Positions 1-43,557 of a stretch of 43,557 nt of DNA are shown here, piece after piece. The position numbers and the translations under genes are program-made. Below the pieces are notes generated by a model. The model saw only the letters and a program-made list of their open reading frames with translations. It was not told the origin of the DNA and ran no database searches. The DNA is from Flavobacterium sp. (GTDB taxonomy: Bacteria > Bacteroidota > Bacteroidia > Flavobacteriales > Flavobacteriaceae). Positions within the stretch are counted from its first letter, which is position 1. Each line of letters opens with the position of its first letter. The stretch lies in contig QQUG01000015.1 in assembly GCA_008501705.1 (NCBI GenBank), positions 1 to 43,557 on the forward strand, written 5' to 3'.

Positions 1-1
1 T

Positions 2-586
2 CCGTTTAAAACGAAAGTACACAGCATTCTTCACCTGCTTAACAGCACCATGTTCCTAAATATCCTCATCGTGGCTGTGTTGAGCATTCCTATGTTGTAT
101 ATAAAAAATGAATACGAGCATCTAAAAGGATACTTCTTTATCATGAGCTTTTTTGTGTTAAGTACCCTTATCTTTTTCTTTTGCTATTGGTTCACTTATA
201 AGATCATCTACGGAGGTGGCATAAAACAGTTCCTGAAATACACAGGGATGTTCTTTACTTTTTTCTCGATCGCTATGGGCTTTTCACTGCACAACAGCAT
301 TGCCGTACTTGAAGGCCACCTTGGGAAGAAAAGTGAATTTATCCGTACGCCCAAGTTCAATATCAATTCACTAAAGGACAGTTGGAAAGGTAATAAATAC
401 CTTAAAAGTAAACTTAGTCCCAACGTGATCTTAGAAGGTCTGCTCATGTTATATTTTGCCTTCGGAATGTATAGCGCTTTCGTTGTTGGGGATCAGGGGG
501 GAGATTTCGGGCTATTTCCTTTTCATTTAATGCTTTTTGTTGGTTTTGGTTTTGTATTTTTCAAGAGTATAACCAGCAAAGTGTAA
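2..586 (+). CDS. C-terminal part of a membrane glycosyltransferase, GT2/cellulose-synthase-like (5' end outside window)
   Basis: Frame is open from base 2 upstream of the listed Met (PFKTKVHSILHLLNST-MFLN...); several C-terminal TM helices and a glycosyltransferase-like tail. Confidence 0.6.
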   Translation, partial: PFKTKVHSILHLLNSTMFLNILIVAVLSIPMLYIKNEYEHLKGYFFIMSFFVLSTLIFFFCYWFTYKIIYGGGIKQFLKYTGMFFTFFSIAMGFSLHNSIAVLEGHLGKKSEFIRTPKFNINSLKDSWKGNKYLKSKLSPNVILEGLLMLYFAFGMYSAFVVGDQGGDFGLFPFHLMLFVGFGFVFFKSITSKV

Positions 587-636
587 AGATCAACCAACCT
601 TTTTACAATCTTAAACTCCTTTTTGGCGAAACCCGT

Positions 637-1560
637 GTGCTTACATGGATTTTTTTATTTGTTTTTTTTCTAAATCCCATTCAGGACGTAAACGCACAGG
701 ATACAGAACCGATAACAACCTGGCATCAGATAGGAATTAGACATGATAATGATTTCATCGTGTTAACAGATCGATATTATTCGTTTGGGCTTTATATAAA
801 CTACATACATAAATTAGCCGATGGGATCTTTCCAAATACTAGCGAGCAGATACATTTTAATCTGGGGGTACAGGCCTTCACCCCCGATGATACAAAAACC
901 AGGGACATTAGCCAGATGGACCGACCCTACGCGGGCTACCTTGGTCTGAACAACGGATGGTCTGTGGCTACCCCTAATAGTTTTTACGATCTGCAACTTG
1001 AATTAGGGATCGCAGGAAAATCGGCCGGAGCGGGAGCACTTCAACGCTGGTACCACAATGCGGTGGTGATATCAGACCCTCAAAGCTGGGTTGGGGAACT
1101 GTCTAATTCGTTTCACTTTAACTTTTACGCTCGATATGCACGGGAATGGCAACTCGCTCCCAATCCCTTCAGTGTTCATATAGCCCTGCAGCCCTGGGTA
1201 GCCTATGGCACCAAAGATCAATTTATACAAGCTGAGGTAGCGGCCTATTTCGGGCGTAGAAATTCACTCAATTCTAGTATTGCCTACGATCAACTGGGCA
1301 GTACCGAACGGGAGATCTTTTTTGCCTTAAGGTTTGGATATCGATTTGTAGGCTATAACGGACTTCTAGAAGGAAATTTATGGGGAGATGATTCGGTGTA
1401 TCTGGTCGAACCAAATGCGGTGGTTTTGCATCTGGGCTTCGATTTTAAACATCGCTATAAAAAGAATGACTATTCGGTGGGTTATCGTTTTAATTCGGAT
1501 GAAACAGAACATACACAAACCCATCAATACATTATTCTTTCCTATGCCCGCAGCTTTTAA
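637..1560 (+). CDS. LpxR-like (DUF2219) lipid A deacylase family protein
   Basis: Signal peptide; HDNDFIVLTDRYYSFGLYINY, MDRPYAGYLG and QRWYHN motifs typical of the LpxR family. GTG start. Confidence 0.8.
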   Translation: MLTWIFLFVFFLNPIQDVNAQDTEPITTWHQIGIRHDNDFIVLTDRYYSFGLYINYIHKLADGIFPNTSEQIHFNLGVQAFTPDDTKTRDISQMDRPYAGYLGLNNGWSVATPNSFYDLQLELGIAGKSAGAGALQRWYHNAVVISDPQSWVGELSNSFHFNFYARYAREWQLAPNPFSVHIALQPWVAYGTKDQFIQAEVAAYFGRRNSLNSSIAYDQLGSTEREIFFALRFGYRFVGYNGLLEGNLWGDDSVYLVEPNAVVLHLGFDFKHRYKKNDYSVGYRFNSDETEHTQTHQYIILSYARSF

Positions 1561-1606
1561 AATATAACTATGAAGTACAATTAATTTCTTTTCCTATTTT
1601 TGATAT

Positions 1607-2554
1607 ATGATCCGCCAACCAAAGGGACCTTTATTTATTTTCCTATTATTCTTTTTTTTCTTTTCTGAACTTCGGGCCCAGGACGTTTCAGAAACAAAAG
1701 TTGAAAATACTTTCTACAAACGGCAGATCGAGCTACATCACGATAACGACTTTTTACTCTTTACAGATTGGTTCTATACCACCGGATCGTTTATTAACTA
1801 TCGCACGCTTTTAAACGAACAGGAAGAGAACCGCGACCGAAGGCAATTAAGCATCGGGATCTTGCAAATTTTTTACACGCCTTCAAATATTACCGAAACC
1901 AATGTAAGATTGTTCGACAGGCCGTATGCCGGATTTAGTGCTATTACAACTTCCATTGCCCTAACTAACGAGAGGCGATTATTGGATTTTACGTTTCACA
2001 TGGGTGCTTCCGGTTCCATATCAGGGGCGGAGGGATTTCAGAGTTGGTTTCACTCCAGTAACGAATCTGAAGTGGCGAGCTGGATAGGACAAATAGAAGA
2101 CGCTGTTCATATTAATCTCTACGCCCGATATATACGAGACTGGGAGTTACTTAAGAGCAAATTTGGTGTTCACATGGCCTGGACACCCACAGTTGCCCTG
2201 GGTACCCGCGACATGTATATTGAGAATCAGGCTGCTTTCTATTTTGGAAAGCGTGCCGATCTACGCCACACCATGGCTTATCACCAGATTGGTAACATTA
2301 AACCGGAGTTTTTCTTTTCACTAAAGTTTGCCTACCGCTACGTAATTTACGATGCTTTGCTTGAAGGCTTTATCACAGGAGACAGCTCCATTTTTACCGT
2401 AGATCCGGTCGATCATTTCTTTACGTATGGTTTCGAAGGATTTTTTCGGAAAAAAAGAATGGAATACCGCGTAGGGTACAACTATGCCTCACCCAGGGTA
2501 GGTACTACCTTGTTGCATACCTGGATCACTTTATCCATTGCCAGAAATTTCTAG
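1607..2554 (+). CDS. LpxR-like (DUF2219) lipid A deacylase family protein, second copy
   Basis: Paralogue of the preceding ORF with the same motifs (HHDNDFLLFTDWFYTTG, FDRPYAGF, FQSWFHSS). Confidence 0.8.
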   Translation: MIRQPKGPLFIFLLFFFFFSELRAQDVSETKVENTFYKRQIELHHDNDFLLFTDWFYTTGSFINYRTLLNEQEENRDRRQLSIGILQIFYTPSNITETNVRLFDRPYAGFSAITTSIALTNERRLLDFTFHMGASGSISGAEGFQSWFHSSNESEVASWIGQIEDAVHINLYARYIRDWELLKSKFGVHMAWTPTVALGTRDMYIENQAAFYFGKRADLRHTMAYHQIGNIKPEFFFSLKFAYRYVIYDALLEGFITGDSSIFTVDPVDHFFTYGFEGFFRKKRMEYRVGYNYASPRVGTTLLHTWITLSIARNF

Positions 2555-3777
2555 AAGGTCACGTTAATTTCCATGAGCTTCCCATCGCGCTCTACAGTAA
2601 CCACTGCAGTTTGTCCGGGCTCGAATTTGGATAGGGATTTCATGTAGCTCATCATGTCGGTTACGTCGTACTCGCCCATTTTCTTGACGATATCCCCCTT
2701 CTGAATACCCGCCTTAATAGCCGGCCGATCCTCACTTACCCCGTCTATTCGCATACCTTCCCCGGTATACAGATAATCCGGAACAACGCCAAGGGTTACT
2801 TTAAAACTAGGAACATCTTCGCTTTCATTTTTTGTCTTTCTAAAAACCAGTCTTTCGTTATCATCCAGATCGGTGATAATATTAAAGATATAATTAGCAA
2901 TGGTTTCCATCCCGGCATAATTTAACTTATCGGCATCATCTGTAGGCTTGTGATAGTCGGCGTGTTGCCCGGTAAAGAAATGTAATACCGGAATATCCAT
3001 AATATAGAAGGAAGTATGGTCACTGGGGCCAATTCCACTCTCGTGTTCGGCAATATTAAGCCCTGCCTCGTTATTGGCAAATAGCGTTTGTTTCCATACC
3101 GGTGAGGTACCAACTCCATGGACCGCGAGCGTGTTTTCTTTATTAAGCCTACCCACCATATCCATATTGATCATATAGGTTACCTGTGCCAGATCTACCG
3201 TTGGGTTTTTTACAAAATAATTGGACCCGAGCAAGCCCATTTCCTCGCCAGAAAATGCGATGAACAGATAGTTGTTATTGGTATTTTTATTAAGAAGATC
3301 TTTTGCCAGTTTCAGCATAACTGCCACCCCGCTCGCATTATCGTCTGCTCCATTATGAATGGCCTCTCCTTCACGATACAGGCTACCCTGTCCACCCATA
3401 CCAAGGTGGTCGTAATGCGCACCTATAACAACGGTAGTTTCTGCCTTATTATCTATATACCCCACTACATTCCTGCCCGTTAGTGTTCCGGAATCGGCAC
3501 CCTCAACAACTTCGGCCTGCTCATGTGGGTTTAAGGTGGGTTTGAAGGTAAACTCCTGTATATATCCATCGGTTCCTTTAGGTTCTACGCCAAGGTGTTT
3601 AAATCGGTCTGCAAGGTATGAGGCAGCCAGCATTTCGTAAGAGGTTCCCGTTTCTCTGCCCATTAGACTATCGGCAGCCAGGTAGGCTACATCTTCCTGC
3701 ATGCTAACCATTTGTTTTGCATCTTGCTTACAGGAAATTGCAATAAGCATAAGAAATAGAATGAGAATTGAGCGCAT
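2551..3777 (-). CDS. M28 family metallopeptidase with C-terminal PDZ domain, lipoprotein
   Basis: Likely start MRSILILFLMLIAISCKQ (lipobox Cys); GAHYDHLGMGG, NGADDNASGVA, AFSGEEMGLLGS motifs; PDZ-like end (PAIKAGIQKGDIVKKMGEYDV). Confidence 0.9.
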   Translation of the reverse strand: MRSILILFLMLIAISCKQDAKQMVSMQEDVAYLAADSLMGRETGTSYEMLAASYLADRFKHLGVEPKGTDGYIQEFTFKPTLNPHEQAEVVEGADSGTLTGRNVVGYIDNKAETTVVIGAHYDHLGMGGQGSLYREGEAIHNGADDNASGVAVMLKLAKDLLNKNTNNNYLFIAFSGEEMGLLGSNYFVKNPTVDLAQVTYMINMDMVGRLNKENTLAVHGVGTSPVWKQTLFANNEAGLNIAEHESGIGPSDHTSFYIMDIPVLHFFTGQHADYHKPTDDADKLNYAGMETIANYIFNIITDLDDNERLVFRKTKNESEDVPSFKVTLGVVPDYLYTGEGMRIDGVSEDRPAIKAGIQKGDIVKKMGEYDVTDMMSYMKSLSKFEPGQTAVVTVERDGKLMEINVTF

Positions 3778-3808
3778 ATCGTTATTTTTGTGCAAAAATA
3801 ATCGAAAA

Positions 3809-4918
3809 ATGAAATACCTATTGCCACTTTTGTTACTTTCTGCACTTATTTCTTGTAAAAACAGTTCAGAAAAAGAAAAAATAGATGAAACTATTTCAGA
3901 AGAAATAAAGACTACAGCCAGCGATAGCCTTATTTATCCCGAAGAAACGCATTTTAAATCTTTACGCCAGATCACCTTTGGAGGGGATAATGCCGAAGCT
4001 TATTGGAGCTTCGACGATAAGCAAATGGTATTTCAATCTAATAATCCCAATTGGGGGCTGGAATGCGACCAGATGTTCCTTATGGATGTTTCAGAATCCT
4101 TTAAGGACAACAAACCACCCATGATCAGTACAGGGATGGGACGAACCACCTGCGCCTATTTCCTGCCGGATAACAAGCATATAGTCTATGCGTCCACCCA
4201 TCTGGTGGATGAGAATTGCCCGGAAGTGCCACTACGCAAGAATGGCAGATATGTGTGGCCTGTTTACGATTCGTTCGATATTTTTGTAGCAGACCTGGAA
4301 GGTAATATCACCGCACAACTTACCAACGAGCCTGGGTACGACGCAGAAGCTACGGTTTCACCAAAAGGCGATAAGATCGTGTTTACCTCCATGCGTTCCG
4401 GCGACCTGGAATTATACACCATGAATATCGATGGAACCGATGTCAAGCAAATTACAGACGAACTGGGATACGATGGAGGCGCTTTCTTCTCCCCGGACGG
4501 AACCAAATTGATCTTCAGATCTTCCAGACCTAAAACCGAAGAAGAGATAAAAGAATATAAAGACCTGCTTGCGGAGGGACTGGTACAGCCCACCGAAATG
4601 GAGCTCTTTATTTGCAATGCTGATGGTAGCGACCTAAGACAGCTTACTAATCTGGGGAATGCAAACTGGAGTCCGTTCTTTCATCCCAGTGGAGAAAAGA
4701 TCTTATTTTCAAGTAATTTTGAAGCCGAAAAGGGTTTTCCGTTCAACCTATATCTCATAGACCTGGATGGAAAGAACCTCCAACGGGTAACTCACGGCGA
4801 GACCTTCGATGCCTTTCCTGTATTTTCCAATGATGGTAAATATCTGGCTTTTTCCTCCAACAGGAATAACGGAGGCACCCGTGACACCAACCTGTTCATT
4901 GCCGAATGGCAGGACTAA
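3809..4918 (+). CDS. TolB-like WD40/PD40 beta-propeller lipoprotein
   Basis: Start MKYLLPLLLLSALISCKN; repeated FSPDGTKLIFRSSR / PKGDKIVFTSMRSGD / FSNDGKYLAFSSNR motifs. Confidence 0.85.
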   Translation: MKYLLPLLLLSALISCKNSSEKEKIDETISEEIKTTASDSLIYPEETHFKSLRQITFGGDNAEAYWSFDDKQMVFQSNNPNWGLECDQMFLMDVSESFKDNKPPMISTGMGRTTCAYFLPDNKHIVYASTHLVDENCPEVPLRKNGRYVWPVYDSFDIFVADLEGNITAQLTNEPGYDAEATVSPKGDKIVFTSMRSGDLELYTMNIDGTDVKQITDELGYDGGAFFSPDGTKLIFRSSRPKTEEEIKEYKDLLAEGLVQPTEMELFICNADGSDLRQLTNLGNANWSPFFHPSGEKILFSSNFEAEKGFPFNLYLIDLDGKNLQRVTHGETFDAFPVFSNDGKYLAFSSNRNNGGTRDTNLFIAEWQD

Positions 4919-4921
4919 AAC

Positions 4922-6295
4922 ATGTTCTCGTTTATAAAGAATTATCGAATTCCCCTGATCATTGCGCTGCTTTGCGCAATTCTCTATGGTAGTTTCGCTT
5001 ACGATCTGCTGCGAAGTGATTTTATAAAACTTATTTCGCTTTATATAGCTCTTTTTATCCTCACGTATAACCTGATACGGATGTACGGGTGGAATTTCTG
5101 GTTGCTGGCGGGAATTGGTATTGTTTTCCGACTCCTGTTTCTCCCGGCAATCCCTAATCTTTCGCAGGATTTCTATCGTTTTCTTTGGGACGGACAATTA
5201 ATCGGTCAGGCCGTGAATCCCTACTTATTCACTCCGGAGATGTATATGACCGATCCGGCTAACTTCCCCGGTGTTGAGATAGCCAGGGCGAACGAGCTCT
5301 ACGCAGGCATGGGCCAACTCAATGGGAGTCATTTTAGTAACTACCCACCAGTAAATCAGCTGTTTTTTGCGATTGCAGGATATTTTACTGAAAAGAGTAT
5401 CGTGGCTTCGGTAATTGTATTGCGGACAATCCTTATCCTGGCAGATATCGGGATCTTGTATTTCGGAAAGAAATTGCTGGAACACTTCAATTTGCCCGCA
5501 CATAGAATATTTTGGTTTTTTCTGAATCCGTTTATCATCATTGAACTTAGTGGTAACCTTCACTTTGAAGGAGTTATGCTATTTTTACTCATTTGGTCTT
5601 TGTATCTCTTAGTTAGGAAAAAATGGCTGTTTTCTGCTGTTTTACTCGGGTTATCAATTTCGGTGAAACTAATACCTCTGATTTTTCTTCCCCTTTTCTA
5701 TCACTATTTTGTTGACAAGGGTTTGTTCAGCAAAGGGTTTTGGAAATTAAAAAAGTTCTTCTGGACGGTTTTAGCCACTGTGATTGTTAGTTTCCTTCCT
5801 TTTTTTTCTTCCGAATTTGCCAAAAACTTCCTGAAGACGATATCCCTGTGGTTTCAGGATTTCGAATTCAACGCTAGCGTGTTCTATGTGATTAGATGGA
5901 TCGGCTTTCAGGTGAACGGTTGGGACCCTATACAGACGGTAGGCAAGATCCTACCCCTTGTAGTGATCGCTTTTGTGCTTAGTATAAGTTTCTTCAGAAA
6001 AAATAAAACCGGCCAACAACTCATAACCGGGATGTTATTTGCGATCTCCTTTTATTTCCTGCTTTCAACTACCATACATCCCTGGTATGTGGCAACGCCT
6101 TTATTGCTATGTCTGTTCACCAAATACAAATTTCCCATCCTGTGGAGTGGCCTGGTATTTTTAAGTTATTCGGCCTACGGAGCAGATGGATATTCGGAGA
6201 ATTTGTGGCTGGTAGCGGCAGAATACATCCTGTTGACTGGATTTGCGATTTGGGAGATCACCAAATCGCGTCAAACCCGTCTCTCGGCTAATTAA
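4922..6295 (+). CDS. Multi-TM glycosyltransferase, GT87/mannosyltransferase-like
   Basis: Polytopic membrane protein with QDFYRFLWDGQLIGQAVNPY motif typical of polyprenol-P-sugar-dependent GT-C enzymes. Confidence 0.7.
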   Translation: MFSFIKNYRIPLIIALLCAILYGSFAYDLLRSDFIKLISLYIALFILTYNLIRMYGWNFWLLAGIGIVFRLLFLPAIPNLSQDFYRFLWDGQLIGQAVNPYLFTPEMYMTDPANFPGVEIARANELYAGMGQLNGSHFSNYPPVNQLFFAIAGYFTEKSIVASVIVLRTILILADIGILYFGKKLLEHFNLPAHRIFWFFLNPFIIIELSGNLHFEGVMLFLLIWSLYLLVRKKWLFSAVLLGLSISVKLIPLIFLPLFYHYFVDKGLFSKGFWKLKKFFWTVLATVIVSFLPFFSSEFAKNFLKTISLWFQDFEFNASVFYVIRWIGFQVNGWDPIQTVGKILPLVVIAFVLSISFFRKNKTGQQLITGMLFAISFYFLLSTTIHPWYVATPLLLCLFTKYKFPILWSGLVFLSYSAYGADGYSENLWLVAAEYILLTGFAIWEITKSRQTRLSAN

Positions 6296-6705
6296 GATTT
6301 AAATACCTCTGTCTGTTCTTTAAAACACTTGAATTCTATTATGTATCCATTGGGATCCTGCACAAAGAACGATTTATGCTCTCCAGTCTTTCCTTCCAGG
6401 AACATAGTTTCGGGGATGTGAAAATTGCCTTCCTTTTTAATCCTGGCGTGCATTTTCTTCCAGAGATCGGCAGTTAGGATCACACCATAATGAAATGAAG
6501 GCAGTACGGTATGCCCAAAGCTGTATTTCGGATAATCGAATTTATACTTTCCAACTTTTGCAAACGTAATCTGATTTCCGAAGAGATCTACATCTATCCA
6601 GTTTTGAGCACTTCTTCCAATCTCGGCGCCGAGTATGGCTTTATAGAACTTTCTAGTCGCATCTATGTGCAAACAAGGAAGTGAAAGGTGAAAATGTTGT
6701 TGCAT
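6292..6705 (-). CDS. VOC (glyoxalase/bleomycin resistance) superfamily protein
   Basis: LHIDATRKFYKAILGAEIGR and FFVQDPNGYIIEFKCF motifs. Confidence 0.85.
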   Translation of the reverse strand: MQQHFHLSLPCLHIDATRKFYKAILGAEIGRSAQNWIDVDLFGNQITFAKVGKYKFDYPKYSFGHTVLPSFHYGVILTADLWKKMHARIKKEGNFHIPETMFLEGKTGEHKSFFVQDPNGYIIEFKCFKEQTEVFKS

Positions 6706-6738
6706 AATAAAACGATATTAAGTCTGAACTTGTTGAAA

Positions 6739-7515
6739 TTAAAATATTTTACCCACGAACAGGTCAATGATCTCAACAAAAATGAGAATAATAATGATCC
6801 ATTCCAGGGTGCTGCTTTCTTTATGATCCCATATATCTTTAAATAACTGCAAATTCTCTTTAATTATATCTATACGGTCCTGCAAATAGCGATAGCGATT
6901 TTTCAGGTCGAAGGTGTGTTTAAGTTTATTATCCAGAATTGCAAGCTTTTCATCCTCCCAGGTACTTTCGGGGGCGTCGAAGATGTAAAGGTTCTCATAT
7001 ATGCCGTTCTTCAACCTAAGGTTTTTACCAATTAATCGCTTTAGTTTGGTTTTAGAGATATTCAAGGTCCCTTTTCTTTCCAAATAGGAAGTGTGAATAC
7101 TGGCTTCTTCCAATAAAGCCCCGGTTACCTCAGCATAACGGTCTAATGCCACACTTTGTGAGGTGTGCAGCATGACGAGCCGGATCATCTCCTGGTCCAG
7201 ATACGGGAGGGTTACACTATTAAATGAGACATCGAATCCTTCCTTCTTTACGAACACCAGAAAATCTTCAGACAGGGAACTGCGCACTTCTCCATGGGAA
7301 AAAGGCTTAATACGCTCTATGTATTTGAGAGTGGATCCGTTATTCACATTGAAAAAACAGACGATCCCAAACTGAAAGATATAGAGATATTGTTTTTCGT
7401 CCAGTTTATAGAATAATTCGTCACTATCATTAAAAATGAGTTCGTACTTTAAACTATCCTTTGCAGCCCGGATATTGATATGGCGGGCGATCTGAATTGA
7501 TCTAACAGTATACAT
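6739..7515 (-). CDS. RMD1/DUF155 family protein
   Basis: YLYIFQFGIVCFFN core and C-terminal LKNRYRYLQDRIDIIKENLQLF...EWIIIILIFVEIIDLF, characteristic of the RMND1/DUF155 family. Confidence 0.8.
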   Translation of the reverse strand: MYTVRSIQIARHINIRAAKDSLKYELIFNDSDELFYKLDEKQYLYIFQFGIVCFFNVNNGSTLKYIERIKPFSHGEVRSSLSEDFLVFVKKEGFDVSFNSVTLPYLDQEMIRLVMLHTSQSVALDRYAEVTGALLEEASIHTSYLERKGTLNISKTKLKRLIGKNLRLKNGIYENLYIFDAPESTWEDEKLAILDNKLKHTFDLKNRYRYLQDRIDIIKENLQLFKDIWDHKESSTLEWIIIILIFVEIIDLFVGKIF

Positions 7516-7805
7516 CAGTCGTCAAATTCATCTGCGGTCTCCTCGAAAACCTCCCCTTCCTCATCGTCCTCGTAATCGTCGTTCTGATCCTCTTCGTAAT
7601 CTTCCATGGCGACCACCAGACGTTTACTCACCTTTACCAGGTAAATGGTATCTTCTGTCCTAACCTCAACGCATTCCACAACTTCGTTCTGTGCATTTCG
7701 GAAAACAATAATGTCTTTTGGGTCGTAACCTGAAGGGTATTTCTCCACCAGTAGATCCAGGATGGCGTCTGTAAGTTTCGAATAATCAACTATAATTCTT
7801 TTCAT
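7515..7805 (-). CDS. Small acidic protein of unknown function
   Basis: 96 aa with Asp/Glu-rich C-terminus; stop overlaps the next gene's start (TGATG). Confidence 0.7.
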   Translation of the reverse strand: MKRIIVDYSKLTDAILDLLVEKYPSGYDPKDIIVFRNAQNEVVECVEVRTEDTIYLVKVSKRLVVAMEDYEEDQNDDYEDDEEGEVFEETADEFDD

Positions 7806-7809
7806 TTCA

Positions 7810-8787
7810 TTACATATTTAATAGGTATGCAAATATTAGCGGGGCAACGATAGTTGCATCACTTTCGATAATAAATTTAGGTGTATCAATGCCCAGTTTC
7901 CCCCAGGTGATCTTTTCATTGGGTACCGCTCCCGAATAACTTCCGTAGCTGGTTGTCGAATCGGATATCTGGCAGAAATAACTCCAGAATGGGGTATCTG
8001 TTCGTTCCAGATCCTGATACAACATGGGTACCACGCAGATAGGAAAATCGCCGGCAATACCTCCGCCGATCTGGAAAAATCCTATACCATTTTCAGAATT
8101 ATCTGTATACCAATTGGCCAGGAAGGTCATATACTCTATCCCCGATCTCATAGTGCTTGCCTTCAATTCTCCCTTGATCACATAACTCGCAAAGATGTTT
8201 CCCATGGTGCTGTCTTCCCAGCCGGGTACAACCATTGGTAGATTTTTCTCTGCAGCAGCGTACATCCATGAATCTTTTAGATCGATCTCGTAATATTCTT
8301 CAAGTACACCACTTAAAAGCATTTTGTACATGAATTCGTGAGGGAAATATCGTTCCCCTTTGGCTTCGGCCTCCTTCCATATTTTTACTATATGTTGCTG
8401 AAGCCTTCTAAAGGCCTCCTCTTCCGGGATACAGGTGTCTGTAACCCGGTTGAGTCCTTTCTCCAGGAGATCCCACTCCTGTTGTGGGGTGAGATCTCTA
8501 TATTCCGGGATGCGCTTATAGTGAGAATGGGCTACCAGATTCATAATGTCTTCTTCAAGGTTCGCTCCTGTACAGGAAATGATCTGTACTTTATCCTGAC
8601 GGATTATCTCGGCAAAGATCTTACCCAGTTCTGCTGTACTCATGGCTCCTGCCAGGGAAACCAACATTTTCGATCCTTTCGAAAGTTGTGTCTCATACCC
8701 TTTGGCCGCATCAACTACAGCCGCAGCGTTAAAATGGAGATAATAATGCTCCATAAATTGAGAAATACTCCCTTTTGAATTAGTCAT
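7810..8787 (-). CDS. Deoxyhypusine synthase-like protein (probable homospermidine-forming enzyme)
   Basis: LSKGSKMLVSLAGAMSTAELGKI, ISCTGANLEEDI, and ITWGKLGIDTPKFIIESDATIVAPL containing the catalytic-Lys-type WGK motif. Confidence 0.85.
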   Translation of the reverse strand: MTNSKGSISQFMEHYYLHFNAAAVVDAAKGYETQLSKGSKMLVSLAGAMSTAELGKIFAEIIRQDKVQIISCTGANLEEDIMNLVAHSHYKRIPEYRDLTPQQEWDLLEKGLNRVTDTCIPEEEAFRRLQQHIVKIWKEAEAKGERYFPHEFMYKMLLSGVLEEYYEIDLKDSWMYAAAEKNLPMVVPGWEDSTMGNIFASYVIKGELKASTMRSGIEYMTFLANWYTDNSENGIGFFQIGGGIAGDFPICVVPMLYQDLERTDTPFWSYFCQISDSTTSYGSYSGAVPNEKITWGKLGIDTPKFIIESDATIVAPLIFAYLLNM

Positions 8788-9709
8788 GGTCTATCTGGAA
8801 TTTTTGAAGTGAACTTTTCTCAGCTTTGAAATTACTTTCAAATTCATCCTCAGATCCATCCATCTCGAATTTATAGCTCAACATTTTGTAGTATAGTTTG
8901 GCAGCCAGAAAATCTGACGACTTTTCTTCTTTTTTCGGACATAGTTCTACGATATCAAAGCCTACCACATTCCTTTCACTAAATACCTTTCTCAGGAATT
9001 CCAAAGTTTCATACCACAGCATTCCACCCGGTTCCGGTGTTCCGGTAGCCGGCATAATAGACGGATCCAGAGCGTCCAGGTCGAAGGTGATAAAAACATT
9101 ATCTCCCAGGGCGTCCAGGGCATTGTCCATCCAGTATTCGTCGTTGGCCATTTCGTGTGCGAAAAAGGTCTTCTCATCGTCCATATAGTCTGTTTCTGAA
9201 ACATCCATAGAGCGAATCCCTACCTGTACAAGATTGGTGGTCTGACTCGCCTCATGCACTGCACAGGCGTGATTGTAGGGAGAACCTTCGTATGATTTCC
9301 TTAGATCTGCGTGTGCATCTATGTGCAGTACCGAAAGATCCTCAAAACAATCGTTGAAAGCGCGGATAGCCCCTATAGAGATGCTGTGTTCACCGCCAAA
9401 GATGGTGACAAATTTATTGCGTAATATGTATTCCTTAGTTCTCTTGTATACCGCCGAAACCATGGCTTCAGCGGAGCTGTTCTCATGGATGGGTTCAGCA
9501 AGAAAGATACCGTGTTTATACACCTCTGTTTCGGTTTCTATGTCGTAAAGCTCCATATTTTCTGAAGCGTTTAAAAAGGCTTCCGGGCCTTTATCGGCAC
9601 CTTTTTGCCAGGTACTGGTCCCATCAAAAGGAACCGGGATCAATACGATCTTCGAATTTTCGGAAGTCGCATACTGTGCGGGAATGCCCGCATAGGTTTT
9701 AGTAGACAT
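8780..9709 (-). CDS. speB: Agmatinase / ureohydrolase family
   Basis: Start MSTKTYAGIPAQYA; GGEHSIS, HIDAHADLR, TFDLDALDPSIMPATGTPEPGG metal-binding motifs. Confidence 0.9.
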   Translation of the reverse strand: MSTKTYAGIPAQYATSENSKIVLIPVPFDGTSTWQKGADKGPEAFLNASENMELYDIETETEVYKHGIFLAEPIHENSSAEAMVSAVYKRTKEYILRNKFVTIFGGEHSISIGAIRAFNDCFEDLSVLHIDAHADLRKSYEGSPYNHACAVHEASQTTNLVQVGIRSMDVSETDYMDDEKTFFAHEMANDEYWMDNALDALGDNVFITFDLDALDPSIMPATGTPEPGGMLWYETLEFLRKVFSERNVVGFDIVELCPKKEEKSSDFLAAKLYYKMLSYKFEMDGSEDEFESNFKAEKSSLQKFQIDHD

Positions 9710-9713
9710 GTAG

Positions 9714-11168
9714 TTAAATTTTAGATAATTGATGTATAGGTACTTCTGCTTCCGTCGGGTTATCAACCTCAAGTGGTTTATACCCTAAAATAGTAAGCAA
9801 ATGTTCACTGGTTTGTTGTTCGGCAAATACCTGAGAAACTAGCTCTCCGTCGGCATTCCTATCAATAAGTATATGTTTAGGGGTAGGGATCAAACAGTGT
9901 TGTAATCCTCCAAATCCACCTATGGTTTCCTGGTATGCCCCGGTGTGGAAGAACCCAATATACAGGGGTTTCTCCTTCTTAAATTTTGGTAGGTAAATGG
10001 CATTCAGGTTTTGTTCGCTGTTGTAATAATCGTCGCTATCGCAGGTTAGGCCGCCTAAAAGCACCCTTTCGTATTCATCGTGCCAGCGATTTATAGCCAG
10101 CATAATATATCGTTTGTTGATAGCCCAGGTATCCGGCAGAGTGGTGATAAATGATGAATTGATCATATTCCACTTTTCCCTGTCGTTCTGTTGTTTCTGA
10201 TGCAGTACCTCGTAAATAGCACCGCCACTCTCTCCTACGGTAAAGCTTCCAAATTCGGTAAAAATGTGCGGTACAGGAACTTCTGCTTCCGAACATGCCA
10301 GACCGATCTGGTTAATGATCTCGTCGACCATGTATTCGTAGTCATAGTCGAAGGTAAGCGAATTCTTTATAGGAAATCCGCCACCAATATTGAGGCTGTC
10401 CAGGCTGGGGCATATTTTCTTCAACTTCACGTATACCTTCAGGCACTTCAGTAGTTCATTCCAGTAGTAGGCATTATCCTTTATACCGGTATTAATGAAA
10501 AAGTGAAGCATTTTCAAGTTCACCCGTTCGTTCGTTTTAATTTGCTCTTCGTAAAACGGAACTATGTTCTTATAGCCTATTCCAAGTCGGGACGTATAAA
10601 ATTCGAACTTGGGTTCTTCTTCTGAAGCAATTCGGATCCCTATATTGAAGTCACCTCGAATTTCTTCCGACAGCAACTCCACCTCATCGTAGTTATCGAT
10701 GATAGGAAGGCAGTTTTGATGCCCGTTATTAATGAGCCTGGCGATATTGGTTACGTACTGCGCACGTTTAAAACCATTGCAAAGCACGAAGGTGTTGTTG
10801 GTTATTTTCCCGTCTTTTTTGAGGCGTTCCACAATGTCCATATCGAAAGCCGAAGAGGTCTCTATATGTATATCGTTCTCCAGGGCCTTTTCCAGTACAT
10901 GTTTAAAGTGCGAACTTTTTGTACAATAGCTATAGTTATAGGTACCCTTATAGTTGTGTTTTTCCATAGCGGTTTTAAACCATGTTTTCGACCGTTGGAT
11001 ATTTTCCGAAATTTTCGGTAAATAAGTAAATTTAAGAGGAGCCCCGTATTTTTCGACAAGGTTCATTAGGTCCACATCGTGGAAATTAAGTTGTGAGCCG
11101 TCCAGCGAGAACTCGTTCTGTGGGAAATCGTAGGTTTGATCTATCAGATCTATGTATTTAGTATTCAT
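9714..11168 (-). CDS. speA: Biosynthetic arginine decarboxylase, short form
   Basis: PLP-dependent alanine-racemase fold type: YNYSYCTKSSHF, LNIGGGFPIKNS, FTEFGSFTVGESG; downstream agmatinase gene. Confidence 0.85.
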   Translation of the reverse strand: MNTKYIDLIDQTYDFPQNEFSLDGSQLNFHDVDLMNLVEKYGAPLKFTYLPKISENIQRSKTWFKTAMEKHNYKGTYNYSYCTKSSHFKHVLEKALENDIHIETSSAFDMDIVERLKKDGKITNNTFVLCNGFKRAQYVTNIARLINNGHQNCLPIIDNYDEVELLSEEIRGDFNIGIRIASEEEPKFEFYTSRLGIGYKNIVPFYEEQIKTNERVNLKMLHFFINTGIKDNAYYWNELLKCLKVYVKLKKICPSLDSLNIGGGFPIKNSLTFDYDYEYMVDEIINQIGLACSEAEVPVPHIFTEFGSFTVGESGGAIYEVLHQKQQNDREKWNMINSSFITTLPDTWAINKRYIMLAINRWHDEYERVLLGGLTCDSDDYYNSEQNLNAIYLPKFKKEKPLYIGFFHTGAYQETIGGFGGLQHCLIPTPKHILIDRNADGELVSQVFAEQQTSEHLLTILGYKPLEVDNPTEAEVPIHQLSKI

Positions 11169-11471
11169 TGTAATATTAAAATTGAAAGTTTATAAGAGAT
11201 GCCGGTCTGGGCACTTTACGCGCAATCAATTAATACTAAACACGAATAGGTAAGGGCGAAGATTCTGACGCGGAAACGGTCAGATGCCAGTTGTATGATA
11301 AATCTTCGGAAGCTAGCTTTAAATTTCGGCAGATTACCTGGAATCCTGTTTTTGAATATAACTTCCTATTTTTCAAAAACCCGAACTTAAAAACACATTT
11401 CAATTTGTTCAGCTAAATCGGGTGCAAATGAAATAAAAAAAATTGAATTACAAGTTAATTCCTTATTAATT

Positions 11472-12329
11472 TTATAACATACTGAAAAGTTCTGTTTCTG
11501 CCTGAGTTAACAGCTTCCATCTGCCTCTTGGAAGATCCTTTTTGGTAAGATGGGCAATGGTAACACAATCCACCTTGATCACATCGTAGCCTAAGTGTGA
11601 GAATATGTCACGTATTACGCTGTTTCCCATGTGCTTTATGCGCAGACCAACCTCTTTTTTCGGGGAATTGTCCACATAGCTTACTTCTTCCACCATGATC
11701 TCTTTTCCGTCGATCTTAAGTCCTTCTTTTATCTTCTGAAGATCGGCTGCCTTAACGTTTTTATCCAGCTCTATATGAAATAATCTATCCATTCCTTTGG
11801 AGTGAAGCTTTTTCACCAGGGCATCGTCATTGGTAAAAAGTAACAATCCTGTAGCATTTCTCCCTAACCTGCCTACCGGTTTTACCCTGGCGGTGGTAGC
11901 ATTAGAGATTAGATCCATTACCGTAAGGCCTTTAGATTCACTGGTGGTAGTTGCAACACCTTTCGGCTTGTTGAGTAGCACATAGGTATTCGGCTCGGGG
12001 TTGATACGGCGGCCATCAAAGCGCACGTCATCCTCCAGCTTAACTTTATAACCCATTTCGTTAATGATCTTGCCATTAACTGTTACTAGTCCGGTAGCGA
12101 TAAAGGTATCTGCCTCTCTTCGCGAACATATCCCACTATTGGCAATATATTTATTGAGACGAATGCCATCGGCAGGATTTGCCGATTGCTTTTTCCCTCC
12201 TTTATTTGCTGTAGTTCGACGGTTATCTTTTTTAAAAGGAGGTTTTTTTCCTTTAGCTCCCTGACCGCTGCGTTTGTTCTCTCTTCCTGCCGGAGATTTT
12301 CCGGCTCCTCTGTTCCCTTGTTTACTCAT
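11472..12329 (-). CDS. Large-subunit rRNA pseudouridine synthase (RluB/RluE/RluF family) with basic N-terminal extension
   Basis: S4 domain (IRLNKYIANSGICSRREAD) and PVGRLGRNATGLLLFTND catalytic motif. Confidence 0.9.
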   Translation of the reverse strand: MSKQGNRGAGKSPAGRENKRSGQGAKGKKPPFKKDNRRTTANKGGKKQSANPADGIRLNKYIANSGICSRREADTFIATGLVTVNGKIINEMGYKVKLEDDVRFDGRRINPEPNTYVLLNKPKGVATTTSESKGLTVMDLISNATTARVKPVGRLGRNATGLLLFTNDDALVKKLHSKGMDRLFHIELDKNVKAADLQKIKEGLKIDGKEIMVEEVSYVDNSPKKEVGLRIKHMGNSVIRDIFSHLGYDVIKVDCVTIAHLTKKDLPRGRWKLLTQAETELFSML

Positions 12330-12544
12330 ACTAATTTTGCTGTTGTTCCAGCTTTTAAATTTTCGGCAAAGATATACAAAGCCATTGGTTTTCAGTGATA
12401 AAAGTTAATATCAAAATTTATTCATTTATTAAAGAATAAACTATTTAGATCTACAGGGTCAAAACTTGTTAAGAAGGCTCGCCTGCTTCGTTTCAGAACA
12501 AAGAAAATTTAGAGAGTATTTTCTAGTAGATTCTTACTATATAG

Positions 12545-13450
12545 TTAGAATATTCTATTGAGAAGCACATCCACATCTATCAATACAATACTAAATACAC
12601 CGATCACGATAACCAGTTTTAATATGGTATGCAGTAATATATAGTGTAATTTTTTTGCTGAAATCCATAAAAAGATGAGGAATAGTAGTAAACCGGGTAT
12701 ACTGGCATAAAAGTAAAGCACCATATACCCTATATCGAATTTCGTGAGTAAAAAATACACTGGGATCAATGTTAGGGCGGCAAGTAGGGTTAGCATTCGT
12801 TTTGAGGTTCGCTCTCCATAAACCACCGGGATGGTGCGATAATTTTGAGCGAAATCCCCTTTGATGTTTTCCAGGTCCTTCACCAATTCGCGCATAGAGA
12901 TCACGAGGAAAAGAAAGGTTGCGTGTACAAAGATCACCAGGTCGAAGTTTTTGTAATAGATAAACACGGCAAAGAAAGGTATAACCGCCAGTATGGCGGC
13001 TGTGATATTTCCTATGAAGGGATATCTTTTTAGTCGGTGCGAATAATACCAAATAGCAAAAATGTAGAGGCTAAAGAACATGACGGCTTTAAAGGAGACA
13101 TAGCTGGCAAAGATCACCGAAAGGAAATTGAGGACGAAATAGGTAGTGAGTTTGGTTCGCTGGCTCACCAGCCTGTCCAGCATGGTTTTGTGGGGCCTGT
13201 TGATCAGGTCCTTTTCCCTGTCGTAAAAACTGTTTATAATGTAGCCTCCGGCTATGGCAAAAGCAGATGCCAGAACGAGCATAAGAAGGTTGGGATCGAA
13301 CAATACTTTTCGCAAGGGCAGGTCTGGTGCGAGTATGTAAATGGAGGTAAGGTATTGTGCCAGGATGATAATGAGAATATTATAACCCCTTATCACAGAA
13401 ATCAAGCTGAAAGATTTTAAAAGAAAATGTTTCTGCTTTCTGCTTAACAT
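12545..13450 (-). CDS. UbiA-family prenyltransferase (geranylgeranylglycerol-phosphate geranylgeranyltransferase-like)
   Basis: Polytopic; NSFYDREKDLINRPHKTM Asp-rich motif and DLENIKGDFAQNYRTIPVVYG second motif. Confidence 0.8.
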   Translation of the reverse strand: MLSRKQKHFLLKSFSLISVIRGYNILIIILAQYLTSIYILAPDLPLRKVLFDPNLLMLVLASAFAIAGGYIINSFYDREKDLINRPHKTMLDRLVSQRTKLTTYFVLNFLSVIFASYVSFKAVMFFSLYIFAIWYYSHRLKRYPFIGNITAAILAVIPFFAVFIYYKNFDLVIFVHATFLFLVISMRELVKDLENIKGDFAQNYRTIPVVYGERTSKRMLTLLAALTLIPVYFLLTKFDIGYMVLYFYASIPGLLLFLIFLWISAKKLHYILLHTILKLVIVIGVFSIVLIDVDVLLNRIF

Positions 13451-13473
13451 ACCATATGTGGATGAAAATTATT

Positions 13474-14412
13474 TCAGAAATTATAAACCACTTCTAGTTT
13501 ATAATCTTTTAGAGCCTCCCTTGCCCGAGCAAGATCCTCGGTGAACCCCAGCATATATCCTCCACCACCAGAACCACATAATTTGAGGTAGTAGGCGTTA
13601 GATTCTATTCCCTTCTTCCAAAGCTTGTGGAATTCTTTAGGGATCATGGGTTTGAAATTCTCTAATACTACTTTAGAAAGTTGTTTGATATTCCCGAAGA
13701 GTGATTTCACATCGCCATTCAGGAAATCTTCCACGCAAGCGTCTGTGTGTTTTACAAACTGATTTTTCAACATCTTTCGGAAACCTTCCTGCTTCATATT
13801 TTCCATGAAGATCTGTACCATAGGCGCCGTCTCCCCGGTGCTTCCACTATCCAGTAAGAAAACAGCTCCTTTACCAGATTCTGTTTGAGATGGGATCCCG
13901 GCCGGTTCGATATTATCTTTCGAGTTTATGAGAATTGGTAAACTTAGATAACTGTTTAAAGGATCTAGGCCGGAAGATTTACCATGGAAGAAAGATTCCA
14001 TCTCGGCGAAAATTCCCTTTAGTTGTAAAAGTTTATCCCGGGTAAGGTTCTCTAAGACCGTAATTTTATCGTTGGCGTACTTATCGTAAATAGCAGCAAC
14101 CAGTGCACCACTACTTCCAACTCCATAACCTTGCGGGATACTGGAGTCGAAATACAATCCCTGCTCTATATCTTGTTTTAAACGTTCCAGATTAAAAGAA
14201 ACCAGGCCAGGTTCTCTTTGCTCCAGATCTTCAAGATACTGTAGAAAGCGTTTTAAATTCTCGTTGCTTTTATGAGTTGATGGGGTTTTGTGTGCATCTA
14301 TCTTCAGAGCGCCGTTATAAAAGTTATAAGGGATAGAAAGCCCTTTGGAATCTTTTATAATACCATATTCCCCGAATAGAAGAATTTTTGAGTAAAACAG
14401 GGGACCACGCAT
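13474..14412 (-). CDS. GHMP kinase, probable mevalonate kinase
   Basis: SKILLFGEYGI and PQGYGVGSSGALVAAIYDKY GHMP motifs; LCGSGGGGYMLGF C-terminal motif; next to mvaD. Confidence 0.8.
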   Translation of the reverse strand: MRGPLFYSKILLFGEYGIIKDSKGLSIPYNFYNGALKIDAHKTPSTHKSNENLKRFLQYLEDLEQREPGLVSFNLERLKQDIEQGLYFDSSIPQGYGVGSSGALVAAIYDKYANDKITVLENLTRDKLLQLKGIFAEMESFFHGKSSGLDPLNSYLSLPILINSKDNIEPAGIPSQTESGKGAVFLLDSGSTGETAPMVQIFMENMKQEGFRKMLKNQFVKHTDACVEDFLNGDVKSLFGNIKQLSKVVLENFKPMIPKEFHKLWKKGIESNAYYLKLCGSGGGGYMLGFTEDLARAREALKDYKLEVVYNF

Positions 14413-14591
14413 AAATTGTGTACGTTTTCAGTAGTAAAGGTACATTTTTTACCTTTAAATCTATTTATTAATGGCAAAGATATACTTTCCCGTAAGGAAA
14501 TTTCAGAAAAAATCCATAAAAATCAACACTTTCAACTAGCTGGCATTAAACCCCTTGCAGGTGAATAGTAGTAGCCCGCAAAGCATCAAAA

Positions 14592-15671
14592 TCACATTTG
14601 AGAGGCCCCGATGCCAACCTGATCTTCAATAAAAGATCCATTTTTACAGTACCTGGCAAGTTCGTTCTTAATAAAGGGAACAACTATCGAGCTTTCGTTC
14701 TCCGGGTATAAAACATGCACATTGGCCCCGGCGTCCAGAGTAAAACAAAGGTGAGAGCCGTTTTCTTTTCTAAATTGCCAAATACAGTTGATGATCTCCA
14801 GCGTATTGGGTTTCATAAGAATGTAGTAGGGTACGGAGGTCATCATCATGGCATGTAGCTGAAGGGCTTCAGATTCGACCAATTGGATAAAACTCTTGAG
14901 ATCCCCTGTTCTAAATACGCGTACTAATTTCTTCAGGTTGAGATTGGCATTCCCAAAACGATCTTCGGCATACGGATGATCCTGCATTAGACCATGACCC
15001 GCGGTGCTACTCACTTGCTTCTCGCCTTTATCTACCAATAAGATCGTATCCCGGTAGTTGGAGAAATTTGGATGTATCTCGTAAGGATATTTCGTTCCGT
15101 ACAGGTCGCTGCTCCCCTCGATCTGCGGGTGCTCTCCCCATACAATGAGCGGGCCTTCCACACTTCGGCAGGCACTCCCCGATCCCAGACGGGCCAGGAA
15201 AGAGGCTTTTTGATTAAACTCCTTTTCAGAGATCTCTTCCACCAAAAGCTCCTTCTCTACACTCATTAAGCACAAAGCCAGCGCACTCATCCCGCTGGCA
15301 GAGGAGGCAATACCGCTACTATGCGGAAAAGAATTTGAGGTTTCTATACGAAAGGTGTAATTCTTTAAAAAAGGTATATAGGCTTCAATTCTTTCAAAGA
15401 ACTGAAGAATCTTAGGTTCGAAGCCCGACTCTCGTTCTCCGTCGAGGTACACTTCAAACTCATAACCTTCCGTGGATTTCTCACTATAAGACAGTTTGGT
15501 GGTGGTATGGCAATTAGAAAGTGTAAAACTAACCGAAGCGTTACAGGGTAACTGATGTTCAAATTTTCCCCAGTATTTTACCAGAGCAATGTTACTGGGA
15601 GATTTCCAGGTCACACTACCTTCAGGGAACTGATTTGAATATGGTTTCGAAAGGAACTGAGCTTCTGGCAT
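14592..15671 (-). CDS. mvaD: Diphosphomevalonate decarboxylase
   Basis: TWKSPSNIALVKYWGKFEHQLPCNASVSFTL; SSGIASSASGMSALALC; FTLDAGANVHVL. Confidence 0.9.
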   Translation of the reverse strand: MPEAQFLSKPYSNQFPEGSVTWKSPSNIALVKYWGKFEHQLPCNASVSFTLSNCHTTTKLSYSEKSTEGYEFEVYLDGERESGFEPKILQFFERIEAYIPFLKNYTFRIETSNSFPHSSGIASSASGMSALALCLMSVEKELLVEEISEKEFNQKASFLARLGSGSACRSVEGPLIVWGEHPQIEGSSDLYGTKYPYEIHPNFSNYRDTILLVDKGEKQVSSTAGHGLMQDHPYAEDRFGNANLNLKKLVRVFRTGDLKSFIQLVESEALQLHAMMMTSVPYYILMKPNTLEIINCIWQFRKENGSHLCFTLDAGANVHVLYPENESSIVVPFIKNELARYCKNGSFIEDQVGIGASQM

Positions 15672-15776
15672 GTAAAGAATATTTCAGCACAAAGATAGCG
15701 AAAACCCCTTCGGTTGAAAAGCAAGTTATTTCCGAAGCAATAAAATTTCTATTTCGTTTAAGTGAAAGATATTGAA

Positions 15777-15803
15777 TTAAAAAAGCCCTTTTTCAAGGGC
15801 TTA
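15777..15803 (-). terminator. Intrinsic terminator of the serine hydrolase gene
   Basis: On minus strand AAGCCCTTGAAAAAGGGCTTTTTT immediately after the 15809 stop. Confidence 0.8.
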
Positions 15804-15808
15804 AATCG

Positions 15809-17692
15809 CTATTTAATAACAAATCGTTTGGTGCTTCGCCTGTTGCCAATTGTAATGTCTATAAGATATAATCCGGAATCCAGTCGTGAAACATCAATTG
15901 TATTCTCTCCACTCTCCACATTTCCTGCAAGAAGGCTTCTTCCCTGCAGATCGAATACGGTAAAATTAAGTTCATCTGGTAATTCGTTGTAGACGTGAAG
16001 TATTTCTGAAGTCACTGTGGGATAAATTTTCACTGCAAATTGCAATTCATTCTCATCGAAACCAAGAAGTGCTTCTCTTTCTGCAGGATTTCCCAGTAAG
16101 TATAAGGCGTTATTACCATTATTGGTATTCTTTGTATACTCGTACACCCTAATCGCATAGCGTTTGGTATTGTCCAGCCCTGTAACAGTAACCGCTGTCC
16201 CGGTTCCATTGTACATCACATAGGTGCCGTCACCCAGGTCATCACCACTGCCAAATGCAGCATTGGCGTTATAATCTGTTCCATCAAGCGGGTAGGCACT
16301 AAAATTATAGGGGTCGGTGTTGTTTGTAATATCCTTCATAACCACAACACGGGAAGTACCATTTCCATTGGTCCAGCTTAGGTCCATTGTGGAAATACCA
16401 TCGCCTTGCGCCAGCAAGTTACTGGCATTCACCGTTGGGGCGTCGAGAAGATCGAAGGTAGGAAAACCTGAAGCTCCCGAAATACAATTCCATCCCAATC
16501 CATCCAATGCTGCCCAAAATGCAGGCGCTGTTCCGTCCACTATCCGCTTATTCAATAAGATCGCCCAGGTATATCCACTATTGGATCTAACCCAATAGGT
16601 TGCTGTACCATCCACAGCACCGGAATGCCACCAGTTATTACTGGCATTTACAGCCCATCCTTTAGCGTAATTTGCATTATTTGCCGACGGAGTCACCATA
16701 TTGGTAATGGTCGCAGGCAAAAGTATATCGGGTTTGGTGTTGAATCCGTCTACAGCTACGAGTAGTCTCACCAAATCGCGAGCACTTGCTATCCAGCCTC
16801 CATGGCCGTCCATGGCATTAATCGAGAATCCTCCATATTCCCAGGGAACCAGGTTACCACTTCCATAAAGATCCAGGGTTGTGAATCCGTTCCCCACATA
16901 TTCGCCTTCGCGTTCTCGCTTGTCCTCAAGTAAATTCTCACCAATATACATATCGTATATCCCCAGAGGATGCAAGATCTCATCCTGCATATACGCTTCA
17001 TAGGATTTACCCGAAACTTCTTCTATGATCTCACTTAGTATAAGGTATCCCATATTCGAATAGGCATAGGCGGTTCCGGGGGTGAAATTCAGGTTTTTTT
17101 CGAGCAGGTAATTAATAAGGAATTCTTCTTTCACCGGGTTGGGTTGTCCCTGGGTTTGGGTAACATGTAGCGGAACCGCGATGGGGTCACATCCTGAAAA
17201 GAACCATGGATAGGGTGTGGTGGGGTTTGGGAAACAATCAACACTACTATCCCAGCCCGCACTGTGTTCCAGAAGCTGTTGCACGGTTATATCGTAAATG
17301 CGATTATCTATTATTGTACTTCCCGAAAAATACCAGTGATTCTCCAGCAGACCGCCCGGGCCAAACACCTTATCGGCAAGTGCAATATCACCATCTTCGA
17401 TCATCTTCATAATTCCTATACTGGTAATGGGTTTCGAAACACTTGCAATTCTGAACATATGATACGGCTGAGTAGGTTCAGTCGCACTGATATCGGCATT
17501 TCCGAAGGATCTCATATATTTTAGCTCTCCGTCTTTTGCAAGCGCAAAAGTTAAGCCGGGTATATTATAGCTGGACATGAAATTTTGTACCTGTGTATCA
17601 CAACTACTCATTTGTGGAACGGGTATTCCGTTTTGAGCAATGCTGCAGATTCCTAATAGTAACACTGTTGCATATGATAATAGTCGTTTCAT
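15809..17692 (-). CDS. Serine hydrolase (class C beta-lactamase/DD-peptidase fold) with T9SS type A C-terminal sorting domain
   Basis: SVSK (SxxK), YSN (YxN) and HSG motifs; C-terminal LNFTVFDLQGRSLLAG...LDSGLYLIDITIGNRRSTKRFVIK sorting domain; signal peptide. Confidence 0.9.
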   Translation of the reverse strand: MKRLLSYATVLLLGICSIAQNGIPVPQMSSCDTQVQNFMSSYNIPGLTFALAKDGELKYMRSFGNADISATEPTQPYHMFRIASVSKPITSIGIMKMIEDGDIALADKVFGPGGLLENHWYFSGSTIIDNRIYDITVQQLLEHSAGWDSSVDCFPNPTTPYPWFFSGCDPIAVPLHVTQTQGQPNPVKEEFLINYLLEKNLNFTPGTAYAYSNMGYLILSEIIEEVSGKSYEAYMQDEILHPLGIYDMYIGENLLEDKREREGEYVGNGFTTLDLYGSGNLVPWEYGGFSINAMDGHGGWIASARDLVRLLVAVDGFNTKPDILLPATITNMVTPSANNANYAKGWAVNASNNWWHSGAVDGTATYWVRSNSGYTWAILLNKRIVDGTAPAFWAALDGLGWNCISGASGFPTFDLLDAPTVNASNLLAQGDGISTMDLSWTNGNGTSRVVVMKDITNNTDPYNFSAYPLDGTDYNANAAFGSGDDLGDGTYVMYNGTGTAVTVTGLDNTKRYAIRVYEYTKNTNNGNNALYLLGNPAEREALLGFDENELQFAVKIYPTVTSEILHVYNELPDELNFTVFDLQGRSLLAGNVESGENTIDVSRLDSGLYLIDITIGNRRSTKRFVIK

Positions 17693-17721
17693 AATGTAAT
17701 AGAATTAAGGTTAGTACCATT

Positions 17722-17748
17722 ACATCGCAGTAGAACGAAATTGTCATC
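17722..17748 (-). promoter_or_regulatory. Putative ECF-type promoter for the serine hydrolase gene
   Basis: Minus strand GATGACA-N14-CGATGT, same as three other sites in the locus. Confidence 0.65.
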
Positions 17749-17771
17749 ATTTAAAAATTTTACAGGGCAAT

Positions 17772-17798
17772 GATGACAAATTTTTCTTTATACGATGT
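17772..17798 (+). promoter_or_regulatory. Putative ECF-type promoter for the sigma/anti-sigma/CHAT operon
   Basis: GATGACA-AATTTTTCTTTATA-CGATGT, 80 nt before the sigma factor start. Confidence 0.7.
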
Positions 17799-17878
17799 GA
17801 GGGTGAATGGCGCTGTTATATTGATTTCAGTAAAAATCTGAATGAAAAAAAATTGTATCTTTTCCCTATCTACATACC

Positions 17879-18454
17879 ATGGGGAATGACAATCTAATAG
17901 CGGCGCAATTGCATCTGGCAGAGGCTGTGAAGAACAATGATGAATTAGTTCTGAAACAGTTGTATCAGGAATGTTATGGTAAAATCGAAGTACATATTTT
18001 GAAGAATAACGGCACCAGGCCCCAGGCAAAGGACACTTACCAGGAAGCATTTATAGCGACCTGGCAAAATGTGAAAAGCGGAAAATTCGTGCCTGCTAAC
18101 GAAACTGCTTTACAAGGTTATTTGTACAGGATCGCAAAAAATAAATGGACGGATTATTTGAGATCTTCGCAATTTAAGAAGACTTCTGCGATGCGGGAAG
18201 GTTATGAAATTCCGGACGAGTTCGACGAATCGAATACCGATAATATACAACAACTCAATACCGCAATGGAAGCCTTTCAGAAGCTAGGTAATGAATGTAA
18301 GCAACTGTTAACCTATTTTTATTTTGAGAAAAAATCGATGCGGGAAATTGCTATGGCATTCGAAATTGGCGAAGCCTCCGCACGCAATAAAAAATATCGT
18401 TGTATCAGCAAATTAAGAGAATTAGCCAAAACCCCAATTATAAAAAATGAATAA
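17879..18454 (+). CDS. ECF-type RNA polymerase sigma factor
   Basis: Sigma region 2 (YQEAFIATWQNVKSGKF...LYRIAKNKWTDYLR) and region 4 (LLTYFYFEKKSMREIAMAFEIGEASARNKKYRCISKLRE). Confidence 0.9.
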   Translation: MGNDNLIAAQLHLAEAVKNNDELVLKQLYQECYGKIEVHILKNNGTRPQAKDTYQEAFIATWQNVKSGKFVPANETALQGYLYRIAKNKWTDYLRSSQFKKTSAMREGYEIPDEFDESNTDNIQQLNTAMEAFQKLGNECKQLLTYFYFEKKSMREIAMAFEIGEASARNKKYRCISKLRELAKTPIIKNE

Positions 18455-19184
18455 TTCAGAAAACATATCACAGGAACGTATTGAACGTATAGAGCTGTAC
18501 CTCGAAGGTAAAATGAGCGAGGATGAAAGATCTCGTTTCGAGTCTGAACTGAACACAGATCCCCAATTGGCCGCGCAGCTGGATGAGCTGCGAATTTTAA
18601 TTCTTGGCGTAGAAACAGCCGCTCTAAAAGATAAAATGGAGGACTTTCACGCAGATCTATCTCCAGTGAAAACTATCACTTCTAGTGGCGGAAAGGGAAG
18701 CACAGCACTCTGGCGATGGTCTGTAGCTGCCATTCTCATTGTGGCCCTGGGAGTTTTCTGGATGCTAAAAAGCGATAATCATTACGAACAGCTATACGCC
18801 AAACATTTTAGTCCGGATCCCGGCTTGCCAACTACCATGAGCGCTACTGCTAATTACGAGTTTTATGAGGGCATGGTAAATTATAAACAAGGGGATTACA
18901 AAACCGCGCTTGTCAAGTGGGAGTCTATAGAGGAGAATACCATGGGCATGGATACGCTACAATATTTCCGTGGCGTTGCTTATCTGGCAGATGGCGATAC
19001 GGAAAACAGTATTAAATATCTTCAACCTCTATGGAATACAGAGGATAATAGTTTTTCTAATGAAACGGCTCATTACCTGGGCCTGGCCTATTTAAAAAAC
19101 GGCGACATTGAAGAAGCCATAAATTATCTTACCTTTAGTAATGAAGAAAGTGCGAAGGAAATACTTTCTGAAATCAAAGACTAA
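18447..19184 (+). CDS. Single-TM anti-sigma-like protein with C-terminal TPR-like repeats
   Basis: Overlaps the sigma gene by 8 bp; short cytosolic N-terminus (ERIELYLEGKMSEDERSRFESEL), TM (WSVAAILIVALGVFWML), TPR-like tail. Confidence 0.75.
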   Translation: MNNSENISQERIERIELYLEGKMSEDERSRFESELNTDPQLAAQLDELRILILGVETAALKDKMEDFHADLSPVKTITSSGGKGSTALWRWSVAAILIVALGVFWMLKSDNHYEQLYAKHFSPDPGLPTTMSATANYEFYEGMVNYKQGDYKTALVKWESIEENTMGMDTLQYFRGVAYLADGDTENSIKYLQPLWNTEDNSFSNETAHYLGLAYLKNGDIEEAINYLTFSNEESAKEILSEIKD

Positions 19185-19194
19185 CTAACTTTAA

Positions 19195-22100
19195 ATGAAA
19201 CTAATACCCGGCAAGTATTTTGGGGTTTTGCTACTGCTGTGTATTTTCGGAATTTTTGAATTGCATTCGCAATCCGAAAAGACTACCTGGCAGCAGACTG
19301 TTGATGCCTATATTGAATCTAATCAGCCAAAAAAGGCAGATTCGGTTCTGCAGAAACAGCAGGAGATTTTCCTTCAGGCCGGACAACTGGATTCTCTTTA
19401 TCAGTTTCCCGGAAAAATCGGGCGTATTGCCAAATTACAATACGATGCCAAAACCGCAGCCGCCAAAGCGGAAGCATTTATACGTTTTCTAAAAACCAAA
19501 ACCGACAACCCCCGTACATTCAGCAAGGCCTACCTGGACATTGATAACCTATATGTATTCCTGGTAGACGACCAAAACGCCCTGAAATCGTCTCTCATAG
19601 CCCTGCAGTATGCTAGAACTATCCCGGATGTAACTTTTGAAGAACTGGGAAAGATCAATTATGCCATTGGCAGTAATTATTACGCTCTTTACGATCTTTC
19701 CAATGCCTTAAAATATTTTAAGTCTTCTGCTTCGGCCTACGAGAGGTCGGAAGCCGTAAAAAAAGAGATCCTGGCCGACGCGTACAACGGCGTAGCCGTT
19801 TCCATGTGGACCCTCAACAAATTAGATAGTGCTCGTATTTATTTCAACAAGGCAATTCGGGCAACAGAGGAAAGTGATCTCACTGGTTTTAACCGAACCT
19901 ATTATATAGTGGCCTTCCAGTTTAATCTGGCTTTGGTGATAGACGCCCAGGGGCAACTTGGTGAAGCCATTGCCATGAAGGAGGAAATTATAAATCAACT
20001 TCAGAAGATCATAGACGAATGCGATGACGACTTCCTGGTAAAGAAATCGAAACGGTTACTGGCCTCGGCAATCGCTAACCTGGCTGCTTTTTACAACGAT
20101 ACGGGTTATCTTACCAAGGCTTATGAGATGCTGCTCTACTCCTACGAAAAAAAGAAAGAGGTTTACGAAATTCACAGTCCGCGCCTGGCCACAGTTCTTA
20201 CACAAATCGCACTGGCTGAATTCGAATTAAAGGAATTTGATAAGAGCATAGCAACGGCTTCCAAGGCGTTGGAGAACTTAAAAAAGTCGCCAAGCGACTA
20301 TCTGTCCGTAGAAGCAGACGTATATGCCATGCTTGGGAAGAGTCATGCTGCCAAAGGCGAAATTGATAAAGCCGACTCTTATTTTAAAACATGTCTAGAT
20401 CTTTACCGAAAGGCCTATCCTGAAGCGTATAGCCAGGAGTTTCTCATTTTTCGAAGGGATTATTCCCAATTCCTGGCCGATAATGGAAAGGCCAAACTGG
20501 CCATCGAAATAGCCCTTGATTCTTACGATTATATTTTGGAGAACGAAGGGGCGGAGAGCTTTTCCACCTTGAAGGAAGTAACCAATCTATCTGAAGTCTA
20601 CTATAAAGCGGCAGATCATGAGAACGCCCTGAAATGGGCCCAAAAAGGCAACGCAATCCTGGATCTGAAACTCAAGGATGCAAAATCCCATATTGACTCG
20701 GTGCAGGTGGAATTCAGACGACCGTTCATTACACTTATGGAAGTACGCTCCCTATACCGCACGAACACATCCAGAGACTCCCTTTTTTTAAAACAGCAGA
20801 TAGAAAAATTGAACAAAGCGGTTGCTTCGCTTGAAAAGCGCAAAACCACAACCTATAGTCCGGAGGATATCAATATCATCCTGGAAGAATACAAAGCACT
20901 CAGTACCGAGTCTAAAAAAATGTATTTCGAGTTATTCGAGCTGAGCGGAAATAAAAAGTACCTGGATAAAACTGTGGCGATCCACGAATCGGGTATCTAT
21001 AACAGGATTAGGACCCAGTTTAATATTAAAAATGATATCGGATTTGGAAGCCTGCCCGATTCGATACTAAAAAAGGAAAATGAACTAAAAATGTCCATTT
21101 CCAACTCTTTATCCGGGGAAGGCTCTAACAGGCTGGACAACTATTTCAGTGCTTCCGAAAACTGGCGTTCCTTTCTGGATACCTTAAAGCAGAAATACCC
21201 TAAATACTATGCGTTGCGGTATGCAACTATTGAAGAGGACCTTGGGAATATTCAGCAAAGAATACCGGAAAACACCACGGTTGTACGCTATTTTTTCATA
21301 GAAAACGACCTCTTTGTTTTTATTCTGAATAAGAATCTCCGGGAAATACTTGCTTTGGATTATGACCACCTTAGTGAACACATTCTAAACCTTGCCGAAG
21401 ACCAGTCGGATCTGGAACGAACCTCAACTTCAATTGCCGTACTTTACGACAAACTCTGGCGACCTATTGAAGATCTGGTATCTACCCGAAAGGTAATTAT
21501 CATTCCCGATAGGGATTTGTTCAATTTGAGTTTTGAAACGCTTTCACCTGTTAAGATCACCGACTTTAAACAACTTGCCACCCAAAGTTTACTGTCTAAA
21601 AAAGTGATTTCATATAGTTATAGCTTGTTCATACTTAAACAACCGGCACCTACCTATGTATATCCAAAGAATTTCGTGGCTTTTGCACCCGAGTTCAATG
21701 AAGACATGAAGCTGGAATACAGATTTTCCATTACAGATTCGCTCGATATCGATAAAACCTATATCAAGTTACTTCCACAGCCTTTCAGCAAAGAGCTGGT
21801 GAAGAAATATGCAAACATATTCGATGGAGAGTCCTACCTGAATAAAAATTCTACCAAAGAGGTTTTTAAATTGAACGCCAGGGAACACAAGATCATTCAT
21901 ATTGGGACACACGCAGAGTCGAACAATATTACCCCGGAATTCTCCAGGTTAATCTTTGCCAAGGACGTAGCCCAAATAGAGAACCGTGAAGATAACTCCC
22001 TGTTCACTTACGAGATCTACGACTATAATGTAGCCTCCAACCTAACTATCCTTACCGCTTGTGAAACAGGGAAACCCACCTTCGAACCCGGCGAAGGTAT

Positions 22101-22446
22101 GATCTCACTGGCCCATGCCTTTAATTATGCAGGGAGTGAAAGTATACTTACCAGTTTGTGGAAGATAGACGAAAAATCCAGTAATGAGATCCTTGGATAT
22201 TTCTACGACAATCTAAAGGACGGTATGGCCAAAGACGAAGCACTGCGGCAGGCCAAACTTAGTTATCTGGCAGTTGCCAAAGGCCGGACTATCGCTCCGC
22301 AGTATTGGTCCGGACTGGTGCTGATGGGAGATACGGCACCATTGGAGCTTCATTCCGAATTTCCGTTCTGGCCATGGTTCCTGGGAGGTTTGGTGATACT
22401 GGCAGTATTGCTTTTCGTTTTCAGGGAAAAAGATCCTGCAAAGTAA
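19195..22446 (+). CDS. TPR-CHAT (caspase-like) protein with signal peptide and C-terminal TM anchor
   Basis: Multiple TPR-like repeats; CHAT motifs HIGTHAES (His) and LTACETGKPTFEPGEGMISLAHAFNYAGSESILTSLWKIDE (Cys); C-terminal FLGGLVILAVLLFVF. Confidence 0.9.
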   Translation: MKLIPGKYFGVLLLLCIFGIFELHSQSEKTTWQQTVDAYIESNQPKKADSVLQKQQEIFLQAGQLDSLYQFPGKIGRIAKLQYDAKTAAAKAEAFIRFLKTKTDNPRTFSKAYLDIDNLYVFLVDDQNALKSSLIALQYARTIPDVTFEELGKINYAIGSNYYALYDLSNALKYFKSSASAYERSEAVKKEILADAYNGVAVSMWTLNKLDSARIYFNKAIRATEESDLTGFNRTYYIVAFQFNLALVIDAQGQLGEAIAMKEEIINQLQKIIDECDDDFLVKKSKRLLASAIANLAAFYNDTGYLTKAYEMLLYSYEKKKEVYEIHSPRLATVLTQIALAEFELKEFDKSIATASKALENLKKSPSDYLSVEADVYAMLGKSHAAKGEIDKADSYFKTCLDLYRKAYPEAYSQEFLIFRRDYSQFLADNGKAKLAIEIALDSYDYILENEGAESFSTLKEVTNLSEVYYKAADHENALKWAQKGNAILDLKLKDAKSHIDSVQVEFRRPFITLMEVRSLYRTNTSRDSLFLKQQIEKLNKAVASLEKRKTTTYSPEDINIILEEYKALSTESKKMYFELFELSGNKKYLDKTVAIHESGIYNRIRTQFNIKNDIGFGSLPDSILKKENELKMSISNSLSGEGSNRLDNYFSASENWRSFLDTLKQKYPKYYALRYATIEEDLGNIQQRIPENTTVVRYFFIENDLFVFILNKNLREILALDYDHLSEHILNLAEDQSDLERTSTSIAVLYDKLWRPIEDLVSTRKVIIIPDRDLFNLSFETLSPVKITDFKQLATQSLLSKKVISYSYSLFILKQPAPTYVYPKNFVAFAPEFNEDMKLEYRFSITDSLDIDKTYIKLLPQPFSKELVKKYANIFDGESYLNKNSTKEVFKLNAREHKIIHIGTHAESNNITPEFSRLIFAKDVAQIENREDNSLFTYEIYDYNVASNLTILTACETGKPTFEPGEGMISLAHAFNYAGSESILTSLWKIDEKSSNEILGYFYDNLKDGMAKDEALRQAKLSYLAVAKGRTIAPQYWSGLVLMGDTAPLELHSEFPFWPWFLGGLVILAVLLFVFREKDPAK

Positions 22447-22461
22447 GACCTTCCAGTTTTC

Positions 22462-22488
22462 GATGACATTTCGATAGTTAGCCGATGT
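22462..22488 (+). promoter_or_regulatory. Putative ECF-type promoter for the transglutaminase-like gene
   Basis: GATGACA-TTTCGATAGTTAGC-CGATGT, 31 nt before the start codon at 22520. Confidence 0.65.
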
Positions 22489-22519
22489 GATTATATAGCT
22501 AATCCAAAAACTAACAGTC

Positions 22520-24151
22520 ATGAAAAAACTACTAATTCCTTTAAGCCTATTTTTTGTAGGTACCGTACTATTTGCACTTAGTTTTCTGAGTTTCGGTAGT
22601 GCTTCCGGAGATCTCGACATTTCCATAGTGAAGTCTAATTCGATCATGCCCGCCGCGCATAATGTATATGCGAACGAGTTGGCACTGGACGGAAAATACT
22701 ATCTCTTTAAGGCTAAAATGACCAATAATGGAGACAATACCCTTGAAGATGTGACCGTGCGTTATAGGATTCCAGGCTATGTTGAATGGACAGAATTGGA
22801 CGTAATAGGTGAAATGTTTCCCGGACAGACCGCATCGGTGCGCTGCTATCCGAAATTCAAGGATGATATTTCAGAAAAAATGACCGAATCCACAGAGAAA
22901 GTAGAAATCGAAATTTCCTGGGATGGAGCCCAGGAAGACGATATCATCGATGAGGAATTTAGTTTCAGGATCTCAGACAGGAATGAATATCTCTTTACCA
23001 ATATTCCGGCCGAAGAGATCGCCGGTTGGGGAGATGTATATAACAACGACGCCTTGTTGGCCTGCTTTGTTACTCCAAACGATCCCATAGTAAAATACTA
23101 TACCCAGAATATACAAGAGAAAATACTAATGGGGGAAACAGCTTCGGTCACTAAAGACCCTAATGAAGCCGTACGCTTCCTTGCCGGGATCTACAACGCC
23201 ACGGTACTTTCTCATATGGTGTATAGCGGAACCAAAGGTATCCCGGAAACATTACAGGACGTATCAAAATTTTCGCAGCATAACAGACTTCCAAGGGAAG
23301 TGATCACCGGGAACACGGGGCTCTGTCTCGAATTGAGTTTGCTTTATGCCAGTATACTATCCAACGCAGGCTTGGACCCGATGATATTTCTTGTGCCGGG
23401 ACATGCTTACCCGGGCTTCCGTCTCAACGGACAATATTACGCCATAGAATCTACCGGGATAGGTGGTGAAGGGATTGGGAGTATTATGAGTACCGAAGAA
23501 GCCTTCAAGAAAGGAATGGAGCAGCTAAACCAATTTATGCAAAAGGCGCAAACAGGTGATCCCAGATACACAGTGGTAGATATTCATGCAGTAAACCAGC
23601 AGGGAGTTACGCCCATGGTTCTTAAAGACGACGATTTCCTAAGAAAAAAAGTAGACGACATTGTAAGTTCCTGGGGTGGTTCCGGAGCCTTAGCAAAGGC
23701 AAGTAATGATACCCGTGTTGTTAACACCGGAAATACTGGATCGAACAATTCGGGAGGTGGAAGCTCGGGTGGCTCTGCCCTATCCTTCTCGATCCCCGGC
23801 GGCTGGCAAACATTTATGCGTCCTGTGCCGGAAATACCGATAATTACAGCACAGGTTGTTGCCCCGGACCAATCCACCACAGTTACCGTATTCGATGTAC
23901 CCGCATCCAGCGGTCAGGAGGCCCTGGGAATAATTAACCAGTATTTTCAAAATTATGGAATGTCCATGCAATACCAGCTGAATGGCAATCAGGTTTCCGG
24001 ACAAACATTTTCTAATAGCGGAGTATTTAATTGGGTAGGTAAAACCTTAGGTCGAAACGGAGGGATCCGTGTGGTGGCTGTAGGTGCACCCGATTATCTG
24101 TACAACCAGAGTTCGGGCTACATAACCCAGGTTTTTAATAGTATTCGTTAA
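22520..24151 (+). CDS. Transglutaminase-like cysteine peptidase domain protein, exported
   Basis: NTGLCLELSLLYASILSNAGLDPMIFLVPGHAYPGFRLNGQYYAIESTG shows a Cys...His...acid arrangement; N-terminal signal/TM. Confidence 0.75.
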   Translation: MKKLLIPLSLFFVGTVLFALSFLSFGSASGDLDISIVKSNSIMPAAHNVYANELALDGKYYLFKAKMTNNGDNTLEDVTVRYRIPGYVEWTELDVIGEMFPGQTASVRCYPKFKDDISEKMTESTEKVEIEISWDGAQEDDIIDEEFSFRISDRNEYLFTNIPAEEIAGWGDVYNNDALLACFVTPNDPIVKYYTQNIQEKILMGETASVTKDPNEAVRFLAGIYNATVLSHMVYSGTKGIPETLQDVSKFSQHNRLPREVITGNTGLCLELSLLYASILSNAGLDPMIFLVPGHAYPGFRLNGQYYAIESTGIGGEGIGSIMSTEEAFKKGMEQLNQFMQKAQTGDPRYTVVDIHAVNQQGVTPMVLKDDDFLRKKVDDIVSSWGGSGALAKASNDTRVVNTGNTGSNNSGGGSSGGSALSFSIPGGWQTFMRPVPEIPIITAQVVAPDQSTTVTVFDVPASSGQEALGIINQYFQNYGMSMQYQLNGNQVSGQTFSNSGVFNWVGKTLGRNGGIRVVAVGAPDYLYNQSSGYITQVFNSIR

Positions 24152-24168
24152 CGCAAAACAATTTCAAA

Positions 24169-24795
24169 ATGAAAAATTCAAAAAATATAATGTTCCTATT
24201 CCTGATACTTACAACAGTATGGGTATACGGCCAGCAAACACAACAAAAAATAGACATGGATATTGATGCGGTAGGGAATGCCAAGATCAATGTATCAATG
24301 ACAATGAACGCCCAACAATGGCAGGTATGGGTGAGCACCCTGGGGAACAACCCCGCAGCTTTAAAACGCGAGGTAGAGCGATCTATGCCCGCTTATTTTC
24401 TCGATGACTTTAAACTTGAAAAAGACGAAATGAACAGGTCTTTCACCCTTAGCCTAAATGCCTATGGGGTATGTGAGATCAACAAACGCGGTGTGTGGAC
24501 CATAGACACAGACCAAAAGAACGCCAATTTAACCAAACTCACCGAACATAAATACATGCTGGTAAGTAGTCCGGAAGAATTTGGCGGCACCATACAGCAA
24601 ACTTTTACGATCAGTTTTCCACCGGAGGCCGAAAATATAGAAGTAGACAAAGATGCTTTGGGTAATTCTGTCTTTAAATTCGATATGGAGAATTCGGCCG
24701 GAGGCTTAAATCTGATGATGCTTGGTGGTATTTTGTTTATGGTTGCAGGAGTGGGTTGGTCTGGAGTAAGTGTTCTCACCAATAAGGGCAAATAG
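24169..24795 (+). CDS. Exported protein of unknown function with C-terminal TM
   Basis: Signal peptide (MKNSKNIMFLFLILTTVWVYGQ), C-terminal hydrophobic LMMLGGILFMVAGVGW; 17 bp after the transglutaminase gene. Confidence 0.7.
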   Translation: MKNSKNIMFLFLILTTVWVYGQQTQQKIDMDIDAVGNAKINVSMTMNAQQWQVWVSTLGNNPAALKREVERSMPAYFLDDFKLEKDEMNRSFTLSLNAYGVCEINKRGVWTIDTDQKNANLTKLTEHKYMLVSSPEEFGGTIQQTFTISFPPEAENIEVDKDALGNSVFKFDMENSAGGLNLMMLGGILFMVAGVGWSGVSVLTNKGK

Positions 24796-24838
24796 CAACC
24801 GCTTTTTACCCAAAACCCAAAGACATGGAAAATTTATC

Positions 24839-24865
24839 GATGACATTTTCCATGTCTTTCGATGT
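24839..24865 (+). promoter_or_regulatory. Putative ECF-type promoter for the S74 fibre-like gene
   Basis: GATGACA-TTTTCCATGTCTTT-CGATGT, 80 nt before the start codon at 24946. Confidence 0.65.
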
Positions 24866-24945
24866 TAATGTACCGGGGGTCTCTATTTCGATCACCCTTT
24901 CCCTGAATCTATTTGAACTTTCCCGTGCTCATAAATTATATAGAT

Positions 24946-26502
24946 ATGAAAAAAATCATTCTTTTGTTTATGGTTTCAACCGGTTTAGTCGCCCAGGTTG
25001 GAATCGGCACTGTAACCCCCGATGCTTCGTCTGCATTGGAGATCGAAAGTACTTCGGCGGGAATATTAATTCCCAGGATGACCGAAGCTCAGAGAACCGC
25101 CATTGGTTCTCCTGCAACAGGATTACTGGTTTACCAAACAAATAATACAGCCGGATTCTGGTATTACTCCGGTTCCGGTTGGGCCGCACTGGGAAGTTCG
25201 TCCTCATGGGAGCTTACCGGTAACGCAGGCACCAACCCTTCAACAAATTTTATTGGAACAACGGATGACGTGGATTTAAAATTTAGAAGAAATAATCTCG
25301 AAGTGGGCGATATCACAAATTACAATATTGCTTTTGGCGAATCCTCCTTTGTCAATCCGGTAAACGCTTTTTATAACGTCGCCATAGGAAATAACGCCAT
25401 GGAGAATATTACAGGGGCAGATGGAAATGTGGCCATCGGATGGAATGCACTTCAGGCAAATACAAGCTCCGCTGCTTTGGTCGCCATTGGAAATGGAGCA
25501 CTCGCCAATAATACCGAAGAAAACAATGTAGCTATCGGATCGGGATCAATGAGTGCCAATACAGTTGGAACTAATAATACTGCTGTCGGAACCGGAAGTT
25601 TACAATCTAATATTAATGGAAATGCTAACATTTCGATCGGGTATTACTCGCTTTACAATAATGTTGACGGTGGTGCGAATTGCGCTCTGGGTTTTTATGC
25701 TTTGAGAGACAATTCATCCGGAATTTACAACTCTGCTTTTGGAAATCAATCTTTGCAGTTTAATACCACCGGAAATTACAATACCGCGCTCGGCTCATTT
25801 TCACAACAACAAAATGTCACAGGCATTGAGAATACCTCTGTAGGAACCTATTCCCTTCGAAATATAACATCCGGGAATAGAAATACCTCTGTGGGTTATA
25901 GTTCCAGCGGAGGAAATGGAAGTGATAGTTTTAATACCGCTTTAGGAGCTTATGCTGTCACTAATGCGGGATATTCCAACGCCACAGCCATTGGGTACGC
26001 AACAACGGTTTCTTCAGATAATACGGTGAGAATTGGCAACAACTCAGTCACTTCAATTGGAGGCTACACCAACTGGAGCAATATAAGTGATGGTCGCTTT
26101 AAAACCAATGTCAGAGAAGATGTAGTAGGTCTCGAATTCATCCTTAAACTTCGTCCCGTCACATATCGCTTAGATATGGATGCTATCGCCAGATTTAATA
26201 GATTACCCGATAGCCTTCGATTGAATCAGGCTGAACAACTAAAATCGAAAGAAATTCAGAGTGGGTTTATTGCTCAGGAAGTAGAACAAGCCGCCATCTC
26301 TTCTAATTACAATTTTCACGGCGTTGAAAAACCCAATGATGATAATTCACATTACGGCTTGCGCTATGCAGAATTTGTAGTACCGATTGTGAAGGCCTTA
26401 CAGGAGCAACAACAAATAATTAATGATCAGAACAAGAAGATCGAGACACTAGAATTACAATTATTAGATCTGAAGGCCATGATACAGGCTAAGTTGAATT
26501 AG
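24946..26502 (+). CDS. Exported fibre-like protein with YadA-head-like repeats and C-terminal peptidase S74/intramolecular chaperone domain
   Basis: Start MKKIILLFMVSTGLVAQVGIGT; many NVAIGxxAL/NTAVGTGSL repeats; ISDGRFKTNVREDVVGLEFILKLRPVTYRLD S74 motif; C-terminal coiled coil. Confidence 0.85.
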   Translation: MKKIILLFMVSTGLVAQVGIGTVTPDASSALEIESTSAGILIPRMTEAQRTAIGSPATGLLVYQTNNTAGFWYYSGSGWAALGSSSSWELTGNAGTNPSTNFIGTTDDVDLKFRRNNLEVGDITNYNIAFGESSFVNPVNAFYNVAIGNNAMENITGADGNVAIGWNALQANTSSAALVAIGNGALANNTEENNVAIGSGSMSANTVGTNNTAVGTGSLQSNINGNANISIGYYSLYNNVDGGANCALGFYALRDNSSGIYNSAFGNQSLQFNTTGNYNTALGSFSQQQNVTGIENTSVGTYSLRNITSGNRNTSVGYSSSGGNGSDSFNTALGAYAVTNAGYSNATAIGYATTVSSDNTVRIGNNSVTSIGGYTNWSNISDGRFKTNVREDVVGLEFILKLRPVTYRLDMDAIARFNRLPDSLRLNQAEQLKSKEIQSGFIAQEVEQAAISSNYNFHGVEKPNDDNSHYGLRYAEFVVPIVKALQEQQQIINDQNKKIETLELQLLDLKAMIQAKLN

Positions 26503-27022
26503 CGATGTCTAAGAGTTTTACCATCGTTCTATAATTACGCGCTGTAACAATGACCTGAAGTTTTCTTTCGAAGAAATTACCACTCATTTTAGCACGACCA
26601 TAACCGGTAGAGCAATAATAATAGACACACCTAGGAGTGATCTCGAATTCCTCATTAGAGAAGTTATAAGAAAGGGTTATTTCAATATTTTCTGTGGAAG
26701 GGGGCTTAAACAGAATCATGAAATAACTCTTTTCTTTCTTTTCCTTCGGAAAGGGACAGCCGTCCAATATAGCTTGTATTTCGCCGGCAGTTGTAAGCAG
26801 AACAGGAACGTGCCAGGCATATTTTTTCTCTATTGCTTCTGAAATTATTTCCGAAGAAACTTCTTTTTCAGAATCAAATATCACATTCCCGCTCTGAATA
26901 TAGGTTCGTACGTTCAGAAAACCCAACGATTCACACAGGGCGCGTAAATCGGCCATCAATATCTTCTTCTGGCCGCTTACATTAATTCCTCGTAATAATG
27001 CAATATAACGATACATACTCAT
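26489..27022 (-). CDS. DUF1697 domain protein
   Basis: YIALLRGINVSGQKKILMADLRALCESLGFLNVRTYIQSGNVIFDS. Confidence 0.9.
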   Translation of the reverse strand: MSMYRYIALLRGINVSGQKKILMADLRALCESLGFLNVRTYIQSGNVIFDSEKEVSSEIISEAIEKKYAWHVPVLLTTAGEIQAILDGCPFPKEKKEKSYFMILFKPPSTENIEITLSYNFSNEEFEITPRCVYYYCSTGYGRAKMSGNFFERKLQVIVTARNYRTMVKLLDIANST

Positions 27023-28251
27023 ACTTGTTCAGCAATAGCTCTGGCTGCTAGAAATCCCCCCGTCCAGGCATTCTGAAAGTTAAATCCACCGGTAATGGCA
27101 TCTATATTTAATATTTCGCCGGCAAAATACATTCCTGGGAACAATTTACTTTCGAAGGTCTTAAAATTCACCTCCTTTAACTCCACACCCCCCGCAGTTA
27201 CAAACTCTTCCTTGAAGGTGCTCTTCCCTTTCACTCTAAAGGTTGAAGCCGTTAACTGTCCAATCAACCGGGCCTGCTGATCTTTGGTGAGATCGGCCCA
27301 GGTCTGCTCCTCATCAATTCCTGAAACTTCCACTAATTTTCGCCAAAGCCTTTTTGCAAGTCCGAACTGTGCCGCCTTAGCAATTCTCTTTTTCGCGAGA
27401 TCAAATTTGATCGATCTCAATAGTTCGTTAGCCATACTGGCGTCGGTATCATTCAACCAATTCACTTTGATAGTGAAATAATATTTTAGTGGCTCCAGGA
27501 GGCGTGCACCCCAGGCTGATAATTTTAATATGGCAGGTCCACTCATCCCCCAATGTGTGATCAATAAGGGGCCTTCACTGGCAAGGATCGCTTTTTCATT
27601 CTCATCAAGGACTTCTACTGAGACTTCGGCAGATATTCCGGCCAGGCCGGAAATTCTTTGATCTTTTATATTGAAAGTAAACAAAGATGGCACAGGAGGA
27701 ACTATCTTATGACCAAGGTCCTTGAGCAGTTGCCATATTTTTGGATTACTACCCGTCGACATCACCACAGCAGGTGCGTAGAACGTTTCAGAAATGGTAC
27801 TAATATTCCATTTATCGTCCGTAAAATGTATATTCCGCACCGGTTGGCTATATAACACGTCCACACCCAATCTGTTTGTTTCATTCAGCAGCACATCGAT
27901 GATGGATTGAGACGAATCTGAAACCGGGAACATTCTCCCATCTTCCTCGGTTTTTAAGGCAACCCCTCTTTGTTCAAACCACTCAATCGTATCTCCCGTC
28001 ATAAACCGATGAAAAGGCCCCAAAAGTTCCTTTTCTCCCCTGGGATACATAGCCACCAATTGGTCCGGGATGAATTCGGCGTGGGTAACATTACACCGGC
28101 CGCCGCCGGATACCTTAACTTTCGTAAGCACCTCCTTGCCTCGCTCCAGAATACCGATCTTCAAACCGGGGTTCATCTCGGCAGTATTAATTGCCGTAAA
28201 GAACCCTGCTGCACCTCCGCCAATCACCAAAACGTCGTAATGAGTTTTCAC
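27019..28251 (-). CDS. FAD-dependent oxidoreductase, BaiN/HI0933-like family
   Basis: DVLVIGGGAAGFFTAI, VSGGGRCNVTH, GGVELKEVNFKTFESKLFPGMYFAGEILNIDAITGGFNFQNAWTGG. Confidence 0.9.
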   Translation of the reverse strand: MKTHYDVLVIGGGAAGFFTAINTAEMNPGLKIGILERGKEVLTKVKVSGGGRCNVTHAEFIPDQLVAMYPRGEKELLGPFHRFMTGDTIEWFEQRGVALKTEEDGRMFPVSDSSQSIIDVLLNETNRLGVDVLYSQPVRNIHFTDDKWNISTISETFYAPAVVMSTGSNPKIWQLLKDLGHKIVPPVPSLFTFNIKDQRISGLAGISAEVSVEVLDENEKAILASEGPLLITHWGMSGPAILKLSAWGARLLEPLKYYFTIKVNWLNDTDASMANELLRSIKFDLAKKRIAKAAQFGLAKRLWRKLVEVSGIDEEQTWADLTKDQQARLIGQLTASTFRVKGKSTFKEEFVTAGGVELKEVNFKTFESKLFPGMYFAGEILNIDAITGGFNFQNAWTGGFLAARAIAEQV

Positions 28252-28298
28252 CCTCTAAAAGTATGGATTATTCTAATGGATTCTTTTAACTTTAAGGA

Positions 28299-29336
28299 AT
28301 GATGATAGTGCTTTATATAATCGCGGCGATATTTATAATTTCTCCGTTTCTTCCAGCTACGAGAAATCCGCACTGGTTTTTTCGTACTCCGGATTTTATC
28401 AGGGCGCAAACCGTAGTGATCCAGGGGCTATTGTTTTTTTTACTGATATTTTTAACAAAAACATTCACTACAGAATTACTTATTCTCCTGGCTGCTCTGG
28501 GAATATCAGCCATTTACCAACTGATTAAGATCATTCCGTACACGGCTATTTTCCCAAGAAAGAAAACGCCTTTTAGCAGTGATGGTCATGTTTCCATCCT
28601 GGCAGCAAATGTGCTGCAGGACAATAAAAACTATGAGGAGTTCATACAATTGATCCACGAATGCGATCCTGATATGGTTCTTACCATGGAAAGCGACGAC
28701 GAATGGGAAAAGGCTCTGGAGAAAATAGAATCGGATTATCCATATGGCGAAAAGATCCCGCTGGAGAATTACTACGGTATGCATTTGTACTCCAGGGTTG
28801 AACTGGATGGTGTAGAAACTAATTTTCTTGTAGAGAACGATGTCCCTTCTATATTCTTTACGTATCCAGTTTCTGGTAATCCCATCTTTTTTGCCTGCCT
28901 GCATCCTGCTCCTCCAAGTCCTACCGAGAACGAAACGGCCAAGGAACGGGATGCCGAATTAATGATCGTTGGGAAGAAGATCAGGGATCTAGATTGTTCG
29001 GCAGTAGTTTGTGGCGATATGAATGATGTTGTCTGGAGCAGGACAACCCGACTGTTCAGAAAATTAACCGGGATGCTGGACCCACGTATCGGCCGAGGTT
29101 TCTTTAGTACCTTCCATGCACGATATTCATTTTTAAGATTTCCACTGGACCATTTGTTTCACACCCCTGATCTCTATGTGGGAAAAATGACCCGATCCCA
29201 AAATTTTGGCAGTGATCATTTTGCGATGTATTATGAGATCCATTATAAAACTTCCGAGGAGGTCCCACAGAATCCGGAGCTTACACAGGAAGAAGTGGAA
29301 GAAGTAGAAGATCTTATTGAACGTACCGAGGATTAA
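28299..29336 (+). CDS. Membrane-anchored endonuclease/exonuclease/phosphatase family protein
   Basis: N-terminal TMs; SILAANVLQDNKNYEEF, VVCGDMNDVVWS, PLDHLFHTPDL, GSDHFAMYYEI motifs. Confidence 0.85.
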   Translation: MMIVLYIIAAIFIISPFLPATRNPHWFFRTPDFIRAQTVVIQGLLFFLLIFLTKTFTTELLILLAALGISAIYQLIKIIPYTAIFPRKKTPFSSDGHVSILAANVLQDNKNYEEFIQLIHECDPDMVLTMESDDEWEKALEKIESDYPYGEKIPLENYYGMHLYSRVELDGVETNFLVENDVPSIFFTYPVSGNPIFFACLHPAPPSPTENETAKERDAELMIVGKKIRDLDCSAVVCGDMNDVVWSRTTRLFRKLTGMLDPRIGRGFFSTFHARYSFLRFPLDHLFHTPDLYVGKMTRSQNFGSDHFAMYYEIHYKTSEEVPQNPELTQEEVEEVEDLIERTED

Positions 29337-30775
29337 TCTGAATATTTCTCCAAGGCAAACTTCCGGCAAAGATCGAGGGTCGATTTTACGTCATCCATCG
29401 TTGTTCTTGGGTTTATAAGACACATGCGCAATACGATCTGACCATTCAACACGGTGGTCATAAGTACGGCTTCCTTAGACAACATAATTTTCTTAGAGAT
29501 ATACTGGTTTAGATCATCCAATTGTGTTTCGTTTAATTTCTGAACGATAAGATTGTACCTAAAATTGATCACGGCAAGTGTTGCCGGGGATATGATCTCC
29601 CAATGCTCACTCTCACGTAACAGTGATTCTACTCGCTCGGCCAGTTCGATGTTGTATGTGATCGCTTTTCTGAAAGCTGCCAGCCCGAAAGACTTTATCG
29701 ACATATAAAATTTCAAGGCCCGAAACCTTCGCGTGAGTTGTACCCCGTGATCGTAGAAGTTAATTTCGGAAGTATTGCCCTCTACATCCCTGAGGTATTC
29801 TGGTTTTTCTGTAAAAGTGTTTTTCAGCCATTTAGAATTTCTAACCAGCAAACAACCACTCTCATACGGCTGGTAAAACCATTTATGTGGATCTACCGTT
29901 AACGAATCTGCCTTTTCAATTCCCTTTAGTGATCTTTTTCCCTGTTCCGAAAGTATAGCAGCCGCACCATAAGCCCCGTCAATGTGAAACCATATCTTTT
30001 CTTTTTTACAGATCGCAGCCAGTTGAGTAAGTGGATCTACTGTTCCGGTATTCGTGGTCCCCGCCGTAGCAATTAAGCAAAATGGCTGGTATCCTTCTAT
30101 ACGGTCTCTGGCAATCGCATTTTTTAATTTATTTATTGCGAATTTAAATTCCATATCTGTAGGGATGATCCTAATCTGTTCTTTTCTGAAACCTAAGATC
30201 CTTATCGCCTTGATATTTGATGAATGCGCCTGATCTGATAGATATATGATCGCTTTCGAAAAATCTTCCTGGCACATGACCCGCCTCGCAGTGGCAATAG
30301 CGGTAAGATTGGCCATAGAGCCTCCGCTTGTAAATATTCCCCCACCTTTCTTCACGGGGAAGCCAAATATTTTCTGAAGCCAGCCCACGGTTACAATTTC
30401 CAATTCTGCCGCAGCAGGCGAAGTGGTCCAACCCCCCGAAAAAATATTGTATCCAGTAGCCAGGGTATCCGCCATAACGCTTATATAATTACTCGGTCCC
30501 GGGACAAATGAGTAAAATTTAGGGTGGGATACGATAGAACTTTTCTCCAGCACATTTTCCGTCACAAAATCGAGAACCTGGTTAACATCCGAGGGGTATT
30601 CGGGAGCTTCTTCCAGGAACATATGATCCATTTCCTCACGCGAAGCCAAGGACACGGGTAGTTTCGATCCCTGGTTGGCCGTATGGTCCACAACCGTATC
30701 TACCACTTTATAACCCAGATCTTTCATTTCATCCAGGGTAAGTTCAAGTCTTGCATCCAAAGTTTTTGATCGCAT
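29333..30775 (-). CDS. PLP-dependent group II decarboxylase (aromatic-L-amino-acid decarboxylase-like)
   Basis: GIFTSGGSMANLTAI, FHIDGAYGAAAILSE, DSLTVDPHKWFYQPYESGCLLVR. Confidence 0.9.
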   Translation of the reverse strand: MRSKTLDARLELTLDEMKDLGYKVVDTVVDHTANQGSKLPVSLASREEMDHMFLEEAPEYPSDVNQVLDFVTENVLEKSSIVSHPKFYSFVPGPSNYISVMADTLATGYNIFSGGWTTSPAAAELEIVTVGWLQKIFGFPVKKGGGIFTSGGSMANLTAIATARRVMCQEDFSKAIIYLSDQAHSSNIKAIRILGFRKEQIRIIPTDMEFKFAINKLKNAIARDRIEGYQPFCLIATAGTTNTGTVDPLTQLAAICKKEKIWFHIDGAYGAAAILSEQGKRSLKGIEKADSLTVDPHKWFYQPYESGCLLVRNSKWLKNTFTEKPEYLRDVEGNTSEINFYDHGVQLTRRFRALKFYMSIKSFGLAAFRKAITYNIELAERVESLLRESEHWEIISPATLAVINFRYNLIVQKLNETQLDDLNQYISKKIMLSKEAVLMTTVLNGQIVLRMCLINPRTTMDDVKSTLDLCRKFALEKYSD

Positions 30776-30948
30776 TTCTCTGTATTTTTTTAAGATGCTG
30801 CAAAATTATCGATTTAATAAGTCATCAGGCTCATAATACAACAAAAGTTGTACGTATATTTTAGAAAAATCGATCGGTTAACGAGTAAAAAAGAATGACC
30901 AACCATCTAAATTTTTGGTATCTTGAATCCTTCTAACAAACCAATTCA

Positions 30949-32295
30949 ATGAAAGACATAACCAAATGGAGCATTACTGTCGCTCTGGCTGGATTCTTAT
31001 TCGGTTTTGACACAGTAGTAATAAGTGGTGCCAACCAACCCATCCAGGAGCTTTGGAACACCTCTCCCCTATTCCACGGAACTTTTATAATGAGTATGGC
31101 GCTTTGGGGCACGGTCCTGGGTTCGCTTTTAGGTGGGATCCCCACAAAACGCCTGGGAAGAAAAAAGACCTTATTCTGGATAGGGATACTCTTCTTCGTT
31201 TCTGCTATGGGAAGCGCATTTGCTCCAGACCCGTATAGCTTTTCTTTTTTCAGATTTATAGGAGGTATTGGCGTAGGCGTGTCCTCGGTGGCAGCCCCTA
31301 TTTATATTTCCGAGATCACAACGGCCGAGAACAGGGGTCGTCTTGGTGCCTTGTACCAGTTTAATATTGTATTCGGAATATTGATCGCCTTTGTCTCTAA
31401 CTGGCTTCTGAAAGGCGTAGGCGGAGACATGGACTGGCGCTGGATGCTGGGGGTGGAAGGCATTCCGGCTCTCGCTTATACGCTCATGGTAATGAACGTA
31501 CCTAATAGTCCGCGTTGGTTATTACTTCAGAAAAAAAATGCAGAAGCAGCACTTTCGGTACTAAAACGAATGTATAAAGATGCCGAGGCATTGATCCACC
31601 TGAAAGAGATCCAGGCAGACGCTGCACTTCCTAAAAGCAACGATAAATTATTTCAGAAAAAATATAAGAAAGTACTCTGGCTCGGATTTCTAATAGCCTT
31701 CTTCAACCAGTTATCGGGTATTAATTTCGTGCTATACTACGCTCCACAGATCCTGGAGCAAGCCGGGCTTGGAGGTGAAGAATCCTTATTCAATTCTATA
31801 GCGATAGGAGCGGTTAACCTAATTTTCACGCTCATAGGGATTCGGTTGATCGATCGCCTGGGTCGCCGACAATTACTTATCATAGGATCCATAGGATATA
31901 TCACCAGTTTATTTATGGTGGGTTACTGTTTCCAGGCCGGCCTAAGCCCTACTTTATTACTTGTGTTTATCTGTATGTTCATAGCTTCACATGCCATCGG
32001 ACAGGGAGCGATCATCTGGGTATTTATTTCTGAAATATTCCCCAACAGGGTACGAGCCTACGGGCAATCATGGGGAACGAGCACACACTGGGTGTTCGCG
32101 GCCCTCATCACTTTGGTCACGCCTTTCTTTATCGATCCCAGCGAAGGGCTTTTCAGGGACAAACTAGAAGTGATATATTATTTCTTCGCCGGAATGATGG
32201 TACTACAATTGCTATGGGGAGTGTTCAAAATGCCGGAGACCAAAGGTGTTAGTCTAGAAGATCTGGAGAAGAAGTTGATCCCCGATGACGAATAA
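30949..32295 (+). CDS. MFS sugar porter
   Basis: GFLFGFDTVVISGA, GRRQLL, PNSPRWLL, QLSGINFVLYYAP, PETKGVSLEDLE sugar-porter signatures. Confidence 0.95.
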   Translation: MKDITKWSITVALAGFLFGFDTVVISGANQPIQELWNTSPLFHGTFIMSMALWGTVLGSLLGGIPTKRLGRKKTLFWIGILFFVSAMGSAFAPDPYSFSFFRFIGGIGVGVSSVAAPIYISEITTAENRGRLGALYQFNIVFGILIAFVSNWLLKGVGGDMDWRWMLGVEGIPALAYTLMVMNVPNSPRWLLLQKKNAEAALSVLKRMYKDAEALIHLKEIQADAALPKSNDKLFQKKYKKVLWLGFLIAFFNQLSGINFVLYYAPQILEQAGLGGEESLFNSIAIGAVNLIFTLIGIRLIDRLGRRQLLIIGSIGYITSLFMVGYCFQAGLSPTLLLVFICMFIASHAIGQGAIIWVFISEIFPNRVRAYGQSWGTSTHWVFAALITLVTPFFIDPSEGLFRDKLEVIYYFFAGMMVLQLLWGVFKMPETKGVSLEDLEKKLIPDDE

Positions 32296-33178
32296 GAACG
32301 TACATATAGTTAGTTTTGGAGAAGTGTTGTGGGATGTATTTCCGGAGGCGAGTTTATTGGGTGGTGCTCCTTTAAACGTTGCGATGCGATTACATACGCA
32401 AGGTGCCGAAGTAACCATGCTCAGCACTGTTGGGGACGATGATTTGGGTCATCGTGCCTTAGCAGAAATACAAACTCAGGGATTATCAACTACGGGCATT
32501 TCAGTGTCCGCTTATAAGCCTACCGGACAGGTCCTGGTTTCACTATCCGATGGTGTGGCTCAATATTCCATCCTAGAAGATGTAGCCTGGGATCACATTA
32601 CTATCCCTTCCGTAATGATTCCGAAGATAAAACAGGCAGACGCTCTCATCTTCGGTTCGCTTGCCCTTCGTAAAAAGCATAATCTGCAAACCTTAAATGA
32701 GCTACTCGAATACAGCAACTTTTCTATCTTCGACCTGAATCTTAGGCCGCCCTTCTACTCTGATACACTTATCCTGGACCTAATGCGAAAAGCAGACCTT
32801 GTAAAGATGAATGATGAAGAGCTTGTACACGTGTGCCGTTTACTGGATATCCATACGGACGATCTGCAAGAGCAGGTTCTCACTATTGCTGAAAAAACCG
32901 CCACGAGGAACATTTGTGTAACTCTCGGTGATCAGGGAGCGGTTTTATTGTACGGAAAGGAATTTGTAACTCATCCGGGTTATAAAGTGAAAGTTGCCGA
33001 TACGGTAGGTGCAGGCGATTCTTTCTTTGCAGGTTTGATCTATCACTTATTATGTGGGTCGAATACAGAAACTGCCCTGGACACTGCCTGTGCGATCGGG
33101 GCCTTGGTTGCATCGAAAAAAGGAGCCAATTGTGAAGTCACCTCCCGCGAGATCACCCACCTTCAACGTGGTGCGTAA
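32285..33178 (+). CDS. PfkB family carbohydrate kinase (fructokinase-like)
   Basis: GEVLWDVFPEASLLGGAPLNVAMRL and VADTVGAGDSFFAGLIY; start overlaps the transporter gene. Confidence 0.9.
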   Translation: MTNKNVHIVSFGEVLWDVFPEASLLGGAPLNVAMRLHTQGAEVTMLSTVGDDDLGHRALAEIQTQGLSTTGISVSAYKPTGQVLVSLSDGVAQYSILEDVAWDHITIPSVMIPKIKQADALIFGSLALRKKHNLQTLNELLEYSNFSIFDLNLRPPFYSDTLILDLMRKADLVKMNDEELVHVCRLLDIHTDDLQEQVLTIAEKTATRNICVTLGDQGAVLLYGKEFVTHPGYKVKVADTVGAGDSFFAGLIYHLLCGSNTETALDTACAIGALVASKKGANCEVTSREITHLQRGA

Positions 33179-33241
33179 ATTCTTACTTTTCAGGTTGTAT
33201 TATTTTGTAACTTGCTGATATATAACCAATAAATTTCTATT

Positions 33242-33664
33242 ATGTTCTCAAAATCAAACATCGTTAGCACCCTGGTAGCTACTATCTGGGGGTATGGTGG
33301 AGGTTACCTGTTGTGGGGGCTTCTGGCCGATCCGTACTTTCGTGAAAACGCACTTACAGATGGTATAATGAAGGATATGCCGGACATGCCCTATCTTATC
33401 CTTGGGTGTATCATTGCAGCCTTTGCTTTCTGCACTATTTACCGGACGTTCGGTTCGGGCAATTACGGAGCCAATAGTGGGCTCGCCTTTGGATTCTGGC
33501 TCGCCGTTATGCACGGCTTGGGAGACGGCCTAATTAACTTTGCAACCTCCAACATGCTGGATCTTACCGGTACGCTGGTAAACTTTGGGATCTACCTGGT
33601 GTTTTATCTAATAATGGGGCTGCTTGTCGGGCTGGTTTACGCTAAAACTACCCCAAGCGAATAA
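33242..33664 (+). CDS. Small multi-TM membrane protein of unknown function
   Basis: 140 aa with four predicted hydrophobic segments; followed by a terminator. Confidence 0.7.
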   Translation: MFSKSNIVSTLVATIWGYGGGYLLWGLLADPYFRENALTDGIMKDMPDMPYLILGCIIAAFAFCTIYRTFGSGNYGANSGLAFGFWLAVMHGLGDGLINFATSNMLDLTGTLVNFGIYLVFYLIMGLLVGLVYAKTTPSE

Positions 33665-33673
33665 AAATTCTTC

Positions 33674-33703
33674 GGCCCGTATGTACTATACGGGCCTTTT
33701 TTT
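33674..33703 (+). terminator. Intrinsic terminator
   Basis: GGCCCGT-ATGTACTAT-ACGGGCC followed by TTTTTTT. Confidence 0.9.
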
Positions 33704-33742
33704 CGCTTCATAGATATAATCAAGATTTTCTTTAGAACAAAC

Positions 33743-33771
33743 TAAAAAGCCTCCGAATAGACGGAGGCTTT
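33743..33771 (-). terminator. Intrinsic terminator of the 33805 gene
   Basis: Minus strand AGCCTCCG-TCTATT-CGGAGGCT then TTTT. Confidence 0.85.
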
Positions 33772-33804
33772 ATGGCTTCGTTCGTTATAGATTAAAATAC
33801 CTTA

Positions 33805-34638
33805 TTATTTTCGAAGCTCGGCGATCATAGTATAAATATAGTCGCCGTGATCTCCTGTAAAGTACTTATTGTAATCTTTGAAAAATTCATCTCTTACGGC
33901 CTCATCAGGCCATTTGGCATTAATAGCGTCACTAAGTCCGTCGTTCATATCATCCAGGTCGTCCATAGATTCTAAGTAGAATGCTTCGATGAATTCGGTT
34001 CTGTCTGCACCCCAACCATGAACATTCGGGTAATAGGCCTTTATCTTGTCATTGTTATGTACCGAAACCTCAAGAAATTCTTTGTGAAGTTTCATGAACT
34101 CTTCATTGGTTCCATCTTCCGGAAACGCCATTTTACTGATGCGAATATAGGCCACCATGTCATCTTCCGGAGCCTGGGTAAACGGTTTGGCTCCTGCCAA
34201 AGGAACGTAGATCTCATCCGAATGAAAGTCCTGGTAAAACGATTGTCGGTTATTCATATACCTTTTCCTAACAGCCTCATCGGGCCATGCTAGTTTTTCC
34301 AATTCTACATTTCTGTCCTGCGCTTTTTCTATATCGGCCCAGGAAGCATAGGTTTGTACGTACTTTGACTCGAGGCTGGAGGCCGAGTATAAATGCATGT
34401 AAAAACCAACGCTCTGGATGTATTCGTTCTTTTTGGTTACCTCCTCCAGGTATTTCTTCTCGATCTCCATCCATTTGTTCTCGTCTTCAATATCGGACGA
34501 TTCCCGGTCCGTACTCCAATACAAGGTTGTTACCGTAATGTAAGCTGGCATCGCATTTTCGTCCTGTGCGGTTAGCGGAGCACAGATCAGCATGGCTAAA
34601 AATATGGCACCAAGGAAAGTTAGATTTTTTGTTTTCAT
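33805..34638 (-). CDS. Exported protein of unknown function with internal domain duplication
   Basis: Signal peptide; two halves each ending in WPDEAVRxxx...F..D.HxDxIY. Confidence 0.75.
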   Translation of the reverse strand: MKTKNLTFLGAIFLAMLICAPLTAQDENAMPAYITVTTLYWSTDRESSDIEDENKWMEIEKKYLEEVTKKNEYIQSVGFYMHLYSASSLESKYVQTYASWADIEKAQDRNVELEKLAWPDEAVRKRYMNNRQSFYQDFHSDEIYVPLAGAKPFTQAPEDDMVAYIRISKMAFPEDGTNEEFMKLHKEFLEVSVHNNDKIKAYYPNVHGWGADRTEFIEAFYLESMDDLDDMNDGLSDAINAKWPDEAVRDEFFKDYNKYFTGDHGDYIYTMIAELRK

Positions 34639-34827
34639 AATTATTTATGTTTGGTTAGTAAAAAATTCCTCCTTATTGAACATAAGAAGACCGATAGAAT
34701 GAAAACAAATTCGAATCTGAAAATAGCCTAGGGAGAAGTGGGAAGTATCTAAAGGTACGTTAAAAATTATAATTATCTGTATTTTAATTATTTACATTCC
34801 TAATTCGGTTCTGAAAATTGATGGTGC

Positions 34828-34851
34828 GGCTGCGGTTCCACTACCTGAAGC
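34828..34851. repeat. Dispersed intergenic repeat copy (REP-like)
   Basis: GGCTGCGGTTCCACTACCTGAAGC; second copy at 39621-39644. Confidence 0.5.
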
Positions 34852-34908
34852 ATATTAAGATCACCTAAGCATTAATAGGTGAAATTTTCCAGTATTTATA
34901 TGTCCTGC

Positions 34909-35256
34909 TTAGACTAAGTTCGTAATAATAACACAAGTACTCAATAGAATAGTTGCGATTAGCAGATCGAATGTTATTTTCGATTTTAATTGAGCAAGTA
35001 CTGCACCATTAAACGCCATACAGAATACCGTAACAAGAAAAAGTTGCACCATTTTTATCACGGTTGGCATATCATTCATAAGTAATAAAATAACAGCAAT
35101 GGAGCCTAAACAACTTTGCCCTAAGATAGCAATCGCAGCATAGCCAATTTCTCCCCTTTTGAATTCGGCTAACATATTGTTATAAATCGTTCTTATCTTA
35201 TTCGATCTATGTCTACGTCCAGAATGGGTCATGAGAATTGTTCTTGAATTTTTCAT
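34909..35256 (-). CDS. Small membrane protein of unknown function
   Basis: 115 aa with three hydrophobic segments; start uncertain. Confidence 0.5.
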   Translation of the reverse strand: MKNSRTILMTHSGRRHRSNKIRTIYNNMLAEFKRGEIGYAAIAILGQSCLGSIAVILLLMNDMPTVIKMVQLFLVTVFCMAFNGAVLAQLKSKITFDLLIATILLSTCVIITNLV

Positions 35257-35331
35257 CGGTATGTAGATTTATAATTATATTCAATTGTACTTCGGAAGCG
35301 ATTTTCGGTATTAACCTTCAAAAAATTTTGA

Positions 35332-36057
35332 TCAGACCATCAGTTCTTTTTCTAATGCTACGGCTCCAGGAAACAGAATGTTGTTCTCCAGGTGAATGTG
35401 GAAATGCAGGTCGTCTTGAAACTCCCTTAGTAAGGCAAAAGTTACCTTATAGGTGTTACAGGCATCAGCCGGTGGCGAATAGCCATTACTCAAATCTTCT
35501 ATCTGCTGGAAGCGTTCTCCTTCATTATCATGTTCTTGCATCATTGCCCGGATGGGATTTTTAACCAGTCCAAAATGAGGATCATCCAATGCTAAATTCT
35601 GTTGCTTCGCCTTTACCATTTTTCGGATATATGGAAAAAGAACCAGTTCTTCTTTTTTCATATGCATGGCGAGTTCACCACTACTTGCCGTAAAGAGGTA
35701 ATTTATCTTATGTAACTCCGGATGTCTGGCCGCATGCACCTTCTCCAGCTTATTTAAATACTGTTTAAGTACCGGAATCTTTTCTTCCACATAGCGGTGA
35801 TGTTTCTTCTCAATGTAATCGGCAAGCAGATCCAAAGGCAACGCTTTAAAATCTATATTTTCTACAGCAGCTCGTCTCTGAATCTCATCAATTTCCCTGT
35901 AGATCATTTCGAGGTTCAGGTTTTTCTTTTCAGCCACCTCCTGTATAGTTCGGTTTCCTTTACAGCAAAAGTCTATCTTGTGATTTCTGAAAACCTGTGC
36001 AGTTCGATAATCATCGGCTACCAATTGGCCTATTGTTTTTTCATCTGTTGTATTCAT
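35332..36057 (-). CDS. ric: Iron-sulfur cluster repair di-iron protein (RIC/ScdA/YtfE family)
   Basis: Start MNTTDEKTIGQLVADDYRTAQVFRNHKIDFCCKGNRTI; hemerythrin-like His/Glu motifs (EKKHHRYVEE, AMHMKKEELVLFPYI, MMQEHDNEGE, HIHLENNILFP). Confidence 0.9.
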   Translation of the reverse strand: MNTTDEKTIGQLVADDYRTAQVFRNHKIDFCCKGNRTIQEVAEKKNLNLEMIYREIDEIQRRAAVENIDFKALPLDLLADYIEKKHHRYVEEKIPVLKQYLNKLEKVHAARHPELHKINYLFTASSGELAMHMKKEELVLFPYIRKMVKAKQQNLALDDPHFGLVKNPIRAMMQEHDNEGERFQQIEDLSNGYSPPADACNTYKVTFALLREFQDDLHFHIHLENNILFPGAVALEKELMV

Positions 36058-36102
36058 AACTCTTTTAATTTTAATTCCTGTATTAAGTAGTATGGTTTTA
36101 TA

Positions 36103-36116
36103 GGACATTTTTGTCC
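36103..36116. promoter_or_regulatory. Putative Rrf2-type operator upstream of ric
   Basis: GGACA-TTTT-TGTCC inverted repeat, 46 nt before the ric start. Confidence 0.6.
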
Positions 36117-36135
36117 GATTTAAAAGCAAATTTTT

Positions 36136-36570
36136 TTATCGTTTCAAATAGGTTAGTCCAACTTCTAGTCCGGCGGTCATCTCATCAAGACTTGTATTTT
36201 CTAGCATATTCTTTAGATCCTCTCGTATCTCGACAAACTTATCGTGTACGGGGCAAGGTTTACTGGCATTACACTTTTTCAATCCCAGACCACAACCCAC
36301 ATACACATTGTTTCCGTCGATGGCGTACACTATTTGACTGAGCTTTATATGATCGATCTTTCCCCTATCTATTTCAAATCCACCCGAGGCACCTTTTACC
36401 GAATCGATTATCTTATTTCTTGACAATTGTTGCAAAATCTTAGCAGTAAATGCGACCGGAGAATCGATTTCATTTGCAATCTCCTTAAGACTAACCCGTC
36501 GGGAAAGTTTAGATTGTGAGGCTATATATGTGGCAGCCCTTATTCCATATTCGCATGCTTTCGAAAACAT
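36136..36570 (-). CDS. Rrf2 family transcriptional regulator (NsrR/IscR-like)
   Basis: Start MFSKACEYGIRAATYIA; wHTH VSLKEIANEIDSPVAFTAKILQQLSRNKIIDSVKGASGGF; Cys cluster CGLGLKKCNASKPC. Confidence 0.9.
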   Translation of the reverse strand: MFSKACEYGIRAATYIASQSKLSRRVSLKEIANEIDSPVAFTAKILQQLSRNKIIDSVKGASGGFEIDRGKIDHIKLSQIVYAIDGNNVYVGCGLGLKKCNASKPCPVHDKFVEIREDLKNMLENTSLDEMTAGLEVGLTYLKR

Positions 36571-36617
36571 CTTAGTGCATTTATTTTGAAAAGCAAAGAT
36601 ACTTATTATTTTATTTC

Positions 36618-36631
36618 GGACAAACATATCC
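36618..36631. promoter_or_regulatory. Putative Rrf2-type operator upstream of the rrf2 gene
   Basis: GGACA-AACA-TATCC, same GGA-N8-TCC layout as the site before ric. Confidence 0.55.
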
Positions 36632-36833
36632 GATTTAAATTTAGATCGATTACAGAAAACTTAAAGCAGTTAAATCTACCCCCTGCACCCAAGAGAATTT
36701 AATCAACAATCTTATGTTTATAAAAAAAGACTTAAAAGTATTTTTTTATAAATCAATTGTGTAATTTTCCATTCCTCAACCGAGCGGATCGGTACAATAT
36801 TTTTATCATTTCTAATTTTTAATTCTGTTAACT

Positions 36834-38840
36834 ATGCAGCTCCTCTTTCAATTATCGGATAATTTCGTAAATCAGTATCGCAATAGAGAACCTGACTTTG
36901 GCTTTAATGGCCTTGGGCTTTTAACCTACTTCCGCACTTATTCTCGTCTTAAAGAAAATGGTGAAAACGAACAATGGTTCGAAACGATCCGTCGGGTAGT
37001 TGAAGGTTGTTATTCTCTTCAAAAAGAATACATCTTAAATAATCATTTGGGCTGGAACGACCATAAAGCCCAGGATTCGGCCCAGGAGATGTACGACCGG
37101 ATGTTTACAATGAAATTCCTCCCTCCGGGACGAATGCTTTGGGCCCTGGGCACCCCTTTAATTCATGAGAAGAAAGTAGGGCAGGCTCTTTTTAATTGTG
37201 CTTTTGTATCGACCGAAAAACTAGGACAATCCCTAGATGAGGCATTGATGCCATTCGCCTTTATGATGGATATGAGTATGGTGGGCGTAGGAGTGGGTTT
37301 TGATGTGGCAGGAGCGCAGCAACTCATTGTATATAAGCCTCAAAAAACTGAAGATCTATACATAATCTCCGATACCCGTGAGGGTTGGGTAGAAAGCCTG
37401 AAAAGGTTACTTTCCTCCTATTTTACATATCATTTTAGCGGTCAATCTGCACTTACAGTACGCTTTGACTATAGTAAAATCCGACCCGCCGGAGAGTTAA
37501 TTAAAGGCTTCGGTGGGATTTCAAGCGGACCTGCTCCCCTTGAAAATCTGCACGATCAAATTCGGAAAGTGCTGGATAAGGAAGATAATAAATACATTAG
37601 TATTACGGCTATCGCAGACATTATGAATATGATAGGCCAATGTGTGGTGGCCGGCAATGTCCGGCGTACTGCCCAAATTGCCCTAGGCAATGTATATAAT
37701 GAAGAATATAGAAAATTAAAGGACTACCAATGGGATGATTCTGTTAACGAATACACCGGATCTCGGGCAAACCGTGCTGCTTATGGTTGGGCATCTAACA
37801 ATAGTGTTCTGGTAGACGATAAAACAGATTTTAAAGAAGTAGCGCAACAAACAGCAAAAAATGGCGAACCCGGGTATATATTTATGGATAATATACGGTC
37901 GTATTCCCGAATGTGCGATCCTGTTGACCATAAGGACATTAAGGCAAAAGGCACCAATCCGTGCGGAGAACAGTCTCTTGAAAGCTATGAACTGTGTTGT
38001 CTGGTTGAGACTTTTCCATCTAAAGCAGAATCGAAGGCCGATTACCTCCGAACCCTGAAATTTGCTTACCTGGTTGGGAAAACAGCAACCCTGGCCAGTA
38101 CTACCTGGCACCAGACCAATCGCGTACAAAAACGCAATCGTAGAATTGGCACCTCCGTTACCGGGGTCACCAATTTTATTGAAAAATACTCCCTTGATAA
38201 ATTAAAAAGCTGGCTGGAAGACGGGTATAACGAAATCCAAAGGTGGGACGAAATATACTCTGCATGGTTATGTGTACCTCGTAGTATAAAAACAACAAGT
38301 GTAAAACCTTCCGGAACCGTGAGTTTGCTCGCAGGGGTTAATCCCGGCTGTCATTATCCGGAATTCGAATATTATATCCGCCGGGTTCGAATTGCGAAAA
38401 CAACCCGGTTTTTACCAGAGTTGGCCGCAGCCGGTCTGGATATGGAAGAAGATATCATGGATCCTTCATCCATGGTTATTTCTTTTCCGGTAAAATGTGA
38501 AGGCCGAAGTCTTAAAGAAGTAAGTATTTGGGAGCAGGTGAGTTTGGCTAGTTTTCTCCAGACGTATTGGTCGGACAACCAGGTGAGCTGTACCGTTACC
38601 TTCACTCCCGAAGAAGCCGATCAAATATCGCCTATCCTCGATTTTTTCAAGTATAAATTGAAATCCATCAGCTTTTTACCAAAATTAGAAGCAGGAGCCT
38701 ACGCTCAGATGCCATACGAGGCCATTTCGAAAGAACAATACGAAGAAATGATAGAAAATTTGTCGCCTTTAACGTTTCTGAATGCGGGAGAAGATGTCCT
38801 CCAGGAAAAATTCTGTACAAACGACAGCTGCGTTATTTAA
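36834..38840 (+). CDS. Adenosylcobalamin-dependent ribonucleoside-triphosphate reductase (class II)
   Basis: LPPGRMLWALGTP, NCAFVST, GTNPCGEQSLESYELCCLVE, TTSVKPSGTVSLLAGVNPGCH, and C-terminal CTNDSCVI redox Cys pair. Confidence 0.85.
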   Translation: MQLLFQLSDNFVNQYRNREPDFGFNGLGLLTYFRTYSRLKENGENEQWFETIRRVVEGCYSLQKEYILNNHLGWNDHKAQDSAQEMYDRMFTMKFLPPGRMLWALGTPLIHEKKVGQALFNCAFVSTEKLGQSLDEALMPFAFMMDMSMVGVGVGFDVAGAQQLIVYKPQKTEDLYIISDTREGWVESLKRLLSSYFTYHFSGQSALTVRFDYSKIRPAGELIKGFGGISSGPAPLENLHDQIRKVLDKEDNKYISITAIADIMNMIGQCVVAGNVRRTAQIALGNVYNEEYRKLKDYQWDDSVNEYTGSRANRAAYGWASNNSVLVDDKTDFKEVAQQTAKNGEPGYIFMDNIRSYSRMCDPVDHKDIKAKGTNPCGEQSLESYELCCLVETFPSKAESKADYLRTLKFAYLVGKTATLASTTWHQTNRVQKRNRRIGTSVTGVTNFIEKYSLDKLKSWLEDGYNEIQRWDEIYSAWLCVPRSIKTTSVKPSGTVSLLAGVNPGCHYPEFEYYIRRVRIAKTTRFLPELAAAGLDMEEDIMDPSSMVISFPVKCEGRSLKEVSIWEQVSLASFLQTYWSDNQVSCTVTFTPEEADQISPILDFFKYKLKSISFLPKLEAGAYAQMPYEAISKEQYEEMIENLSPLTFLNAGEDVLQEKFCTNDSCVI

Positions 38841-38969
38841 TATAAAATATTTCCATTTAAGGTGAGTAAAAGGCAACTGTTCCGACTAACACATCCTCAA
38901 AATGTTAGTGTGATTGGTTCGTATCACTTAAAATGATTGAATCCTACACAAAGTGATTTCTTCCTGATT

Positions 38970-39593
38970 ATGAAAACGGATGGTAAGATAATAGCTATAG
39001 TTGGTGCCCAGGCGTCTGGCAAATCGACCCTGGTACGGAAATTAACAAAAGTGCGACCGGAATTCAGAGGCTTCTACGAGGGTGAAAACTTTCCGAAGTT
39101 TGTAACAGATGCCTTTGTCACTAATAAATTTCGTTTGCGTTCCTTTATTTACTTTCACAACCATTGGATAAAACAATACGTAGAAGCTGAAATGCTTTAC
39201 AAAAAAGGGCTTGTGTGCCTTTTAGATACTTTCTGGCTAACCAATCTATTCTATTTGGATACCCTTAGAGATAAGAACGATCAGCTTCTTATCTTCGATC
39301 TTATTAGATCTACTGCTCAATTATTCCCGCCGCCTCATGGAATTATTTTTCTTAATGATGACATATCGGTGATGGAAAAAAGAATCTATAATCGGTCCCA
39401 ACAAGGCAACAGGGATTGGGAGAATCGTTCTCAATGGCTTTCGGAACCCATGATGGTTAAACAAAGACATGAAGATCTGTTTCAGAAAAAAATTAATTTC
39501 GATGTATTTGTTAAAGATTCTAAAGTAATTGAACTAAAAAGTTCAAGCCCTCACCTTATCGATAAATGTTTAGAGTTTATTGATGAATGTTAG
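38970..39593 (+). CDS. P-loop nucleotide/nucleoside kinase-like ATPase
   Basis: Start MKTDGKIIAIVGAQASGKSTLVRKL (Walker A); small single-domain kinase-like protein. Confidence 0.65.
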   Translation: MKTDGKIIAIVGAQASGKSTLVRKLTKVRPEFRGFYEGENFPKFVTDAFVTNKFRLRSFIYFHNHWIKQYVEAEMLYKKGLVCLLDTFWLTNLFYLDTLRDKNDQLLIFDLIRSTAQLFPPPHGIIFLNDDISVMEKRIYNRSQQGNRDWENRSQWLSEPMMVKQRHEDLFQKKINFDVFVKDSKVIELKSSSPHLIDKCLEFIDEC

Positions 39594-39620
39594 TTATACC
39601 TGGTTTTAAGGCTTCGACAT

Positions 39621-39644
39621 AGCTGCGGTTCGACTGCCTGAAGC
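39621..39644. repeat. Dispersed intergenic repeat copy (REP-like)
   Basis: AGCTGCGGTTCGACTGCCTGAAGC matches 34828-34851 at 21 of 24 positions. Confidence 0.5.
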
Positions 39645-39649
39645 AAACA

Positions 39650-39680
39650 AAAAAACCTCCTGTAAAAACAGGAGGTTTTT
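39650..39680. terminator. Bidirectional intrinsic terminator
   Basis: AACCTCCTG-TAAAA-CAGGAGGTT flanked by A- and T-runs; lies 3' of the tRNA fragment. Confidence 0.8.
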
Positions 39681-39684
39681 GAAG

Positions 39685-39743
39685 TGCGGCTGAAGGGAGT
39701 CGAACCCCCACGCCTTGCGGCACTAGATCCTAAGTCTAGCGTA
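39685..39743 (-). pseudogene. tRNA-Leu(UAG) 3' fragment (anticodon arm to discriminator), likely integration-site remnant
   Basis: Minus strand CTAGA-CTTAGGA-TCTAG anticodon arm, variable arm TGCCGCAAGGCG, T-arm GGGGGTTCGACTCCC, acceptor 3' strand CAGCCGCA; no matching GCGGCTG acceptor 5' strand or D-arm upstream. Confidence 0.8.
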
Positions 39744-39839
39744 TATTGCACCAAAGAAGTGCAAAAACACTCATTTTCAATGATTTATATGATTTGTCAT
39801 TTTCTTTAAAGTCATTTAATATCAGTTGATTTCAACATT

Positions 39840-39860
39840 TGTTGTACCTATGTTGTACCT
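39840..39860. repeat. 21-bp direct repeat, copy 1
   Basis: TGTTGTACCTATGTTGTACCT, identical to 39925-39945. Confidence 0.9.
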
Positions 39861-39924
39861 AAAAAGCCCAATAAATTCGTATCTTTATCGAAAGTGTACA
39901 ACAAAAATTGAGCAAAAAACGCAA

Positions 39925-39945
39925 TGTTGTACCTATGTTGTACCT
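39925..39945. repeat. 21-bp direct repeat, copy 2
   Basis: TGTTGTACCTATGTTGTACCT; just upstream of the integrase gene. Confidence 0.9.
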
Positions 39946-39977
39946 GATTTGACTTTCGTACTCAAAACAGGTTAATT

Positions 39978-41192
39978 ATGTCATCAAATGCAAAAATAAT
40001 TCTTCGTAAAAAACCGAACACTAAGGGACAATATCCGTTAGCTATTCGAATTACAAAAAACCGTCGTTCCACTTATCAATATGTTGGCCATTATATTGAT
40101 ATAGAGGAATGGGACGAAAAAAACCTTCGAGTAAAAAAATCAAATCCAAATGCCGATAGCTTAAACAAGTTGCTATCACAACAACTTTCTGATGCCAATA
40201 AGGCTCTTATTGATTTACAGTACGAATATAAAGATGCCTCTGCAAACCAGATTAAAAAAGAAATTTATGCATCAGGGAACTCCTCAACTTTCTTTGAACT
40301 GGCACAAGAGCATCTGGATGAACTGGAAGTTGCTGAAAAGTTAAACCGTCTATCCACGGACAGCGCATTGATTAGTTATATCGTAAAATATCACAAATCT
40401 AAACAGCTTTCATTTCAAGAAATTGATGAGCGCTTTCTTAAAAAATTGATGATATACCTCAAAGTTAGGCACGACCTTGCAGAGACTTCAATAATGAATA
40501 TCCTTGTTTTAATCCGCTTATTGTTCAACAGAGCTATAAAGCTAAAAATAGTCAGCAGGGAATTGTATCCTTTTGGTGGTGACCAAATTAAAATCAAGTT
40601 TCCTGAGACTACAAAAATAGGGTTGAACATTGTTGAAGTAAGAGAAATTGAAGCCTTAGATAATCTAACTCGTAATGAAATTCACACAAGAAATGTTTGG
40701 CTATTCAGCTTCAATTTTGCAGGAATGCGGGTTACTGATGTGCTCTGGACAAAGTGGTCAGATATATACGACAATAGGCTTCATTACAGAATGAATAAAA
40801 ACTCAAAACTACTGTCCTTAAAAATTCCAGATAAAGTTCTAAGAATTTTAGATTTCTACAGAGATGATAAAAGATACGCTACTGATTTTGTTTTCCCTGA
40901 ATTGAAAAAGGCGAATCTTGATGATGCAAAAGACATCTATAATAAAAGGAAAACGGCAACTAAGAAATTCAATGACAACTTAAAATCCATTGCTAAAAAA
41001 GCTAAAATAGACAAGAAGATAACAATGCATATCGCCAGACATACTTTTGGTAATATTGCCGGTGATTCCATTCATCCTTTAATGTTACAAAAGCTATATA
41101 GACATAGTGATTTAAAAACCACATTGAATTATCAGGCAAATTTTATCCATAAAGAAGCGGATGATGCTTTAGATAGTGTTGTTAACTTTTAA
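39978..41192 (+). CDS. Tyrosine recombinase/integrase (Bacteroidota type)
   Basis: N-terminal arm-binding-like domain (ILRKKPNTKGQYPLAIRITKNRRSTYQYVGHYI); catalytic region NFAGMRVTDVLWTKWSDI, ITMHIARHTFGNIAGDS, KLYRHSDLKTTLNYQ. Confidence 0.95.
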   Translation: MSSNAKIILRKKPNTKGQYPLAIRITKNRRSTYQYVGHYIDIEEWDEKNLRVKKSNPNADSLNKLLSQQLSDANKALIDLQYEYKDASANQIKKEIYASGNSSTFFELAQEHLDELEVAEKLNRLSTDSALISYIVKYHKSKQLSFQEIDERFLKKLMIYLKVRHDLAETSIMNILVLIRLLFNRAIKLKIVSRELYPFGGDQIKIKFPETTKIGLNIVEVREIEALDNLTRNEIHTRNVWLFSFNFAGMRVTDVLWTKWSDIYDNRLHYRMNKNSKLLSLKIPDKVLRILDFYRDDKRYATDFVFPELKKANLDDAKDIYNKRKTATKKFNDNLKSIAKKAKIDKKITMHIARHTFGNIAGDSIHPLMLQKLYRHSDLKTTLNYQANFIHKEADDALDSVVNF

Positions 41193-41208
41193 GTTATTCT
41201 ACAGTAAG

Positions 41209-41994
41209 TTAAATATGAGTCGGGCGAACTAATTTTTGATTAAAACATTTAACCAACATCTTGTATAATTTGGGATGTTTCTTTTTAAGTAAGTCCGGAC
41301 GTTCAAAAAAATACTCTGAAGCAACCGCAAAGAATTCAGCTTGATTAGTGCCACCATATTTTCTGATATCAGAATGGTTATCATTTATCGCTTCCATTTC
41401 TTTATGGATTAAGTTTAACCAAGGTATGGCATATTGATGTTCCAATAGCCGTTCTGGCACACCGTCTGTTCTATCGTCCAACTTATCTATAAGATGTACG
41501 AATTCGTGTATGCCAGTATTACTTTTATCGGTTGTATTTTTAAAGCCGTGGTATAATGCTTTTTTGGAAAGTATCATTTGCTTCTCGAACCTTCCATTAC
41601 CAACTATTCCACCAATATTCCGTGAGTTATCCTTACTGCTAAATTGCATATCCTCATTAAAATTATCTGGATATAACAGGATTCCGCTTAAATTGGTGTA
41701 GTGCCATTCTTTGAAGCCAAAAACAGGGATTACTGCACTTGCTGCAATTAAAATCTTGTCCAATTCTTCTAGTTCAAACTGCACAGCATCAATATAGACC
41801 TCACTTAAAAATAGCATCATTTTTTGCTGAAAAATTAGCTGTCCGTCTTTTGAAAGATTTCTATAAAACAGCACATTATCCATTAATAATTTATGCCAAT
41901 GCTCTGGAAATGGCTTTACGCCTTGGCGTTTCGCTTTTCTATAAAAATGAACAGCAAAGAGAATAATCACAACCGAAATTAAGATATAAGCCAT
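41209..41994 (-). CDS. MtfA/M90-family zinc-dependent peptidase, membrane-anchored
   Basis: N-terminal TM; HEFVHLIDKLDDRTDGVPERLL zinc motif and NQAEFFAVASEYFFERPDLL. Confidence 0.85.
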   Translation of the reverse strand: MAYILISVVIILFAVHFYRKAKRQGVKPFPEHWHKLLMDNVLFYRNLSKDGQLIFQQKMMLFLSEVYIDAVQFELEELDKILIAASAVIPVFGFKEWHYTNLSGILLYPDNFNEDMQFSSKDNSRNIGGIVGNGRFEKQMILSKKALYHGFKNTTDKSNTGIHEFVHLIDKLDDRTDGVPERLLEHQYAIPWLNLIHKEMEAINDNHSDIRKYGGTNQAEFFAVASEYFFERPDLLKKKHPKLYKMLVKCFNQKLVRPTHI

Positions 41995-42008
41995 ATTAAA
42001 AAAACGTA

Positions 42009-42221
42009 TTAATCTACAGGTTCCGCTTTAAATCCTACTTTTTGCAAAGTAGATGTTACGTCTTCTTTAGTTGCACCATCGCTTTCAATGGTTAAGATTT
42101 TATTAGGATTGGCAGTATCTACTTCCCAACTTTCTACACCTTCTTGTTTGTTTAAAAAAGGGGTTACTTTCGATACACACCCACCACAATTGATATTTGT
42201 TTTAAATTTTAAAGTTTTCAT
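42009..42221 (-). CDS. Heavy-metal-associated (HMA) domain copper chaperone-like protein
   Basis: FKTNINCGGCVSKVTPFLNK with CxxC metal-binding motif; 70 aa; next to a Cu-ATPase. Confidence 0.85.
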   Translation of the reverse strand: MKTLKFKTNINCGGCVSKVTPFLNKQEGVESWEVDTANPNKILTIESDGATKEDVTSTLQKVGFKAEPVD

Positions 42222-42241
42222 TGTATTGAATTTATTTGTTA

Positions 42242-43555
42242 TTAAAGTTTTACTCGTTTAAGTCTTAAGCTATTTGCAACTACAGACACACTACTGAATG
42301 CCATTGCAGCACCTGCTATCATCGGATCCAATAAAAAACCGTTTACGGGATACAAAACTCCTGCTGCAATTGGAATACCGATGATATTGTAAATGAATGC
42401 CCAGAACAAATTCTGACGAATGCCCAACACGGTTCTTTTTGATAGTTCCAGTGCTTTGGGGATGGATTGTAAATCTGACGTTATCAAGGTCATTTTTGCT
42501 ACATCCATTGCTATATCGGAACCTTTACCCATTGCAATGCTTACATTCGCCTGTGCCAAAGCGTGGGAATCATTAATCCCATCGCCAACCATAGCTACTA
42601 TCTTTCCATCCGCCTGTAATTTCTCGACAAAAGCCGCTTTGTCCGAAGGCATTACTTCGCCTTGGTAATTTGTTATTCCTACCTGATTTGCAACAGCTAA
42701 TGCGGTTTTACTGTTATCTCCCGTGAGCATATAGACCTCAATGCCTCTTTCTTGAAGCATAGCTATAGCTTTTTTTGAAGTTTCTTTAATCTTGTCTGCA
42801 ATGGCCAGTATCGCGAGCACTTGATTTTCGTTACCAAAGAATATGACTGTTTTTGCTTTTTCTTCGAGACTTTCTGCTGTTTGCATTAAAGTAGTGTCGA
42901 TTTGAATATTCTTTTCGACCATTAGTTTATGGTTGCCCACATAATATTTTGAACCATTCTGCTGTTGCGCCTTTACACCTTTTCCGGTAATACTTTCGAA
43001 GGAAGTAATTTCTGCTTGTTCAATATTTTCCTCTTTCAAATGATTAACGACTGCTTCTGCCAAAGGATGTTCTGATTGCCCTTCGATAGCCAAGAGAATT
43101 TCCTTGTATTCATTTTGATTTTCAAGCTTATCGTTCCAGAGTATATCGGTTACCAATGGTTTTCCTTCTGTAATGGTACCTGTTTTATCCAGGATTACTG
43201 CATTCACTTTATGGCCGAGTTCTAAACTTTCGGCATCCTTTATCAAAATATTGTTTTCAGCGCCCTTGCCGATACCCACCATTATGGCAGTAGGCGTTGC
43301 CAAGCCCAAGGCACAGGGACAAGCGATAACCAGTACGGCCACAGAAGTTAATAAGGCTTGTGAAAAGGCATTATCGCCTCCTACTGACATCCAGACGATG
43401 AAGGTGACAATGGAAATACCGAGTACCACAGGAACAAAAATACCAGCAATCTTATCGACCAGTTTTTGAACGGGTGCCTTACTCCCTTGTGCTTGCTGAA
43501 CCATTTTAATAATTTGGGAAAGCAGGGTTTCCCCGCCTACTTTTTCAGCGGTAAA
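42242..43555 (-). CDS. copA: Copper-translocating P1B-type ATPase (N-terminal part outside window)
   Basis: CPCALGLATPTA, DKTGTITEGKP, GDGINDSHALAQA motifs; frame remains open to the window edge (TAEKVGGETLLSQIIK upstream of the listed Met). Confidence 0.9.
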   Translation of the reverse strand, partial: FTAEKVGGETLLSQIIKMVQQAQGSKAPVQKLVDKIAGIFVPVVLGISIVTFIVWMSVGGDNAFSQALLTSVAVLVIACPCALGLATPTAIMVGIGKGAENNILIKDAESLELGHKVNAVILDKTGTITEGKPLVTDILWNDKLENQNEYKEILLAIEGQSEHPLAEAVVNHLKEENIEQAEITSFESITGKGVKAQQQNGSKYYVGNHKLMVEKNIQIDTTLMQTAESLEEKAKTVIFFGNENQVLAILAIADKIKETSKKAIAMLQERGIEVYMLTGDNSKTALAVANQVGITNYQGEVMPSDKAAFVEKLQADGKIVAMVGDGINDSHALAQANVSIAMGKGSDIAMDVAKMTLITSDLQSIPKALELSKRTVLGIRQNLFWAFIYNIIGIPIAAGVLYPVNGFLLDPMIAGAAMAFSSVSVVANSLRLKRVKL

Positions 43556-43557
43556 TT

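Follow-up and report, generated by a model that had tools for sequence, protein, structure and literature searches.

The boxes classically associated with ECF sigma factors are AAC at -35 and CGT at -10, although later classifications no longer require them (PMC8103513). In Flavobacterium, the housekeeping sigma factor uses a -7 box with the consensus TAnnTTTG (PMC9723704). An RpoE protein also features in the type III-E CRISPR Craspase, in which a CHAT protease cuts Csx30, a protein that binds RpoE (PMC9729208). Here we describe a stretch of 43,557 nucleotides of Flavobacterium sp. DNA (the window) that carries an inverted repeat in the intergenic region between a serine hydrolase gene and an ECF sigma gene. 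In all likelihood, judging from sequence comparison, the repeat consists of back-to-back promoters for the adjacent ECF sigma factor, driving the hydrolase gene and the sigma operon, with two further copies in the same gene cluster. The locus resembles the autoregulated ECF sigma/anti-sigma operons (PMC8103513) in its two-domain sigma factor, short linker and neighbouring membrane protein, a candidate anti-sigma factor, and in a motif placed before its own operon and a few targets.

The repeat is built from two divergent copies of TGATGACA-N14-CGATGT (Table 1). A preliminary description had reported outer arms ACATCG (17722-17727) and CGATGT (17793-17798), inner arms TTGTCATCATT (17741-17751) and AATGATGACAA (17769-17779), a common centre at 17760 for both pairs and GATGACA blocks 23 bp apart, and a check against the sequence reproduced each of these. 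A repeat search returned a single 36-nt imperfect inverted repeat (17716-17751/17769-17804) with 72% complementarity, and the intergenic region gave no hit in a plasmid search. Shuffling the 186-bp intergenic region 1,500 times with dinucleotide composition preserved yielded exact arms of 11 bp or more 9 times, and never an 11-bp arm accompanied by another of 6 bp sharing its centre. Conservation is narrower than the full arms: the closest relative, L001, lacks the outer AA of AATGATGACAA and differs in the spacer while keeping TGATGACA and CGATGT intact, and in an alignment of six loci it is TGATGACA and CGAT that remain complete on either side.

Across 200 Flavobacteriaceae genomes from 200 genera, the pattern TGATGACAW-N13-CGATR tracks the presence of the sigma gene. 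With sigma orthologues defined by a cut-off of our own choice (E below 1e-35), the motif was present in 23 of 25 sigma-positive and 13 of 175 sigma-negative genomes (Fisher p = 6.9e-19), giving 76 and 14 sites, respectively, and the reversed pattern, used as a control, gave 11 sites in all 200 genomes. In sigma-positive genomes, 38 of the 76 sites are no more than 20 kb away from the sigma gene, where 0.9 would be expected. The 13 sigma-negative genomes with matches mostly hold single sites, and 5 of the 10 examined sites fall inside coding frames, compared with 1 of 19 in sigma-positive genomes. One such genome, G156, encodes a more distant sigma homologue (E 6e-32). Among the sigma-positive exceptions, the spacer of the G027 box, which lies 0.2 kb before the sigma gene, is one base longer (15-bp spacing), and in G122, which encodes the sigma factor, the motif was not found. 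The exceptions to sigma linkage are therefore explained in part, by the G027 spacing, the G156 homologue and the coding-frame sites.

A matrix built from 75 sites outside the window has the consensus TGATGACAWTTT-N10-CGATR, in which the invariance of the core arises partly by construction, the sites having been chosen by a regular expression. The matrix also favours an A about 9 nt after CGAT, a position compatible with a transcription start. When the window is scored with it, the four motif sites rank first to fourth, with a clear drop to the fifth, and the best-scoring of them, with no window site in the matrix, is the fourth copy (24838). In place of the classical AAC and CGT boxes, the 75 aligned sites carry GACA and CGAT, and, as for other ECF sigma factors, a shared motif stands upstream of both the sigma factor's own operon and its targets. 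In the organism's own genome (3.08 Mb, 97.6% complete), searched with up to three mismatches, there are two exact and two one-mismatch sites, and all four lie in this gene cluster, each 30-80 bp ahead of a gene; chance would be expected to supply about 1 site with one mismatch or none, and 0.02 exact sites. Sites with two or more mismatches are scattered. The hydrolase box is 30 bp from the start codon of its gene, with transcription predicted to start near 17715, and the sigma-operon box lies about 80 bp ahead of the start codon of the sigma gene, with a predicted transcription start near 17805; a box is present upstream of 11 sigma genes. The third copy lies 32 bp upstream of ORF 22520 and is also found before the orthologous gene in L040, L149 and L162, and related genes of ORF 24913 are likewise preceded by sites in L006, L143 and L147.

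Table 1. Features of the locus, with examples of the promoter box inside sigma genes of relatives; coordinates are window positions unless a locus is named
Feature	Position	Strand	Basis or remark
Serine hydrolase, beta-lactamase family, signal peptide, T9SS type A sorting tail	15809-17692	-	PF00144; Pfam/NCBIfam
Predicted ECF promoter of serine hydrolase gene	17722-17749	-	Exact match, TGATGACA (-35) N14 CGATGT (-10)
Predicted autoregulatory ECF promoter of sigma/anti-sigma/CHAT operon	17771-17798	+	Exact match, TGATGACA N14 CGATGT
Candidate housekeeping sigma-A -7 box TGTATCTTTT	17854-17863	+	Fits TAnnTTT; just before sigma gene
ECF sigma factor, 191 aa	17879-18454	+	PF04542, PF07638, TIGR02937
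Membrane protein, anti-sigma-like N-terminus, one predicted TM helix, TPR C-terminus	18447-19184	+	NF052375, TPR matches
Exported TPR-CHAT protein, signal peptide, CHAT domain, C-terminal TM helix	19195-22446	+	PF12770, 7.8e-36
Third motif copy CGATGACA N14 CGATGT	22461-22488	+	One mismatch; upstream of ORF 22520
Predicted exported/membrane protein, transglutaminase-like by weak match; putative regulon member	22520-24151	+	
Fourth motif copy CGATGACA N14 CGATGT	24838-24865	+	One mismatch; before ORF 24913
Predicted exported protein, repetitive beta-fibre-like body; putative regulon member	24913-26502	+	Motif upstream
Embedded-box examples	L012:6348-6375; L028:6287-6314; L040:6296-6323; L150:10086-10113		23 other sigma genes in addition

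Six loci have a divergent hydrolase/sigma pair with a box for each gene, separated by TGATGACA-to-TGATGACA gaps of 21 bp in the window, 22 bp in L001, 89 bp in L007, 15 bp in L144, 10 bp in L145 and 72 bp in L147, and the hydrolase-side box precedes the hydrolase gene in each of the five relatives; further divergent box pairs occur in L039, L042 and L152. Within each arm the spacing is essentially fixed, and many other genes have a lone copy about 30 bp ahead of them. An inter-box distance that ranges from 10 to 89 bp argues that the arms are two independent ECF promoters and that the palindrome is incidental and no operator. A symmetric operator for a dimeric transcription factor, which the exact 11-bp arms, their common centre and the strong hairpin or dyad symmetry would favour, is highly unlikely: the arm distance varies without helical phasing, single arms are common, the outermost arm bases are lost in L001 and the sigma gene is the only regulator gene seen in the cluster. 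The folding of 17715-17800 (-22 kcal/mol, z -4.9) would also suit an RNA hairpin or a bidirectional terminator, to which we give next to no probability because the genes diverge here, so that the repeat lies outside both predicted transcripts, and because relatives have arms up to 89 bp apart and, commonly, single arms without a partner. Both the operator and the hairpin were dropped on account of the variable arm distance.

It is also very unlikely that each TGATGACA-N14-CGAT unit is a tandem activator site, with a GATG direct repeat about two turns apart, and no promoter at all. GATG is indeed present in both halves, and a dimer on direct repeats would suit the fixed spacing equally well, but the sites lie about 30 bp ahead of start codons, in the place that the promoter has to occupy, the -10 element retains CGAT only (33 of the 75 sites have A in place of G as the fifth base), and the motif co-occurs with an ECF sigma gene in a cluster that has no other visible regulator. 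Reading of the promoters by a different ECF sigma factor of the same genome has a similarly small chance. The genome does encode at least one further distant homologue, a second ECF sigma factor with 35% identity (G000:C159:1032-1529), but it is the sigma factor of the window that the motif tracks over 200 genera, and the sites cluster at its gene. Co-occurrence, clustering, fixed in-arm spacing and variable inter-arm distance thus support the earlier proposal of two divergent promoters for one sigma factor, as far as sequence comparison can. The variable gaps and single copies indicate that symmetry as such is not the device; a coupling of enzyme and sigma expression would run through the shared sigma factor and not through the palindrome.

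The sigma factor has domains 2 and 4 only, joined by a linker of fewer than 50 residues, with Pfam matches to region 2 and to ECF families, and is related to SigL/RpoE structures; the stretch from LRS to LG..C is 39 residues long in the window and mostly 39-45 in relatives. An anti-sigma-like TPR protein is encoded directly after it in 61 of 65 loci and a TPR-CHAT gene lies downstream in 65 of 65, making the order sigma, anti-sigma-like, CHAT nearly universal. The match of the anti-sigma-like protein to NF052375 (1e-5) is below the curated cut-off. The CHAT domain carries the catalytic His and Cys that Craspase-type CHAT/sigma signalling would call for, a dyad kept in 62/62 and 61/62 relatives, respectively, within the conserved motifs HIGTHA and TACETG, and a PDB search with this protein matched TPR stretches only, with no match for the CHAT domain. 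The topology of the window's CHAT protein was read from sequence, and the roles proposed for it and for the TPR protein are putative assignments from weak family matches and this topology. The TPR-CHAT protein (19195-22446) may be a periplasmic protease acting on the anti-sigma factor. Of 62 sigma genes, 48, that of the window among them, have a TAnnTTT box in the 80 bp ahead of the gene, which suggests basal expression from the housekeeping sigma factor together with feedback from the ECF box.

Beyond the sigma operon, the predicted targets are almost all exported proteins by their sequence features. In a crude test for an N-terminal hydrophobic signal, 67 of 73 non-sigma targets scored positive, and of the six that failed, five resemble signal peptides by eye; among other ORFs, 155 of 460 scored positive. 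The targets comprise, among others, the hydrolase and a subtilase, both T9SS-tailed, along with other T9SS cargo and lipoproteins. Two predicted lipoprotein families recur behind the motif (21 and 20 members; L012:2045-2800, L003:382-1566 and relatives), and no Pfam match was found for the two representatives of each that were scanned. In the window, ORF 22520-24151 weakly matches NF058533 over residues 167-306, far below the cut-off of that family, and it has a faint likeness to residues 103-241 of the model of the anti-phage protein ProA (6e-17, also far below cut-off). PADLOC gave no match for the cluster proteins, which hence carry no defence label. ORF 24913-26502 had no match in a family search, and its true start is probably an internal methionine (MKKIILLF).

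In 27 of 62 relatives a promoter box lies within the sigma coding sequence itself, where 0.41 would be expected in total from synonymous codon shuffles, although relatedness makes these 27 genes non-independent. The embedded box sits in the linker joining regions 2 and 4, some 190 bp ahead of the anti-sigma-like gene. It occurs in two reading frames, one of the DDILKDKRL type (Winogradskyella and others) and another in L150 and in the Dokdonia loci L028 and L040; conservation of the protein is therefore not enough by itself to explain it. Only 1 of the 62 sigma genes has both an internal and an upstream box (hypergeometric p 0.01, kinship ignored), and no internal box was found in the window's own sigma gene.

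We infer that the sigma factor recognizes the motif, that the repeat is active both ways, that the operon is autoregulated and that the membrane protein is the cognate anti-sigma factor. The promoter code would be a -35 element TGATGACATTT and a 14-bp gap from TGATGACA to a -10 element CGATR. The leftward arm would drive the T9SS-secreted serine hydrolase, the rightward arm the sigma/anti-sigma/TPR-CHAT operon, as positive feedback, and the two further copies two more exported proteins. The trigger would be an envelope signal, which the exported TPR-CHAT protein would sense and which would free the sigma factor from its membrane anti-sigma, possibly through cleavage of the latter in the periplasm, a step proposed by analogy with Craspase. 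The freed sigma factor would then fire both arms and the two downstream promoters, raising the hydrolase and its own operon, and the housekeeping box before its gene would supply basal sigma. With 21 bp between the -35 boxes, two polymerases may, speculatively, compete. A broader and rather doubtful extension is a widespread module for envelope signalling in flavobacteria: an exported TPR-CHAT protease would free an ECF sigma factor by cutting a membrane anti-sigma, and some members of the lineage would have the autoregulatory promoter relocated to within the sigma gene. If so, induction from the internal promoter would raise the anti-sigma and CHAT genes and not sigma, turning positive feedback into damping, and relatives with embedded and upstream boxes offer a natural comparison of two feedback designs in one system.

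In many marine flavobacteria the sigma factor appears to govern a limited group of exported proteins, and is thereby linked to exported enzymes, lipoproteins and a CHAT protein. These results provide a concrete predicted promoter code, with a list of putative targets, for an ECF sigma factor common to many marine Flavobacteriaceae, and the circuit is testable. Our literature search returned nothing on point for the motif or for an ECF factor with CHAT; the 2021 ECF reclassification paper lay outside that search, and the sigma group may be numbered there. Neither a gRAMP CRISPR effector nor Csx30 was found among the examined neighbouring genes of the window. The likeness to Craspase (PMC9729208) lies in a CHAT protein, an RpoE-like sigma factor and a third protein encoded together, but here the CHAT protein has a signal peptide and a TM helix and is thus predicted to be periplasmic, and the anti-sigma cleavage is putative. 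SM6 of Flavobacterium psychrophilum (PMC9723704), from the same family, likewise has ECF-type promoters and a tie to T9SS; SM6, however, has a CGT -10 box and T9SS machinery genes, whereas this locus has CGAT and cargo or lipoprotein genes. Compared with the autoregulated ECF operons (PMC8103513), the locus differs in its GACA/CGAT core, in TPR-CHAT as third operon gene and in the in-gene box of many relatives. The promoter pair fits this known autoregulated kind with non-classical boxes, and the CHAT-linked regulon and gene-embedded promoters are its interesting part.
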